Positions 1 to 64,000 of a stretch of 64,000 nucleotides of DNA are shown piece after piece. The stretch comes from an uncultured Alistipes sp. GTDB lineage: Bacteria > Bacteroidota > Bacteroidia > Bacteroidales > Rikenellaceae. Every line of letters starts with the position of its first letter. The first letter of the stretch is position 1. The translations under genes were made by a program, and so were the position numbers. The DNA is taken from contig CALUMQ010000029.1 in assembly GCA_944321765.1 (NCBI GenBank), positions 124,001 to 188,000 on the forward strand, in the 5' to 3' direction. Under the pieces are notes generated by a model. It saw nothing but the letters and a program-made list of their open reading frames with translations. It did no database searches and was not told where the DNA came from.

Positions 1-789
1 TCGAAGATCCTCGGCATCACGATGCCCGGGTTCGGCACCACGGACCGCACCTACAACAATGCGCTGAAGCTGATGCAGGGGTTGGGCGTGAGCATCCGCG
101 AGATCCCGATCCGCGAAGCCTGTCTGCAACACTTCCGCGACATCGGGCTCGACCCTTCCGACCGCTCGGCAGCCTACGAAAACGCCCAGGCGCGCGAACG
201 TACGCAGATTCTGATGGATGTGGCCAACATGGAGGGCGGACTGGTCGTCGGCACGGGCGATCTCTCGGAACTGGCGCTCGGATGGGCAACGTATAACGGC
301 GACCAGATGTCGATGTACGGCGTCAACGCTTCGGTGCCGAAGACGTTGGTACGCCACCTGGTGAAGTGGGTCGCCGACACGGAGCAGGACCCCGCGACAC
401 GCGACACGCTGCTCGACATCATCGACACTCCGGTCAGCCCAGAGCTGCTTCCGGCCGATGCCGAGGGACACATCGCCCAGAAGACCGAAGACCTCGTGGG
501 CCCCTACGAACTCCACGACTTCTTTCTCTATCACCTGCTCCGTTCGGGATACGGCCCCGCCAAGACCCTTCTGCTGGCCGAGCTGGCCTTCGAAGGAAGC
601 TATGACCGGGAGACGATCCTCAAATGGCTGCGCACGTTTGTCAGCCGCTTCTTCGCACAACAATTCAAACGTTCGGCCATGCCCGACGGCCCGAAGGTGG
701 GATCGGTGGCCCTGTCGCCCCGCGGCGACTGGCGCATGCCCTCCGACGCTACGGCAGAGGCATGGCTCCGCGAACTGGAAAACCTCTGA
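1..789 (+). CDS. nadE: NAD+ synthetase, glutamine-dependent, C-terminal part (partial)
   Basis: The frame is open from base 1, so only the last 262 residues are present. The glutaminase domain and the SGGxDS loop lie upstream of the window. The visible part belongs to the ATP-pyrophosphatase (synthetase) domain: [19 protein letters not shown] falls near visible residues 83-101, followed by the long helical C-terminal extension typical of the roughly 640-residue bacterial NadE. The enzyme amidates deamido-NAD+ to NAD+ in the cytoplasm with ammonia from glutamine. Another NAD gene, nadC, lies 12 kb downstream on the same strand. The stop is 4 bases before the next gene's start, so the two are probably cotranscribed. 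Confidence 0.93.
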
Positions 790-793
790 AACC

Positions 794-1396
794 ATGAAAC
801 GACTCCTGATTCTCGCACTACTGTGCCTCACGGCAGGCATGCACGACGTCTCGGCCCAGAACTGGCTCGACGTACTCAAAAAGGCCGCCACGACGGTGGC
901 CGACGAAGCCACCGGAGGCAAACTCACGCAGATTGCCCTCTCCGGAACCTGGAACTACACGCAGCCGAGCGTGAAGTTTGAAGGAACGGACCTCTCGGGT
1001 GATCTCAGCGGATCGCTCCTCGAAGCGTTGATCGTCGATCAGCTTTCGAAGATCTACGCCAAGGTCGGCATCACCCCGGGAACCGGCAGCATCACTTTCG
1101 ACAATGGAACCAACGAGTTCTCGGCCTCGGCAGGAACACACACCGTCAAGGGTACCTACACCTTCGATGCCGAGACGCACGCCATCGACTTCCAGCTCGC
1201 CAACGGAAAGATCGATCTCGGAGCCATCCCGAGCCACGCCTACCTCAACGGCGGCGAGCTGACCATCGTCTTCCCGGTCACCCGGCTGATGGAGATTGCC
1301 AAGACGCTCGGCGAGGAGGTCGCATCGCTCTCGACGGCCACCTCACTGCTCTCCCAGTACGAAAATGCCTACATCGGCTTCGCCTTCTCAAAATAG
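794..1396 (+). CDS. DUF4923-like exported lipocalin-type protein
   Basis: A 200-residue protein. The start at 794 is chosen because it gives a clean signal peptide (MKRLLILALLCLTAGMHDVSA, cut near residue 21); the open frame itself runs further upstream inside nadE. The mature part resembles the Bacteroidetes DUF4923 family: an N-terminal helix with DVLKKAATTVADEATGGK, then alternating beta strands, consistent with a small lipocalin-like barrel in the periplasm. It starts 4 bases after the nadE stop and is followed by a terminator. Family assignment is by recognition only. The function is unknown and nothing in the sequence suggests a catalytic site. Confidence 0.75.
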   Translation: MKRLLILALLCLTAGMHDVSAQNWLDVLKKAATTVADEATGGKLTQIALSGTWNYTQPSVKFEGTDLSGDLSGSLLEALIVDQLSKIYAKVGITPGTGSITFDNGTNEFSASAGTHTVKGTYTFDAETHAIDFQLANGKIDLGAIPSHAYLNGGELTIVFPVTRLMEIAKTLGEEVASLSTATSLLSQYENAYIGFAFSK

Positions 1397-1443
1397 GCGT
1401 TCGGGAGGGGATGCCCGACGATTTTTTTGAAATTTTTTTCCAT

Positions 1444-2996
<1,553 letters not shown>

Positions 2997-3021
2997 CACT
3001 CCGTCCGAAACGACACAACGA

Positions 3022-3052
3022 AAAAAACCGGCTCGCACGAGTCGGTTTTTTC
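3022..3052 (+). terminator. Terminator after gdhA (probably bidirectional)
   Basis: AAAAAACCGGCTCG pairs with CGAGTCGGTTTTTT around a three-base loop, with one G-T wobble. The A-run and T-run on either side let it work for gdhA on the + strand and for the converging membrane-protein gene. Confidence 0.8.
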
Positions 3053-3169
3053 ATTATTCGGAGCCAGATGGAAGATACGCGAGATCAATAGTCCGGGATG
3101 TCATTGACCGAAAAGGGACCCGCCGCCGAAGGCGACGGCAGTCACCGAGAGCATCAACTCGCGAGCCCC

Positions 3170-3778
3170 TCACAGAAAGAGCACGGCCAGCGTGGCGACG
3201 ACAAATCCGCCGCCGAAGCCCGCCAGCACCTGCATCCCGTTATGGCAGCCGAGGTAGAGCCGGGCCGAAGCCAAAGCACCCGAGAGCAGGATTGCCACGG
3301 CCAGCGGAACCAGCATCGAGCCGACCCCGACGACATTCATGACGACCAGCAGCGCAACGGTCGCCCCCATGCCCGTGAGGTGGAGGCTGATCTTCCACCG
3401 CAGCGACACCAGCAGGCACATCGCTTCACAGCAGGCCGCTGCCAGCATGAACTTGCGCAGGAACACCGCCGAAGGGATCTTCGCGATGGTAAGAGCGCAC
3501 AGCACATAACAGACCGTTCCGATCAGCAGCGGAAGCAACCGTTCCCGACGCTTGTCAACGCGAAAATCGGACAAGCGTCCAAACGAGCGCAGCACGGCCA
3601 GCGACAGCACCGGAATGACCACCGCATAGAGTACCACCACCCAGCTCAGGTAGAGTTTCACACTCGCCGGATAACGCGCAAACAGCGTCATGGTCAACAT
3701 CAGTGCCATGAGGTACAATGGCAGCAGAAAGGGGTGAAGCACCCACGACAGAATATTCGATATCTTCCGAAAATCCAT
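3170..3778 (-). CDS. PAP2-like integral membrane protein
   Basis: A 202-residue, very hydrophobic protein with about six membrane segments, directly downstream of rpoN. The start at 3778 (MDFRKISNILSWVLHPF) is chosen because related Bacteroidetes proteins begin at this point. Alternatives at 3820 and at 3877, the latter overlapping the rpoN stop, would add a hydrophilic lead. Two PAP2-like features are visible: KISLHLTGMGA resembles the PSGH motif, and SARLYLGCHNGMQVLAG resembles SRxxxxxHxxxD. The terminal Asp is replaced by Gln and the K-x6-RP motif is not clear. It may be a lipid-phosphate phosphatase relative or a non-catalytic derivative. Confidence 0.7.
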   Translation of the reverse strand: MDFRKISNILSWVLHPFLLPLYLMALMLTMTLFARYPASVKLYLSWVVVLYAVVIPVLSLAVLRSFGRLSDFRVDKRRERLLPLLIGTVCYVLCALTIAKIPSAVFLRKFMLAAACCEAMCLLVSLRWKISLHLTGMGATVALLVVMNVVGVGSMLVPLAVAILLSGALASARLYLGCHNGMQVLAGFGGGFVVATLAVLFL

Positions 3779-3873
3779 GTTTTCAATCTTTGGGTCGTTC
3801 GCCAGCCGCATTCGCTCCATAACGGAAAGCCCTCCGGGATTGGGAAAACCGCCGGATCCTGCGGTCTGGCGCA

Positions 3874-5295
3874 TCATATCTGTTTGCGAAGGCGCGCCAC
3901 GGGAATACCCAGCATCTCGCGGTACTTGGCAACCGTGCGTCGGGCGATGCGGTACCCCTTCGAATTCAAAATGTCCATCAACGTCTCGTCGGTCAGCGGA
4001 CGACGCTTGTCCTCCGCATCGATGCACTCCTGCAGGATGTGCTTGATCTCGTAGCTCGACACCTCCTCACCCGACTCCGTCTGCATGGCCTCCGAGAAGA
4101 GCGACTTCAGCAGGATGATCCCGAACTGCGTCTGCACGTACTTGCTGTTGACCACCCGCGAAATCGTCGAAACATCGAGTCCTGTGCGGTCGGCCACATC
4201 CTTGAGAATCATGGGCCGCAGCTTCGACTTGTCGCCGTCCTTGAAGTACTCCTGCTGGTAGTCGAGAATCGTCTGCATCGTGCGCATCAGCGTGTCGTGC
4301 CGCTGCTTGATCGCCGAAATGAACCACTTGGCCGAATCGATCTTGTTCTTCACGAACTGCAGCGCCTCGCGGTCCTGGGCCTTCACCTTTCCGTCGCTGC
4401 CCACCATCGAGCGGATCATATCCACGTAACGGCGGTTGATCCGCACCTCGGGAAGGTTCGACGAATTGAGCGAAAGGTTGAAGTGTCCGTCCTGATAGTC
4501 GAGGATGAAGTCCGGAACAATGTAGGGAGCGGCATCCGTTCCTCCGTCCGCATAGAGATTTCCCGGTTTGGGCGACAGGCGCCGGATCTCGGCAATCGCC
4601 TCGCGGAACTCATCCTCCGAGACCTGCAGCCGCGTCATAAGCTTCTCGTAATGCTTTTTGGCAAACTCGTCGAAGTAGCTGGTCAGGATCTTCTGCGCCA
4701 GACGTCGCGCCGGGGTGTCGAGCGGCTTCTGAGACATCTGCAGCAGCAGGCACTCGCGCAGGTCACGGGCGCCGATACCGGCCGGTTCGAGTTCGTGGAT
4801 GATGCCCAGGATGCGTTCGAGCTCCTCGGCCGTTGTCTCGATACCCACCGTAAAGGCGATGTCGTCGGCAATGGACTCCAGGTCTCGCCGCAGGTAACCA
4901 TCCTCGTCAAGGCTTCCCACCAGATAGACCGCCAGGCGCATGTCCCGCTCCGGGAGGTTGCGGTAACCGAGCTGTTCGACAAGGTACTCCTGCAGCGAAC
5001 GGCCCTCGGTCAGGTAGACCGGGCGCTGTTTGTCGTCTTTCGAGAAGTTGTTGATGCGACTCTTGTAGGAGGGGGTGTCGTCTTCGCGCAGATACTCGTC
5101 GACGGAGATCTCCTGCGGTTCACCATCCTCTTCGGCCGGACGTTCGTCCTCCTCGAGCACGATATTGTCCTCGATCTCCTGTTTGATACGCTGTTCGAGC
5201 TGCATGGTCGGCAGCTCGAGCAGTTTGATCATCTGTATCTGCTGCGGGGACAGTGTCTGCTGCAGCTTTTGAACCTGACGTTGCGAAATACCCAT
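3874..5295 (-). CDS. rpoN: RNA polymerase sigma-54 factor
   Basis: A 473-residue sigma-54, which directs RNA polymerase to -24/-12 promoters that need an AAA+ activator. The start at 5295 (MGISQRQVQKLQQ) gives the usual glutamine-rich region I (LSPQQIQMIKLLELP). It is followed by an acidic linker, the core-binding domain, a helix-turn-helix (DVSTISRVVNSKYVQT) and the C-terminal RpoN box ARRTVAKYRE at residues 451-460, which reads the -24 element. Upstream in-frame codons would add 17 non-conserved residues. No sigma-54 activator gene was recognised in the window. Confidence 0.96.
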   Translation of the reverse strand: MGISQRQVQKLQQTLSPQQIQMIKLLELPTMQLEQRIKQEIEDNIVLEEDERPAEEDGEPQEISVDEYLREDDTPSYKSRINNFSKDDKQRPVYLTEGRSLQEYLVEQLGYRNLPERDMRLAVYLVGSLDEDGYLRRDLESIADDIAFTVGIETTAEELERILGIIHELEPAGIGARDLRECLLLQMSQKPLDTPARRLAQKILTSYFDEFAKKHYEKLMTRLQVSEDEFREAIAEIRRLSPKPGNLYADGGTDAAPYIVPDFILDYQDGHFNLSLNSSNLPEVRINRRYVDMIRSMVGSDGKVKAQDREALQFVKNKIDSAKWFISAIKQRHDTLMRTMQTILDYQQEYFKDGDKSKLRPMILKDVADRTGLDVSTISRVVNSKYVQTQFGIILLKSLFSEAMQTESGEEVSSYEIKHILQECIDAEDKRRPLTDETLMDILNSKGYRIARRTVAKYREMLGIPVARLRKQI

Positions 5296-5438
5296 TGCAA
5301 AATAATTATCCGTTATACACTCTTTCCGACAGACAGGTCTCTTCATTCATATCGGCAGCGGGAAGCAGAACTGAGAAAGCCGGGCGGCAGCACCCTCTTC
5401 CTTGCACCGCTCCAGACCGCGCGGGCTCTCCGCCAAGT

Positions 5439-6212
5439 TCATCGGATACCGGCAGCCTGCAGCGATCCGACGATGGCCCGGGCCCAACGTTTGCCGAGCT
5501 TCCGCGCTCCCTTCTCATTGGGATGCAGGTAGAAGACTCCGGCCTGGCCATCTTCGGCAAAACAGTATTTTTCGTGGTGATCGCGGAAATAGTCATATCC
5601 CGACTGATCACCCATATAGACATCATCGTATTTCCCGGCCAGCGAGAGCAGCACCTCGGTATATCCCGCCAGGCGCTTCTGCCCCTCGACCAGATACCGG
5701 GCCCCGTTGTAGGTGTTGGCACTGTACCAGATCGGGCGCTGCAGCACGAAGATCACTCCGGGACACAATTCACGAAGGCGCGACATGATCGTTTCGAGGT
5801 TGCGTCCGTACTCCTCGTTCGACACCGGAGCGCCCGTCGGGCCGCTCGATGCCGAATCGTTCGTCCCCAGCATGATCGATACGACGATCTGTGCCGAAGC
5901 ATCCAGCGCACGAAGATCCGCCACGGCCTGTTCCACACGCCGGAAGTCGGCATTCCGCGCGGGAAGGAAGTCGACCGTCGTAGCGCCGGAGCGTCCGCAG
6001 TTGCGGAAGTTCACCTCGCCCGACATCATGCGTCCGACGAATCCGGCGGCAAAAACCGGCGGAGCCGTCCGGCTCTTGTCGGCATGCAGGACACCTTCGG
6101 TAATGCTGTTCCCGATAAAGATCAGGTTGCAGGCCCGTTCCGCAGCGGGACGTGCCCAAACCCCGCCGGCCACAAGGGTGACAAGCAGGGAGAAAATCAC
6201 GCGCTTCATCAT
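5439..6212 (-). CDS. Exported SGNH/GDSL-family esterase
   Basis: A 257-residue SGNH hydrolase with a signal peptide (about residues 1-20, ending VWA-RPA). Block I FIGNSIT carries the presumed nucleophile Ser36, block III is MLGTNDS, and block V LHPNEKG gives His230. The Asp normally three residues before that His is not present (Phe227), although Asp and Glu residues lie nearby. Such proteins deacylate carbohydrate or lipid esters in the periplasm or at the surface. The substrate cannot be told. The gene stands alone between rpoN and asnS, and its 5' region contains a short tandem repeat. Two adjacent ATGs (6212, 6209) could start it. Confidence 0.85.
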   Translation of the reverse strand: MMKRVIFSLLVTLVAGGVWARPAAERACNLIFIGNSITEGVLHADKSRTAPPVFAAGFVGRMMSGEVNFRNCGRSGATTVDFLPARNADFRRVEQAVADLRALDASAQIVVSIMLGTNDSASSGPTGAPVSNEEYGRNLETIMSRLRELCPGVIFVLQRPIWYSANTYNGARYLVEGQKRLAGYTEVLLSLAGKYDDVYMGDQSGYDYFRDHHEKYCFAEDGQAGVFYLHPNEKGARKLGKRWARAIVGSLQAAGIR

Positions 6213-6222
6213 GGTTGAGATT

Positions 6223-6298
6223 TCATCATTTCACTTTCGGAGCCCATCATCTTTCGGAACCCATCATCTTTCGGAACCGCCCATCATCTTTCGGGAAA
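6223..6298. repeat. Short tandem repeat upstream of the SGNH esterase gene
   Basis: CCATCATCTTTCGG occurs at 6244-6257, 6261-6274 and 6281-6294, with a degenerate copy at about 6223-6240 (ATCATTTCACTTTCGG). The spacing is 17-20 bases. On the minus strand each unit reads CCGAAAGATGATGG and lies just before the esterase start. Confidence 0.8.
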
Positions 6299-6422
6299 CC
6301 TTTTCACGGCCTTGCGAGCCCCCTCACACTCTTCCTCCTCCGCCCCCTTCCGCCGCCTTCCGGGATTCTCTTCACCGCCCCGGGGCTGACCGGACCTGTC
6401 GTGCGGAACGGCCGCCGCCGGA

Positions 6423-7811
6423 TCAGAACTCCGCATGCAGCGGCGTACGCGGGAAGGGCTGCACGTCGCGGATATTCGTAAGTCCCGTCACGAAGAGCAG
6501 CAGGCGGTCGAAGCCCAGGCCGAAGCCCGAGTGGGGAGCCGATCCCCAACGACGCGTGTCGAGGTACCACCAGAGTTCGCGCTCGTTCATGCCCAACTCC
6601 TTGACGCGGCGGTTGAGTTTCTCGTAGTCGGCCTCGCGCTCCGAACCGCCGATGATCTCGCCAATGCCCGGGAAGAGAACGTCCATGGCCCGCACCGTCT
6701 TGCCGTCGTCGTTCTGCTTCATGTAGAAGGCCTTGATGTCCTTCGGATAGTTGATCAGGATGACCGGACGCTTGAAGTGCTCCTCGACCAGATAGCGCTC
6801 GTGCTCCGACTGCAGGTCACATCCCCAGTCGCAGGGGAATTCGAACTTGCGGCCCGAAGCCTTGAGGATTTCGATGCCCTCGGTGTATTCGAGGCGCTTG
6901 AAGTCGTTGTGAAGCACGAACTTCAGACGATCCAGCAGTCCCTTGTCCCACATCTTGTTCATGAACTCCAGATCCTCCATGCAGTGGTCCAGCGCATACT
7001 GGATGAGGTACTTGAGGAAATCCTCGGCCAGCTCCATGTTGTCCTCCAGATCATAGAACGCCGCCTCGGGCTCGATCATCCAGAACTCCGACGCATGACG
7101 CGGGGTGTTGGAATTCTCGGCACGGAACGTCGGGCCGAAGGTGTAGATACGTCCCAGCGACAGCGCCCCCAGCTCGCCTTCGAGCTGTCCCGACACGGTG
7201 AGGTTGCACGACTTGCCGAAGAAGTCCTGCGTATAGTCAACCTTGCCGTCCTCGGTTTTGGGAAGGTTGTTCAGATCGAGCGTCGTCACCTGGAACATCG
7301 CCCCGGCGCCTTCGCAGTCCGAAGCGGTAATGATCGGCGTATGGAAGTAGTAGAAACCGTTCTTGTTGAAATATTCGTGGATGGCGTAGGCCATGGCGTG
7401 GCGGATGCGCAGCACGGCGCCGAACGTATTGGTTCGCGGGCGCAGGTAGGCAATGTCACGCAGGAACTCCAGCGAATGGCCCTTCTTTTGCAGAGGATAG
7501 GTATCGGGATCGGCCGTGCCGTAGATCTCGATCGACGAGGCCTGCACCTCGACACCCTGCCCGGCACCGGGCGAGGCCACCAGACGACCGTCGACACGGA
7601 TGCAGGCTCCCGTCGTGATGGGTTTGAGCTGCTCCTCCGGGATCGTCGAAAGATCGACGACAACCTGCAGGTTCGACACGCACGAACCGTCGTTCAGCGC
7701 CAGAAACGCCACATTCTTGTTCCCGCGCTTGGTCCGCACCCAGCCCTTGACAACTATATCGGTATCGATGGCTCCCGACTTCAGGATCTCTGCTATTCTC
7801 TGCGTTTTCAT
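6423..7811 (-). CDS. asnS: Asparagine--tRNA ligase
   Basis: A 462-residue class IIb aminoacyl-tRNA synthetase that charges tRNA-Asn. The N-terminal OB-fold anticodon-binding domain ([18 protein letters not shown]) spans roughly residues 15-110. The catalytic core has motif 2 ([17 protein letters not shown]) and motif 3 ([16 protein letters not shown], then [12 protein letters not shown] at the C-terminus). This ending is characteristic of AsnRS as opposed to AspRS. Length fits Bacteroidales AsnRS. It is transcribed from a consensus promoter at 7865-7895 that is interleaved with the divergent promoter of the next gene, leaving a leader of about 47 bases with no T-box-like structure that I can see. 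Confidence 0.97.
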
Positions 7812-7864
7812 CTTTGGTATTGGATAGGTGAATGGTTCTGTTTAAAGCTGTTTTTCTGAATTGA

Positions 7865-7895
7865 CAAAGTTAGCTATTATTTGCGATTTGTCAAA
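7865..7895 (-). promoter_or_regulatory. Promoter of asnS
   Basis: On the minus strand TTTG (7895-7892), 19 bases, then TAACTTTG (7872-7865). This is a full match to the sigma-ABfr consensus. Predicted start of transcription is near 7858. Confidence 0.75.
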
Positions 7896-7910
7896 AAAAA
7901 AGTACCTTTG
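7880..7910 (+). promoter_or_regulatory. Promoter of the GH2-like gene
   Basis: TTTG (7880-7883), 19 bases, TACCTTTG (7903-7910), a full consensus match. Transcription would start near 7917, about 18 bases before the ATG at 7935, which supports that start over the ATG at 7926. Its -33 box lies between the two boxes of the asnS promoter. Confidence 0.75.
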
Positions 7911-7934
7911 TCCGGATCATAGACCTTGTATGCG

Positions 7935-9275
7935 ATGAAACGAACGATATGGACGGCTGCCCTGGCAGTCTGCACCCTCGCGGCAACGGCTCAGGAAGAG
8001 CGGAATCCCGTCGCCCTGCCACCCGCCGGCGGCCGCATCTACCGAACCGAAGTCGTGCCCTACAACGCCCGCCACGACGCCGACATGCGCAACCGCGAGG
8101 CCGGAGGTTACTGGATCGCCTTCAGCCCGGAGCTGATCACCGAGGCCGAGGGTGAAATCAGCGCATTCTACGGATTCGAAACAGAGATCCCCTTTGCCTG
8201 GACCGACGGACTCGTGTACCTGCACCTCGAAAACCCCGGAGCCCCCTGCTCGCTGTGGATCAACGACAGGCCCGTAGCCGAGATTTCCGACCCGCTCACG
8301 CCCGCGGAGTTCGACATCAACCCGTACATCCGTCAGGGAGTCAACACCTTCCGTGTGCTGACGCACTCCCGGCGCAGTCCGCTCGACGCCGCCGACGCCA
8401 CGCCGCGCAAGCCGTTCGAGAACAGCTATCTCTATTACCAGGACAAACGGTCGATCCGCGACTTCGAGATCGCCCTCGTACCCGACTCCACGCGCAAGTT
8501 CGGCATCCTGGAGCTGGCGGTCATCGCGCAGAACGGGTTCAACTACGACGAACCGGTGACCGTCGGCTACGACATCTACTCGCCCCAGGGCAAGCTCCTG
8601 GACTTCAACATGCGCGAAATCACCCTCCCGGGGCGCTCGACGGACACCGTGCGTTTCCGCCCCTACATCTACCACACCTATGAAAACAAATGGGAGGCCG
8701 GGGCGAAGAATCCGCCCCTTTACAAGGTGATGCTCTTCACGCGGCGCAACGGCGTCTACAAGGAGTACATGCCCATGAAGATCGGATTCGGCAAGACGGA
8801 GCTCGTCGACGGGCGGCTCATGCGTCTGGGCAAGGAGCTGCAGCTCGTAAAGGCCCCGTACAACGCCGCTGCGGACCGCAAGACGACCCTCGCGGAGCTC
8901 AAGAGCCTCAAGGCCCAGGGCAAGAACACCATCTGCCCCGACTATCCGCAACCGGCATGGTTCTATGAGGTGTGTGACGAACTGGGACTCTACGTCATCG
9001 ACCGGGCCGACATCTGCGCCCCCGAACAGCGCGACAACCGCGCCGTGGGCGGCACGCTGTCGAACGTTCCGTCGCTGGCCGACGAATACCTCGCCCGCGT
9101 AAAGGCGATGTACTACCGATCGCGCAACTTCACCTGCGTGATCGCCTACGAACTGGGAAGTCCCTCGGGCAACGGATACAACATGTACAAGGCCTACGAA
9201 TGGTTGAAGTCAGTCGAAACGTCGCGTCCGGTGATCTATTCGGATGCCGACGGAGAGTGGAATTCGGATCTCTAA
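7935..9275 (+). CDS. GH2-like exported protein lacking catalytic residues
   Basis: A 446-residue protein with a signal peptide (MKRTIWTAALAVCTLAATAQ). It has an N-terminal jelly roll, an Ig-like middle part and an incomplete TIM barrel of glycoside hydrolase family 2 type. YELGSPSGNGYNMYKAYEWL followed by KSVETSRPVIYSDAD aligns well with the LacZ stretch SLGNESGHG...WIKSVDPSRPVQYEGG. The acid/base Glu of GNES is replaced: residues 409-410 are Ser-Pro. The chain stops at NSDL, before the strand that carries the nucleophile Glu. It is therefore unlikely to hydrolyse glycosides. A role in carbohydrate binding, or decay of a former enzyme, is possible. rlmH follows 40 bases later on the same strand. 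Confidence 0.8.
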   Translation: MKRTIWTAALAVCTLAATAQEERNPVALPPAGGRIYRTEVVPYNARHDADMRNREAGGYWIAFSPELITEAEGEISAFYGFETEIPFAWTDGLVYLHLENPGAPCSLWINDRPVAEISDPLTPAEFDINPYIRQGVNTFRVLTHSRRSPLDAADATPRKPFENSYLYYQDKRSIRDFEIALVPDSTRKFGILELAVIAQNGFNYDEPVTVGYDIYSPQGKLLDFNMREITLPGRSTDTVRFRPYIYHTYENKWEAGAKNPPLYKVMLFTRRNGVYKEYMPMKIGFGKTELVDGRLMRLGKELQLVKAPYNAAADRKTTLAELKSLKAQGKNTICPDYPQPAWFYEVCDELGLYVIDRADICAPEQRDNRAVGGTLSNVPSLADEYLARVKAMYYRSRNFTCVIAYELGSPSGNGYNMYKAYEWLKSVETSRPVIYSDADGEWNSDL

Positions 9276-9315
9276 CCCGCAGACGGATCCCGCGCGGAAT
9301 CCCAAACGAGAAGAC

Positions 9316-9789
9316 GTGGTCATAGAGTTGATAGTCATCGGGAAAACCGATTCGAAAGAGGTTGCGGCGCTGGTCGAGACGTATGTCCGGCGGGTGAACT
9401 TCTATTGCAAATTCGCCGTCACGACCCTGCCCGACGTCCGCAACACGCGCAAACTGAGCTCGGCCCAGCAACGCTCGGCCGAGGGAGAAGCCATCCTGCG
9501 GCAACTCTCGGAGGGGGACTATGTCGCCCTGCTCGACGAACGCGGCACCGAATACCGCTCGGTGGAGTTCGCACAATGGCTTCAGAAACGACTCAACAGC
9601 GGCATCAAGCGGCTGGTGCTCGTCATCGGTGGCCCCTACGGATTCTCTGAGGAGGTATACGCCCGGGCCGATGCCCGGATCTCGCTCTCGCGCATGACCT
9701 TCTCGCACCAGATCGTGCGGGCGATCTTCGCCGAGCAGATCTACCGCGCCTTTACAATTCTCAACAACGAACCCTACCACCACGAATGA
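9316..9789 (+). CDS. rlmH: 23S rRNA (pseudouridine-1915-N3)-methyltransferase
   Basis: A 157-residue SPOUT-class methyltransferase that methylates pseudouridine 1915 in helix 69 of 23S rRNA. The knot signature VIGGPYGFSEEVYARAD and the C-terminal LSRMTFSHQIVRAIFAEQ with PYHHE at the end are diagnostic. A GTG at 9316 is chosen because it gives the normal length (E. coli RlmH is 155 residues). The ATG at 9244 lies inside the preceding gene and would add 24 unrelated residues. The stop overlaps the next gene's ATG by four bases (ATGA), implying translational coupling. Confidence 0.95.
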   Translation: MVIELIVIGKTDSKEVAALVETYVRRVNFYCKFAVTTLPDVRNTRKLSSAQQRSAEGEAILRQLSEGDYVALLDERGTEYRSVEFAQWLQKRLNSGIKRLVLVIGGPYGFSEEVYARADARISLSRMTFSHQIVRAIFAEQIYRAFTILNNEPYHHE

Positions 9790-12068
9790 TGCGTCTCCGG
9801 TACCCGATTCTGCTGCTCCTGCTGTTGTCGACGCTCCACCTCACGGCCCGCACGACCTCCGAGACCCTCCCCGCCGGAGAGTCCGACGTCGCCGATACGG
9901 TGATCGTCGTCGACAAGGTGCAGGTGACGGCCATCAAGCAGGGACTCGTGCTGCGTTCGCAACCCGTGGCGGCGACAATTCTCGGAAGCCGCGCCATCGA
10001 GCGCGAACGGATCGTGTCGCTGAAGAACCTTTCGCAGCGAATCCCCAACTTCCATGTCCCCGACTACGGCTCACGCATCACCTCGTCGATCTACGTCCGC
10101 GGCCTCGGGGCACGCATCGACCAGGCCGTCGTGGGGCTCAACATCGACAACGTCCCGCTGCTGAACAAGAACAACTTCGACACGGAGTTCGCCGATATCG
10201 AACGCATCGAGGTGCTGCGCGGCCCGCAGTCGACGCTCTACGGCCGCAACACGATGGGCGGCGTAGTGAATGTCTACACCCTGGCGCCGCTCTCCTATCA
10301 GGGCGTGCGGCTGATGGCCGAATACGGCAGCGGCGATTCGTACCGCTTCCGCGCCTCGGTCTATGAACGCCTCACCGACGGTCTCGGCATCGCCGTCACG
10401 GGGTATTACAGCCGTACGGGAGGGTTCTTCGAGAACTCCTACAACGGACGCATGTGCGACTGGGAGCGGCTCGGCGGCGGACGCCTCCGGCTGCAATGGA
10501 GACCCGGCTCCCGGCTGCAGATCGACGACTCGTTCTCCTTCTCGACACTCAGCCAGGGTGGCTATCCCTACGCCTACATCGGACCGTCGATCGAGGTCGG
10601 CGGAAAAACCGTGCTTCCGAGCGGAGCGATCGGCTACAACGATCCCTGCACGTACGACCGCAAGACGATCAGCAACGGACTGACCGTCCGTTACGATGCC
10701 GGAAGCTGTTCGATCTCGTCGATCACCAGCTACCAGTATTCCGACGACGACATGCGTCTGGATCAGGACTTCACCCCTCTGAGCTACTTCACGCTCCGCC
10801 AGGCGCTCGAAGAGCACGCCCTGACGGAGGATATCGTCGTTCGTTCGCACGACGAGCATGCCTACCGCTGGCTCTTCGGGGCCTTCGGCTTCTACCGCCG
10901 CGGAGAGATGAACGCCCCGGTGAATTTCAAACGAACGGGCATCGAGGAGCTGATTCTGAAGAACGCCAACAGCAACCCCGATCTGGTCTATGCGATGGAT
11001 GCCGACGAACTGCTGCTCTCGTCGCGCTTCCGCATGCCCGACTACGGCGGAGCGCTTTACCACGAATCGCGTTACGTCACGGGGCGCTGGCACCTCTCGG
11101 CAGGCATCCGCGCCGACTTCGAACGCACCGTGCTCCGCTACCGCAGTCAGACCGACATGGACTACACGCTGAGCATCAACGGAGCATCGCCGATTCCGGT
11201 CCATGCGGCAATCGACGAGACCAACCGCATCGGCCACACCTATGTCGAGGTGCTGCCGAAGGTGACGGCGATGTATAGCTTCGACGAGGTGCGCAACCTC
11301 TACGTCTCGGTGGCCCGCGGCTACAAGGCCGGAGGCTTCAACACGCAGATGTTCTCGGACATTCTTCAGGAGAAGCTCAAGTGGAAGATGGTCTCCGGAC
11401 TCGACTACGACGAACCCGACATCATGTCATACAAACCCGAATACAGCTGGAACTACGAGGTGGGCGGGCACTTTTCGTGTCTCGACGGAGTTGTGCGCGG
11501 GGACTTCGCGCTCTTCTGGATCGACTGCCGCGACCAGCAGCTGACGGTCTTCCCCGAGGGTCAGACCACCGGGCGCATGATGACCAACGCCGGGCGGACA
11601 CGCAGCCTCGGGGCCGAGGTGTCGATCCAATACACACCGTGGCGCGAGGTCGAGATCAACGCCGCCTACGGATTCACCGACGCTCGGTTTGTAAGCTACA
11701 ACAACGGGCAGGAGGAGTTTGCCGGCAAGCACATTCCCTACGCTCCGCAGCACACGCTCTCGGCCGATGCCGTGTGGACGATTCCGACGGGTGTCAAATG
11801 GCTGGGCGACGTGGTCGTGCAGGCCGGGACACGGTGCGCGGGACGCATCTGGTGGAACGAGCAGAACTCCCGCTCGCAACCCTTCTACGCCCTGCTCGAC
11901 GCCTCGCTGCGCATCGAACACCGGCGATACTCGATCGATCTCTGGGGCCGCAACCTCTCGGGCAGCCGCTACGACGTCTTCTACTTCAAGTCGATGGGCA
12001 ACGAGTTCGTCCAGCGCGGACGCCCCCGGACCTTCGGCATCACCCTGAACATCAACATTCAAAAATAG
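9786..12068 (+). CDS. TonB-dependent outer-membrane receptor
   Basis: A 760-residue receptor with a signal peptide (first 20-25 residues), a plug domain (ADTVIVVDKVQVTA as the TonB-box region, then RIEVLRGPQSTLYGRNTMGG near residues 139-158) and a 22-strand type barrel ending in an aromatic-containing final strand (FGITLNINIQK). It lacks the carboxypeptidase-regulatory-like N-domain of SusC proteins and has no SusD partner, so it resembles siderophore or cofactor receptors. The ligand is not identifiable. It overlaps rlmH by four bases and is followed 6 bases later by a lipoprotein gene, a likely accessory. Confidence 0.9.
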   Translation: MMRLRYPILLLLLLSTLHLTARTTSETLPAGESDVADTVIVVDKVQVTAIKQGLVLRSQPVAATILGSRAIERERIVSLKNLSQRIPNFHVPDYGSRITSSIYVRGLGARIDQAVVGLNIDNVPLLNKNNFDTEFADIERIEVLRGPQSTLYGRNTMGGVVNVYTLAPLSYQGVRLMAEYGSGDSYRFRASVYERLTDGLGIAVTGYYSRTGGFFENSYNGRMCDWERLGGGRLRLQWRPGSRLQIDDSFSFSTLSQGGYPYAYIGPSIEVGGKTVLPSGAIGYNDPCTYDRKTISNGLTVRYDAGSCSISSITSYQYSDDDMRLDQDFTPLSYFTLRQALEEHALTEDIVVRSHDEHAYRWLFGAFGFYRRGEMNAPVNFKRTGIEELILKNANSNPDLVYAMDADELLLSSRFRMPDYGGALYHESRYVTGRWHLSAGIRADFERTVLRYRSQTDMDYTLSINGASPIPVHAAIDETNRIGHTYVEVLPKVTAMYSFDEVRNLYVSVARGYKAGGFNTQMFSDILQEKLKWKMVSGLDYDEPDIMSYKPEYSWNYEVGGHFSCLDGVVRGDFALFWIDCRDQQLTVFPEGQTTGRMMTNAGRTRSLGAEVSIQYTPWREVEINAAYGFTDARFVSYNNGQEEFAGKHIPYAPQHTLSADAVWTIPTGVKWLGDVVVQAGTRCAGRIWWNEQNSRSQPFYALLDASLRIEHRRYSIDLWGRNLSGSRYDVFYFKSMGNEFVQRGRPRTFGITLNINIQK

Positions 12069-12074
12069 ATTCTT

Positions 12075-12617
12075 ATGAAACGATTCCTGCTTCTGCTGGC
12101 CCTGGCGACCTTCGCAGCCTGCAACGACGACGACGGAACCACCAAAATCAAGTATGCTGCCGAGAATACCTCGATTGTCGACGGGTTCTTCACCAGCGAC
12201 AACATGCACTTCTACGGCACGGCAACGGTCACCGACAGCGAAGGCGGCACCTACTCCGATCCCGAAGCGTGGTTCGAGTTCGCCGGAGACCGCGAAACGC
12301 TGGTTCTCTACATGCATCAGACGCGCTTCGCGGCCGCCATGCCGGGTCTCGACATGCGCATCTACCAGTTCGCATACACCCCGGGCAACGGTGCCGCACT
12401 CTCATTCGAGATCGACAGCACCGTTCCGCAGGTCCGGCTCCCGAACGAGACGGGCGGCGGATACAGCTATCAGCCCATGCCCTCATACACGCTCACCGAA
12501 GTCGAGGGATCGATCGACAATACCCTTTGCCGCGTGGCCTTTACCTGCACGGTACCCCGTCTGGGAACCTACCGCATGGTTTATGAAGGCCGGCTGCTCG
12601 AAAAGGGAAGCATCTGA
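12075..12617 (+). CDS. Hypothetical lipoprotein next to the TonB receptor
   Basis: A 180-residue protein with a lipoprotein signal (MKRFLLLLALATFAAC; lipid-modified Cys16). The residues after the Cys, NDDDG, are acidic, as in Bacteroidetes surface-export signals, so it may face outward. The rest is beta-rich with no family I recognise. It is 6 bases downstream of the TonB-dependent receptor, and small lipoproteins in this position often assist ligand capture. That role is inferred from position only. About 30 bases separate it from nadC. Confidence 0.75.
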   Translation: MKRFLLLLALATFAACNDDDGTTKIKYAAENTSIVDGFFTSDNMHFYGTATVTDSEGGTYSDPEAWFEFAGDRETLVLYMHQTRFAAAMPGLDMRIYQFAYTPGNGAALSFEIDSTVPQVRLPNETGGGYSYQPMPSYTLTEVEGSIDNTLCRVAFTCTVPRLGTYRMVYEGRLLEKGSI

Positions 12618-12650
12618 TGACAAAACGACAAACGCTAAAAAATCTACCTC

Positions 12651-13505
12651 ATGAAACCCGAATACAGACCTTTTGTTGACGAATTGATCGAACTCTGCAT
12701 CAAGGAGGATATCGGCGACGGCGACCACACGTCGCTCTGCTGCATCCCGGCCGAAGAGCATGGTCGCATGCGTCTGCTGTGCAAGCAGGAGGGCGTAATT
12801 GCCGGCATAGAGATTGCCCGGATCGTCCTGCACCGTCTGGACCCGCAGATGCACTTCGAGCAGGTGCTCGAGGACGGCGCCCGCGTGAAGCCCGGCGACG
12901 TGGCCTTCTACGTCTCGGGGCGCCTCCGCTCGCTGCTCCAGGCCGAGCGCATCCTGTTGAACATCATGCAGCGCATGAGCGGCGTGGCGACGCAGACCTC
13001 CGTCTACGTGAAGCGCCTCGAAGGGCTTCACACCAAGGTGCTCGATACGCGCAAGACCACCCCGGGCATGCGCGTGCTGGACAAGATGGCCGTCAAGCTG
13101 GGCGGCGGCGAGAATCATCGCATGGGGTTGTTCGACATGATTCTCCTGAAGGACAACCACATCGATTTTGCCGGCGGCATCCGCAAGGCAATCACCGGAG
13201 CCCGCGAATACCTGCGCGCCAAAGGAAAGAATCTTCCGATCGAGTGCGAAGTGCGCACGCTGGAGGATATCGACGAGGTGTTTGCCGCCGGAGGCGTCGA
13301 CCGCATCATGTTCGACAACTTCACTCCCGAAATGACCCGGCTCGCGGTGGCGAAGGTCGCCGGACGCTGCGAGACGGAATCGAGCGGAGGCATTACGCTC
13401 GAAAACCTGCGCGACTATGCCGAATGCGGCGTAGACTTCATCTCGGTCGGAGCGCTGACGCACCAGATCCGCTCGCTCGACATGTCGCTCAAGGCCTGCG
13501 AATAA
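12651..13505 (+). CDS. nadC: Nicotinate-nucleotide pyrophosphorylase (carboxylating)
   Basis: A 284-residue quinolinate phosphoribosyltransferase, which makes nicotinate mononucleotide, CO2 and PPi from quinolinate and PRPP in de novo NAD synthesis. Conserved blocks are ILLNIMQRMSGVAT, LDTRKTTPGMRVLDKMAVK, GGGENHRMGLFDMILLKDNH and the C-terminal barrel ITLENLRDYAECGVDFISVG. The Lys and Arg residues that bind quinolinate are present. Its product feeds the pathway completed by NadE at the left edge of the window. No nadA or nadB is present here. Confidence 0.96.
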   Translation: MKPEYRPFVDELIELCIKEDIGDGDHTSLCCIPAEEHGRMRLLCKQEGVIAGIEIARIVLHRLDPQMHFEQVLEDGARVKPGDVAFYVSGRLRSLLQAERILLNIMQRMSGVATQTSVYVKRLEGLHTKVLDTRKTTPGMRVLDKMAVKLGGGENHRMGLFDMILLKDNHIDFAGGIRKAITGAREYLRAKGKNLPIECEVRTLEDIDEVFAAGGVDRIMFDNFTPEMTRLAVAKVAGRCETESSGGITLENLRDYAECGVDFISVGALTHQIRSLDMSLKACE

Positions 13506-13521
13506 ATTCCCTGAAAAGACG

Positions 13522-15432
13522 ATGAAACGCCTGCTCCATACCCCGGTGGCAATGCTCGTGTGGCGCATCGTGCTGCTCTACGCGGTGCTGATGCTCTGCC
13601 GGGCGGTATTCTGGCTCTACAACGCCGAGCTGCTCGGAGCGTTGACCTGGGGAGAGGCATGGCCGCTGCTCTGCGGAGCGCTGAAGTTCGACACGGCATC
13701 GATCGTCTACGCTGACGGAATATTCGTCCTGCTGTCGCTTGTGCCGCTGCACGTGCGCGAGCGCCGCTGGTGGCGCAACCTCTGCTTCGGATACTACGTC
13801 GTGGTCAACGCCCTGCTCGTCGTGGCCGCAAACATGGCCGACACGATCTACTTTCATTACGCCCAGAAGCGCTTCACGGCCGACGAGATCTTCTTCGCCG
13901 ACAACGACAACTCGCTGCAGCTGGTCGTGAAGTTCATGGGCGAGAACTGGTACCTCGTGCTCGTATGGGCCGCACTGGTCGCATTGTTGGCATGGGGCTA
14001 CCGGCGGAAGGTGCGTGAGGAGAGCCTGCTCAGCAACGGTTGGCCCTACTACACGGGAGGAACGATCGTGCTGGCTCTGGCTGCCGGGTTGTGCATCGCC
14101 GGAGCCCGTGGCGGCATGACGCGCATGACGCGCCCGATCACCCTCTCGAACGCCATGCTCTACACCTCCGACGGGCTGAAGGCCAACCTGATCCTGAGCA
14201 ACCCCTTCTGCATCCTGCGCACGGCAGGGAACAACGGCGGGGTGAAGTACGTGAAACATTTCTCCGAAGAGCAACTGCCGCAACTCTTCACCCCCGTGCA
14301 TACACCGGCCGACAGTGTGGCCATTGATCTTGCGGGACGCAACGTCGTGATATTCATCATGGAAAGCATGTCGGCCGAGCACTCCGCCGAACTCTGTCCC
14401 GAGGTATACGCCGAGACGCCGATCAAGGGCTTCACGCCGTTCCTCGACTCCCTGATGCGCAACGGACTCACATTCCGGAGGATGTATGCCAACGGAACGC
14501 GGTCGATTCAGGCCATGCCGTCGGTGCTGGGCAGCATGCCGTCGTTCCGAACGCCCTTCGTGCTGATGCCCCAGTCGCTCGGTGCAAGCCGGCAGCTGCC
14601 GGCCATTCTCTCCGACAGAGGCTATGCCACGGCATTCTTCTGCGGCTCGGAACGCGGGTCGATGGGGTTCGGGGCCTACGCCCACTCGGCAGGCATCGAA
14701 CGCCTCGTCAGCCGCGAGGACTACGAAAAACGACACGGCAAGGAGGATTTTGACGGGTACTGGGGCATTTGGGACGAGCCCTTCCTGCAATTCATGGGCG
14801 AGGAGCTGGACGAGATGCCCGAACCCTTCTTCGCCACGCTCTTCACCCTCTCGTCGCACCACCCGTTCGTCGTCCCCGACAAGTATGCCGCGACGCTGCC
14901 CGACGGGTACACCCGCATCCACAAGGGTGTGGCCTACGACGACCAGGCCTTCCGCCGCTTCTTCGAGCGGTTCGGGACCGAGGAGTGGTTCCGCCGCACG
15001 ATCTTCGTCTTCGTGGCCGACCACGTGTCGTCCGAGAAGTTTGCGCCGCAGACCCGCACCTATCCCGGGAACATGCACATCATCGGATTCATGTACACCC
15101 CCGACGGAGCCTTGCAGGGCGAGATCTCCGAGGTGACGCAGCAGCTCGACGTCATGCCTACGCTGCTGGGACTCCTCGGCAACCGCGAGCGTTATTTCGC
15201 CTTCGGGCGCGACGTGCTCAACGAACCGTCACGCCCCCGCTGGTCGGTGAGCTACGACGGCGAGTTCCGTGCGCTGACCGACTCCGTCACGCTGGTGCTC
15301 GACGACGCGACCGCGCCTCGCGCCCCGCAGCAGCCGACACCCCGCGAAGCGGATCTTCTGCAACGATTCCAGGCCCTCGTACAGCAATACTACGCCCGCA
15401 TCGAACGTAAAAACTTTACCGCTGATGATTGA
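13522..15432 (+). CDS. LTA synthase-like membrane sulfatase-fold protein
   Basis: A 636-residue protein with about five N-terminal membrane segments (residues 1-190) and a large extracytoplasmic alkaline-phosphatase/sulfatase-fold domain. IFIMESMSAEHS marks the first metal site. NGTRSIQAMPSVLGSMPS holds the Thr that acts as nucleophile in LtaS-type enzymes. LSSHHPFVVP and FVADHVSSEKF supply further metal ligands. Relatives transfer phosphoglycerol or phosphoethanolamine to surface polymers. Classical lipoteichoic acid is not expected in this phylum, so another acceptor is likely. It overlaps the next gene by 8 bases. Confidence 0.88.
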   Translation: MKRLLHTPVAMLVWRIVLLYAVLMLCRAVFWLYNAELLGALTWGEAWPLLCGALKFDTASIVYADGIFVLLSLVPLHVRERRWWRNLCFGYYVVVNALLVVAANMADTIYFHYAQKRFTADEIFFADNDNSLQLVVKFMGENWYLVLVWAALVALLAWGYRRKVREESLLSNGWPYYTGGTIVLALAAGLCIAGARGGMTRMTRPITLSNAMLYTSDGLKANLILSNPFCILRTAGNNGGVKYVKHFSEEQLPQLFTPVHTPADSVAIDLAGRNVVIFIMESMSAEHSAELCPEVYAETPIKGFTPFLDSLMRNGLTFRRMYANGTRSIQAMPSVLGSMPSFRTPFVLMPQSLGASRQLPAILSDRGYATAFFCGSERGSMGFGAYAHSAGIERLVSREDYEKRHGKEDFDGYWGIWDEPFLQFMGEELDEMPEPFFATLFTLSSHHPFVVPDKYAATLPDGYTRIHKGVAYDDQAFRRFFERFGTEEWFRRTIFVFVADHVSSEKFAPQTRTYPGNMHIIGFMYTPDGALQGEISEVTQQLDVMPTLLGLLGNRERYFAFGRDVLNEPSRPRWSVSYDGEFRALTDSVTLVLDDATAPRAPQQPTPREADLLQRFQALVQQYYARIERKNFTADD

Positions 15433-16816
15433 TTTCAAGCCCGTGCGGTTGGAAGACCGTGCGGCCATCGAACGCTACACGATGCCCTGGGGCATCTGCA
15501 ACAACGATCTGTCGTTCACGAACATGTACTGCTGGCTCTCGGTCTACCACACGACATGGGCCGAAGTCGAAGGATTCCTTGTGATCCGCTTCCACATCGA
15601 GGGCGGCGAGCGCATCGGCTACATGCAGCCCATCGGGCCGGGCGACTTCACGCCGATTCTGCCGCTGCTCGAGGAGGATGCCCGCGAGCGCGGACAGCGG
15701 CTGCGCCTGATCGGACTTACGGACGAGGCCCGCGTGCAGGTGCGCAACATGCACGCCGGGATGTTTGCCTTCGAGTCGAACCGCGCGCTGGAGGACTACG
15801 TCTACCGCGCCGATGACCTGCGCAACCTCACCGGACACCGCTATCAGCCCAAGCGCAACCACATCAACCGTTTCATGGCCGAGTATCCCGACTTCCGCTA
15901 TGAGGAGCTCACGCCCGAGCGGTTCGACGAGTGTCTGGCCCTCGAGCGTGAATGGCGCAAGAAGCGCGAAGAGCAGCACACCTCCTCGGAGCAGGATGCC
16001 GAACAGCGGGCCATGCTCCGGGCCTTCGAACACTTCGAGGCCCTGGGACTCCTCGGAGGGTGTATCTACGTCGGCGACCGACTGGTAGCCTTCACCTACG
16101 GATCGGCACTCAACGACCATACGTTCGACACCCACGTCGAGAAGGCCGACACGGAGTTCGACGGAGCCTTCACGATCATCAACAAACTCTTCGCGCAGCA
16201 CCTTCCCGAGCGCTTCACGCTCATCAACCGCGAGGAGGACATGGGACTCGACGGGTTGCGGCAATCGAAACTCTCGTACCATCCGGCCTTCCTCCAGCAC
16301 AAGTTCACGGCCCTGCGACTGCATCCCGACGAACTGGCCTGCAAACGACTGTGGATGGAGGTATTCGGCGATGATGAGGCCTTTGTCGACACCTTCATCA
16401 TCCGTTACTATTCGCGCCGGAGGGTCATCACGGCCTCCGTTGACGGGCAGCTGGCCGCCATGCTGCATCTTGTGCCGTTCGACACCGAACTGGGCCATGC
16501 GACCTACATCTACGGCGTGGCAACGGCCGAAGCATTCCGCCACCGGGGGCTGGCCTCGGGGCTGATGCGCGAAGCAATGCGGCGCATTGAGGAGCGCGGC
16601 GATGCGGCGGCATTCCTCATTCCGACTCCCGGCGAGGAGTGGCTGAGGGGGTTTTACGCAGGATTCGGATTCGAGGGGGAAGTTCCGACACGCTTCATCT
16701 CGGAGGATGGATTCGATTTCGGAACGGGACACACGGAGGATGATCGGGCCATGGTGTGGCGTCGCGACGCCTCCACCCCACTGCCCGAGGCACTGACGGC
16801 CACGCACCACAGATAG
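15425..16816 (+). CDS. DUF2156 - GNAT acetyltransferase fusion
   Basis: A 463-residue cytoplasmic protein with two acyltransferase folds. Residues 1-295 match DUF2156, the aminoacyl-transferase fold found at the C-terminus of MprF-like lipid lysyltransferases (landmarks: MPWGICNNDLSFTNMYCW, GHRYQPKRNHINRF, LINREEDMGLDGLRQSKLSY). Residues 300-463 are a GNAT domain with acetyl-CoA motif A (YGVATAEAFRHRGLASGLM) and FYAGFGF. It starts inside the end of the LTA-synthase-like gene, so the two are probably made together. A surface-modification role is suggested by this pairing, but the substrate is unknown. A terminator follows. Confidence 0.85.
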   Translation: MIDFKPVRLEDRAAIERYTMPWGICNNDLSFTNMYCWLSVYHTTWAEVEGFLVIRFHIEGGERIGYMQPIGPGDFTPILPLLEEDARERGQRLRLIGLTDEARVQVRNMHAGMFAFESNRALEDYVYRADDLRNLTGHRYQPKRNHINRFMAEYPDFRYEELTPERFDECLALEREWRKKREEQHTSSEQDAEQRAMLRAFEHFEALGLLGGCIYVGDRLVAFTYGSALNDHTFDTHVEKADTEFDGAFTIINKLFAQHLPERFTLINREEDMGLDGLRQSKLSYHPAFLQHKFTALRLHPDELACKRLWMEVFGDDEAFVDTFIIRYYSRRRVITASVDGQLAAMLHLVPFDTELGHATYIYGVATAEAFRHRGLASGLMREAMRRIEERGDAAAFLIPTPGEEWLRGFYAGFGFEGEVPTRFISEDGFDFGTGHTEDDRAMVWRRDASTPLPEALTATHHR

Positions 16817-16846
16817 CGGCGGCCAACCACGCATCTGCCACACGAA

Positions 16847-16881
16847 AAAGTCCCGGAACCTGCTGGAGGTTCCGGGACTTT
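16847..16881. terminator. Bidirectional terminator between convergent gene sets
   Basis: A perfect 14-bp stem (AAAGTCCCGGAACC and its complement) with a 7-base loop lies between the end of the DUF2156-GNAT gene and the end of folD, which converge here. It closes the long pur transcript from the other side. Confidence 0.8.
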
Positions 16882-16925
16882 CAATTATTTGTTGCCAGCC
16901 AGCAGGCCGTCAGCTGGACAACACG

Positions 16926-17774
16926 TCACTTGCGGCTGCGCAGGAAGCACTCGATGGTATTCTCCATCAGGCAGCAGATCGTCATCGGCCCGACGCCGCC
17001 CGGCACCGGCGTAATGACCGATGCCTTGGGTTCGATGGCCGCAAAATCGACATCGCCGCACAACTTGCCCGTCTCCGGGTCGCGGTTCACGCCCACATCG
17101 ATCACCACGGCGCCCTCGGCAACCATGTCGGCCGTCACGAACTTCGGACGCCCGATGGCCACCACCAGAATCTCCGCCTCGCGCGTCACCTCTCCGAGGT
17201 TGCGCGTACGGCTATGGGCCATCGTCACCGTGGCGTTTTCATCAAGCAACAGCTTTGAGACCGGAAGTCCCACGATGTTGCTGCGTCCGATTACCACGGC
17301 ACGCTTGCCGGCGATCTCCACACCGGCGGCCTTCAGCATCTTGATGATACCTTTCGGCGTGCAGGGCAACGTGCACGGCTGCTTCTGCCACAGAGCCGCA
17401 ACATTCAGGGGATGGAATCCGTCCACGTCCTTCGACTTGTCGATCGCCTCGATCACCTTCGCCTCGTCGATGTGCTTCGGCAAGGGCAGCTGTACCAGAA
17501 TGCCGTCGACCTCCGGATCGGCGTTCAGATCGGCAATGAGGCCCAGCAGTTCCGACTCGCTGATCGACTCCGGCTTACGGATCGTCGTATTCCGGATTCC
17601 CACCTCGGCCGAGGCCTTCGCCTTGCCCGTTACGTAGCTCACACTCGCAGGATTCTCGCCCACAAGGATAACCACCAGATGAGGAACACGTCCATATTTT
17701 TCGGGGAAACTCTTCACCTGCTCCCCCATTTCGGCCTTCAACCGGGCCGAGAGTTCTTTTCCGCTGATAACCAT
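16926..17774 (-). CDS. folD: Methylenetetrahydrofolate dehydrogenase / cyclohydrolase
   Basis: A 282-residue bifunctional enzyme that converts 5,10-methylene-THF to 10-formyl-THF, the one-carbon donor for PurN and PurH. Signatures are PASVSYVTGKAKASAEVGI with the catalytic Lys, DGILVQLPLPKHID, KDVDGFHP and the NADP site VIGRSNIVGLPVSKLL; VTPVPGGVGPMT-like residues close the protein. The start at 17774 (MVISGKELSARL) fits the family. It is the last gene of the purine operon, 10 bases after purD, so cofactor supply is co-expressed with the two formyltransferase steps. Confidence 0.97.
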   Translation of the reverse strand: MVISGKELSARLKAEMGEQVKSFPEKYGRVPHLVVILVGENPASVSYVTGKAKASAEVGIRNTTIRKPESISESELLGLIADLNADPEVDGILVQLPLPKHIDEAKVIEAIDKSKDVDGFHPLNVAALWQKQPCTLPCTPKGIIKMLKAAGVEIAGKRAVVIGRSNIVGLPVSKLLLDENATVTMAHSRTRNLGEVTREAEILVVAIGRPKFVTADMVAEGAVVIDVGVNRDPETGKLCGDVDFAAIEPKASVITPVPGGVGPMTICCLMENTIECFLRSRK

Positions 17775-17784
17775 ATTGTTCGTT

Positions 17785-19035
17785 TTATTGTTTATCCAGA
17801 GCCCAGTGTCCGATATCGGTGCGGTGGAAGAGGTTGTCGCACTCGATGCGAGCCACGTCGCGCAGCGCCGCCTCCCGGGCTTCGGACAGCGTGGCACCCC
17901 GTCCGACAACGAACAGCACCCGGCCTCCGGCCGTCAGGATACGGTCGCCGTCGGCCTTCGTGCCCATGTGGTAGACCGTGCCTTCGACACGATCCAGACC
18001 CTTGATTTCGTAGCCCTTCTCGTAGCTGCCCGGATAGCCCTTCGACGCCAGCACGATACCCAGCGCCGGACGTTCGTCCCACTCCAGCTGCGCATCGCCG
18101 CCGTCGGCCACGGCGCAGAAGATGTCGACGATGTCACTCTTCAGGCGCGGCAGCACCACCTCCGTCTCGGGATCACCGAAACGGGCGTTGAACTCGATGA
18201 CCTTGATCCCGTCGGGGGTCTTCATCAGACCTCCGTAAAGCACTCCCTCGAAGGGGCATCCCTCGGCCACCATCGCGGCAGCCATCGGACGCATGATGCG
18301 CTCCACGGCGAAGCGTTCGTCCTCGGCCGTAATAAACGGCAGCGGCGAATAGGCGCCCATGCCGCCCGTGTTGGGACCCTTGTCGCCGTCGTAGGCACGC
18401 TTGTGGTCCTGCGAGAGCACCATTGGCCAGACACGCGCTCCGGAGACGAAGCAGAGCAGCGAGAACTCCGGACCGGTGAGGAAATCCTCAACCACAACCT
18501 TGCCCTCGCCGAACTTGTCGTCGAGCAGCATCTCCTTCAGCGCCTCGTCAGCCTCCGCCAGCGTCTGGGCAATCACCACGCCCTTGCCGGCAGCCAGACC
18601 GTCGTACTTCAGCACCGCAGGCAGAGGTCGCGACGCGACATAGGCCCGCGCCTGGTCATAGTCGGTGAACGACCGGTAGGCGGCCGTCGGAATATCGTAT
18701 TTGGCCATCAGATCCTTGGCAAACTCCTTCGACGACTCGATGCGCGCCGCAGCCTTCGTCGGACCGAAGATCCGCAGCCCCGCGGCCTTGAACACATCGA
18801 CCACGCCGGCCGCCAGCGCCACTTCGGGACCGACGACCGTCAGCCCGATGCCCTCCGCCGCGGCGAAGTCGCGCAGACGCTCCACCTCGGTATCGCGGAT
18901 CGCCACACACTCGGCCTGCCGGGCTATACCCGCATTGCCGGGGGCGCAAAAGATCTTCTCCACCTGCGGAGAGCGCGACAGCGCGTCGACGATAGCGTGC
19001 TCGCGTCCTCCCGAGCCGATAACCAGCACTTTCAT
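17785..19035 (-). CDS. purD: Phosphoribosylamine--glycine ligase (GARS)
   Basis: A 416-residue ATP-grasp ligase, step 2 of purine synthesis. The N-terminus MKVLVIGSGGREHAIVDAL is diagnostic and fixes the start at 19035; an upstream in-frame ATG (19065) adds 10 residues without conservation. The ATP-grasp core includes LKYDGLAAGKGVVIAQ, PNTGGMGAYSP and VIEFNARFGDPETEV. It is not fused to other GAR enzymes. It lies between purH (32 bases upstream) and folD (10 bases downstream). Confidence 0.97.
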   Translation of the reverse strand: MKVLVIGSGGREHAIVDALSRSPQVEKIFCAPGNAGIARQAECVAIRDTEVERLRDFAAAEGIGLTVVGPEVALAAGVVDVFKAAGLRIFGPTKAAARIESSKEFAKDLMAKYDIPTAAYRSFTDYDQARAYVASRPLPAVLKYDGLAAGKGVVIAQTLAEADEALKEMLLDDKFGEGKVVVEDFLTGPEFSLLCFVSGARVWPMVLSQDHKRAYDGDKGPNTGGMGAYSPLPFITAEDERFAVERIMRPMAAAMVAEGCPFEGVLYGGLMKTPDGIKVIEFNARFGDPETEVVLPRLKSDIVDIFCAVADGGDAQLEWDERPALGIVLASKGYPGSYEKGYEIKGLDRVEGTVYHMGTKADGDRILTAGGRVLFVVGRGATLSEAREAALRDVARIECDNLFHRTDIGHWALDKQ

Positions 19036-19067
19036 AGGCTTATTGTTTGCTTGAATGTATTGCAAAA

Positions 19068-20597
19068 TCAGTGTTTGAAGTGGCGCTCACCCGTAAAGCA
19101 CATCGCAATGCCCACCTCGTCGGCCTTGCGGATCGAGTCTCCGTCACGCACCGAGCCGCCCGGCTGCACGATGGCCGTCACGCCATACTCGGCAGCCATC
19201 GTCACGCAGTCGTCGAAGGGGAAGAAGCCGTCCGACGCCAGCACGATGCCTTCGGTCACGCCGGCGGCATGCGCCTGCTTCAGAGCCAGCTCCGCCGAAC
19301 CGATGCGGTTCATCTGTCCGGCACCGACACCCAGCGTACGGCCGTCCTTCACCGCTACGATGGCATTCGACTTCACATGCTTGACGATGTGCCAGCCGAA
19401 ATTCAGATCGTCCATCTGCTCCGCGGCGGGCTTCGCCTTCGTCACGCACATGTCAGCCGTCACGCTCTTCGTCGTGACGTTGAGATCCTGCACCAGCAGG
19501 CCGCCGTTGACGCTCACGTACTGCTTCGGATCCACGGCGCCCTTCTCCATGTTGACCTCCAGCAGGCGGATGTTCTTCTTCGTGCAGAGTACCTCAAGCG
19601 CCCCCTCGTCGAACTTCGGGGCCATGATGATCTCCAGGAAGATGGGCTTCATCAGCTCGGCAACCTCACGCGTCACGGTGCAGTTCGTGGCCACAATACC
19701 GCCGAAGATCGAGACCTTGTCGGCCTCGTAGGCCTTGGTCCACGCCTCGACCACATCCTTGCCCACGGCGGCTCCGCACGGATTCATGTGCTTCAGCCCC
19801 ACGCAGAACGGACGGTCGAACTCCCGCACGATGCACAGCGCGGCATTGGCATCCTGGATGTTGTTGTACGAAAGCTCCTTGCCGTGCAGCTGCCGCGCAA
19901 AGGCGAGCGAATAGGGAACCTCATGCTCCTCGCGGTAGAACTTCGCAGCCTGGTGCGGGTTCTCCCCGTAACGCAGCGACTGCACGAGGTCGAACTCCAG
20001 AAAGAGCTTCTCGTTCAGACCCGCCTGCTTGCGCATGTAGGTGGCGATCATCGTGTCATACTCCGCCGTATGGGTGTAGGCCTTGGCCGAGAGCTTCAGA
20101 CGCGTCGACTTCTCGGTATTGCCGCCGGCCTTGATCTCCGCGAGCACCTGTTCGTAATCCGCAGGATCGCACACCACCGTCACGTCGGCCCAGTTCTTCG
20201 CCGCCGAGCGCAGCATCGACGGCCCGCCGATGTCGATGTTCTCGATGGCATCCTCCATCTTCACATCGGGTTTCGAGATCGTCTCCCGGAACGGGTAGAG
20301 GTTCACGCACACCAGGTCGATAAACTCGATGCCGTTCTCCTTCAGCGCCCGAAGGTGCTCGGGATTGTCACGGCGCGCCAGCAGGCCGCCGTGCACTTTC
20401 GGATGAAGGGTCTTCACGCGACCGTCGCAGATCTCCGGAAAGCCCGTCACGTCGCTGATGTTGATCACCTCGACGCCGCTCTCCCGCAGCAGTTTCATCG
20501 TGCCGCCCGTGGCGATCACCTCCCAGCCCAGGGCCCGCAGCCCCTTGGCAAAATCCACGACTCCCGTCTTGTCGCTTACGCTTATCAATGCTCGCAT
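19068..20597 (-). CDS. purH: Bifunctional AICAR formyltransferase / IMP cyclohydrolase
   Basis: A 509-residue enzyme for the last two steps to IMP. The N-terminal cyclohydrolase (MGS-like) domain spans about residues 1-190 (ALISVSDKTGVVDFAKGLRA, TLHPKVHGGLLARRD). The C-terminal AICAR transformylase carries SLRYGENPHQAAKFYRE, KHMNPCGAAVG and NAIVAVKDGRTLGVGAGQMN, and ends in GERHFKH. It is complete. It starts 11 bases after purN and uses 10-formyl-THF, which FolD from the same operon supplies. Confidence 0.97.
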   Translation of the reverse strand: MRALISVSDKTGVVDFAKGLRALGWEVIATGGTMKLLRESGVEVINISDVTGFPEICDGRVKTLHPKVHGGLLARRDNPEHLRALKENGIEFIDLVCVNLYPFRETISKPDVKMEDAIENIDIGGPSMLRSAAKNWADVTVVCDPADYEQVLAEIKAGGNTEKSTRLKLSAKAYTHTAEYDTMIATYMRKQAGLNEKLFLEFDLVQSLRYGENPHQAAKFYREEHEVPYSLAFARQLHGKELSYNNIQDANAALCIVREFDRPFCVGLKHMNPCGAAVGKDVVEAWTKAYEADKVSIFGGIVATNCTVTREVAELMKPIFLEIIMAPKFDEGALEVLCTKKNIRLLEVNMEKGAVDPKQYVSVNGGLLVQDLNVTTKSVTADMCVTKAKPAAEQMDDLNFGWHIVKHVKSNAIVAVKDGRTLGVGAGQMNRIGSAELALKQAHAAGVTEGIVLASDGFFPFDDCVTMAAEYGVTAIVQPGGSVRDGDSIRKADEVGIAMCFTGERHFKH

Positions 20598-20608
20598 AGC
20601 TCTTGTGT

Positions 20609-21184
20609 TTATTTTTTGTCCTTTTCTTTTAACAGTTTCCCGATTGTTTCCACATACAGCGGATGTTCCACCGCATGGATTTTTGACTCCAGCTCCCCGA
20701 TATCGTGACCTTCGTAGGGGAAGGCACGCTGGGCGATAATCCGCCCGCCGTCGAGCTCGGCATCGACATAATGAATCGTCACGCCGAAGACCTTCACGCC
20801 GTATTCGAACGCCTGCTCGATGGCATGCGCTCCGCGGAAGGCCGGCAGCAGCGAGGGGTGGATATTGATCATCCGCCCCGCATAGGCCCCCAGCAGCACG
20901 TCACCCACGATACGCATGTATCCGGCCAGGCAAACCAGTTCGACGCCCGCGGCATCCAGCCGCGCAACGATCTCGCGCTCGTAGTCGGCCTTCGAGCCGT
21001 ACTCCTTCGGCGAGAAGACGAACGTCGCGACACCGTGCCGTGCCGCCCGCTCGACCACACCGGCTCCGGGCTTGTCACAGACCATCAGCACAACCTCGGC
21101 ACACAGCGTCCCCTCCTCGCAGGCCCTGACGATGGCCTCGAAATTGGATCCGTTGCCGCTGGCAAATACCGCAAGGCGATGCAT
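20609..21184 (-). CDS. purN: Phosphoribosylglycinamide formyltransferase (folate-dependent)
   Basis: A 191-residue GAR transformylase, step 3 of the pathway. RLAVFASGNGSNFEAIV at the N-terminus fixes the start at 21184, and the open frame upstream is a shadow of purM. The catalytic Asn-His-Asp set is represented by NIHPSLLPAFRGAHA and TIHYVDAELDGGRIIAQ. There is no purT in the window, so this is the GAR formylation route. The gene begins 4 bases after the purM stop. Confidence 0.97.
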   Translation of the reverse strand: MHRLAVFASGNGSNFEAIVRACEEGTLCAEVVLMVCDKPGAGVVERAARHGVATFVFSPKEYGSKADYEREIVARLDAAGVELVCLAGYMRIVGDVLLGAYAGRMINIHPSLLPAFRGAHAIEQAFEYGVKVFGVTIHYVDAELDGGRIIAQRAFPYEGHDIGELESKIHAVEHPLYVETIGKLLKEKDKK

Positions 21185-21188
21185 GGCC

Positions 21189-22214
21189 CTAACGGATAAC
21201 GACACGTCCCGAGTCGGTGACACGTCCGATGACCGAGGCACGCTCGCCCTGCTCCGTAAGGATGTCGATGGCCTTCGGGGCCTCCGAGGCATCGAGGGCG
21301 ATGACCATGCCGATACCCATGTTGAAGATGTTGAACATCTCGCGGTGTGCCACCTTGCCGTACTTCTCCAGGAAGCGGAACACCGGAAGAATCTCCCACG
21401 AGCCCTCTTCAATCTCCAGACCCTGGCCTTCGTGCAGGATGCGCGGGATGTTCTCGTCGAAGCCCCCGCCCGTGATGTGGCTGATGCCGTGAACGTCACA
21501 CTGACGGATCACCTCCAGCACCTGCTTCACATAGATCTTCGTCGGCGTGAGCAGCACCTCGCCCAGCAACTTGTTCGACAGTTCGGGGTAGCACTTGTGC
21601 AGATCAAAGTAGTTGTCGGCAAGGATCTTGCGCACCAGGCTGAAGCCGTTCGAGTGAACACCGCTCGAGGCGATACCCACCAGCACATCACCCGTGCGGA
21701 CCTTCGATCCGTCGATGAGCTTCGACTTCTCGACAACGCCCACCGTGAAGCCCGCGATGTCGTACTCTCCGTCGGCATACATGCCCGGCATCTCGGCCGT
21801 CTCGCCGCCCACGAGCGCACACCCCGCCTGACGGCATCCGTCGGCCACGCCCGCAACGATCGCCTCGATCTTCTGCGGTTCGTTGTGACCTACGGCCACA
21901 TAGTCGAGGAACAGCAGCGGCTCGGCACCCTGCGCCAGCACATCGTTCACGCACATGGCGACGGCATCGATGCCAATCGTGTCGTGTTTGTCCATCTGGA
22001 AGGCCAGCTTGAGCTTCGTGCCCACGCCGTCCGTGCCGCTCACCAGCACAGGGTCCTTCACCTGAAGGGCCGAGAGGTCGAACATCCCGCCAAAGGCGCC
22101 GATGTTGCCCATCACGCCCGTACGGGCCGTCGATGCCACGTGCTTCTTGATGCGCCGCACCACTTCGTAACCGGCCTCAAGATTCACGCCGGCCTTTTCA
22201 TAACTCTGAGCCAT
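21189..22214 (-). CDS. purM: Phosphoribosylformylglycinamidine cyclo-ligase (AIR synthetase)
   Basis: A 341-residue ATP-dependent cyclase, step 5. Family marks are [70 protein letters not shown] and [15 protein letters not shown]. It is related in fold to PurL, which lies two genes upstream. The length and N-terminus ([19 protein letters not shown]) are normal. About 29 bases separate it from purF. Confidence 0.97.
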
Positions 22215-22243
22215 AGTATTGTGGTTTTAAATATTTTCCGACC

Positions 22244-23659
22244 TTATTTGTTGTCCTTGTTGGCATCCTCCACCGACTGGTACAGCGCCGTGGGATAATG
22301 CCCCGTGAAGCAGGCCATGCACAACTCCTTCCGGTTACCGGCCTTGAGCAGCGACTCCGGAGAGAGGAAGGCCAGCGAATCGGCTCCGATCTCCTCACGC
22401 ACACCCTCCACATCCTTGCGCGCCGAGATCAGTTCGTCGTACGTCGACGTGTCGACGCCATAGAAGCAGGGTCCGATCATCGGAGGACTGGCGATGCGCA
22501 CGTGAACCTCCGTGGCTCCGGCCTCCTTGAGCATTGCCACGATACGCCGCGACGTGGTCCCGCGCACGATCGAATCGTCGACCAGCACCACGCGCTTACC
22601 CCGCACGATCGACCGCACGGCCGAAAGTTTCATCCGCACGCCCTTCTCGCGCAGCTCCTGCGTCGGCTGGATGAACGTGCGTCCGATGTATTTGTTCTTG
22701 ATCAGCCCCATCTCGTAGGGAAGGCCGCTCGCCTCGGCATAGCCCATCGCGGCACTGAGGCTCGAATCGGGAACTCCGACCACGATGTCCGCCTCGGCAG
22801 GCGCCTCCTGGCAGAGCAGACGCCCCGACTCCTTGCGGTAGGCATGGACATTGCACCCCTCGATGTCGCTGTCCGGGCGCGCGAAGTAGATGTACTCCAT
22901 CGAGCACATCTCGTGACGCTTGTACTGCGAATAGTCGCGGCTGCGAAGGCCCTGGTGGTCGATCGTGACGATCTCGCCCGGCTCAACATCCCGCACGAAC
23001 TCCGCACCCAGCACATCGAACGCGCACGTCTCGCTCGAAACGACGTATCCGTTGCCCAGCCGTCCGATCGACAGCGGCCGCAGGCCGTATTTGTCGCGGC
23101 ACGCATAGATCCGATTGGCCGTCATGATCAGGAATGCAAAGGCGCCTTCGAGCATGTTCAGCGCATCGATGATGGCAAAAATGCGCGGACGGTCGTGATA
23201 GCGCGTCTCCTTCTTGATCAGGTGCGCGAGGATCTCGCTGTCGGAGGTCGACTGGAACAGGCTGCCGCGATTCTCAAGATAGCGTCGCAACAGCGCCGAG
23301 TTGACGATATTGCCGTTGTGCGCCATGGCGAAATCGCCCGTATTGTGGCGGAACATGAACGGCTGGATGTTCTCGATGCCGCCGCCTCCGGTCGTCGTAT
23401 AGCGAACATGCCCGATGGCCATCGAACCCTTCAGCGTCGCAAGCTTCTCCTCGTTGAACACCTCCGTCACCAGTCCGCACCCCTTGATGCGGCGGAACAC
23501 ACCGCCGTCGTCCACCGAGACGATGCCGGCCCCCTCCTGTCCGCGATGCTGCAGGGCATGCAGTCCGTAATAGGTGAGCGAAGCCGCATCCGGCACCCCG
23601 TAGATGCCGAAAACGCCGCACTCCTCATGCAACTCCCGGTCGCGTATGATCTCTTTCAT
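22244..23659 (-). CDS. purF: Amidophosphoribosyltransferase, Bacillus-type with Fe-S cysteines
   Basis: A 471-residue first enzyme of purine synthesis, making phosphoribosylamine from PRPP and glutamine, and normally the feedback-controlled step. The chain begins MKEIIRDRELHEECGVFGIYG, so the nucleophile Cys14 is preceded by a 13-residue propeptide, as in B. subtilis PurF. Four further cysteines fall where the B. subtilis enzyme binds a 4Fe-4S cluster: CSMEYIYFARP, PCFYGVDTS and the C-terminal CMACFTGHYPT. The PRPP motif VVLVDDSIVRGTTS is intact. It is therefore predicted to be the processed, oxygen-sensitive form. Confidence 0.97.
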   Translation of the reverse strand: MKEIIRDRELHEECGVFGIYGVPDAASLTYYGLHALQHRGQEGAGIVSVDDGGVFRRIKGCGLVTEVFNEEKLATLKGSMAIGHVRYTTTGGGGIENIQPFMFRHNTGDFAMAHNGNIVNSALLRRYLENRGSLFQSTSDSEILAHLIKKETRYHDRPRIFAIIDALNMLEGAFAFLIMTANRIYACRDKYGLRPLSIGRLGNGYVVSSETCAFDVLGAEFVRDVEPGEIVTIDHQGLRSRDYSQYKRHEMCSMEYIYFARPDSDIEGCNVHAYRKESGRLLCQEAPAEADIVVGVPDSSLSAAMGYAEASGLPYEMGLIKNKYIGRTFIQPTQELREKGVRMKLSAVRSIVRGKRVVLVDDSIVRGTTSRRIVAMLKEAGATEVHVRIASPPMIGPCFYGVDTSTYDELISARKDVEGVREEIGADSLAFLSPESLLKAGNRKELCMACFTGHYPTALYQSVEDANKDNK

Positions 23660-23666
23660 CTCTTCT

Positions 23667-24383
23667 TTATTCGGTAATTTTCTTCAGTCGTGCCAGAATC
23701 TCCTCGTATGACTCGCGCACACGTCCCAGATCCCGACGGAAACGGTCTTTGTCCAGTCGTTCGTTGGTGGTTTTGTCCCACAGCCGGCACGTGTCGGGCG
23801 ACACCTCGTCGGCAAGAAGGATCTCGCCCTCCGACGTCCGGCCGAACTCCACCTTGAAGTCCACCAGCGTAATGTTCATCCGGTCGAACAGCGCCTTGAG
23901 GACCTCGTTGATCCGCGCCGTCATGGCATAGATCCGCGTCAGCTCCTCGTAGGTCACAAGGCCCAGCGCCACGGCGTGATGGTCGTTGATCAGCGGATCA
24001 CCCAGTTCATCCTGCTTGTAGCAGATGTCGTAGATCGTGTTCGGCGGCTGCGCACCCTCCTCGATGCCCAGACGCCGGGCCATCGATCCGGCAATGACAT
24101 TGCGCACGATCACCTCCAGCGGAATGATCGTGACCCGGCGGCACAACTGCTCACGCTCGTTGAGCGTCGCCAGGTAATGGGTCTTCACCCCGGCCTTCTC
24201 CAGCTCCCGGAAGATGATCGACGAGATGGCGTTGTTCACCACGCCCTTGTTCTCGATCGTCGCCTTCTTGATGTTGTTGAACGCCGTGGCCGTATCCTTG
24301 TAGCGGATGATGATCTTCTCGGGATCATCCGTGCGGAAAATCTGTTTCGCCTTGCCCTCGTAGAGCAGTTCGAGCTTTTCCAT
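23667..24383 (-). CDS. purC: SAICAR synthetase
   Basis: A 238-residue phosphoribosylaminoimidazole-succinocarboxamide synthase, joining CAIR with aspartate. The start at 24383 ([16 protein letters not shown]) is the family start; upstream residues in the open frame are unrelated. Conserved blocks are [38 protein letters not shown] and [15 protein letters not shown]. It lies between purL (25 bases) and purF (7 bases). purB, which performs the next step, is not in this cluster. Confidence 0.97.
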
Positions 24384-24408
24384 GCTGTCTTTTACGGTTA
24401 TGGTCTGT

Positions 24409-27400
24409 TTATTTTTTACGAAAATACGATACGGCATTCTCGAACAGCGTCTGGCGCTTGTTGCCCGCGATGTTCTTGAACACCTGCTCCTCGTAGCGCT
24501 CCGAATGGCCCATCTTGCCCAGGATCTGCCCGTCCTTCGAGACAAGGCCCTCGATGGCGTACGACGATCCGTTGGGATTGAACGGCGCCTCGCTGGTCGG
24601 GTTCCCCGCAGCATCGGCATACTGGAAGGCAACCTGTCCGGCAGCGAACAGTTCGCGTGCCAGAGCTTCGCTCACCACGAACTTTCCTTCGCCGTGGCTG
24701 ACGGCGATCGAGTGCAGATCGCCGACCTGAAACGAACTCAACCACGGGGAGTTCGTCGAGGCAACGCGCGTGGTGACGATCTGCGAAATGTGGCGGTTGA
24801 TGTCGTTGCGGAACAGCGTCGGGGACTCACGTGTCACCATGCCCAAACGTCCGTAGGGCAGCAGTCCCGACTTCACCAGCGCCTGGAAACCATTGCAGAT
24901 ACCCAGGATCAGCCCTCCGCGGTCGAGCAACGCATGAATCTCATCGCGGATATCCTTGTTGTTCAGAACATTGACTATGAACTTCGCACTTCCGTCGGGT
25001 TCGTCGCCCGACGAGAAGCCGCCGCTCAACACGAAGATGTGCGCCCGGCGGATGTGCTCCTTCATCTCTGCGATCGAGCGCAGGATGTCATCACCGGCGA
25101 TGTTGCACAGCACGCTCATCTCCACCTCGGCTCCGGCCCGGCGGAACGCCTTGGCCGTGTCGTAGTCGCAGTTCGTGCCCGGGAAGACCGGAATGTAGAC
25201 CAGCGGATGCTCGACAGCTTCGCCCGGGTAGGTGAATCGCTTCGGGGCGGGTGTCGAGGTCATTACCTCGGCCGTATTGACTCCCTTGTCGGGATAGATT
25301 TTGGCAAATTTCTCGGTATTGGCCCGATACAGCTCCTCAAGCGGCATGCGCACGTCGCCGACCGTTATCGCCGCATCGGAGACCGTGAAGCCGACCAGTT
25401 CGGCATGCGGATATTCGAGCGTTCCCTCGCACTCGACCAGAATCGAGCCGTAGGCATAATCGTAGAGTTTCGACTCCTCCATGCGCACGTCGACGCCGAG
25501 GTTGTTTCCGAAGGCCATCTTCACAAGGCCCTCGGCCACGCCGCCGAAGCCCACCGACCAGGCTGCGAGGATCTTGCCCTCGGCGATCTGATCGCTGACA
25601 AACGTAAAATTCTGCTTCAGCTGCGCCGTGTCGGGCATCCAGTTTTCGTGCGGCGTGTGGCGCACGAGGTAGATGCGGTGTCCGGCCCCCTTCAGATCGG
25701 TCGAGATCACCCGGCGGGCATCGACCGTCGTGATGCCGAAGGCCATCAGCATCGGCGGAACATTGATATCCTGGAACGTACCCGACATGGAGTCCTTGCC
25801 GCCGATCGACGGAAGGCCCAGTTCAACCTGCATCTTCAAGGCTCCCAACAGGGCACTCAGCGGCTTGCCCCACGACTCCGCGTGACGCGTCATGCGCTCG
25901 AAATACTCCTGGTATGAGTAGCGCATCTTCTCGTAACGCGCTCCCGCAGCCACAACCTTCGCGGCAGCCTCCACTACGGCATAGGCCGCTCCGTGGTAAG
26001 GACTCCACTTGGCAATGAAGGGATTATAGCCGAAGGCCATCACGCTGGCCGTATCGGTATATCCGTCGGTCGGGAGCTTCTGCACCGAGACCTGCGTCTC
26101 GCTGCGCTGCGTGCGCCCGCCGAAGGGCATCAGCACCGTCGAGCGGCCGATCGTCGAGTCGAACATCTCAATCAAACCCCGCTGCGAGACGACGTTGTTG
26201 TCTTTCAGGTTCTCGGCAAAGCGTTCGGCAACCGTTGCTCCGGCGGGCTTCCGTTCAAAGGGATTGCGATCCTCCACCTCGGCGATCTTCGCCTCGGCGT
26301 AGTGTTTTGCACCGGCGCTGTCGATGAACGCCCGGCTCAGGTCCACGACCTTCCGCTCTCCCTTGAACATGCGCATGCGCGCCGTATCCGTCACATCGGC
26401 CACCTGCACCGCCTCGATATTCTCTTCGCGGCAGTAGCCCATGAACTCCTCGACGTCACGCGCCTCGACAACCACGGCCATGCGCTCCTGCGACTCGCTG
26501 ATGGCCAGCTCCGTGGAGTTCAGGCCGCTGTATTTCGTCTTCACCCGGTCGAGATAGATGTCCAGGCCGTCGGCCAGCTCGCCGATCGCCACGCTGACAC
26601 CTCCCGCACCGAAGTCGTTCGATTTCTTGATCAGCCGGGTCACCTCCGGACGGCGGAACAGCCGTTCCAGTTTGCGCTCCTCCGGGGCGTTACCCTTCTG
26701 CACCTCGCTGCCGCACGTCTCCAGCGACTTGGCGTTGTGCTCCTTCGACGAACCCGTCGCGCCGCCGATGCCGTCGCGCCCCGTGCGGCCGCCCAGCATG
26801 ATGATCTTGTCGCCGGCCACAGGACGCTCACGACGCACGTTCTCGGCCTTCACGGCGCCCACCACGGCACCCACCTCAAGGCGTTTGGCCACGTAGTCGT
26901 CGTGATAGATCTCCCTTACGTGTGTCGTGGCCAGGCCGATCTGGTTGCCGTAGCTCGAATAACCCGCGGCGGCCTTCTTCGAGATGACGCTCTGCGGAAG
27001 CTTGCCCGGCAGCGTGTCGCTCACCTTCTGGTAGATGTTTCCGGCTCCCGTCACACGCATCGCCTGGTAGACATAGCTGCGGCCCGACAGCGGGTCGCGG
27101 ATCGCACCGCCCAGGCACGTCGAGGCTCCTCCGAACGGTTCGATCTCCGTCGGATGGTTGTGCGTCTCGTTCTTGAACTGCAGCAGCCACCGCTCGGTCC
27201 GTCCGTCGACATCGACGTCGACATAGATCGAGCAGGCGTTGTTCTCCTCCGAGACCTCCAGGTCGTCGAGCAGTCCCTTGTGACGCAGGTAGCGCGCACC
27301 GATCGTCGCCATGTCCATCAGGCAGATGCTCTTGTGCTCACGCCCCAGTTCGCGGCGGATGCGCAGGTAGAGCGCCAGCGAATCCTCGATGTCGGACTTG

Positions 27401-28122
27401 GCAAAGGATTCCTCGACGGTGATGCCCTCCAGCTCGGTCGTAAAGGTCGTGTGGCGGCAGTGGTCGCTCCAGTAGGTATCCAGAATCCGCAGCTCCGTCT
27501 CGATGGGATCGCGCCCCTCTTCGCGGAAATATTTTACCACCTCGTGCAGGTCGTCGGCGTTCATCGCCAGACCCATCTTCGCGCAGTAGGCCTCCAGATC
27601 CGCATCCTCCATCTTCGTGAAGCCTTCGAGCACCTCGACGGGCTTCACCTCGGCCTGCTCCATGTCGCTCAGGCGCGAAAGGTCCTTCTCGCGCGACTCC
27701 ACGGCATTGATGTAGTAATGGCGGATGCGTGCGAGATCCTCGTCGCTCACCGTATCGTCGAAGAGCAGCAGCTTCGCCGAACGGATGTTCACCTGCGCCT
27801 CGGGATCGATCAGCCGCACGCAGTCCACGGCCGAAGCCGCACGCTGGTCGAACTGTCCCGGGAGGTACTCCACGGCGAGGTACCGGCGGCCCGTAAGGTC
27901 GCACGTGTCGCTCACCTCGTCGGTCACCACCTCGCCGAAGACCGTATAGCGGCTCTTTTCGAGCAGCTCGGGCGTGAAGCCGAAGAGGTCGTAGACGTTC
28001 AGCAGGCGCAGTTCGCCCAGCTGAAGGTTCAGGTTCGTATTCAACTCGCGGCGAAGGCTCTCGGCCTCGACCCGGAAGCGCGGAAGCTTCTCGACGAAAA
28101 TACGGTAATTCTTTGTCTCCAT
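24409..28122 (-). CDS. purL: Phosphoribosylformylglycinamidine synthase (single chain)
   Basis: A 1237-residue single-chain FGAM synthetase, step 4, of the proteobacterial/eukaryotic type as opposed to the PurS/PurQ/PurL complex. In order: an N-terminal PurS-like domain, a linker, two AIR-synthetase-like halves ([43 protein letters not shown]) and a C-terminal glutaminase domain with [14 protein letters not shown] and the nucleophile in [17 protein letters not shown]. Length is close to E. coli PurL (1295). It follows purK by 22 bases. Confidence 0.97.
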
Positions 28123-28144
28123 CTATTGTTTATGCTTTGATTTT

Positions 28145-29236
28145 TCACTTCACGAAGCGGTCCGCCCACTCCGACTGATACGCTTCGCCCGTCATGCCGA
28201 CGAACGTGATATGCCCCATCTTCCGTTTCGGACGGCTCTCCGTCTTGCCGTAGATATGGACGTAGACGCCCGGATGTTCCTCCTTCTCGACGGCACGCGC
28301 CGCCTCGAGATCCTGTCCCAGGATGTTCTTCATCACCGTCGGTGCCACCAGCTGCGGCTCCTGCAACGGCTCCCGCACAAGATAGCGCACCAGTTCGCGG
28401 AACTGGTTCGTCGTGCACCCCTCGATGGTGTAGTGTCCCGAGTTGTGCGGCCGCGGGGCCATCTCGTTGAAGTAGATCTCCTCGCCGCGAATGAAGTATT
28501 CGATGGCCAGGATCCCTTCGTAGCCGCACGAACGCATGAAGCGTTCGCTCTGCGCCTTCATCCGTTCAAGGACCTCGGGATTGGCGGCTGCCGGAACGAT
28601 CGAGAGGTCGAGAATCCCGTCGCGGTGGATATTCCGCCCCACGGGGAAGCTCACAACGCGCTCCCGGTCGGCAACCATCACGATGCTCGCCTCCGAGTCA
28701 AAGGGAATGAACTCCTCCAGGATACACGGCACCGTGAGCAGCGGCAGCGCCCGTTCGATATCCTCTTCGGCGCGCAGCACCATCTGACCGTGGCCGTCGT
28801 AGCCCAGCGTGCGGGTCTTCAGCACCGCCGGGAGACCCAGCTCGCGCACCGCGGCGCGGAGTGACGTTTCATCATCCACTGCCTCGAAGCGCGGCGTCTG
28901 CAGTCCATGGTCGCGGGCATTCGTCTTCTCGCGCACGCGGTCCTGCGAGTCATAGAGGGGCTTGTATCCCTGCGGAATATTGTATTTCCCGCACAGCGGA
29001 ATGAGGATGTCGCCCGGGACATTCTCGAACTCGTAGGTCACGGCATCGCTCCGGCGGCAAAGCTCCTCAAGGGCCGCCGCATCGTTGTACGCCGCCACGA
29101 TATGGTCGTCGCAGACCCGGAAGGCCGGAGCATCGGGCGCCGGATCGAGCGCCACGGCGCGCACACCCAGCACATGGGCCTGTTCGGCGATCATCAGCCC
29201 CAGCTGGCCACCTCCGATAATTCCGATGGTCTTCAT
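28145..29236 (-). CDS. purK: N5-carboxyaminoimidazole ribonucleotide synthase
   Basis: A 363-residue ATP-grasp enzyme that carboxylates AIR to N5-CAIR with bicarbonate. The N-terminus KTIGIIGGGQLGLMIAEQA is diagnostic. Later come LKTRTLGYDGHGQ, FNEMAPRPHNSGHYTIEGC and the Bacteroidetes-type C-terminus. The start at 29236 fits the family. An alternative ATG at 29266 overlaps the purE stop (TGATG) and would add 10 residues, so coupling with purE may set the real start. PurK and PurE work in sequence. Confidence 0.95.
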   Translation of the reverse strand: MKTIGIIGGGQLGLMIAEQAHVLGVRAVALDPAPDAPAFRVCDDHIVAAYNDAAALEELCRRSDAVTYEFENVPGDILIPLCGKYNIPQGYKPLYDSQDRVREKTNARDHGLQTPRFEAVDDETSLRAAVRELGLPAVLKTRTLGYDGHGQMVLRAEEDIERALPLLTVPCILEEFIPFDSEASIVMVADRERVVSFPVGRNIHRDGILDLSIVPAAANPEVLERMKAQSERFMRSCGYEGILAIEYFIRGEEIYFNEMAPRPHNSGHYTIEGCTTNQFRELVRYLVREPLQEPQLVAPTVMKNILGQDLEAARAVEKEEHPGVYVHIYGKTESRPKRKMGHITFVGMTGEAYQSEWADRFVK

Positions 29237-29265
29237 CTTGTTGCAGGTCCCGTCAGTCATCTCCA

Positions 29266-29739
29266 TCACAGCTCGGCTTTCAATACGTCGGCGGTCTGTT
29301 TGGCGCGGAAGGCATCGAGCTTCGCGGCCAGCGCCTCGTCCTGCAGCGCGAGGATCGACACGGCGATCAGCGCAGCATTCTTCGCACCGTTGATGGCCGT
29401 CGTCGCCACGGGAACCCCCGCAGGCATCTGCACGATCGACAGCAGCGAGTCCAGGCCGTTCAGCGCCCGCGACTTCACCGGAACACCCACTACCGGCAGC
29501 GGCGTCATCGACGCCACCATGCCCGGAAGATGCGCAGCGCCTCCGGCTCCGGCGATGATGACGCCGATGCCGCGGCTCTTGGCCGTCTTTGCATATTCGC
29601 ACAGCAGATCGGGGGTGCGGTGTGCGCTGACCACCCGTTTCTCGAATGCGACGCCGAACTGTTCGAGCATCGCAACGGCCTCCGACATCACTTCATAGTC
29701 GCTTGTCGAGCCCATAATCACGCCAACCTTCATAGACAT
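29266..29739 (-). CDS. purE: N5-CAIR mutase (class I PurE)
   Basis: A 157-residue enzyme that rearranges N5-CAIR to [26 protein letters not shown] with the active-site His, and [15 protein letters not shown] are the standard motifs. Presence of PurK upstream in the pathway marks it as the mutase and not a carboxylase. It is the first gene of the pur operon. ATGs at 29739 and 29733 are both possible. A -7 box (TAAATTTG) lies only 14 bases before 29739, and a separate structured RNA with its own terminator is just upstream. Confidence 0.96.
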
Positions 29740-29752
29740 ATCGAAAATTCTC

Positions 29753-29760
29753 CAAATTTA
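29753..29760 (-). promoter_or_regulatory. Candidate -7 box of a purE-proximal promoter
   Basis: TAAATTTG on the minus strand matches TAnnTTTG exactly, but no good TTTG is found 19-21 bases upstream; that interval is occupied by the terminator hairpin of the upstream RNA. If used, the mRNA leader would be only about 7-13 bases. Confidence 0.4.
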
Positions 29761-29769
29761 TTATTCAAA

Positions 29770-29990
29770 CAAAAAAGCAGACCGCCACGACATCGCATCT
29801 GTCATGGCGGCCCGGGTATCTATCCGCGCATAAGGCGCACCGTAGCGTATTGTGCGAATCGACCCTGCTGACCGTGCGCCGAGGACCCGGACACAAGACC
29901 TCCGCTCCATGGCCCGCGCAGTCGCTTTCGGGACCGGGAGCAGGTATGAGAGGCAGCAATCATCGGTATCTTTCGGATCGTGTTAAAACA
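29770..29990 (-). ncRNA. Unassigned structured RNA between pyrB and purE
   Basis: About 220 nt, bounded by a consensus promoter (29997-30027) and an intrinsic terminator (29771-29810). Hairpin A (29902-29943) pairs CTGCTCC with GGAGCGG and, inside, GGTCCCG with CGGGCC. Hairpin B (29811-29892) pairs GTCCGGGT with ACCCGGG(C) and, inside, GGCGCAC with GTGCGCC. In the terminator the arms CCGCCATGACA and TGTCGTGGCGG pair fully only in the minus-strand RNA (one U-G), which supports transcription in this direction. Size is compatible with 6S RNA, but I do not see a clear 6S rod with central bubble. It could instead be an attenuating leader of the pur operon. Confidence 0.5.
29771..29810 (-). terminator. 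Terminator of the pyrB-purE intergenic RNA (possible pur attenuator)
   Basis: An 11-bp stem with a 7-base loop at 29782-29810 is followed on the minus strand by CTGCTTTTTTG. It lies 42 bases before the purE start, so read-through would be required if the upstream promoter drives the pur operon. Confidence 0.8.
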
Positions 29991-29996
29991 ACGTTA

Positions 29997-30027
29997 CAAA
30001 AATAGCTCTTTCGGGGCTACTTTCAAA
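29997..30027 (-). promoter_or_regulatory. Promoter of the pyrB-purE intergenic RNA
   Basis: Minus strand TTTG (30027-30024), exactly 19 bases, TATTTTTG (30004-29997): a perfect sigma-ABfr match. Predicted start of transcription is about 29990. It lies in the 3' region just after pyrB. Confidence 0.75.
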
Positions 30028-30080
30028 ATATTTCGGCGCAGATTCTATCGACAATTTATTCACATTCGCACGCGCTCCGA

Positions 30081-31166
30081 CTATCGCGCCTTCGTCTCGC
30101 AGTAGGCGCAGCGGCACGTCCCGTCGGGCATCCGACGGAAGAGCTGGTCCACATCCTCCGTCGCCGAGATGCAGCGGCGGTTCGGGCATACCAGTTCGTT
30201 GACCACATACTCCTCGTTGAAGACCGGCGTGTGCGGGAAGGGACGATTCTCGTCGGCCCAGCGCAGCAGCGTAAGGATCAGGGCCATACGCACGAACTTA
30301 CCGTTCTCCACCTGGCGGAAGTAGGCCGCACGCGGATCGTTGTCCACCGCACGCGTGATCTCGTTCACGCGCGGCAGCGGGTGCAGGATGATCATGTCCT
30401 TCTTGGCTGTGAGCAGTTTCTCCGGATTAAGCACAAAACTGTTCTTCACGCGGTCGAACTCCTCCTCGTCGAGGAAGCGCTCCTTCTGCACGCGCGTCAT
30501 GTAGAGCACGTCCAGTTCCGGCATCACCTCCTCCATCGTGCGCACCTCGCGGAACTCCAGTTTCGAGTTCTCAGACATCTCGGCCAGCATGTAGTCCGGC
30601 AGGCGCAGCTCCTCCGGAGAGATGAGGAAGACCTTGATCCCCTCATAGCGCGACAGCGCCTTGATGAGCGAGTGAACCGTCCGGCCGAACTTCAGATCGC
30701 CGCAGAAGCCGATCGTCATGTGGTCGAAGCGTCCCTTCTCGCGCTTGATCGTCAAGAGGTCCGTGAGCGTCTGCGTCGGGTGCGAGTGGCTGCCGTCCCC
30801 GGCGTTGATCACCGGAACCCCGGCGTACTGCGACGCCACGAGCGGCGCGCCCTCCTTGAAGTGGCGCATGGCGATGATGTCCGCAAAGCAGCGGATCACA
30901 CGCACCGTATCGGCTACCGTCTCACCCTTCGAGACCGACGAGGAGTTGGCGTCCGAGAAGCCGATTACCTGGCCGCCCAGTTCGAGCATGGCCGACGTAA
31001 AGCTCAGGCGCGTACGCGTCGAGGGCTCGTAGAAGAGCGTTGCCAGCTTCTTGCCCTTGCACACTTCGCTGTATTTGGCGCGGTTGGCGATAATATCCTC
31101 CGCCAGGGCCACGATCTGCTCGGTCTCCCGGACCGTCAGATCCGTAGGGTCTATCAGATGTCGCAT
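30081..31166 (-). CDS. pyrB: Aspartate carbamoyltransferase with C-terminal PyrI-type zinc tail
   Basis: A 361-residue protein. Residues 1 to about 320 are the catalytic chain, with [11 protein letters not shown] binding carbamoyl phosphate, HPTQTLTDL, and HPLPRVNEI. The last 35 residues resemble the zinc domain of the regulatory chain Pyr[17 protein letters not shown], then CRCAYCETK, with Cys327, Cys332, Cys353 and Cys356 in the C-x4-C...C-x2-C pattern. The allosteric nucleotide-binding domain of PyrI is absent, and no pyrI gene is found in the cluster. The gene is 13 bases after pyrE and is the last gene of the pyr operon. Confidence 0.95.
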
Positions 31167-31179
31167 CGTTCTCCGGGAT

Positions 31180-31812
31180 TTAGTGTTTCATCCACGATTC
31201 GTCCGACGGATTGTCGCGGAACTTCAGCAGCCGCGCCTTGTCCTCGGGCTTGATATAACCCTCTTCGGCAGCCACCTCGACCAGTGCGTCGAGATTCGAG
31301 AGGCTGTAGTTCGTCACTCCGGCCTCACGCAGCCGGTCGAGGCCCTTCTTCATTCCGTAGGTGAAGATCGACGCAACACCCAGCACCTCGGCTCCCGCTT
31401 CGCGCAGGGCGTTGACCACCTCAATGCACGATCCGGCCGTCGAGATCAGATCCTCGATCACCACGACCTTCTGACCCTTCTCCAGCTTGCCCTCGATCTG
31501 GTTGCCGCGGCCGTGGTCCTTCGATCCCGAGCGGACGTAGCCCATCGGGAGGTTGAGAATCGTGGCGGTAATGGCGGCATGGGCAATGCCGGCCGTCGAG
31601 GTACCCATCAGCACCTCAGCCTCGGGGTACTTCGTGCGCACGATCTCCGCCAGACCCGCCTCGACATGCCCCCGCACCTCGGGAGCCGTCAGCGTCAGAC
31701 GGTTGTCACAGTAGATCGGGCTCTTGATGCCGCTGGCCCAGGTAAACGGCTGTTCGGGACGCAGGAAAACCGCGCCGATCGACAGCAGATCTTTTGCAAT
31801 AGATTTCTCCAT
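31180..31812 (-). CDS. pyrE: Orotate phosphoribosyltransferase
   Basis: A 210-residue enzyme that adds PRPP to orotate giving OMP, the fifth step to UMP. The PRPP loop [18 protein letters not shown] is intact. [19 protein letters not shown] near the N-terminus binds orotate and [21 protein letters not shown] is also typical. Length and start are normal. It lies between the glutaredoxin-like gene (27 bases) and pyrB (13 bases). Confidence 0.96.
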
Positions 31813-31839
31813 ATCTTTCGTAAATTGACGTTTTTCGAT

Positions 31840-32100
31840 TCATTCGAGGGCCCGACGCAACACCTGCTCCACCTCTTCGGGATAGATGCCGCCCTCGTGC
31901 ACCTTCTCACCGCCGACGTAAAACGTCGGAACGTAGTAATAGTCGTACTGATCGGCCACTTCGGGCTGCTCCGACTCCTCGATCATCTCGATCTCGATCG
32001 GGGCAAGCTCCGGATGGGCGGCCTTCGCCTCGTCGATGTAGCGCAGCGCCTTCTTGCAGAAGGGGCACGTCTTCAGGTAAAAGAGTTTTACGGGTTTCAT
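31840..32100 (-). CDS. Glutaredoxin-like protein inside the pyr operon
   Basis: An 86-residue thioredoxin-fold protein. KLFYLKTCPFCKKALRYID gives a CPFC redox centre (Cys12 and Cys15), YVPTFYVGG supplies the cis-Pro loop, and VHEGG follows. It matches small glutaredoxin-like proteins. It is the only gene in the pyr block with no known step in UMP synthesis, yet it sits in line with it (53 bases after pyrF, 27 before pyrE). Whether it serves this pathway or is only carried along is not evident. Confidence 0.85.
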   Translation of the reverse strand: MKPVKLFYLKTCPFCKKALRYIDEAKAAHPELAPIEIEMIEESEQPEVADQYDYYYVPTFYVGGEKVHEGGIYPEEVEQVLRRALE

Positions 32101-32153
32101 GACGCTAATATATTTTGGTTTCGCTGCAGCATCCGCAAAAAGCCCGCCGGAAT

Positions 32154-32858
32154 CTACCCGACGAACTCGGCCAGGCAGCGGTGATAGGCCGCCACGGGAT
32201 CGGCCGCAGCGGTGATCGGGCGTCCCACGACAATGAAGTCCGAACCGATCTCACGCGCACGCGCCGGAGTCGTCACGCGCACCTGGTCGGCCACGTCGCC
32301 GTCGGCAAAGCGTACGCCGGGCGTCACCGTGAGGAACCCCTTGCCGCACGCCTCATGGACCATACCGGCCTCCAGCGGCGAGCAGACCACGCCGTCCAAC
32401 CCCGCAGCCTTGGCATTGCGGGCGTAGTGGACGATCGTGTCGTTGATCGACGCGTCGATGAGCAGCTCCCGACGCATGCGCTCCTCGCTCGTCGAGGTGA
32501 GCTGCGTCACGGCGATCAGCAGCGGACGCGTACCGTCTTCGCGCGTCAGCCCCTCCAGCGCCGCCTTCATCATCTCGATGGTTCCGGCAGCGTGGACGTT
32601 GCACATGTCCACGTCCAGGCGCGACAGCACGGCCATCGCCTTCTTCACCGTATTGGGAATGTCGTGAAGCTTCAGATCGAGGAAGATCCGGTGTCCGCGG
32701 CGTTTGATCTCCCGCACGATCGACGGGCCCTCGGCATAGTAGAGCTCCATGCCGATCTTCAGAAAGGGTTTGCGCACCTCATCCTTGAACAGGTCGAGGA
32801 AGCGGAAGGTGTCCTCTGCGGATTTGAAATCGCAGGCGATGATTACGTCTCGTTCCAT
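32154..32858 (-). CDS. pyrF: Orotidine 5'-phosphate decarboxylase
   Basis: A 234-residue decarboxylase that makes UMP from OMP. The catalytic Asp-Lys-Asp set is in [28 protein letters not shown] at the N-terminus and [17 protein letters not shown] plus VVGRPITAA at the C-terminus bind the phosphate. The length is that of the short, B. subtilis/E. coli-like class. This differs from the roughly 270-residue form in many Bacteroidales, an impression I could not test. It follows pyrD by 37 bases. Confidence 0.95.
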
Positions 32859-32895
32859 GGCTACTTTATTTCGTTTATTCTTGTTGCTACTCTAT

Positions 32896-33867
32896 TTACT
32901 CGACGATCCCGATAATCTCCGACAGGCGCGAGATTCCCAGGCGCCGCATCTCGTCGGGTAGTGCCTCGATGATGTCGCGGCAAGCGTAGGGATTCACCAG
33001 GTTGGCGGCACCGACCTGCACGGCCGTGGCGCCGGCCATCATCATCTCGATGACGTCGCGGGCCGTCTGCACGCCGCCACACCCCATCACGGGGATCCGG
33101 CACGCCCTGGCCACCTGGTAGACCATGCGCACGGCCACCGGGAAGACGGCCGGGCCCGAAAATCCGCCCATCGTATTGGCAATCACCGCACGCCGGCGCC
33201 GTACGTCGACACGCATGCCCAACAGCGTGTTGATCAGGCAGATGCCGTCGGCCCCGGCCTCCTCGCATGCCCGGGCGATCGAGACGATATCCGTCACGTT
33301 GGGCGAGAGCTTGATGAAAACCGGCTTGGTCGTCACGGCCTTCACCGCACGCGTCACCTCGGCGGCCGCCTCGGGCGACGTACCGAACGACATGCCTCCG
33401 TGCCGCACATTCGGGCACGAGACATTGACCTCGATCCACCCCACCTGCTCCTCGCGGTCGATCCGCTGGCAACAGTAGGCATACTCCTCGACCGAGAAGC
33501 CCGAGATGTTGGCGATCACCGGTTTGTGGAAGAAGGTCCGCAGGCGCGGGAGCTCCCGTTCGATCACTGCGTCGATACCGGGGTTCTGAAGCCCCACGGC
33601 ATTGATCATCCCCGCCGTGCATTCGGCGATGCGCGGCGTGGGGTTGCCGAAGCGCGCCTCGCGCGTCGTTCCCTTGAAGGAGAACGTGCCCAGGATATTG
33701 ATGTCGTAGAAATCCTTGAACTCGTTGCCGTAGCCGAACGTACCGCTGGCCGGGATGACCGGATTGTCCAGCCGCACGCCGCACAGCGTGACCGAAAGGT
33801 CCGGTGCGGAGGCCTCGCGGGATGCCGGAGCAGCCCCGCTTGTCGTATTGTGCTGTTCCTCTACCAT
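32896..33867 (-). CDS. pyrD: Dihydroorotate dehydrogenase catalytic subunit (class 1B)
   Basis: A 323-residue FMN enzyme that oxidises dihydroorotate to orotate. The start at 33867 (MVEEQHNTTS) overlaps the pyrK stop by 7 bases. Family marks are NPVIPASGTFGYG, VNVSCPNVRHGG with the class-1 catalytic Cys, FIKLSPNVTDI, GFSGPAVFPVAVRMV and VMGCGGVQTARD. Pairing with PyrK identifies the NAD-dependent B form, which fits an anaerobe. The larger open frame upstream of 33867 is a shadow of pyrK. Confidence 0.96.
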   Translation of the reverse strand: MVEEQHNTTSGAAPASREASAPDLSVTLCGVRLDNPVIPASGTFGYGNEFKDFYDINILGTFSFKGTTREARFGNPTPRIAECTAGMINAVGLQNPGIDAVIERELPRLRTFFHKPVIANISGFSVEEYAYCCQRIDREEQVGWIEVNVSCPNVRHGGMSFGTSPEAAAEVTRAVKAVTTKPVFIKLSPNVTDIVSIARACEEAGADGICLINTLLGMRVDVRRRRAVIANTMGGFSGPAVFPVAVRMVYQVARACRIPVMGCGGVQTARDVIEMMMAGATAVQVGAANLVNPYACRDIIEALPDEMRRLGISRLSEIIGIVE

Positions 33868-34601
33868 ATGATCTCTCCTTTCTCCAGGACGGGTCCCTCC
33901 TTGCAGATGCGTTTGTTTCCGTATTTCGTCTTGCACGAACACCCCATGCAGGCGCCGAAGCCGCAGCCCATGCGCTCCTCGAATGACAGCTGCCCGTCCT
34001 GCGGCACTCCGTCGCACAGGGCCCGCAGCATCGGCAGCGGTCCGCAGGCGTAGAAGTAGTCGAAGTCAAGACCCCGCTCGGCGATGGCCGTGGTCACGAA
34101 GCCCTTCACGCCGCGCGATCCGTCGGCCGTGGCTACCGTGACCGAGCAACCCAGTGCGCGGAACTCCTCCTCGTAGAAGATCTCCGAGGCGGTGTTGAAG
34201 CCCAGCACCACCTCGACATGTCGTCCGGAGGCCAGCAGCCGCCGCGCCAGGTTGTAGAGCGGAGGAACGCCCACGCCGCCCCCGACAAGCAGGGGCCGCT
34301 GCGACGACTCCTTCGGCGTGAAACCGTTGCCGAGGCCCGTCAGCAGGTCCAGCTCCTCTCCGGGAGTCATGCGGCTCATCTGCGCCGTGCCGTCGCCCAC
34401 GACCTTGTAGATCAGCGTGAGCGTGCGGGCGTCGTAGTCGCAGACCGAGATCGGCCGCCGCAGGTATTTGCCTTCCAGGGCGATGTTCACGAACTGCCCC
34501 GGAGCGGTGATCCACTGCGTGTCGCCCTCGAGCGTCATGCGCCATACCGCATCGGTCAGCGGCTCGTTCGTCAGAATCCGATAGATGTCTCTCTTGTACA
34601 T
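33861..34601 (-). CDS. pyrK: Dihydroorotate dehydrogenase electron-transfer subunit
   Basis: A 246-residue FAD/2Fe-2S subunit that passes electrons from PyrD to NAD+. LRRPISVCDYD is the FAD motif, VGGGVGVPPLYNLARRL the nucleotide-binding loop, and the cysteine cluster CGFGACMGCSCKT plus RICKEGPVL binds the 2Fe-2S centre. The start at 34601 (MYKRDIYRIL) suits the family. It overlaps pyrD and follows carB by 63 bases. Confidence 0.96.
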   Translation of the reverse strand: MYKRDIYRILTNEPLTDAVWRMTLEGDTQWITAPGQFVNIALEGKYLRRPISVCDYDARTLTLIYKVVGDGTAQMSRMTPGEELDLLTGLGNGFTPKESSQRPLLVGGGVGVPPLYNLARRLLASGRHVEVVLGFNTASEIFYEEEFRALGCSVTVATADGSRGVKGFVTTAIAERGLDFDYFYACGPLPMLRALCDGVPQDGQLSFEERMGCGFGACMGCSCKTKYGNKRICKEGPVLEKGEIIW

Positions 34602-34664
34602 GGTTATCCGTTGGCTGCCGGGGAGAGGGAGTCTGTCCGTCCCCGGCCGCAATCCTTCGTTCGG

Positions 34665-37600
34665 TTATTTCGCGTCGATGGTCGACACCCGCAGCGTGAT
34701 CTCCTCCAGCACGTCGAGCAGCACCTTCACCGTCTCGAGCGCCGTGAAGACCGTCACGTTGTTCTCGACGGCCGTGCGGCGGATCTCATAGCCGTCGAGG
34801 CGCGTATTGTGCTGGTTGATGTCGATCGTGTTGATCACGTAGCTGATGTGTCCCTGACGCAGTGCGTCGATGATCTCCGTGCTTCCCTCGCTCAACTTCC
34901 GCCGTGTACGCGTGCGGATGCCGTGCTCGCGAAGGAACTCCGCCGTGCCGGTCGTCGCCTCGATGTTGAAGCCCAGATCGTAGAAACGTTTTACCAGAGG
35001 CAGTGCCTGCTCCTTGTCCTGATCGGCGATCGTCACGACGATCGTTCCGTAGTTCGAGACGTGCATGCCCGTGGCCTGCAGCGCCTTGTAGAGGGCCCGC
35101 GTCAGTTTGTCATCGTAACCGATCGCCTCGCCCGTCGACTTCATCTCCGGAGAGAGGTACGAATCCATGCCGCGGATCTTCGCAAACGAGAAGGCCGGGG
35201 CCTTGACGTACCAGCGCGTCTTCTCCTTGCCGTAGACCTCCGTGATGCCCAGCTCGCGCAGCGTCTTGCCCAGGATCACCTGCGTGGCGATATGGGCCAT
35301 CTGCACGCCCGTCGACTTCGACAGGAACGGCACCGTGCGCGACGAACGCGGGTTGACCTCGATGACGTAGACGTCGTCGTCGCCCGCCACGATAAACTGA
35401 ATGTTATAGAGTCCCACGATGCCGATCCGCAGACCCAGCCGCACCGTGTAGTCGATGATCTTCTCTTTGGCCTTCCGGCTCACGCTGAAGGTCGGGTAGA
35501 CGCTGATCGAGTCGCCCGAATGGATACCCGTGTGCTCGACATGCTCCATGATGCCCGGAATGAAGACATCCTTGCCATCGCAGATGGCGTCGACCTCCAG
35601 CTCCTTGCCCATGATATAGCGGTCGACGAGCACCGGCGAATCCTCGTTCACCTCAACGGCCGTCTGCAGGTAGTGGCGCAGGCGCTCCTCGTTCGAGACG
35701 ATCTGCATCGCGCGGCCGCCCAGCACATAGCTCGGACGAACCAGCACCGGATACCCGATGCGCGCCGCGGCACGCACACCGGACTCGATATCCGTCACGG
35801 CCTCGGCCTCCGGCTGCGGAATGCCCAGCTCCTCCATGATCCGCTCGAAGCAGCCGCGGTCCTCGGCGTTGCGGATCGCCTGCGTGTCGGTGCCGATAAT
35901 GGGCACACCCAGTTCGGCCAGCGGTTCGGCCAGGTTGATGGCCGTCTGTCCGCCCAGCGACACCACGATGCCCTTGGGCTTCTCCAGATGGATGACGTTC
36001 ATCACATCCTCGACCGTCAGCGGCTCGAAGTAGAGTTTGTCGCTGGTCGTATAGTCGGTCGACACGGTCTCGGGGTTGTTGTTGATGATGATCGCCTCGT
36101 AACCGGCCTCGCGGATCGACCAGATGGCGTGCACCGTCGAATAGTCGAACTCCACACCCTGGCCGATACGGATCGGGCCCGAACCCAGCACGATGATCTT
36201 CTCCTTGGGGCTGACCATCGATTCGTTCTCCAACTCGTAGGTCGAATAGAAGTACGGCACGTAGGAGGCGAACTCGCTGGCGCACGTATCGATCATCTTG
36301 TAGACCGGGAAGATGTCGTTCTGCTCGCGCAGCCGGTAGACGTCATGCTGCGAGAGTCCCCACAACTGTCCGATGAACTTGTCGCTGAAGCCCATGCGCT
36401 TGGCGTCGCGCAGCGTCGTCACGTCGCCCGGATGGGCGCGCACGACCTTCTCGAACTCCACGATGTTCTTGAACTTCTCGAGGAAGAACATGTCGATCTT
36501 CGTATTGTTGTAGATCAGCGCCAGATCCACGCCTCCGCGGATCAGCTGCGCAATGGCATAGAGGCGGTCGTCGGTTCCCTCCTTGATGTACTCCAGCAGG
36601 TCGTCGTTCGTCCACGTGTCGAACTTCTTGTTGTAGATATGGCAGACACCCGTCTCGAGCGAGCGGACCGCCTTCAGCAGCGACTCCTCCATCGTGCGGC
36701 CGATCGACATCACCTCGCCCGTGGCCTTCATCTGCGTGCCCAGCTTGTTCGACGCATCGGAGAACTTGTCGAACGGGAAGCGGGCGATCTTCGTGACGAC
36801 GTAGTCCAGCGTCGGCTCGAACGAGGCCGGCGTGTTGGCAATGCGGATCTCGTCGAGCGTAAGTCCCACGGCGATCTTCGCGCTCACGCGGGCGATCGGA
36901 TAGCCCGAGGCCTTCGACGCCAGAGCCGACGAACGCGACACACGCGGATTGACCTCGATCAGGTAGTATTTGAACGACAGAGGATCGAGCGCGAACTGCA
37001 CGTTGCAGCCTCCCTCGATCTTCAGCGCACGGATGATCTTCAGCGCAGAGTCGCGCAGCATCTGGAACTCCTTGTTCGTAAGCGTCTGGCTCGGGGCCAC
37101 GACGATCGAGTCGCCCGTGTGGATACCCACCGGGTCGATATTCTCCATGCAGCAGATGCTGATGGCCGTATCGTTATGGTCGCGCATTACCTCGTACTCG
37201 ATCTCCTTGTAGCCCTTGATGCTCTTCTCGACGAGCACCTGGTGAACCGGCGACAGCGCCAGGGCGTGACGCATCATTTCGCACAACTCCTCTTCGTTGT
37301 CGGCGAAGCCGCCGCCCGTGCCGCCCAGCGTAAAGGCCGGACGAAGCACCACAGGATACCCGATCTTCGCGGCGATCTCCACGGCCTCCTCGACCGAGTT
37401 GGCCACCTCCGAAGGCAATACCGGCTCGCCCAGCGACTCGCAGAGCTCCTTGAACAGCTCGCGGTCCTCGGCGCGCTCGATCGACTCGAACGACGTGCCC
37501 AGGATCTCCACCTGGCACTCCTTCAGAATGCCCTTCTTGGCAAGCTGCACGGCGAGGTTCAGACCCGTCTGCCCTCCCAGTCCCGGAACGATCGCATCGG

Positions 37601-37847
37601 GACGCTCGTAGCGGATGATCTTCGCCACGTACTCCAGCGTCAGCGGCTCCATGTAGACCTTGTCGGCAATGTGCGTATCGGTCATGATGGTGGCGGGATT
37701 CGAATTGGCAAGGATGACCTCGTATCCCTCCTCCTTGAGTGCAAGGCACGCCTGCGTACCCGCATAGTCGAACTCGGCAGCCTGACCGATTACGATCGGG
37801 CCCGACCCGATGACCATCACCTTCTTGATATCTTTTCTCTTAGGCAT
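34665..37847 (-). CDS. carB: Carbamoyl-phosphate synthase large subunit
   Basis: A 1060-residue enzyme with two ATP-grasp halves (residues about 1-550 and 551-930) and a C-terminal MGS-like allosteric domain (about 930-1060). [20 protein letters not shown] begins the first half and [20 protein letters not shown] the second. [16 protein letters not shown] and [15 protein letters not shown] are the paired ATP/Mg sites. The MGS domain is where nucleotides such as UMP regulate the E. coli enzyme. It makes carbamoyl phosphate for pyrimidines (and arginine if that route exists). It overlaps carA by 8 bases. Confidence 0.98.
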
Positions 37848-38931
37848 GTCTGAACTCCTCCATGTTTTTAGTGAACTTTTCGAACAAATAGGCGCTGTCC
37901 TGCGGTCCCGGAGCGCTCTCCGGATGGTACTGCGTCGAGAAGACCCGATCCTCGGCGCACTCCACGCCTTCGGCCGTGCCGTCGAGCAGATTGACGTGCG
38001 TCAGCGTCAGCCCCGTACCCTTCAGCGAATCGAGATCCACGGCGTAGCTGTGGTTCTGGCTCGTGATCTCGAGCTTGCCCGTCTGAAGATTCTTCACCGG
38101 GTGGTTCGCCCCGCGGTGTCCGAACTTCATCTTGAATGTCCGGGCTCCGTAGGCCAGCGAGATCAACTGGTGACCCATGCAGATGCCGAAGAGCGGCAGA
38201 CGCCCCCGCAGCTTGCGGATCAGCTCGATGACCGGCTGCACATCCTCCGGATTGCCCGGGCCGTTCGAGAACAGAATGCCGTCGGGATGGAAGGCAAGGA
38301 TCTCCTCCAGGGTCGAATTGTAGGGCATCACCGTGACGTTGCAGCCCACGTGGTTGAGCTGCCGCACGATGTTGTATTTGATGCCGCAGTCGATGGCCAC
38401 CACATCGAACTTGTGGTTCGGAACGCGCGACTGCCACCGCTTCCTGCAGCTCACGCGCGAAACCATGTCGTGGGGCATCTCATAGGCCCGCAGCCGCGCA
38501 AGAGCCTCCTCGCGGGGCGTCGAGGCCGCGGTGACAATCACCTTCTGGCTTCCCTCGTCACGAATGATGCGCGTCAGGGCCCGGGTATCCACCCCCGAGA
38601 TGGCCGGAATACCGTACTCCTCGAATACCTCGTCGAGCGTCTTCGTGGAGCGGAAATTCGAAGGCAGATCGTTGTACTCCCGCACGATCATTCCGCCGAT
38701 GGTCGGCGTCTTGGTCTCGTAATCCTCGTCGGCCATTCCGTAGTTGCCGATCAGCGGATAGGTCATCACGACCATCTGATCCGTGTACGACGGATCGGAC
38801 ATGATCTCCTGATACCCCACCATCGAGGTATTGAAGACGATCTCGTTGATGGCCTCACGGTCGGCTCCGAAACCGTAGCCGTAGAATTCGCGGCCGTCCT
38901 CCAGGACGATCTTTTTCGTAAATGCTTTCAT
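37840..38931 (-). CDS. carA: Carbamoyl-phosphate synthase small subunit
   Basis: A 363-residue glutaminase subunit that feeds ammonia to CarB. The N-terminal CPSase_sm domain begins [17 protein letters not shown]. The C-terminal class I amidotransferase has [11 protein letters not shown], the nucleophile in [17 protein letters not shown], and the His-Glu pair in [10 protein letters not shown]. It is complete and normal in length. It starts 12 bases after pyrC. Confidence 0.97.
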
Positions 38932-38943
38932 CCTTGTCTGTCC

Positions 38944-40227
38944 TTATCTGATTGTTTTCGTTGTCTTGGCATCGTATACGTACGCCTCGCGGCCTCCGAC
39001 GACCGTCAGCACCGCACGCCCCTGCACCTCCCAGTCGGCAAAGGGAGTGGCATGCCCCTTCGAGCGGAACGTCGCGGGATCGATCACATAACGGGTGTCG
39101 AGGTCCAGCACCGTAAAGTCGGCCCTTTGACCCGGCTCAATGCCCCCTTCGAGGCCGAAGATCCGCCGCGGATTGGCCGACATGAGCGTCATCAGGCGGT
39201 CGAAGCCGATCACACCCTTCAGCACCAGATGCGTGTAGAGCAGCGGGAAGGCCGTTTCGAGGCCCACGATTCCCATGGCGCTGCCCTCCAGTCCGCGCGA
39301 CTTCTCGGCAGCCGTGTGCGGGGCATGATCCGTGGCCACGACCTCGATCGTACCGTCGGCAATACCCTCCAGCAGCGCCTCGCGATCGGCGCGGCTGCGC
39401 AGCGGCGGATTCATCTTGAAGCGTCCCTCCTCCTGCAGATCCTCGTCGCAGAGCAGCAGGTAGTGCGGACCCGTCTCGCAACTTACGCGAAGTCCCCGGG
39501 CCCGGGCCTCACGGACCAGCGCCACGCTCTCCTTCGTCGAGATGTGGCAGACGTGGTACTGGCACCCCGTTTTCTCGGAGAGTGCAATATCGCGCTCGAC
39601 CTGACGCCATTCGCTTTCGGATGAGATGCCCCGATGACCATGTTCGCGGCAGTAGACGCCGTCGTGAATGTAGCCGCCGTGAAGCAGGTCGTCGACCTCG
39701 CAGTGCGCGACGATCGGTTTGTGGACCGCCGCGGCCCGACACATCGCCTCCTCCATCAGGTCGGCCGACTGCACGCCGCGACCATCATCGGAAAATCCCA
39801 CGACTTGAGGGGCCAGGGCCGCAAAGTCGACCAGTTCGCCGCACCCGCGCTGCCCCAGGGTGATCGAGCCGTAGGGAAGGACATGCACCGCCGCATCGCG
39901 GCGGATGATCGCCAACTGCTCCTCAAGATGCTCCGGCGTATCGGGAGCCGGATTCAGGTTGGGCATCGAGCAGACGGTGGTATAACCGCCTGCGGCCGCG
40001 GCGGCCGTTCCGCTGGCAATGGTCTCCTTCTGCGGAAATCCCGGCTCGCGCAGGTGGACGTGTACATCGACCAGTCCCGGCACGAGGCTCAGTCCCCCGA
40101 GATCGACAATCCGGTCACCGGGCTGCGGCTCACAATCCGCAACCACCCGGTCGCCGTCGACCACGAGGCGCCCCTCCTCGAACCGACCGTTGCGAAAGAT
40201 CCGCGCATGGGTGTAGAAACTCTTCAT
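38944..40227 (-). CDS. pyrC: Dihydroorotase (type I, bacterial AllB/PyrC-like)
   Basis: A 427-residue zinc amidohydrolase that cyclises carbamoyl aspartate. The metal site VDVHVHLREPGFPQKE and the catalytic ATDHAPHTAAEKSRG are present, with HCEVDDLLHGG in between. The start is taken as 40227 (MKSFYTHARIF). An in-frame ATG at 40242 sits on the poly-U of the upstream attenuator and would add five residues. This is the first structural gene of the pyr operon, so its expression is expected to depend on read-through of that attenuator. Confidence 0.96.
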   Translation of the reverse strand: MKSFYTHARIFRNGRFEEGRLVVDGDRVVADCEPQPGDRIVDLGGLSLVPGLVDVHVHLREPGFPQKETIASGTAAAAAGGYTTVCSMPNLNPAPDTPEHLEEQLAIIRRDAAVHVLPYGSITLGQRGCGELVDFAALAPQVVGFSDDGRGVQSADLMEEAMCRAAAVHKPIVAHCEVDDLLHGGYIHDGVYCREHGHRGISSESEWRQVERDIALSEKTGCQYHVCHISTKESVALVREARARGLRVSCETGPHYLLLCDEDLQEEGRFKMNPPLRSRADREALLEGIADGTIEVVATDHAPHTAAEKSRGLEGSAMGIVGLETAFPLLYTHLVLKGVIGFDRLMTLMSANPRRIFGLEGGIEPGQRADFTVLDLDTRYVIDPATFRSKGHATPFADWEVQGRAVLTVVGGREAYVYDAKTTKTIR

Positions 40228-40241
40228 CGTTTGCTGTCGCA

Positions 40242-40273
40242 TAAAAAAATAGGGCAACCTAAACAGTTACCCT
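40242..40273 (-). terminator. Intrinsic terminator (attenuator) before pyrC
   Basis: Minus strand arms AGGGTAAC (40273-40266) and GTTGCCCT (40258-40251) pair with one U-G and a 7-base loop, followed by ATTTTTTTA. It lies 15 bases before pyrC and overlaps the stop codon of the leader ORF. Confidence 0.85.
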
Positions 40274-40373
40274 AAAGAAACAAAATACCCGAATCCGCCG
40301 GAAATTGGAACCCCGACCAATAATCCCGCAACCGAAATGATTGCGCTAATGGTATGTTGGGGTTACGCTTCAT
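40272..40373 (-). CDS. Putative pyr leader peptide (33 codons)
   Basis: ATG at 40373 lies about 26 bases after the predicted transcription start. It opens a 33-codon frame beginning MKRNPNIPLAQSF and ending ADSGILFL-stop. The TAG stop (40274-40272) forms the first bases of the attenuator's 5' arm. The last codons are U-rich: GTATTTTGTTTCTTTAG. Upstream, CGCAA/TTGCG (40345-40341, 40331-40327) and AACCCC/GGGGTT (40364-40359, 40314-40309) could form a nested pause hairpin. The arrangement copies enterobacterial pyrBI and pyrE leaders, where low UTP stalls polymerase in the U-run, the ribosome catches up and blocks the terminator. Translation of this ORF is inferred, not shown. Confidence 0.6.
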   Translation of the reverse strand: MKRNPNIPLAQSFRLRDYWSGFQFPADSGILFL

Positions 40374-40406
40374 AGGTTTGGACTCAGGTGTCGCCGTAAT
40401 TGGTTA

Positions 40407-40438
40407 CAAAGATAGCGGTTTTTCATCGGGTGCGCAAA
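40407..40438 (-). promoter_or_regulatory. Promoter of the pyr operon
   Basis: Minus strand TTTG (40438-40435), 20 bases, TATCTTTG (40414-40407), a full consensus match. Predicted start near 40399 gives a leader of about 170 nt before pyrC. Confidence 0.8.
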
Positions 40439-40572
40439 ATTTTTGCGGGATTTTTTTCAACACCCCACGCCAACCGGCCTCGGGAACCGGGTCCTTGCAC
40501 CTATTATTTAAAGCAGCCGAAGATGACAGACAGCTGGATCCCGACACAACCGGTATCCGCCGGATAAAATCA

Positions 40573-40601
40573 GAGCCCGGGGCCTTTCGATCCCCGGGCT
40601 C
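40573..40601 (-). terminator. Terminator of the OPA-family antiporter gene
   Basis: A perfect 10-bp stem, GAGCCCGGGG and CCCCGGGCTC, with a 9-base loop. On the minus strand it is followed by TGATTTTAT. It prevents read-through from the antiporter gene into the pyr leader. Confidence 0.75.
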
Positions 40602-40703
40602 CCACACATCCCTATCTTACTCTGTTTTGCCTCGTTCTGTTCCCCGGACGTCTGAGTCCGTTCGGGAGGAGCCGACGCAGAGTTGCCGTACGGCCCCGGC
40701 AGT

Positions 40704-42173
40704 TTATGCCTTGTTTGCGGAGGCGGCCTCAGCGTCGTCCTCGTAGCCATCAGCCTTGGCTCCCCACATCAGCAGGAAGACCAGCATGCCCACGACGGCA
40801 ACGCCGATAATGCCGACATAGGCCCAGCTCCATCCATAATGCTGGGCAACGTAGCCGAGACCCACGCCCGAAACGAGCGTCGAAGCGTAACCGAAGAGTC
40901 CCGTGAGGCCGTTGGCCGTTGCCGCTGCACGTTTCGTCGCCTGGTTCGCCGCAGCGATGCCGATCAGCGCCTGCGGACCGTAGATACAGAATCCCGCGGC
41001 GCACAGCGAAGCGAAGAGCAGCCAGATCGGGGCATCCGAGGGCAGCTGCCAGAAGATGAAGACAAACAGCGCGGCGCCGGCCATGCAGAAGACACACGTA
41101 CGGTGTGCGCGCCCCTTGAGCCACTTGTCGGTCGCCCAACCCGAGAAGAGCATACCGAGAATACCGGCGATCTCGAACATCGCCACGAGCCATCCGGCAT
41201 GCTCCATGCTCACGCCCTTCGACTGACTCAGCAGCGACGGGCCCCAGTCGAGCACCGAGAAGCGTACGACATAGACGAAGAAGTTGGCAACGCCGAGGAT
41301 CCAGATCAGCGGATTCTTGAAGACGTATTTCATCAGGAAGGCCCGATGTTCGTCACCCTGCTTCTTGCTCTTGACCTCCTGCGTACGGGTACCCTCCAGT
41401 TCGGGAAGTCCGACGGATGTCGGCGTGTCCCGCAGGAAGAGCACCAGACCCAGAGCACCCGCCAATGCTATGCCCGAGGGGATCCAGAAGCACCACCTCC
41501 AGGCGCCGTAATGCGCCGCGAAGGTCATCACCGTGGCCATGCCCTCCGGATCGGAGGGATCGATGCCCAGGTTGGCGGCGATCTGCGATACGGCCGCAGG
41601 ATCGTCACTGACGTTCTGGCCCATGTGCCCCATCAGATAGCCGCAGAGAATCACCACCAGACCGGCTCCGATCGAGTGCGAAGTATTCCACACCGACATC
41701 TTCGTGGCCAGCTGCTTGGGAGGTACCCAGTGCGTCAGCAGGCGTGCGCACGGAGGAAAGCCGCTGCCCTGCAGCAGGCCGTTGACCACCCACATCACCC
41801 CCATGAAGAGGATCATCGTGTTGGTGAACTGCGTGCCCATGTGTTCGCCCGTGATCCAGTAGGAGACATCCTCACCGAAGCCGAAGGCAAAGTTGGCCAG
41901 GGCGCAGAGGGCCAGGCCGATGGCCATGTACCAGCGGGCGTTCATCCGGTCGGCGAAGATGCCGTTGATGAAGCGCGAGAATCCGTAGATGAGGCCATTG
42001 AGCGTCAGGAAGATACCGAGGCTCGTCTTCGAGATGCCGAGGTCGGCCTCCAGGCCGGGCATGGCCAGCGAGAAGTTTTTGCGCACGAAGTAGAACAGCG
42101 CATAGCCGATCATCGTAGCGAGGATCGTCCGCGTCTGCCAATACTTGAAACGCTTGCTTTGTTCAGGTGTCAT
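40704..42173 (-). CDS. Organophosphate:phosphate antiporter (GlpT/UhpT-like MFS)
   Basis: A 489-residue inner-membrane transporter with about 12 membrane segments of the OPA branch of the major facilitator superfamily. KRFKYWQTRTILATMIGYA with FYFVRKNFSLAMPG at the N-terminus and FINGIFADRMNARW are family marks; the loop after segment 6 carries LFLRDTPTSVGLPELEG. Family members exchange inorganic phosphate for glycerol-3-phosphate or hexose phosphates. Glycerol-3-phosphate is the most likely substrate, but the sequence alone does not settle it. A TATCTTTG box lies 31 bases before the start. Confidence 0.88.
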   Translation of the reverse strand: MTPEQSKRFKYWQTRTILATMIGYALFYFVRKNFSLAMPGLEADLGISKTSLGIFLTLNGLIYGFSRFINGIFADRMNARWYMAIGLALCALANFAFGFGEDVSYWITGEHMGTQFTNTMILFMGVMWVVNGLLQGSGFPPCARLLTHWVPPKQLATKMSVWNTSHSIGAGLVVILCGYLMGHMGQNVSDDPAAVSQIAANLGIDPSDPEGMATVMTFAAHYGAWRWCFWIPSGIALAGALGLVLFLRDTPTSVGLPELEGTRTQEVKSKKQGDEHRAFLMKYVFKNPLIWILGVANFFVYVVRFSVLDWGPSLLSQSKGVSMEHAGWLVAMFEIAGILGMLFSGWATDKWLKGRAHRTCVFCMAGAALFVFIFWQLPSDAPIWLLFASLCAAGFCIYGPQALIGIAAANQATKRAAATANGLTGLFGYASTLVSGVGLGYVAQHYGWSWAYVGIIGVAVVGMLVFLLMWGAKADGYEDDAEAASANKA

Positions 42174-42203
42174 TTCGGAATGAAAGAGTTAGGTTTCAAG
42201 ACT

Positions 42204-42211
42204 CAAAGATA
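42204..42211 (-). promoter_or_regulatory. -7 box for the antiporter gene
   Basis: TATCTTTG on the minus strand, with only a weak TTAG in the -33 position. Predicted leader is about 24 nt. Confidence 0.5.
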
Positions 42212-42405
42212 CAACTTTCGGATTGATTCTCTAAATCCTGAGCCTATTTTTTTCGCCCCAGGAACGAAAATTCCCCACGCCGACCTCCCCTCAGAGGTTC
42301 TCGAACCATGCAAAAGGCGGCAAAACAGCTCTTCGCGTCGATACGACGCCCCGCCTCCGGGGAAAGTTTTTCACCTCCGCAGGCCGAATGAACGAAAAAA
42401 AAGCA

Positions 42406-42413
42406 TATCTTTG
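42406..42413 (+). promoter_or_regulatory. -7 box for the HAD phosphatase gene
   Basis: TATCTTTG on the plus strand without a recognisable TTTG upstream. It would start transcription near 42420, which favours the ATG at 42496 over that at 42388. Confidence 0.4.
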
Positions 42414-42495
42414 GATCGAAAAAGAGCCGGGACGCAACCATTTCGTTCCAAAACACCGCTGCCCCACACCCAAACGCAATCAACCTTTCATTCGC

Positions 42496-43365
42496 ATGAA
42501 TACGACACCATTCCACCGCTACCGCTCCGTCTGGGAGCATGACGAACTGATGGCACGCCTGCGCCGCATCCGCCACGTGGCTCTCGACATGGACGGCACG
42601 ATCTACATGGGCATGTCGCTCTTTCCCTACACGCAGCCCTTTCTGAAGAGCCTCCACGGGCTGGGCGTCGGCTACTCGTTCCTGACGAACAACCCCTCGA
42701 AGTGCATCGACGACTATCTGCACAAGCTCCGAACGCTGGGAATCGAAGCCACGCGCGAGGAGATGTACACCACCACGCTGGCCACGATCGACTATCTCCG
42801 GGCCCACTACCCCACGGCCCGACGCCTCTTCCTGCTCGGAACCCCTTCGATGATCTCGGAGTTCGAGGCCGCGGGATACGTCTCCTGCGCCGCCTCGGCC
42901 GACGACCGGCCGGACGCCGTCATCGTGGCTTTCGACATGACGCTCCAATACGAACGGCTCTGCCGCGCGGCCTGGTGGATAAAGCAGGGGCTTCCCTACA
43001 TCGCCACCAATCCCGACCGGATCTGCCCGACCGATCAGCCCACCGTGCTGGTCGACTGCGGATCGATCTGCGCCTGCATCGAACACGCCACGGGGCGCAA
43101 GCCCGACATCACGCTCGGGAAGCCCGATCCCAACATGCTCTCGGGCATCCTCGCCCGCCACGGTCTGCGTCCCGACGAGATCGCCATGGTCGGCGACCGG
43201 CTCTACACCGACGTACAGATGGCCCACAACGCCGGAGCGATGGGCGTTCTGGTGCTTTCGGGCGAAACGACGCTCGAGGTGGCCGAGCAGGCCGACCCTC
43301 AGCCGCACATCACGGCCGAGAGCATCGAGGTGCTCGGGGAGCTGATCCGCGAGGCACACCGGTAA
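42496..43365 (+). CDS. HAD-superfamily hydrolase, NagD-like (subfamily IIA)
   Basis: A 289-residue cytoplasmic phosphatase. The four HAD motifs are visible: LDMDGTIYMG (nucleophile Asp in motif I), FLTNNPSK (motif II), GKPDPNML (motif III Lys) and MVGDRLYTDVQMA (motif IV). The large C2 cap between motifs II and III is typical of NagD and 4-nitrophenylphosphatase-like enzymes that act on nucleotides or sugar phosphates. The start at 42496 (MNTTPFHRYRSVW) is preferred. It is divergent from the organophosphate antiporter, so a link in phosphate-ester use is possible. Confidence 0.88.
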   Translation: MNTTPFHRYRSVWEHDELMARLRRIRHVALDMDGTIYMGMSLFPYTQPFLKSLHGLGVGYSFLTNNPSKCIDDYLHKLRTLGIEATREEMYTTTLATIDYLRAHYPTARRLFLLGTPSMISEFEAAGYVSCAASADDRPDAVIVAFDMTLQYERLCRAAWWIKQGLPYIATNPDRICPTDQPTVLVDCGSICACIEHATGRKPDITLGKPDPNMLSGILARHGLRPDEIAMVGDRLYTDVQMAHNAGAMGVLVLSGETTLEVAEQADPQPHITAESIEVLGELIREAHR

Positions 43366-43422
43366 ACGTACGGGAGGGATTGCCGGAGGCCGTACGGCCC
43401 ATCCACCGGCATCAAAAAACAA

Positions 43423-43453
43423 CATGTCCGGGACCTTTCGGGTCCCGGACATG
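43423..43453. terminator. Bidirectional hairpin between convergent genes
   Basis: A perfect 13-bp stem, CATGTCCGGGACC and GGTCCCGGACATG, with loop TTTCG. On the minus strand it is followed by TTGTTTTTTG, so it should terminate the BACON/FISUMP gene well. On the plus strand the T-tract is poor. Confidence 0.75.
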
Positions 43454-43476
43454 CCGTTTCAGGCCTATGCGGCCAA

Positions 43477-45084
43477 TCACTCCTTCACACAGCGCAATCC
43501 ATAGGCCGTAGTCAGTTTCCGTTCATACTGGGAGCCTTCGGCCGTATCGGTGCCCGGCTTCCAGTCATACATGGGGCACGGCTTGCCCCCTATGAGCGTT
43601 GTCGAGCAATAGGCCGCCGCTCGTCCCGGATAGAGGATACATCCGCTGTCCCCCTTGCGGAACATGGTCGACGGACCGATGAGCGTTCCTCCGGATTTAA
43701 GCACGTACCAGCGGCTGTAGGTGTCGCCCGAATCCTGATTCTTGGTGGCATTGCCCTCCAGATAGGAAAGCAGCGTCTGCCATTCGTCCGCCGTCGGGAT
43801 ACGATATCCAACCGGACAGGGGTCGTTCACGCCCTTGCCGCCCTCGATCCAGCCGGCCGTCATCGCTTCGGAGGATTGGGTATAGAAGGTCGTCGGGTGG
43901 GTGTTGGCTCCCGCGGCGGTCATCTCCTCGTCGCTGACAATCCAGCCAGTAATGTGGGCCGTATTGAAAACCACGTCTCGCGTCATGGTACCGAAAGCCT
44001 TGGGATAGGTCGCATGTCCCTCGTAATACTTGTTCTTCGAAAGGATCTTCGCCCCCACAAAGGGTTCCTTGCGGCCCCACTGGTAGAAGAGTCCGTACGA
44101 ACGGTAGTCCTGCACGCAGGCCTTCGGGTCGGTCGTATAATACTCGGCTCCGACGTTGCGGTCCTGCCATACCACTCCGTTGATGGCCATGTCGGCGGGC
44201 GTCTTGTCGACCACCCAGACCAGCCACGACCAGAGAATCTCACCGCCCGCATCGAACAGGGCCACCACGCCACTGCCCTGCTTGCCGGCAGCGGCCGAGC
44301 AGGTAATCTCATTGCTCGAGGCATCGTACGACAGATTCGACACGAGCCCCGACTCCGTAAGCCACAGCCAGTCGACGGACGAACCCTTGACATACGATCC
44401 GTCCGCAAGCCGTGCCGGGAACGAGAGGCTCCCGCCCGCCTGGACAACAACCGTATTCGCGCCCGTCGAACGCTGCACGACGGTCACCTGCTGGGGCTCG
44501 ACACCCTCCATTTCGGAGACAAAGGTCAGCACCGCACTGCGCGGGCGCACGCCGTCGTCACCGTCGGTCAGCATGATATCGACGGCCGTGCTCTTCGTCC
44601 CTTCGGTCTGCGAGACGCTGCACCAGTCGGTCGTGCCTTCGACCTTCCACGCCACGGAGGCCTGCAGATTCACGGTCAGGTCACCCTCCGTACCATAGGC
44701 AACAAGGCTGTTGCCGTTCTTGTCCAGCACGAGGATCGGTTCGAACTTCTCCTGCGTCACGGTGAGGGTGTGTTTCTCCTCGCCGCCGGCAAAGAAATGC
44801 ACCTTCGTCGTACGCTCCTCGGGCTGGAAACTCTGATCGACCGTCAGCACGATCTTCTTCGTATGAGACCCTTCGGTGACATTGGTGTGGCACCACGTAT
44901 CGTCGCAGGTGATCGTCCACGGCGCATCGGCGGTTATTTCGAGAACACTCCGGCCTCCGAACATGTCGAACGACACCTGGTCTTCGAGCAGGGAGAGCTC
45001 CGGTTCTGCAACTTCGGGATCGTCGCTGCACGCCGCACAACAGGCAACGGCCGCAACGGTCAGAAAAATGAATAATCTTTTCAT
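43477..45084 (-). CDS. BACON/FISUMP-domain surface lipoprotein
   Basis: A 535-residue lipoprotein (MKRLFIFLTVAAVACCAAC, then SDDPE, an acidic export-like signal). Two BACON-type Ig domains follow (about residues 30-115 and 115-215; WTITCDDTWCHTNVTEGSHT and WKVEGTTDWCSVSQTEGTKS are the typical strands). The C-terminal half, about 290-535, is a FISUMP domain (INGVVWQDRNVGAEYY, FYQWGRKEPF, NDPCPVGYRIPTADEWQ, YGLRCVKE). Both modules occur in ligand-binding surface proteins of this phylum. It is the last gene of the SusC/SusD locus, probably a surface binder. Confidence 0.85.
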   Translation of the reverse strand: MKRLFIFLTVAAVACCAACSDDPEVAEPELSLLEDQVSFDMFGGRSVLEITADAPWTITCDDTWCHTNVTEGSHTKKIVLTVDQSFQPEERTTKVHFFAGGEEKHTLTVTQEKFEPILVLDKNGNSLVAYGTEGDLTVNLQASVAWKVEGTTDWCSVSQTEGTKSTAVDIMLTDGDDGVRPRSAVLTFVSEMEGVEPQQVTVVQRSTGANTVVVQAGGSLSFPARLADGSYVKGSSVDWLWLTESGLVSNLSYDASSNEITCSAAAGKQGSGVVALFDAGGEILWSWLVWVVDKTPADMAINGVVWQDRNVGAEYYTTDPKACVQDYRSYGLFYQWGRKEPFVGAKILSKNKYYEGHATYPKAFGTMTRDVVFNTAHITGWIVSDEEMTAAGANTHPTTFYTQSSEAMTAGWIEGGKGVNDPCPVGYRIPTADEWQTLLSYLEGNATKNQDSGDTYSRWYVLKSGGTLIGPSTMFRKGDSGCILYPGRAAAYCSTTLIGGKPCPMYDWKPGTDTAEGSQYERKLTTAYGLRCVKE

Positions 45085-45127
45085 AATAATAGTTCAGGTT
45101 GTTTTAAATTTCATGTATGGCTCCCCG

Positions 45128-46630
45128 CTACCAGGCCACGGATGACTCCCAGGTGCGTCCGAAACAGTCGGTAACACGCACCGTTCCGCCCCGCTCGCCC
45201 TCCGCACGCACGCGGAACATGTGCCACGTGTTGGTCGGCGTAGCGCCCCGCTGGCCCATTGCCAGCACCTCTTCGTAGTAGGGATCGGTATGCTGCACGC
45301 GCTCCATCGCAACGCCCTGGCCATCCGTATCGGGAATCCACTCCACGTCGCTCCACTGGGTATCGTATCCCCAGACATTGGCGTAGACGTAGTCCGATTC
45401 CGTGCGTGCGGGAGCATACAGACGCATCTGCATCTCCTCGGGCTCTCCGACAGACTTGTAATACCACGAGAGCTGCTCGCCGTCGACATCGACCACCAGA
45501 TAGCCCCGGGGCGTACCGTCGCAGTTGACATCCCCGTTGATATACAGATCCCCCGGCGTGCGGGCGATGCAGTGCATGACCTTTTGACCGTCGTCGTAGC
45601 GATAGGTGTCGTGGTAATGCTTGTGTCCCCCGAAAGCGTGCACCTTGTAAGGGCTTATCGCATCGAAGAAGCGCTGGTAGTTCCGGTAGTTCTTCGCCTC
45701 GGTATTCCTCGTGAGGTAGAGAATCGGGCAATGGGCCGACACGACGAGCGTGCTGCCCTCCGGGACATGGCTCAGATCGGCCTCCAGCCACTCGCAGATC
45801 TCGTCCGTCAGCCCCCGGCTGTACCCGCTGTCCTTACCGGACGTGTGGGAATCGAACAGGACGTTGTCGAGAAACACGTAATGGATCTTCCCGATATTGA
45901 CCGAATAGTTGGCAGGGCCGAAATAGCGTTCGTAATTCTCCAGAGCGAGCGAATCGGTCGGCTGCGCCGGATCGTGGTCATGATTCCCGGGCAGGCTGAA
46001 GGTGGTGAAGCCCATCGTTTCGAGCCCCTGGCGGTATTTCGGGTACAGCGACATGTCGTTCCACACCAGATCGCCGAGGCTGATGCCGTAGACTTCCTCC
46101 GGAAGCTCCTCCACGGTCTTCAGCACGTCGGGAACCACGTAATTGAAGTAGGACGTCTCCGACGCGTTGCCGGTCGAGAGCTGGATGTCGGCCATGACGA
46201 TCAGCGAGTAACGGTCGGCCGGAGCCTCGCGGCGCGTCAGGGTGAAATCAGCCCGGTTGACGGCCTGGTCAGCGTCGATCCGACGGTAGAAGCGCGGGCA
46301 ACTCTGCGTTGCGGAGATTTCGTATCCGGACGGTGTGGAGACAAAGACGAAATGGCGCCGTTTCAGATCGGATGGCAGATAATAGACACCGTCGGCGTCC
46401 GTCACGGTCACCTTCAGGCCGTCACTGACGACAACCCCGGCAATCCCGGCCCCCTGGTCGTCCCGGACGATCCCCTTGACGGTCATTCCGGCCTTGTCGG
46501 GAATCTCCACCGAAGAGACACCACCGCCGCTGCCCCCGCTTTCGCCGGAGGATGAGCAGGCCGTCAGTCCGAAGACCAGCAGCACGGCCAGCAGCACATG
46601 CAAGTAATATTTTGTCATCGTTTGATTCAT
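45128..46630 (-). CDS. Calcineurin-like phosphoesterase lipoprotein
   Basis: A 500-residue lipoprotein (lipobox LTAC near residue 25, then a Ser/Gly linker). In order: an N-terminal Ig-like domain (KGIVRDDQGAGIAGVVVSDG), the metallophosphatase core and a C-terminal beta domain, the Metallophos N-core-C layout common in Bacteroides. Metal motifs are IVMADIQLS (Gln in place of the usual His), SLGDLVWND, LPGNHDHD, SAHCPI and FGGHKHYHD. It is predicted to hydrolyse a phosphomonoester or diester outside the inner membrane with two metals. A start at 46618 is also possible. It is fifth of seven genes in the locus. Confidence 0.88.
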   Translation of the reverse strand: MNQTMTKYYLHVLLAVLLVFGLTACSSSGESGGSGGGVSSVEIPDKAGMTVKGIVRDDQGAGIAGVVVSDGLKVTVTDADGVYYLPSDLKRRHFVFVSTPSGYEISATQSCPRFYRRIDADQAVNRADFTLTRREAPADRYSLIVMADIQLSTGNASETSYFNYVVPDVLKTVEELPEEVYGISLGDLVWNDMSLYPKYRQGLETMGFTTFSLPGNHDHDPAQPTDSLALENYERYFGPANYSVNIGKIHYVFLDNVLFDSHTSGKDSGYSRGLTDEICEWLEADLSHVPEGSTLVVSAHCPILYLTRNTEAKNYRNYQRFFDAISPYKVHAFGGHKHYHDTYRYDDGQKVMHCIARTPGDLYINGDVNCDGTPRGYLVVDVDGEQLSWYYKSVGEPEEMQMRLYAPARTESDYVYANVWGYDTQWSDVEWIPDTDGQGVAMERVQHTDPYYEEVLAMGQRGATPTNTWHMFRVRAEGERGGTVRVTDCFGRTWESSVAW

Positions 46631-46669
46631 TGAAGGATACGGAGGAGGCGGACCTCCCCCGTATCGGGA

Positions 46670-47152
46670 CTATTTCATGACGACCTGGATGATGACGCTG
46701 TTCTTCTCCGGACGCACCATGCCCTGATCGGCGGCAACGACCGACAGCGGAAGCACGTACGACGAATCGATGCCGTCGGCGATCATCGCCGCAGCGTCAA
46801 AGCGGATCTCCGTCAGGCTCATGATCTTGTCGCCCGACAGATGAACCTGCGGATCAAAGGCGTAATACTTCTCGGGAAGCACCTGCAGTTCGAGGTTGTT
46901 CTCCACGTTGTAAACATCGAGGACCGAAGGATCGGCCACAAGCTGCACGGTAACCGCATCGTCGTTATAGCCGCCCTTGTAGAGGTAGAGGTCGTAGACG
47001 CACGCCTCGGACGAGGCGGCATCGTACTCCAGCGTCTGGAAATCATTCTTCGGCAGGCAGACCATCGTCTCTACCGTATCGTAGACAATATAGTCGTCGC
47101 CACACCCCACGGCTCCCAGCAAGAGCAGGATATAGATTCCTAATTTTTTCAT
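46670..47152 (-). CDS. DUF1735-like lipoprotein
   Basis: A 160-residue lipoprotein (MKKLGIYILLLLGAVGC, then GDDYIVYD). The sequence KNDFQTLEYDAASSEACVYD, then strands with VQLVADPSVLDVYN, and ending VIIQVVMK, resembles the DUF1735 (BT_3987-like) domain that commonly follows SusD in Bacteroidetes loci and is thought to help bind ligand at the surface. It lies 18 bases after susD. It consists of this single domain only. Confidence 0.75.
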   Translation of the reverse strand: MKKLGIYILLLLGAVGCGDDYIVYDTVETMVCLPKNDFQTLEYDAASSEACVYDLYLYKGGYNDDAVTVQLVADPSVLDVYNVENNLELQVLPEKYYAFDPQVHLSGDKIMSLTEIRFDAAAMIADGIDSSYVLPLSVVAADQGMVRPEKNSVIIQVVMK

Positions 47153-47170
47153 CGTAATCGGAAGTTAAGA

Positions 47171-49057
47171 TTAGTAACCGGGATTCTGCACCAGGTTGTA
47201 GTTGATATTGATTTCGCTCAGAGGAATGGCCATCCAGTAGGTCTTGGGGGTCTCGAACGTCCGCACGCCGCTCTCCCGCATCGTGGTGATCTTGTAGAAC
47301 TCCTCGGCCGTCTTGCCGTCGAGGGTCCACGCCTTGGGGCGCCTGGACATCACCTCACCCGCCTCCTTCCAGCGGCGCAGGTCGTGATAGCGCTGGCCCT
47401 CCATCAGCAGTTCGATGGAACGCTCCTGGTGCAGCACCTTGCGCAGCTCGTCGCCCGAGGGGATTCCCCCGGCCAGAGCCCACGACTCTTCGAAATCGGG
47501 CAGTCCCGAACGGCGGCGGACCAGATTCAGATAGTGAAGGCTCTCGCCGCTCAACGACCCGTTATACTCGAAGTCGGCCTCGGCATAGCTCAGATAAAGC
47601 TCCGCCAGACGGATGTAGGGATAGGCGTACTTGCGGTAGGTCCACGTCTTGGTCGAGTAGTTGTAGGCCGACTGCCGGTGAATCCACTTCTTGAGGATGT
47701 AGCCCGTGCAGCTCTGATACTCCTTGGAGGCATCAAGCACGCTGCCCTGCATCTCGCCTCCGCGGCACTTGAGAATGATATCCTCGCCGTTGATGGCGTA
47801 CTCGCCGCGGTCGTAGCCGACCGAGGCATAGAAGCGCGGCTCCTTATACAGGTGGAGGTTGACGGTCTCCTTCTCGGCATTGTAGGCGTAGGGATCGATG
47901 TCGCGGGTCTCGGGATCCTTGTCCCACGGCAGGCCGTTGCGCGTGTAATACATCTCGACGCATTCGAACGTCGGCACGATGTTGATGCAGAAGCCGTCGG
48001 TGGTATAGGGAAGCTTCAGGCGCGCCCCGCCGTAACGCTGGAACTGCTGGATACCGGTCTGGTCGCCCATGGCCCACAGATACTCGTCCGTATTCCAGAG
48101 CGGCTCGACGAAACAGTCGTGGTAGTTGATCTCGCCGCGTTCGGCATCCGTCGTGGCCGAGGCCGCATTGGGACTTTCGTAGAGCTTGTGCCCGTTGCTC
48201 TCGGCCAGCGCGATCGCCTCGCGGCAGGCATCGAGCGCCAGTTTCCACTTCTCGGGATCATACGTCAGATTCATCAGCGGCGTGCCGTCGTTGTTGCGGA
48301 ACCGGGAGTAGAACTCCGAGTTGCCGTTGCAGAGCGGACTGGCGGCGTAGAGCATCAGACGCGCCTTCATCGCCTTGGCGGCCACCGAGGTGGCACGTCC
48401 GAGATCCGCATCGGGACGCGTCGGAACGTTGCTCAGCAGCTCGGCCGCACGGTCGTACGTCTCGGCGATGAACGTCACACACTCGTCGAACGTATCGCGG
48501 GGCACATAGACCTCCTCCTCGGGAAGTCCCATGTCCAGCTGACCGCGCACCAGAATGACCGGTCCGTAGTGGGTCAACAGCACCCAGTGGTAATAGGCGA
48601 TCAGGAAATAGGCCTCGCCCTTGAACTCGGCGGCCGTCTCGGCCGTAATGCCCGGCACGGCGTCGATGTTGTCGATCATGATGTAGCAGTAGCGGATTCC
48701 CTTGTACATGTCATAGTTGGTGCGTCCGTCGGGCTTGGTGCTGGTGGCGTCCCACAGTCCGTAATAGGTCTGACTGGCGTTCTCCTCGTTGTAGAGCATG
48801 CTCTTGTAGGGGAAATAGCGCGTCTGGCCGTTGGTGGCCGTAATGACATCGTCTCCGGCACAGAAGTCCGGCATGTAGCGGTAGGCCGCGATATTCGGCG
48901 CATAGGTATAGAGCGTATTGAGGAACTTGCGCGCCTCCAGGGAGGTCTTGAAAATATCCTCCTGGGTGGCCTGCCCCTCGGGAACCACGTCGAGGAAATC
49001 GCACGAAGAGCAGAGACCCGCGCATGCAAACAGCAGCGTATAAATGATTTTTTTCAT
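47171..49057 (-). CDS. SusD/RagB-family outer-membrane lipoprotein
   Basis: A 628-residue lid lipoprotein that captures ligand for its SusC partner. The start at 49057 (MKKIIYTLLFACAGLCSSC) gives a lipoprotein signal with Cys19, then DFLDVVPEGQATQEDIFKT. The TPR-like N-terminal half and the C-terminal RagB region (YPYIRLAELYLSYAEADFEY, LVRRRSGLPDF, LHQERSIELLMEGQRYHDLR and the terminal NINYNLVQNPGY) are classical. It begins 16 bases after the susC stop. The ligand is not predictable from sequence. Confidence 0.95.
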   Translation of the reverse strand: MKKIIYTLLFACAGLCSSCDFLDVVPEGQATQEDIFKTSLEARKFLNTLYTYAPNIAAYRYMPDFCAGDDVITATNGQTRYFPYKSMLYNEENASQTYYGLWDATSTKPDGRTNYDMYKGIRYCYIMIDNIDAVPGITAETAAEFKGEAYFLIAYYHWVLLTHYGPVILVRGQLDMGLPEEEVYVPRDTFDECVTFIAETYDRAAELLSNVPTRPDADLGRATSVAAKAMKARLMLYAASPLCNGNSEFYSRFRNNDGTPLMNLTYDPEKWKLALDACREAIALAESNGHKLYESPNAASATTDAERGEINYHDCFVEPLWNTDEYLWAMGDQTGIQQFQRYGGARLKLPYTTDGFCINIVPTFECVEMYYTRNGLPWDKDPETRDIDPYAYNAEKETVNLHLYKEPRFYASVGYDRGEYAINGEDIILKCRGGEMQGSVLDASKEYQSCTGYILKKWIHRQSAYNYSTKTWTYRKYAYPYIRLAELYLSYAEADFEYNGSLSGESLHYLNLVRRRSGLPDFEESWALAGGIPSGDELRKVLHQERSIELLMEGQRYHDLRRWKEAGEVMSRRPKAWTLDGKTAEEFYKITTMRESGVRTFETPKTYWMAIPLSEININYNLVQNPGY

Positions 49058-49073
49058 TGTCGTCGAAGGAATG

Positions 49074-52000
49074 TTAGAAATTGTATTGCACACCGAGTTT
49101 CACCACGCGCTGCAGCGGATACCACAGACCGTTGCCGCTTCCCATCTCGGGATCCCAATACTTGAAAGGCGAAATGGTGAACAGGTTGGTCCCCGCCAGA
49201 TAGACGCGCAGACTCTTGTAGGTATATCCGAACTCGACACTCTTCAGACGCAGGTAACTGCCGTTCTTGAGCCAGAACGACGAGGTCTGCGTGTTATTGG
49301 CGTTGTATCGGTAGTCCAAGCGCGGATAGGCCGCATTGGGATTCGGATTGGCCTCCGACCAGTGATCGTCGGCGATATACTGCGTCATGTTGAATCCCGA
49401 CCGCTCGTTGTCCCGGAAGGGGTGCATGTCGGACATCAACAGCGAAACGCGCGCCGTGCCCTGGAAGAAGAACGAGAAATCCCAGCGCTTGTAATTGACC
49501 GAGGCACCGAAGCCGTACATCACCTCCGGGACCGTGGGATAACCCAGCGACGTACGGTCGTTGGCATCGATCACGCCGTCGCCGTTCAGGTCGCGGTACT
49601 TGATGTCACCCGGCAGGTAGTCGGGCATGAAGGTCTGCACGGGCGAGTTGTCGATCTCCTCCTGCGAAGCGAAGAGTCCGTCGGCAACCAGTCCGTAAAC
49701 CGAGTTGACGGGCTTGCCCAGAACCGAGTTGTAGGCATTGGGAAGGAACTTCGCCTCATCCTTGGCCATCACCTCGTTGTGGGCATAGGTGAACGTTCCG
49801 CGCACGGAGAGCAGCAGGTCCTCGCTGAAGGCCTTGTTGTATTCGAGCGAAATGTCGACACCGCGGTTCTCCACCTCGCCGAGGTTGCCGTAGGGCGTTA
49901 CGCCCGAAAGACCCATCGTCGAAGGAAGCGAACGTCGCTGCATGAAGATGCCCGTGCGGTCCTCCTTGTACAGGTCGACATTCAGCGTCAGGGCATTGAA
50001 GAGTCCCAGTTCAAGACCGATATTGAGTTTGGTGCTCTCCTCCCACGTCGCCGAGGGATTTCCCACCGTCAGGATTTCGTGTCCGGTCTGCTTGGTGAAG
50101 TTGGGCGAGAACCATACGTACAGACTCTTGTTCATGTTGACCGTCGTAAGGTACGGGAAGCGGGCCGAAAGGTAGTCGTTACCCGAAAGTCCGTAGGAGA
50201 CCCGCAGCTTGAGCAGATCCACCTTGTCGCGCAGATTCTCCCAGAACGGCTCGCTCGAAACGACCCAGGCTCCGGCAATCGAGGGGAAGAATCCGAAACG
50301 GTGGCCGGCGATGAAGTTCTCCGAACCGTTGTATCCGAAGTTGAACTCCATCAGGTAGCGATTGTCGAATCCATAGGTGAAACGTCCGGCCAGACCCTGC
50401 TCGCGATAGGGCAGCACCTCGTACTCGTCGTTGGCAGGCTGGTTGTTGACCTTCTCCTTCTGGTGGTAGACGAGCAGCGCATTGATATCGTGCTTCCCGA
50501 ACTGGCGCGTATACTCGATCTGGCCCTGCAGCGAAACCTCTCGGTAACCGTTGCGGCCCGTCGAGGTCGACAGGAACGACGATCCGGGCGTACCGATATT
50601 CTGCAGGTCGTAATCAAAGGTTCCGTCGCCGTTGTCGGTGTAGCTGGTCATCTCGTAGTAGTAGGGCGAGAACGACCGGTAGACGGCCGCATAGGTCTTG
50701 TTGTAGAACGAAACCATACCGCGGATCTTCAGGCCCTTGGTGATGAAGTCGAGATCCTGATCCACCGAAAAGGTCGTGGTGAGATACTGCGTATGGCGCT
50801 GTCCGTAGCCGCGGCTCAACAGGGCATAGGGGTTGATATCCGTAGCGCTGCCGTCCCACGAGGCGGCATTTCCGTAGATCGTCTCGTCGATGTCGGGTAC
50901 CGAGCCCTTGGGATAGGTGGCCGGGAAGGCTACCGGATTGGCGCGCATCGTGTAGTAGAACAGGTCGGCAACCTCCTCTACCGGACGATGCCAATAGAGC
51001 AGCTGCGTGTTCATCTTCAGGCTTACGCGGGTCGTACGCGTGAGCTGCGCTCCGACATTGGCCTGGAAAAGGTATTTCTGCGAATTGATGTTGGTATCGA
51101 ATTTCGACTCCGCGGGAGTCTTCAGAATACCGTTCTCGTTGTAGATCGACGCATTGAGGAAGTAATCGACCACCTTGCCGCCGCCCCGCACATTGAGGTT
51201 CATGTTCTCATTGACCGTAAAGTCCTTGAAGAGCATCGAATACCAGTCGTTGTTCGGATAGACGTAGGGATTGAGCCGGTTGCGCGTACCCTCGATCTTC
51301 TCGTCGGAGAAGCGGGGCTGGTAGACCTCGCCCGCCGGCGTACGCGTGCGCAGCGCCTCGTTGTAGTTCTCCATGTAAGTCACGCCGTCGGCGATCTCCT
51401 GCACGCGCGTCGGCATCGAAATGCCCGACTCGAGGCGCACGTTGATTGCCATCTTCTCCGACTGCCGGCCGCTCTTCGTCGTAATGATCATCACACCGTT
51501 GGCACCGCGCGAACCATACAGCGCCGTTGCCGTGGCGTCGCGCAGGATCGAAAACGACTCGATCGACTCGGGAGGAATGTTGTTGAGCATCTCCGCAACG
51601 ATCTCCACACCGTCGAGAATCAGCAGCGGCGACTTGTTCGCTCCGAAGGTCGAGATACCGCGGATCCAGAAATTCGCTCCGTCGGCACCCGGCTCTCCCG
51701 ACGACTGGGTGGAGATCACACCCGCGATCTTACCCGCAAACGACGTCGAAAGGTTACTCGAGGTCACCTTGAGCGTGCTGGGCTTCACCACCTGCACGGC
51801 ACCCACCAGGCTCTCCTTCTTTTGCGTACCGAAGGCCACGACCACCACGTCGTCCATGACGTTCGAGGCCTCGAACAGCGTCACGAGCTTGAAGAGCTCG
51901 ATGTCGGCGACGTTGATCTTCCGCGTATCGTAGCCCAGGAAGGCGAAGGTCACCTGCTTGGTGCCCGCGGGGACACGAAGCGTATAGTCACCGTTGACAT

Positions 52001-52517
52001 CGGTGGTGGCACCGATGGTCGTCCCCTCCACGTAGACCGAAACGCCGATGATCGGCTTGTTGTCCGTCGAGGAGATCACCGTACCATGCAGGACGATCTC
52101 CTTGTCCGAGGGTTTCGACGAAGGGGCTGGCGTGGCGGAAGCCGCGCTGCTCGTCGCCTTTTTCGAAAGGACAACCTGATTGCCGCGCACGCGGGCGGTG
52201 AGAGACGAATCCTTCAGTATGGCCGACAGAAGATCGTCGATCGTCACCGACTTGAGCGAAACCGTCACCTTGCGCTCGAGCAGCGGCGGCACCTCGTCGG
52301 TGTAAATAAACACGTAGCGGCTCGTCCGCTCGACCTCCGCAAGGATGCTCCGCAGGGTTGCATCCTTCATTTTCACAGTCAGCAACGACTGGGAATCGGG
52401 AGTTTGCCGGGCGGCCTGCACCGGCTGGAAATGCATCGGAAGCAACATCAGCACCGCTGCAACTACGCGAAGCACACGGCACATGGAGCCACTCCCCATA
52501 AAGAAAAATTTCTTCAT
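49074..52517 (-). CDS. SusC/RagA TonB-dependent transporter with STN signalling domain
   Basis: A 1147-residue outer-membrane transporter. After the signal peptide there is a secretin/TonB N-terminal (STN) domain (about residues 45-120: LTVKMKDATLRSILAEVER, VTVSLKSVTIDDLLSAIL), then a carboxypeptidase-regulatory-like domain (VLHGTVISSTDNKPIIGVSV), the plug (VQVVKPSTLKVTSSNLSTSF, SFSILRDATATALYGSRGAN) and the barrel ending LKLGVQYNF-like. The STN domain contacts FecR-type anti-sigma factors, so ligand binding is expected to activate the ECF sigma encoded two genes upstream. Confidence 0.96.
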   Translation of the reverse strand: MKKFFFMGSGSMCRVLRVVAAVLMLLPMHFQPVQAARQTPDSQSLLTVKMKDATLRSILAEVERTSRYVFIYTDEVPPLLERKVTVSLKSVTIDDLLSAILKDSSLTARVRGNQVVLSKKATSSAASATPAPSSKPSDKEIVLHGTVISSTDNKPIIGVSVYVEGTTIGATTDVNGDYTLRVPAGTKQVTFAFLGYDTRKINVADIELFKLVTLFEASNVMDDVVVVAFGTQKKESLVGAVQVVKPSTLKVTSSNLSTSFAGKIAGVISTQSSGEPGADGANFWIRGISTFGANKSPLLILDGVEIVAEMLNNIPPESIESFSILRDATATALYGSRGANGVMIITTKSGRQSEKMAINVRLESGISMPTRVQEIADGVTYMENYNEALRTRTPAGEVYQPRFSDEKIEGTRNRLNPYVYPNNDWYSMLFKDFTVNENMNLNVRGGGKVVDYFLNASIYNENGILKTPAESKFDTNINSQKYLFQANVGAQLTRTTRVSLKMNTQLLYWHRPVEEVADLFYYTMRANPVAFPATYPKGSVPDIDETIYGNAASWDGSATDINPYALLSRGYGQRHTQYLTTTFSVDQDLDFITKGLKIRGMVSFYNKTYAAVYRSFSPYYYEMTSYTDNGDGTFDYDLQNIGTPGSSFLSTSTGRNGYREVSLQGQIEYTRQFGKHDINALLVYHQKEKVNNQPANDEYEVLPYREQGLAGRFTYGFDNRYLMEFNFGYNGSENFIAGHRFGFFPSIAGAWVVSSEPFWENLRDKVDLLKLRVSYGLSGNDYLSARFPYLTTVNMNKSLYVWFSPNFTKQTGHEILTVGNPSATWEESTKLNIGLELGLFNALTLNVDLYKEDRTGIFMQRRSLPSTMGLSGVTPYGNLGEVENRGVDISLEYNKAFSEDLLLSVRGTFTYAHNEVMAKDEAKFLPNAYNSVLGKPVNSVYGLVADGLFASQEEIDNSPVQTFMPDYLPGDIKYRDLNGDGVIDANDRTSLGYPTVPEVMYGFGASVNYKRWDFSFFFQGTARVSLLMSDMHPFRDNERSGFNMTQYIADDHWSEANPNPNAAYPRLDYRYNANNTQTSSFWLKNGSYLRLKSVEFGYTYKSLRVYLAGTNLFTISPFKYWDPEMGSGNGLWYPLQRVVKLGVQYNF

Positions 52518-52550
52518 AGCATAAAGTTAAATAGTTTAGGTTGATATGAA

Positions 52551-52573
52551 TTGAAGATTGAAGGTTTGAAGGT
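52551..52573. repeat. Tandem octamers upstream of susC
   Basis: TTGAAGA, TTGAAGGT, TTGAAGGT follow each other on the plus strand (minus: ACCTTCAA repeated), 34-56 bases before the susC start. Possibly a regulator or sigma binding site; no function is shown. Confidence 0.5.
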
Positions 52574-52596
52574 TCCGAGCAGAAGAGTGTGCGGCA

Positions 52597-53799
52597 TCAA
52601 CGGGGAGGAGCCGGGCGCATCACCACCGATCCGTCGTCCATGCGCACGTACGATATGCGGAAGATCTCCGACAAGACTTCGAGCGTGCTGTCGAGATCGT
52701 CGAACAGAATCAGCTTGCCCGTACACCGGCGGCCGCCGATGTCTCCCGTACACGAGATGTCGACCTTGTAGAATGCCCCGACTTTCTGCAGCACCTCGAG
52801 CAGCGTGTTCGATGTGAAGAAGAGCAGTCCGTCCTTCCAGCTGACATAGGCATAGGGATCGACCTCATAGACCGAATAGCTGCCGTTCTTCATCGAAAAG
52901 CGCTCACAGGGGCGCAGCGTCACCGATTCGCCGTTGGCGACGTCGATCGCCACGGAGCCCTCGACCAGCACCACGGCCGAAACGCCGTTGCCGCCGAGCG
53001 TCGTCGATACATCGAACGACGTGCCCAGCACGCGGGTTGCGAAATCATCGGTATGCACGACAAACGGCCGCAGCGAGTCCTTCGTCACTTCGAAATAGGC
53101 CTCACCCTCGACGAAGATGTCACGCGTGTCGCCGAAAACGGCCGGGAAGCGAACAACCGAAGCCGAATTGACCCAGACCCGCGTACCGTCACTGAGCTGC
53201 AGGTGGGCGCGTTTGCCCTTGGGAACCACCAGCTCGCTCATCTGCATGCGTTTCTCGCGGCGGCTCTGGACGCGCTCCGGCGTCTTCACCTCGTTCACCT
53301 TGCCGTCGATCTGGATATCGCCCTTGGGCGTAAGGCTGATCCGGGCGATATCGTCATGCACCTCGCGGCTGCCATCGCGTGTCACGAGCGTGATGTTCTC
53401 ATACGCATCGGTCGGAAGCACTTCGGCAGTCGAAAGATCCATCCTCCAAAGCAGAACCGAGACAATGCCTGCCACAACCGCCGCAGCCGCAACCAGAATC
53501 GCGCGGCGGGAACGACGGGGACGGCGGGCGGTGAAACGCCGCTGGACATAATAGTCGGTCAGAATACGGTCCAGGAGCATCTGCTTCTCCACGGCAGGAA
53601 GCGTCGGATGCGTCCGCCCCGCACGGCGCACCAGATTGACGGCACGTTCGAATTCGAGCCGATCCTGCGGATAACGGCGGATATAGTCGCTCCAATAACT
53701 GTTCTGCGCCCGTTCGGGGTCGAGACACCACAGCACGAAGTCCGGATCGGAGGTAAAGAATTCCGCCGTATGTTTTCGTATGTCATCCGGTCTTATCAT
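52597..53799 (-). CDS. FecR-family anti-sigma / sigma regulator
   Basis: A 400-residue inner-membrane regulator. The cytoplasmic N-terminal part (about 1-95) holds the anti-sigma region. One membrane segment follows (AILVAAAAVVAGIVSVLLW, about 103-121), and the periplasmic part has the FecR domain (VPKGKRAHLQLSDGTRVWVN, RDIFVEGEAYFEVTKD, FDVSTTLGG) and a C-terminal DUF4974-type domain (WKDGLLFFTSNTLLEVLQKV). It links the STN domain of the SusC receptor with the ECF sigma encoded just upstream (64-base gap). About 79 bases separate it from susC. Confidence 0.94.
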   Translation of the reverse strand: MIRPDDIRKHTAEFFTSDPDFVLWCLDPERAQNSYWSDYIRRYPQDRLEFERAVNLVRRAGRTHPTLPAVEKQMLLDRILTDYYVQRRFTARRPRRSRRAILVAAAAVVAGIVSVLLWRMDLSTAEVLPTDAYENITLVTRDGSREVHDDIARISLTPKGDIQIDGKVNEVKTPERVQSRREKRMQMSELVVPKGKRAHLQLSDGTRVWVNSASVVRFPAVFGDTRDIFVEGEAYFEVTKDSLRPFVVHTDDFATRVLGTSFDVSTTLGGNGVSAVVLVEGSVAIDVANGESVTLRPCERFSMKNGSYSVYEVDPYAYVSWKDGLLFFTSNTLLEVLQKVGAFYKVDISCTGDIGGRRCTGKLILFDDLDSTLEVLSEIFRISYVRMDDGSVVMRPAPPR

Positions 53800-53863
53800 C
53801 TTCTACAAACTCATTCTACAAACTAACATATTTCCATTCGGTCCCGTTCGTCGTATGGCCGCC

Positions 53864-54439
53864 TCACGTGGCGATCCGCATGATCTTGCCGCGTTCATCG
53901 CTCTTGCGCAGCTTGTTCAATCCCTTCGACACGAATTTGCGCGCGGCATGCGGCGTGACATTCAGGATGAGGGCGATCTCGTTGTACTCCATCTCGTAGA
54001 CGAACCGCAGCAGGAGCGCCTCACGCTGTTTGGGCGAGAGCTGGTTGAGCAACGATTCAATCGTGCGGCGGATACGGACGACGTGCTCCGATTCAATCAT
54101 CGCATCGAGCGAGGTGAGCGAGATCTGCATGTCGGGGTCGCGGTCCGAAAGATCGCACGTATCGATGTGCGAGCGGTGCAGGTCCACCATCCGGTTGTGA
54201 ACGATCCGGAACAGATAGGCCTTGATATTTGCGATGCGGCTCAAATCGTTCCCGCGGCTCATGATGTCCAGGAAAATATCGTGGATGATATCCTTGACCG
54301 TCTCGCCGTCGAAACCGAATCCCATGCCGTAGGCATAGAGCGAATCCGCATATTTGTTATACAGCATAACATATATGTCGGTCTCATTTACGTACGGCCA
54401 GTCAATCCATCGGGAGTCGCATTTGTTTTGCCGAAACAT
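53864..54439 (-). CDS. ECF-type RNA polymerase sigma factor
   Basis: A 191-residue sigma-70 family factor with region 2 (VKDIIHDIFLDIMSRGNDL, NIKAYLFRIVHNRMVDLHRS) and region 4 (LSPKQREALLLRFVYEMEY, NEIALILNVTPHAARKFVSK). There is no region 1 or 3, as in ECF factors. It is first in the operon with fecR, susC and susD, which is the standard trans-envelope signalling arrangement. The start at 54439 is followed by several further Met codons, so the first 24 residues are less certain. Confidence 0.93.
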   Translation of the reverse strand: MFRQNKCDSRWIDWPYVNETDIYVMLYNKYADSLYAYGMGFGFDGETVKDIIHDIFLDIMSRGNDLSRIANIKAYLFRIVHNRMVDLHRSHIDTCDLSDRDPDMQISLTSLDAMIESEHVVRIRRTIESLLNQLSPKQREALLLRFVYEMEYNEIALILNVTPHAARKFVSKGLNKLRKSDERGKIMRIAT

Positions 54440-54479
54440 TTTTTGCAGGTTGGTTATTATAATAACGGGAATCGGGATC

Positions 54480-54544
54480 TTTTGTCCCCCTGTTGCAATA
54501 AAAAAACAAAAATAAAGATTTTATCACTCCGAAAGGGGACAAAA
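54480..54544. repeat. Inverted repeat between ECF sigma and EEP genes
   Basis: TTTTGTCCCC at 54480-54489 and GGGGACAAAA at 54535-54544 form perfect 10-bp arms 45 bases apart in the divergent promoter region. The A/T-rich centre includes a -7 box for the sigma gene. It may bind a dimeric regulator or carry outward promoter elements. Confidence 0.65.
54507..54514 (-). promoter_or_regulatory. -7 box upstream of the ECF sigma gene
   Basis: TATTTTTG on the minus strand matches TAnnTTTG. The -33 element is poor. The predicted leader is about 60 nt. It lies within the inverted repeat at 54480-54544. Confidence 0.4.
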
Positions 54545-54591
54545 AAACGTCTCAGCGCGTCTTTCACGCAATTGTAATTTTTCAGAAATCC

Positions 54592-55512
54592 ATGAAGAAA
54601 ACACTTCTCCACCTCTGTCTGTGCGCGCTTCCGCTCTTCTCCCTGTGCGGCTCGGAGAAAGATGCCCCGGCTCCCGATCCCGCCCCCTCGTCCGACACGA
54701 AGTGGCTCGAACCGATCCGCGTTGCCACCTACAACATCCAGTACGACAACGCCAAGGACGTAAACGACAAGTGGGAAGACCGCAAGGAGCTGCTCCGCCA
54801 ACTGCTCCGGAGCGAGCGGTTCGACATCTTCGGAGCGCAGGAGCCCTTCGGAACCCAGATCGAGGATATGGAGACGTTTCTGACCGAATACGCCTGGGTC
54901 GGAAAGAATGTCATTGGCGACGAATCGAACCGCCGGCGCCACTACAACCCCATCTTCTACCGCAAGGACAAATTCGAAGTCGTGGAGTGGGGATCGTTCT
55001 GGTACTCCGAGACGCCCGAAACCGAAGGATCGAAGGGCTGGGACTCCTATTCGCCCCGCATGTGCAACTGGGTGCGCTTCCGCATGAAATCCAACGGCCG
55101 GGAGTTCTACCACTTCAACTCCCATTTCGACCACATCGGGACCACGGCCCGTGTCGAAAGCGCCAAACTGCTGGTGGCCAAGGTGAAGGAGATTGCCGGG
55201 GACATGCCGGCCTTCTGCACGGGGGACTTCAACTCGAATCAAAACACAGAAGCCTACAAGGTGATTGCCGGCTCGGGCATCCTGGCCGACAGCTACACGC
55301 GCTGCCCGGCCAAAAGCAACGCCGACTGGCCCACCTACAACGGATACCGATACATCGCGACGCCGCCGGCCAACGCAACGCGCATCGACCACATCTTCGT
55401 CACGCCCGCCAGAACGAAGGTCGTCTCGTGGAAGATCGTCAACAACAGCTACGGACAGAAATACCCTTCGGATCACTTCCCGGTAGTCATCGAGTGGTCG
55501 CTGGCCGAATAG
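54592..55512 (+). CDS. Exported endonuclease/exonuclease/phosphatase-family protein
   Basis: A 306-residue EEP-fold hydrolase with an N-terminal export signal (MKKTLLHLCLCALPLFSLC, an imperfect lipobox, then an acidic Pro-rich linker). Motifs in order: RVATYNIQYDN, FGAQEPFGTQ with the metal Glu, FNSHFDHIGTTAR with the catalytic His, CTGDFNSNQNTEAY with Asp/Asn, RIDHIFVTP and SDHFPVVIEW with the general-base His. The catalytic set is complete. EEP members cleave phosphodiesters or phosphomonoesters (nucleic acids, phospholipids, inositol phosphates). It is divergent from the SusC/SusD operon, which has a second phosphoesterase. Confidence 0.9.
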   Translation: MKKTLLHLCLCALPLFSLCGSEKDAPAPDPAPSSDTKWLEPIRVATYNIQYDNAKDVNDKWEDRKELLRQLLRSERFDIFGAQEPFGTQIEDMETFLTEYAWVGKNVIGDESNRRRHYNPIFYRKDKFEVVEWGSFWYSETPETEGSKGWDSYSPRMCNWVRFRMKSNGREFYHFNSHFDHIGTTARVESAKLLVAKVKEIAGDMPAFCTGDFNSNQNTEAYKVIAGSGILADSYTRCPAKSNADWPTYNGYRYIATPPANATRIDHIFVTPARTKVVSWKIVNNSYGQKYPSDHFPVVIEWSLAE

Positions 55513-55552
55513 CGAGGCGCGTGAAACATCCGATGCCGGATCGGCAATATCA

Positions 55553-55582
55553 TTGAGTTTTTTCGCAGATGTGTTATCTTTG
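55553..55582 (+). promoter_or_regulatory. Promoter of zupT
   Basis: TTG at 55553-55555, 19 bases, TATCTTTG at 55575-55582. Predicted start near 55589, giving a leader of about 44 nt. Confidence 0.65.
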
Positions 55583-55632
55583 TCCCCGGGAGACGCAAAA
55601 TGCGTCGTTCCGATCGCTAACACGACACGTTT

Positions 55633-56433
55633 ATGGGACAGAACATACTGCTGCCTCTGCTGTTGACCCTGGGTGCGGGGTTGGCCACCGGGATCGGCAG
55701 CGCCATCGCCTTCTTTGCCAAACGCACCAACAAGCGCCTGCTCTCATTCTCGCTCGGACTCTCCGGCGGCGTGATGATCTACGTCTCGTTCGTCGAACTC
55801 TTCCAGCAGGCCAACATCACCCTCTCCGAGGCGTGGGGCGCACACGCCGGAGCCGCCGTCACCACGGCGAGTTTCTTCGCCGGCATCCTGCTGATCGGCA
55901 TCATCGACCGGCTGGTTCCGTCGGTCGAGAACCCGCATGAGGCCCACATGGTCGAGGAGATGGACCACCGCCCGCGCAACACGAAACTCATGCGCATGGG
56001 ACTGCTCACCGCCCTGGCCATCGGCATCCACAACTTTCCCGAAGGCATCGCCACCTTCACCTCGGCAGTCGACAATCCGACCCTCGGCGTAGCCATCGCC
56101 GTAGCCATCGCCATCCACAACATTCCCGAAGGCATCGCCGTCTCGATCCCCGTCTACTACGCCACAGGCGATCGCGGCAAGGCCTTCAGGCTGTCGCTGC
56201 TCTCGGGAATGGCCGAACCTGCCGGAGCCCTCCTGGCCTACCTCGTGCTGATGCCCTTCATGTCGCCGACGCTCATGGGATGCATCCTGGCCGGCGTTGC
56301 AGGCATCATGGTCTTCATCTCGATCGACGAACTGCTGCCCGCCGCCCGCGAATACGGCGAAGCCCATACGTCGATCTACGGCGTGGTGGCCGGCATGCTT
56401 CTCATGGCCGTGAGCCTGCTGCTGCTCGACTGA
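55633..56433 (+). CDS. zupT: ZIP-family metal permease ZupT
   Basis: A 266-residue inner-membrane importer of zinc and other divalent metals with about eight membrane segments. The two metal-binding helices are unmistakable: [13 protein letters not shown] and [29 protein letters not shown]-like sequence in the cytoplasmic loop ([12 protein letters not shown]) is also typical. It is 200 residues shorter than eukaryotic ZIPs, as expected for bacteria. It has its own promoter and lies 43 bases upstream of the Ca/Na antiporter gene. Confidence 0.94.
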
Positions 56434-56475
56434 CGCCCACCCCACAAATTCACGCAAACAAATCTCAACACACGC

Positions 56476-57429
56476 ATGGATATCTTACTGACCCTCATCG
56501 GCCTCGGACTGATACTCGCCGGAGCCAACTTTCTCACCGACGGAAGCGCCGCCCTCGCCCAACGCTTCCGCGTTCCGGAATTCATCATCGGACTGACCAT
56601 CGTGGCCGTCGGCACCTCGACGCCCGAACTGGTCGTCTCGGTGCTGTCGGCCATCGCCGGGAAAAGCGACGTGGCGATCGGCAACGTCGTGGGCTCGAAC
56701 ATCTTCAACGTCTTCGTCATCCTGGGACTCTGCGCCCTGATACGTCCGCTGCCCCTCACGGCCGGAAACATCCGCCGCGACATCCCGTTCGGCGTACTCA
56801 CCTCGCTGCTGCTCATCGTCATGGCATCGGACGTCTTCCTCGGCACAGGAGCCGTGAACCGGCTCGGGCGGATTGACGGAGTCATCATGCTGCTGCTCTA
56901 TGTCCTGCTGATCGGCTACACGATCCGCGCCACGCCCCGGCCGGAAACCCCTTCCGGCGAAGAGGCTTCGGCCCGACCCATGGCCGGATGGCTGATGGCC
57001 GTAATGATCATCGGCGGACTGGCCGGACTGGTCTTCGGCGGCGAGATGTTCCTCAACGGCGCAACGGCCATCGCCCGCAGCCTCGGCGTCAGCGAATCGG
57101 TCATTGCCATCACGCTGGTGGCCGGCGGCACGTCGCTGCCCGAACTGGCCTCGTCACTCGTATCGCTCTTTAAGGGAAAGGCGGACATGGCCCTGGGAAA
57201 TGTCATCGGATCGAACATCGCCAATATCCTGCTGATTCTCGGACTGAGTGCCACGATCAACCCGCTCACGATGGGTGGCATCACCCATTTCGACCTCTAC
57301 GTCACGCTGCTTACCTCCGTGTTGCTCTTTCTGGCGGCATTCACCTTCCGCCGGCGCGCCGTCGACCGTTGGGAGGGGGCGCTGTTCCTGCTGCTCTATG
57401 CAGCCTATCTCTGGGTTTTGATCAGGTAA
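56476..57429 (+). CDS. Calcium/sodium antiporter, YrbG-like
   Basis: A 317-residue CaCA-family exchanger with two inverted halves of five membrane segments. The alpha-1 repeat reads IVAVGTSTPELVVSV with GNVVGSNIFNVFVILG, and alpha-2 reads LVAGGTSLPELASSLVS with GNVIGSNIANILLILG. These are the ion-binding motifs. It extrudes Ca2+ in exchange for Na+ (or possibly K+/H+). Its last 25 bases overlap the end of mutY on the other strand. Confidence 0.93.
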   Translation: MDILLTLIGLGLILAGANFLTDGSAALAQRFRVPEFIIGLTIVAVGTSTPELVVSVLSAIAGKSDVAIGNVVGSNIFNVFVILGLCALIRPLPLTAGNIRRDIPFGVLTSLLLIVMASDVFLGTGAVNRLGRIDGVIMLLLYVLLIGYTIRATPRPETPSGEEASARPMAGWLMAVMIIGGLAGLVFGGEMFLNGATAIARSLGVSESVIAITLVAGGTSLPELASSLVSLFKGKADMALGNVIGSNIANILLILGLSATINPLTMGGITHFDLYVTLLTSVLLFLAAFTFRRRAVDRWEGALFLLLYAAYLWVLIR

Positions 57430-58457
57430 CGTTCGAGAAGCCGCGGCACGGCATAGTCGTCCAACGCACGGGTCGGAACCGCACAAGCTGCGGCTGCCGG
57501 CGTGAGCGACGGCGTGTCGATGCGGTGGAACACGGCATGGAGCGTCTGGTGCGAGAGTTGGTGCTTCGGCATGGGTGTGCTGCCGAGCAGCCGCCACGGA
57601 GCGTCACCCAACCAGGCGGCAAAGCGCGGATCGCGCGTCAGCGCAAGGAAATCGACCGCCTCGGGGGTCTCCAGCAGCGGAAATTCGTAGAGTCCCCGCC
57701 AGATGTCGGAGTCCCCGCGGCGACACAACACGGTCCGATCGCCCGAAGTGATGTGCAGGTAGTTGAACCACCGCTCGCGGGGAATCGTTTTGCCCCGTTT
57801 GACCGGACGTGCGGAGACCGTTCCGGAGTGCAGCGCCAGGCAGCGCGTTGCCAGCGGACACGTCGTGCAGGCAGGAGCCGCTGGTGTACATTGCAGGGCC
57901 CCGAAATCCATGATCGCCTGATTGTAGCGCCCCGGATGCCGGATATCAAGCTCCGCACGCGCCAGCTCCGCAAAGGCCCGCTTTCCGGCCGACGTGTCGA
58001 TTGCAAGGTCGAGATCGAAGAGTCGCGACAAAACACGGTAGACGTTGCCGTCGACCACGGCGCAGGGTTCGTCGTAGGCCGCCGAACAGATGGCCGCCGC
58101 CGTATAGTCGCCCACGCCGCGCAGCGAACGCACACCGTCGAACGTCGCGGGAAACACGCCGCCGAAATCCTCGACAACCTGACGCGCTGCGGCATGCAGA
58201 TTGCGGGCGCGGCTGTAGTATCCCAGCCCCTGCCAGAGCTTCAGCACCTCATCCTCCGAAGCGGCGGCCAGCGATGCAACGTCGGGGAAACGCTCCGTGA
58301 AGCGGAGGTAATAGTCCAATCCCTGGGCGACGCGCGTCTGCTGAAGGATCACCTCCGAGAGCCAGATGCGATAGGGATCGCGCGTACGGCGCCACGGAAG
58401 GTCGCGTCCCTGGCGGGCGTACCAGTCGAGCAGGATATCGGAAAGGCGGTTTGTCAT
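57405..58457 (-). CDS. mutY: A/G-specific adenine glycosylase
   Basis: A 350-residue base-excision enzyme that removes adenine opposite 8-oxoguanine. It has LPWRRTRDPYRIWLSEVILQ with the catalytic Glu, the helix-hairpin-helix RGVGDYTAAAI with the Asp in VVDGNVYRVLSR, and the 4Fe-4S loop C-x6-C-x2-C-x5-C (CTPAAPACTTCPLATRC). A C-terminal NUDIX-like domain (about 230-350) reads 8-oxoG. The start at 58457 (MTNRLSDILLDWYARQG) is the family start. Only 5 bases separate it from a TACCTTTG box. Confidence 0.96.
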   Translation of the reverse strand: MTNRLSDILLDWYARQGRDLPWRRTRDPYRIWLSEVILQQTRVAQGLDYYLRFTERFPDVASLAAASEDEVLKLWQGLGYYSRARNLHAAARQVVEDFGGVFPATFDGVRSLRGVGDYTAAAICSAAYDEPCAVVDGNVYRVLSRLFDLDLAIDTSAGKRAFAELARAELDIRHPGRYNQAIMDFGALQCTPAAPACTTCPLATRCLALHSGTVSARPVKRGKTIPRERWFNYLHITSGDRTVLCRRGDSDIWRGLYEFPLLETPEAVDFLALTRDPRFAAWLGDAPWRLLGSTPMPKHQLSHQTLHAVFHRIDTPSLTPAAAACAVPTRALDDYAVPRLLERYLIKTQR

Positions 58458-58462
58458 CGGGG

Positions 58463-58470
58463 CAAAGGTA
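58463..58470 (-). promoter_or_regulatory. -7 box directly before mutY
   Basis: TACCTTTG on the minus strand ends 5 bases before the mutY ATG, with a weak TTTC as -33. If active, mutY mRNA would be leaderless or nearly so. Confidence 0.35.
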
Positions 58471-58525
58471 CGACATCGTGCCGAAAGACGGAAAGGAAAA
58501 ACGCAGATAACGCAATTCGAATACC

Positions 58526-58837
58526 ATGAAGACGTCACACACACTGATCCACAACGCCGCGGAAGGGCGTTATGAATTCGATCTGGGCGGCGGAGCCCGG
58601 GCCTATATCGAATACGAGGAGCATCCCGAGGGGCTGGTCCTGACACACACCATCGTGCCGCCGCAGTTCGAGGGGCAGGGAATCGCCGCCGAACTTACGG
58701 CCGCCACGCTCGATGCAATCCGTGCCCGCGGGCTGCGGATCATTCCGCAGTGCAGCTACATCGTGCGCTACATCGAGCGTCACCCCGAATGGCAGACGCT
58801 CGTCGCAGAAGCCGCAGCAGGTGCCGAACGTCAATAA
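58526..58837 (+). CDS. Small GNAT-fold N-acetyltransferase (YjdJ/GNAT-CG type)
   Basis: A 103-residue protein of the short GCN5-related family (Acetyltransf_CG). LTHTIVPPQFEGQGIAAELT is the acetyl-CoA motif A with the Gln-x-x-Gly-x-Ala turn, and IIPQCSYIVRYIERHPEW is the conserved end with the Cys-Ser-Tyr segment. The protein lacks the N-terminal substrate part of full GNATs. The physiological substrate of this family is unknown. It is divergent from mutY and alone in its transcription unit. Confidence 0.88.
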   Translation: MKTSHTLIHNAAEGRYEFDLGGGARAYIEYEEHPEGLVLTHTIVPPQFEGQGIAAELTAATLDAIRARGLRIIPQCSYIVRYIERHPEWQTLVAEAAAGAERQ

Positions 58838-58841
58838 CGAA

Positions 58842-58875
58842 ACGTCCCGGTCCCGCACGTGCGGGACCGGGACGT
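58842..58875. terminator. Perfect 34-bp palindrome between convergent genes
   Basis: Each 17-base arm is ACGTCCCGGTCCCGCAC or its exact complement. It lies 5 bases after the small acetyltransferase stop and 31 before the end of the esterase gene, so it can stop both. T-tracts are absent, so termination efficiency is uncertain. Confidence 0.65.
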
Positions 58876-58905
58876 ATTCCGGAAGGCCTGTCGGCATGAC
58901 GCCGC

Positions 58906-60336
58906 TCAGTGCCGCGGGGGATAGTCGTCCGTACGGAACGGGATGAGCGGAAGCCCGCGCGAATCGGCCAGATTGCCGATCTGGAAATTGCGGAAGCAAT
59001 AGCGCACGGCTGTCGGTGCGGGAACCTGTTTCGAGGTGACGATCAGGTGCAGGTTGCCGTCGATGGAGACCTCGGCCGGATAGAACACCCCGTCGGCTCC
59101 GCAAAGTTCGAAGCCCTCGATGCCCGTCATGCGGTTGTAGCCCCCCTTGAGTCCGGCGATCGTCACCACGGCCTTGCCATCGGCAAACTCCGCACGTTCG
59201 AAATGCGGGCTTTCACACGCCACCGTCTTCCGCCCGTAGGTGCGGTTCAGCGCCATGTATGCCAGCCGGTATCCGACATCACGCTTGTTGGAGGGGTGGA
59301 TGTTGACATCTTCGTACGGAGCGACCAGGTCGTTGGTCGAGATCATTCCGCTCGAAGGAATCATCGCCTGCGCCCGGAACTGCTGTTCGCGCAGGCAGGC
59401 CGCACGATCCGCCCCGGCATTTCCGTCATAGGCAAACGGCGCAATCTCGACATAATAGAACGGCAGTTCGCCGCCGCCCCAGATCCGGCGCCACAGCGCA
59501 ACCATCTTCGACAGTCGCTCGGCATAAACCGCATAGCTGCCGACGTTCGACTCGCCCTGGTACCAGATGAATCCCCGAACCGTGTAGGGCGAAACGGGAA
59601 GAAGCATCGCGTTGTACATCACCATAGGCCGGCTGGCAGGATGCTGCCGTTCGAGCGTCGCCTCCTCCAGCGTCACATCCGGGTAGGTCTCGAGTGTCGC
59701 ACGGTCGCACCACGCCTCGACCCGCGATCCGCCCCAGTTGCAGTCGATAATGCCCACCGGAACATCGAGCACGTCGTTGAGCCGTTCGGCATAGAAGTAC
59801 CCCACGGCGCTCAGACGCGGAGCCGTCTCCGAAGTCAGGCACACCCAACGTCCGGCCACGCGATCCTGCGGCGTATAGGTCGCCGTCTGGGGAATCTTCA
59901 CATAGCGGATGCGGTCCCGGAGAGCATCGGCCCGCGCGATGACCTCGTTGGCCCCGATCACCGGGCAATTGGTATATCCGTCGAGAGGCATCTCCATGTT
60001 GCTCTGTCCGCCGGCCAGCCACACCTCGCCGATGAGCACATTCTCCAACACGACACGGTCGCCGTCGGAGATCGTCACCCGCTGCGGGGCATAACCGCCC
60101 GCCGGTGTCTGCAGGCGCACCTCCCAACGCCCCTCGGCGTTGCTCTCGACCTTGGCCCGGGCTCCCCACGACGTCGAAACGCGCACCGTTGTCCGGGGAT
60201 CGGTCCAGCCCCACAGCCGCACGGAGGCGTTTTGTTGCAGCACCATGTTATCCCCGATCTGTTCGGGGAGCGTGACCTTTGCCGAAGCACTCCAGACCGC
60301 AGCCAGGCCCATCAATACACACAGAAGACGTTTCAT
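58906..60336 (-). CDS. Exported sialate O-acetylesterase-like protein
   Basis: A 476-residue SGNH-type carbohydrate acetylesterase (SASA family) with signal peptide (MKRLLCVLMGLAAVWSASA). An N-terminal beta domain precedes the catalytic part: VWLAGGQSNMEMPLDGYTN with the nucleophile Ser, GIIDCNWGGSRVEAW, GFIWYQGESNVGSY, and DVNIHPSNKRDVGYRLA with the catalytic His. Such enzymes remove O-acetyl groups from sialic acid or xylan side chains. The ligand is not determined here. No sialidase, nan genes or xylanase are nearby. Confidence 0.92.
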   Translation of the reverse strand: MKRLLCVLMGLAAVWSASAKVTLPEQIGDNMVLQQNASVRLWGWTDPRTTVRVSTSWGARAKVESNAEGRWEVRLQTPAGGYAPQRVTISDGDRVVLENVLIGEVWLAGGQSNMEMPLDGYTNCPVIGANEVIARADALRDRIRYVKIPQTATYTPQDRVAGRWVCLTSETAPRLSAVGYFYAERLNDVLDVPVGIIDCNWGGSRVEAWCDRATLETYPDVTLEEATLERQHPASRPMVMYNAMLLPVSPYTVRGFIWYQGESNVGSYAVYAERLSKMVALWRRIWGGGELPFYYVEIAPFAYDGNAGADRAACLREQQFRAQAMIPSSGMISTNDLVAPYEDVNIHPSNKRDVGYRLAYMALNRTYGRKTVACESPHFERAEFADGKAVVTIAGLKGGYNRMTGIEGFELCGADGVFYPAEVSIDGNLHLIVTSKQVPAPTAVRYCFRNFQIGNLADSRGLPLIPFRTDDYPPRH

Positions 60337-60359
60337 CTCAACAGCATTTTTATTTTATA

Positions 60360-60367
60360 CAAAAATA
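60360..60367 (-). promoter_or_regulatory. -7 box upstream of the sialate O-acetylesterase
   Basis: TATTTTTG on the minus strand, 23 bases before the start codon. No convincing TTTG lies 19-21 bases upstream. Confidence 0.4.
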
Positions 60368-60386
60368 CGAAAAATTCGTCTTAAAA

Positions 60387-60418
60387 TTTGGTTTATAAAA
60401 TAAACTACTTTATATTTG
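60387..60418 (+). promoter_or_regulatory. Promoter of the 2TM/membrane/winged-helix operon
   Basis: TTTG (60387-60390), 20 bases, TATATTTG (60411-60418), a full consensus match in an AT-rich stretch. Predicted start near 60425, leader about 58 nt. Confidence 0.8.
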
Positions 60419-60482
60419 CATCAGAAACCCGATCCGGAAGCAACGAACCGACCCGGCAAACACCATCAAAAACAACAAAACA

Positions 60483-60770
60483 ATGGAAGCCATCAACCGC
60501 ACGGAGTCCTCCCGGAAGGAGACCTTCGCCACAGAAGAGAGCTCCGCCACCAGAGCAACCGCCAAACGGCGCCGCTTCGCACACGGATTCGCCCGACAAC
60601 TGATCGTCTGGGCCGTTACCTGCTCGTTCCTTGCCGTCGTCAACTGGCAGACCTCACCCCACTACTGGTGGGTGCTGTGGGTCATCGCCGGCTGGGGGCT
60701 GCAACTGCTCCTCATGCTGGCCTTCTACCTCTTTGACTGCGACGAGGAGGAGACCTCACGGCACGATTGA
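60483..60770 (+). CDS. 2TM-domain small membrane protein
   Basis: A 95-residue protein with a charged N-terminal third (Lys/Arg-rich, cytoplasmic) and two membrane helices (about 41-54 and 63-83) in the pattern of the 2TM domain. RQLIVWAVTCSFLAVVNW and WWVLWVIAGWGLQLLLMLAF are the helices. Similar domains are often joined to histidine kinases or LytTR regulators in Bacteroidetes. Here it stands alone in an operon with a larger membrane protein and a winged-helix regulator. Its function is not known. Confidence 0.75.
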   Translation: MEAINRTESSRKETFATEESSATRATAKRRRFAHGFARQLIVWAVTCSFLAVVNWQTSPHYWWVLWVIAGWGLQLLLMLAFYLFDCDEEETSRHD

Positions 60771-60817
60771 ACGTCCTGCCCCGAAACCCGAATTACCAAC
60801 ACAATAAGAATATTGCC

Positions 60818-61462
60818 ATGGAAGAGAGAAAACTCGACGCGCAGGAGAGCATCGAACTCATCACGCGCATGATCCGCAACACCCGCCAACGCCTCGAACG
60901 CCATTCGGGACGTCCGTTCCTCATCTGGGGATACACCACCGTAGCCATCTCGCTGCTCAATTACGCGCTGAACCTCACGGGCGCCGACCCGCTCTGGAGC
61001 CTCACATGGTTTCTGATCCCCGTACTGGGGATGCTGCTCATGCGGCTTTTTCCGGAAAAGAAGAGCACCGATCCGCATACGGAGATCGACCGGATCGTCA
61101 ATGCGCTGTGGCTGGTATGCTCGCTGGCGCTGATTCCGATCTTCATCATCTGCATATTCCACGGATGGAGTTACCGCACAAGTCTCTTCATGCTGATCGC
61201 CCTCGTGATGTCGATCGGCGCCGCCTCGACGGGACTGATCGTCCGCTCGAAGATTTATACCGTCGCCGGATTCCTCGGCATGGGGCTCTCGGTACTCTTC
61301 GCCCTCTACGATTATGCTCTGATCTACTGGCACCAACCGGACGGAGCTCCGCGAAACGCCATGCTGTTTAACAACGAAATTCTGATCTTCGCAGCGGTTT
61401 TCGTCATCATCATGGTCATCCCGGGCCATATCATCAACTACCGGACGCGTCACGGAAAATAA
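60818..61462 (+). CDS. Six-helix membrane protein of unknown function
   Basis: A 214-residue inner-membrane protein with a short charged N-terminus (MEERKLDAQESIELITRMIR) and about six membrane helices between residues 45 and 205. The start at 60818 is chosen; the ORF extends upstream to 60767, overlapping the 2TM gene, without conserved-looking sequence. No enzyme or transporter motif is visible. It lies between the 2TM gene and the winged-helix regulator (7 bases downstream). Confidence 0.7.
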   Translation: MEERKLDAQESIELITRMIRNTRQRLERHSGRPFLIWGYTTVAISLLNYALNLTGADPLWSLTWFLIPVLGMLLMRLFPEKKSTDPHTEIDRIVNALWLVCSLALIPIFIICIFHGWSYRTSLFMLIALVMSIGAASTGLIVRSKIYTVAGFLGMGLSVLFALYDYALIYWHQPDGAPRNAMLFNNEILIFAAVFVIIMVIPGHIINYRTRHGK

Positions 61463-61469
61463 CTGCACC

Positions 61470-61754
61470 ATGTTCAAAGAGCTGAATCCCCTGTTGCATT
61501 CGGAACTGCGTCTGGCCGTGATGTCCATCCTCATCGGAGTCGAGGATGCCGACTTCGTTTTTCTCCGCCAGGAGACCGGAGCCACCGCGGGAAACCTCTC
61601 CGTCCAACTGGACAAACTGGCGAAGGCCGGATACATCGAGATCGAAAAGGGCTTCCGCGGCAAAATGCCCCGCACCGTCTGCCGCATCACCGACGCCGGG
61701 CGCGACGCCTTCGAGGAGTATGTCGAGGCGCTGCAAAGTTACATAAAACGGTAG
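61470..61754 (+). CDS. Winged-helix transcriptional regulator
   Basis: A 94-residue DNA-binding protein, all winged helix. HSELRLAVMSILIGVEDADF, LRQETGATAGNLSVQLDKLA (recognition helix) and GYIEIEKGFRGKMPRTVCRI (wing) match the ArsR/MarR-like HTH_34 group, in which TDAGRDAFEEYVEALQ forms the dimer helix. There is no ligand domain. It is last in the operon with two membrane proteins and may autoregulate the promoter at 60387-60418. The target is inferred. Confidence 0.85.
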   Translation: MFKELNPLLHSELRLAVMSILIGVEDADFVFLRQETGATAGNLSVQLDKLAKAGYIEIEKGFRGKMPRTVCRITDAGRDAFEEYVEALQSYIKR

Positions 61755-61769
61755 TCGCCGGGATCCGCG

Positions 61770-62708
61770 TCACAGCGAACAGAAGAGCGTCACCAGAAAC
61801 GGGACGCTGAAGTCGAGCACGCAGCCGTGGAAGATCGATACCACGGCGTAGGAGCCGCCTGCCGCCTGCGCGATGACGGGCAGCGTCGTATCGAAGCTCG
61901 TAGCCCCGCCGATCGACACGGCGGCAAGAGGCCCGAACCATCGGGCCACGAGAGGTGCCGCAAGCAGGGTGAAGATTTCGCGCATGATATTGCACAGCAA
62001 AGCGACCGTAGCCAACTCCGCACCCCGCAGGTCGGCGATGAAGATGCTCGAAAGCGAATAGTAGCCAAAACCTGCGCCGACGGCGAGCGCATCGTCCAAC
62101 GAACAATTCCGGAGTAACGGCGCGGCAAGCGCCGCACCAAGCAGCGTTCCGACGACCGTAGCTACGGGTAGAAGCACGAGACGCCGGTCGAGCTGGCGGA
62201 TCCGCTCGACGAGCGTACGGTCATTGCCCAATGTCACGCCGACGCAGAACATCAAGGCATAGAGGACCCCTGAGGTGAGGTGCGAGCCGTTCAGATCGGG
62301 GGACGCGACAAGTCCCGCCGCACAGCCGGCAACAAAGAAAGCCACAATAACGAGGCTGCCTTTCAGCGAATTCCACAAGGAGCCCCCCACATCACCGACG
62401 GCGGTTGAGGGGGTATCCGGCATCGTGCGCGAGGACGAAGAATCCGGTCTGCAGGAAATCCATCGCCACAATCCCCAGGCGGCAAGGATGCTTCCCGCTA
62501 CCGAAAGGGCAAAAATGGCGAAAGCCGTCACCCCCAGGGAGGCCAGACCTCCCACGACGACGGGATCGGCACCGACCTCCACACCCAAAAGGAACAACAG
62601 GGCCCAGATAATCGCCGTGACAAGAGGACGAACAAAAGCGAGGCGCCGGCCGACAAGCAGGCGCCCCGTTCCGATTCCCACAAGGAGGATGGCAAAGACA
62701 GTCAGCAC
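61770..62708 (-). CDS. lysO: Lysine exporter LysO-like (DUF340)
   Basis: A 312-residue inner-membrane protein with about eight to nine helices. The C-terminal DUF340 half has GAGFGYYSLSSIFIADLRG, LLCNIMREIFTLLAAPLVAR and SIGGATSFDTTLPVIAQAAG, which match E. coli LysO (YbjE), a lysine exporter. The N-terminal half carries a second, weaker set of helices, also as in YbjE. Substrate identity by analogy. It starts 4 bases downstream of the AsmA-like gene and may be cotranscribed with it. Confidence 0.85.
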   Translation of the reverse strand: MLTVFAILLVGIGTGRLLVGRRLAFVRPLVTAIIWALLFLLGVEVGADPVVVGGLASLGVTAFAIFALSVAGSILAAWGLWRWISCRPDSSSSRTMPDTPSTAVGDVGGSLWNSLKGSLVIVAFFVAGCAAGLVASPDLNGSHLTSGVLYALMFCVGVTLGNDRTLVERIRQLDRRLVLLPVATVVGTLLGAALAAPLLRNCSLDDALAVGAGFGYYSLSSIFIADLRGAELATVALLCNIMREIFTLLAAPLVARWFGPLAAVSIGGATSFDTTLPVIAQAAGGSYAVVSIFHGCVLDFSVPFLVTLFCSL

Positions 62709-62712
62709 GCAA

Positions 62713-64000
62713 TCACTCCTTCGGAGCGGTCAGTTTCTCGATCTGCTTTTCGGCCTCGGCCTCCAGATTGGCGGCCTGCTTCTGAGCCTCCTCGACCAGC
62801 TTGTCACCGGCCTTCTGCGCCGCGAGTTTGGCCAAAGCTCCCTTCTTAGAGGCCTCCTCGACCAGCTTGTCGCGCTGCTTCTGCGCCTCGGCGACAAGTT
62901 TCTCGCCGGCCGACTTGGCCTGGGCGCGAAGATTCTCAGCCTGCTTGGCAATCTCATCGGAAAGCGATTCGCTGCCGGTAAGCTTCTGGATCTGATCGTC
63001 GACGACATTCTTCACGGCCTCCTGGACAGCCTCCTTCACCCCGAGTGTGATCTTCGGATCGGTAAACGTGCCGCCGATGTTCACATTCAGCGTCTGCAGC
63101 GCCTGACCGCCCGGGATAGTCACGCGGGCCGTGTAGTCGATCGTCTGGTCGAGTCCCGTCGAGCCCGACAGGGTCGTGGACACGTCGCCCACCTTCAGGT
63201 CGAACGGCTCGGTATGGACCCGTCCGTCACGCACGGCAAAACGGATCGCTACATCCTTGGCCTGGATCTTCCGCAGGTTGTCGTTGTTCAGCGCCGTGGC
63301 CAGGGCCTCGAACGCCGCGATATTCTGGATATTGATGTTCTCCGAACGGAGTTCTCCCGTAGCGTTGAGCGTCTGCAGATCGGGCGACATCCCGGCATCG
63401 AGCGTCGTGGAGAGGTTGAGCGTCATCGAATAGTCGCCGCCCGTCTTGGCAAAGATCGGCACAAGCTGCTGGATCACCTCCAGCTGCTCGAAGCTCTGCT
63501 GGAAGGAGGCCTTCGCAAGCGAAGCATTGAGGTCAAAGGTCGGATGCGACGGATCGGCAGCCGTCGAATAGCACCCCGTGGTCGAGACCTTGCCGCCGAA
63601 GACATCGGCCGTAAGTCCCTCCAGCCAGAGTGCTCCATCGGCCATGCGCAGCTCGCCCGCAACGTTGCCGATATCCATCTTGCCGAAGAGGATGCGTTTC
63701 AACTCGGCGCTCAGCGAAAGGTTCAGATTCCGCGGCACCTCGATGGCTGCGGCAACAGCCTCGGCACCAGACTCCGCCTCGTCCGCGGGCTCGGAGGCCT
63801 GAGCCTCGGCGGAAGCATCCTCCGACGAGGTGGCCGCCATGATTTCGTTCAGATCCAGCAGTTCGGATTTCACGTAGAGGCGTCCCGAGAGCACGTCGCC
63901 GCGCAGCAGGTAGCCGATATAGTTGGAGAGCTGTCCCGTCGCCGAAAGGTCGCTGCGTCCCACCTTCACGCCGAACTCGCCGAGCGTCATGGCCGAAGGC
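62713..64000 (-). CDS. AsmA-family protein, C-terminal part (partial)
   Basis: The frame continues past the right edge; 429 residues are visible. Beta-rich repeats such as LNLSLSAELKRILFGKMDIG, TADVFGGKVSTTGCYS, TATGELRSENI-like (LNATGELRSENINIQ) and LQTLNVNIGGTFTDPKIT fit the AsmA_2 C-terminal region. AsmA-like proteins bridge the periplasm and take part in phospholipid traffic and outer-membrane assembly. The last 90 residues are an Ala/Lys/Glu-rich helix with repeated KAGDKLVEEAQKQ-like units, probably coiled coil. The N-terminal membrane anchor lies outside the window. Confidence 0.85.
   Translation of the reverse strand, partial: PSAMTLGEFGVKVGRSDLSATGQLSNYIGYLLRGDVLSGRLYVKSELLDLNEIMAATSSEDASAEAQASEPADEAESGAEAVAAAIEVPRNLNLSLSAELKRILFGKMDIGNVAGELRMADGALWLEGLTADVFGGKVSTTGCYSTAADPSHPTFDLNASLAKASFQQSFEQLEVIQQLVPIFAKTGGDYSMTLNLSTTLDAGMSPDLQTLNATGELRSENINIQNIAAFEALATALNNDNLRKIQAKDVAIRFAVRDGRVHTEPFDLKVGDVSTTLSGSTGLDQTIDYTARVTIPGGQALQTLNVNIGGTFTDPKITLGVKEAVQEAVKNVVDDQIQKLTGSESLSDEIAKQAENLRAQAKSAGEKLVAEAQKQRDKLVEEASKKGALAKLAAQKAGDKLVEEAQKQAANLEAEAEKQIEKLTAPKE

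Follow-up and report, generated by a model that had tools for sequence, protein, structure and literature searches.

The leader that precedes the pyrimidine operon on the minus strand of the window (the whole stretch of 64,000 nucleotides that was analysed) is likely to be a UTP-sensing attenuator of the pyrBI and pyrE kind, acting through the coupling of transcription and translation, to judge from its sequence and from those of its relatives. For enterobacteria, it is textbook knowledge that UTP regulates pyrimidine synthesis by way of the coupling between ribosome and polymerase.

In the course of events that we infer, transcription would start near position 40400 (minus strand) and a ribosome would enter the leader open reading frame (ORF) without a Shine-Dalgarno (SD) site. 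At low UTP, the RNA polymerase would slow down in the U-rich tract that closes the ORF and the ribosome would close up to the stop codon at the hairpin base, covering the 5' arm; with this arm covered the terminator would fail, and pyrC-carAB-pyrKDFEB would be transcribed. At high UTP, the polymerase would run ahead, the hairpin would form and transcription would end before pyrC.

The leader and its operon in the window

The features of the leader and of the operon are collected in Table 1. The promoter sits between the upstream transporter gene and the leader ORF, and its two elements fit the Bacteroidota consensus TTTG/TANNTTTG that is quoted in a passage of one source (PMC6847099). The sequence-only reading had described a consensus promoter followed by a 33-codon ORF with a U-rich end, whose TAG forms the first bases of a terminator with seven U, 15 bases from pyrC; the sequence bears this out in all its parts, on the minus strand and with a promoter of the Bacteroidota type. 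The ORF ends with ..GTATTTTGTTTCTTTAG and closes at 40272. From the T-run to the conserved ATG of pyrC (40227) there are 15 bases, and a second in-frame ATG is found at 40242. In leaders L002, L003 and L004, an ATG right after the terminator starts a tiny ORF whose TGA overlaps the ATG of pyrC; the counterpart of that ATG in the window is the one at 40242, there in frame with pyrC. The genes follow the order pyrC-carA-carB-pyrK-pyrD-pyrF-pyrE-pyrB, which is the complete UMP pathway, and purK and purL come next.

Table 1. Positions of the leader elements, the pyr operon genes and the upstream gene in the window
Feature	Position	Strand	Basis
Transporter gene upstream of the leader	40704-42173	minus, same strand as leader	family search
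Promoter element -33, TTTG	40435..40438	minus	sequence; fits Bacteroidota consensus TTTG/TANNTTTG
Promoter element -7, TATCTTTG (TAnnTTTG)	40407..40414	minus	sequence; TAnnTTTG also ahead of relatives' leader ORFs
Larger hairpin predicted ahead of the U-tract, a possible pause site, ends approximate	40279..40395	minus	folding; weakly supported
Leader ORF, 33 codons, ATG to TAG (MKRNPNIPLAQSFRLRDYWSGFQFPADSGILFL)	40272..40373	minus	sequence; kept in relatives
AUA codon 7 of the leader ORF, recurrent feature	40353..40355	minus	counts in relatives
U-rich tract TATTTTGTTTCTTT, 3' end of leader ORF, proposed UTP-sensitive pause region	40274..40287	minus	sequence; U profile and wobble bias in relatives
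Terminator hairpin; TAG stop (40274-40272) is its first three bases	40250..40274	minus	sequence, scan, folding; stem-pair variety in relatives
Terminator tail, seven U	40243..40249	minus	sequence
pyrC, dihydroorotase	38944..40227	minus	family search; conserved start 40227, in-frame ATG also 40242
carA, carbamoyl-phosphate synthase small subunit	37840..38931	minus	family search
carB, carbamoyl-phosphate synthase large subunit	34665..37847	minus	family search
pyrK, dihydroorotate dehydrogenase electron transfer subunit	33861..34652	minus	best family scores below curated cut-offs
pyrD, type-1 dihydroorotate dehydrogenase, start approximate	32896..33810	minus	family search
pyrF, orotidine-5'-phosphate decarboxylase	32154..32858	minus	family search
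pyrE, orotate phosphoribosyltransferase	31180..31812	minus	family search
pyrB, aspartate carbamoyltransferase; C-terminus weakly matches regulatory-subunit family	30081..31166	minus	family search

The hairpin is found by a simple scan, which returns 10 terminator-like sites in its 8-kb region where 5.6 ± 2.1 are expected, so that the hairpin alone is weak evidence. In the genus, 51 of 52 dereplicated hairpins can be aligned, and stem positions 3-6 hold GC, CG, AT, TA and GU between them, each of these positions having both G-C and C-G among its pairs. Since the hairpins were chosen for pairing, the pairing itself is true by construction and the variety of pair types is the sole evidence (the doubtful leaders L184 and L189, as well as L153 for the start-context counts, were left out of the counts per position).

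The sequence-only reading had also placed a nested hairpin upstream, where it could pause the polymerase. A larger hairpin is predicted in the window, whose 161-nt leader folds at z = -3.8, but it is not clearly conserved: leader L001 without the terminator and the last 14 nt before the hairpin gives z = -1.4, and 52 dereplicated leaders so trimmed, with the U-rich end and the terminator removed, give a mean z of -1.0, with 10 of them below -2. The pause hairpin is, at this point, a weakly supported element of the leader. Another candidate, a base-pairing antiterminator in which GUAACC of the leader would pair with GGUUGC of the 3' arm, was seen by eye in the window and set aside, as the same inspection by eye did not show it in L005-L007.

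An intrinsic terminator with two preceding U-runs also lies at 1444 on the plus strand (window 1411-1473), and the gene downstream of it, at 1611 (plus strand), resembles glutamate dehydrogenase by eye. This U-rich terminator was considered as a second device and rejected: it follows a gene end, no promoter box was seen ahead of it, and it probably belongs to the gene that ends before it.

Conservation of the leader in the genus

The pyrC protein was searched in 180 genomes of the genus, of which 175 matched, some of them distantly, and the upstream DNA was taken from the best 150 of the 175 (several of the 25 weaker ones have a distant pyrC only). Two of these leaders were excluded because of contig ends (L019, L117), which leaves 148 that can be assessed; the terminator finder covered the 330 nt before the pyrC match, and the hairpins of L015 and L134 were set by hand for this count. 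By rule, the stop codon of a leader ORF lies between -12 and +6 nt from the hairpin in 139 of the 148, the ORF reads through in 8 and neither is the case in 1. This last leader (L152) fails because its promoter box is too near the ATG, and by eye it has a 20-codon ORF that ends in the hairpin, while L120, a read-through by rule, also has an ATG whose stop falls in range. The terminator is thus read through in seven leaders (L153, L164, L166, L170, L189, L190 and L207), as it is in pyrBI, and a stop at the hairpin is therefore not obligatory. Three of the seven (L153, L164, L189) passed the first ORF scan through another ATG, two of them (L153, L164) also in the comparison with the null model described below; L207 starts with GTG, as does L114.

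The position of these stops can be compared with data from E. coli, where, according to a passage of PMC4824070, a stop codon relocated to a point 5 bp ahead of a terminator reduced termination from ~90% to <10%, and beyond 27 nt no repression remained in that system. In the light of this passage, offsets of -12 to +6 lie within the range of such interference by a ribosome.

An intrinsic terminator between the promoter and the first pyr gene is a regular part of the arrangement. In L015 and L134, inserted repeats separate it from pyrC and the device is found farther upstream; L134 keeps the ORF and is without the U-tract. Repeat copies (GAACCTTTTCGATAAGCCGA...) lie between the leader and pyrC in both, and L015 seems to have them ahead of its leader ORF as well.

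Among the leaders that have a terminator and a -7 box, an ORF of at least 20 codons ends at -12 to +6 in 139 of 146, where 36.5 are expected. When dereplicated with the failures kept, 53 of 60 leaders pass, against an expectation of 13.6 ± 2.7 and a maximum of 26 in 200,000 null draws. The null model left untouched the hairpin and the sequence as far as the first ATG, and the remainder was dinucleotide-shuffled; keeping the successes alone gives 11.9 expected in 54, and the version with the failures (13.6 in 60) is the fairer one. Dereplication retained one leader per cluster of 70% identity, and clusters share descent, so that they are not independent events. Both comparisons, made in relatives, exclude chance. 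The ORFs are 27-45 codons long and most of their residues differ among leaders. If the device was real, the sequence-only reading had argued, relatives should show an ORF ending at the terminator, a U-run and otherwise variable codons, and this is what nearly all of the 148 leaders present.

The second conserved element is the U-tract. The fraction of U per 3-nt block is 0.47-0.65 over the 21 nt that adjoin the hairpin and 0.17-0.49, mostly about 0.3, at -75 to -22. The mean fraction in -21..-1 is 0.55 in 54 leaders and 0.54 in 140; it reaches at least 0.40 in 124 of the 140 and falls below 0.40 in 16, including L008, L014 and L109. The window holds nine further strict terminators, among them the U-rich one at 1444; ahead of their hairpins the fraction of U is 0.05-0.67, and in eight of them at most 0.29. 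The enrichment is also visible in the choice of codons, given that U3/(U3+C3) is 0.87 in the last six codons (203/233), as compared with 0.61 in the remaining ORF (503/831; Fisher p 1.4e-15), and 0.43 in the first part of pyrC (437/1016). Forty leaders with a GC-rich pyrC have U3 fractions of 0.86 in the last six codons, 0.56 in the rest of the ORF and 0.35 in pyrC.

This bears on the possibility that a device of the same construction senses translation in general, being set by initiation, tRNA charging or GTP and not by UTP. Such an attenuator would conserve the ORF and the terminator equally, and a close ribosome does suppress a terminator in E. coli (in the same passage of PMC4824070); nevertheless, it leaves unexplained both the U-tract with the U3 bias of the last codons and the lack of such leaders at the pyrG and permease-like genes examined, and we consider it unlikely. 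The latter genes were inspected by eye over 230 nt upstream, and no such leader was found in the genus at 9 readable pyrG loci and 6 readable loci of NCS2 permease-like genes, or at 2 pyrG loci of other families; the permease-like matches all lie below the family cut-off, and L357 and L334 are misaligned and uninformative.

What is kept at the end of the ORF seems to be the nucleotides rather than the peptide. In 45 leaders whose hairpin starts with TAGGGTA and which share a near-identical U-run such as TTTTGTTTTATTAGGGTAAC, the stop is at TAG 0 in 11, at TAA +5 in 30 and at -3 in 4; a near-identical tract is then read in two frames, with peptide ends such as ILFY, VLLG and GILF, from which it follows that the nucleotides are what is maintained. 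No conserved C-terminus of the kind expected for a TnaC-like arrest peptide was found, the C-termini being in different frames, and there are no runs of codons for one amino acid in the leaders (adjacent pairs of any given residue occur in at most 11 of 54, the figure for Arg and Ser). The Phe, Val and Leu of the last 12 codons are due to the U-tract. Differences are spread almost equally over the three codon positions in several clusters (for example 53, 61 and 50 in that of L017); the L001 cluster has 260, 230 and 447 at the first, second and third positions, and this third-position excess makes some constraint on the peptide possible there.

Few leaders (8 of 52) have a word resembling an SD site ahead of their ATG, and the start region is rich in A at -15..-9, -5, -3 and +4. 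A passage of PMC6847099 gives A at -3, -6, -12 and -13 for efficient starts of Flavobacterium johnsoniae, and the A-rich context of the leaders fits the initiation without SD that this passage describes for the phylum. Codon 7 is AUA in 62 of 147 leaders and in 21 of 51 dereplicated ones, and among the latter A is present at +17 in 69% and at +19 in 82%. The preference is local: in 52 leaders, AUA makes up 28 of the 33 Ile codons at codons 5-9 and 8 of the 61 in the remainder of the ORFs. This codon, often within ACATATCNCCG, keeps a fixed distance to the AUG and a variable one to the promoter, and it is unexplained by the UTP-attenuation model.

One could then think of an arrest-peptide or amino-acid attenuator, in which stalling at chosen codons or by the nascent peptide prevents termination. 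It would be in keeping with the resemblance of the ORF and terminator to his and trp leaders, with the recurring AUA at codon 7 and with the third-position excess of one cluster. This explanation is more improbable still, given that residue runs are missing, that the C-termini change frame and that a ribosome stalled at codon 7 would, in the window, be ~80 nt short of the hairpin and unable to cover it.

In Bacillus, PyrR-dependent pyr attenuation makes use of a terminator ahead of the pyr genes. The terminator is alike in Alistipes, where, in contrast, no PyrR was found and the conserved element is an ORF. The sequence-only reading had seen no pyrR, and the search for one PyrR family (NF003549) agrees with it: none of 61 genomes exceeds the curated cut-off, with weak matches below it in 47 of the 61, and 6 of 14 control genomes exceed it. 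The window has no Rfam match at the gathering score. A terminator controlled by a protein or a ligand (PyrR or a riboswitch), with the ORF as a by-product, has in its favour that an intrinsic terminator before pyr genes is the usual PyrR design; the negative searches just given and the body of the ORF, only 72-84% identical even within clusters, make it very improbable. That the hairpin is the ordinary terminator of the upstream gene and the ORF a matter of chance can be dismissed almost entirely, for although about a quarter of shuffled leaders give such ORFs, the promoter stands between the transporter gene and the ORF, and the conservation of ORF and terminator in relatives speaks against it.

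Likeness to known attenuators

UTP-sensitive attenuation has been assigned to pyrBI and pyrE of E. coli, as stated in a passage of PMC4491880. When the sequences are measured, the Alistipes leader shares with pyrBI (pyrL) a dedicated short ORF, a U-rich run, an intrinsic terminator and a pyrimidine operon next to it. However, the 44 codons of pyrL extend past the terminator to a stop at +44, whereas the Alistipes stop is usually at the hairpin; and the U-run of pyrBI is located about 20-30 nt before the hairpin, while the Alistipes U-tract abuts it. Other differences from pyrBI are the lack of an SD site, an operon for the whole UMP pathway and the preference for AUA at codon 7.

The likeness to rph-pyrE of E. 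coli lies in a stop codon ahead of the terminator that precedes a pyr gene. There, however, the leader is a gene, rph, which is truncated in MG1655 and has its stop at -37, in contrast to the dedicated ORF of 27-45 codons in Alistipes. In intact rph, the stop is located about 8 nt before the pyrE hairpin. The hairpin of E. coli pyrE (AAGGCGACTGATGAGTCGCCTT) resembles many Alistipes hairpins, which was taken as a coincidence. By this comparison, the Alistipes device would be a dedicated short ORF of the pyrBI type joined to the hairpin stop known for pyrE in other strains. The design of pyrBI and pyrE, which the sequence-only reading had invoked, is accordingly shared as far as the layout is concerned; the ORF of pyrBI passes the terminator, and pyrE offers the closer parallel to a stop at the base of the hairpin.

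Within the phylum, the transcriptome of Flavobacterium psychrophilum offers clues for leader-peptide attenuation at amino-acid operons, according to a passage of PMC9723704. Those leaders are alike in that a leader ORF is thought there to control transcription; the Alistipes leader is unlike them in that it has no codon run and has instead a U-tract and a pyrimidine operon. The open-licence literature yielded no report of such a pyr attenuator in Bacteroidota. The earlier statement that no case was known in Bacteroidetes can be maintained for pyr genes as far as this literature goes, and is to be qualified by the clues for amino-acid attenuation in that same passage.

Occurrence outside the genus and possible origin

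Sixty-two loci of a named collection encode this pyrC: by their labels, 10 belong to Alistipes/Rikenellaceae, 6 to other Bacteroidota and the rest mostly to Clostridia (at most 65% identity). They were sought by exact peptide patterns that reach close relatives only; 26 were read by eye and 56 were scanned. Among 24 genomes sampled from the order's other families, 22 have a best pyrC match of only 26-31% identity, and 2 have none. From its sequence, the Alistipes pyrC appears to be of clostridial type (loci L214-L272), and the presence of such a pyrC together with pyrK and a type-1 pyrD in the operon suggests horizontal acquisition.

Of the loci without a Bacteroidota label, 42 in all, 21 show a terminator-like site at no more than 330 nt, and in 5 an ORF ends there. 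By eye, two of these five (L251, L255) are places where a preceding gene ends, the promoter coming after the terminator, and the other three (L241, L254, L258) come from the scan; among the clostridial relatives of pyrC examined by eye or scan, none has a dedicated-looking leader. Of the other loci labelled Bacteroidota, L250 and L253 have a leader ORF, a U-rich end and a terminator; in L261, a 23-codon ORF can be seen by eye together with a terminator, which escaped the finder; no leader device is present in L247 or L234, the flank of L234 looks clostridial, and L268 is cut.

The pyrB genes of other Bacteroidales provide a further comparison. A terminator-like site occurs in 41 of 77 scanned leaders (of 79 collected, L034 and L057 were left out for their cut flanks). 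A promoter-like box, an ORF and a terminator-like hairpin were seen at 11 of the 77, judged by eye alone (L041, L043, L288, L294, L304, L305, L312, L318, L322, L325 and L328); the finder found no terminator in three of them (L043, L305, L318). In these other families the U-tract is often weak, and it is strong in L041, L325 and L328 by count and in L305 by eye. Taken together, the leaders at Bacteroidota-labelled pyrC and at pyrB, as opposed to the lack of them in the Clostridia examined, suggest that the device belongs to the order and was probably acquired there, after the operon had entered it.

Bacteroidota form a phylum without SD initiation and with a different sigma factor. The layout, present in nearly all of 148 genomes, each of another species, thus occurs in a phylum distant from the enterobacteria, and it would imply close transcription-translation coupling there, at least at this site; the leader would then be a natural reporter for such coupling in Bacteroidota. 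It would also supply pyr regulation where no PyrR was found (61 genomes searched), and the operons that carry it have relatives in Clostridia that seem to lack such a device. A broader proposal, which is put forward tentatively and which we hold to be possible rather than probable, is that Bacteroidota have a class of their own, an independently built, UTP-sensing coupled attenuator that is free of SD, stands before an operon with a clostridial-type pyrC, recurs at pyrB of Bacteroidales and includes AUA as a timing element. If this were true, the AUA that forms codon 7, with its A at +17 and +19, would hold the first ribosome and so set the distance between polymerase and ribosome before the U-tract.

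A different arrangement was observed at pyrB in several families of Bacteroidales (L033, L034, L037, L040 and L047), where an upstream gene that by eye looks the same in these loci ends shortly before the terminator that precedes pyrB, in a manner resembling rph-pyrE. The distance from the end of this gene to the terminator is 8-15 nt in the four loci in which it was measured.
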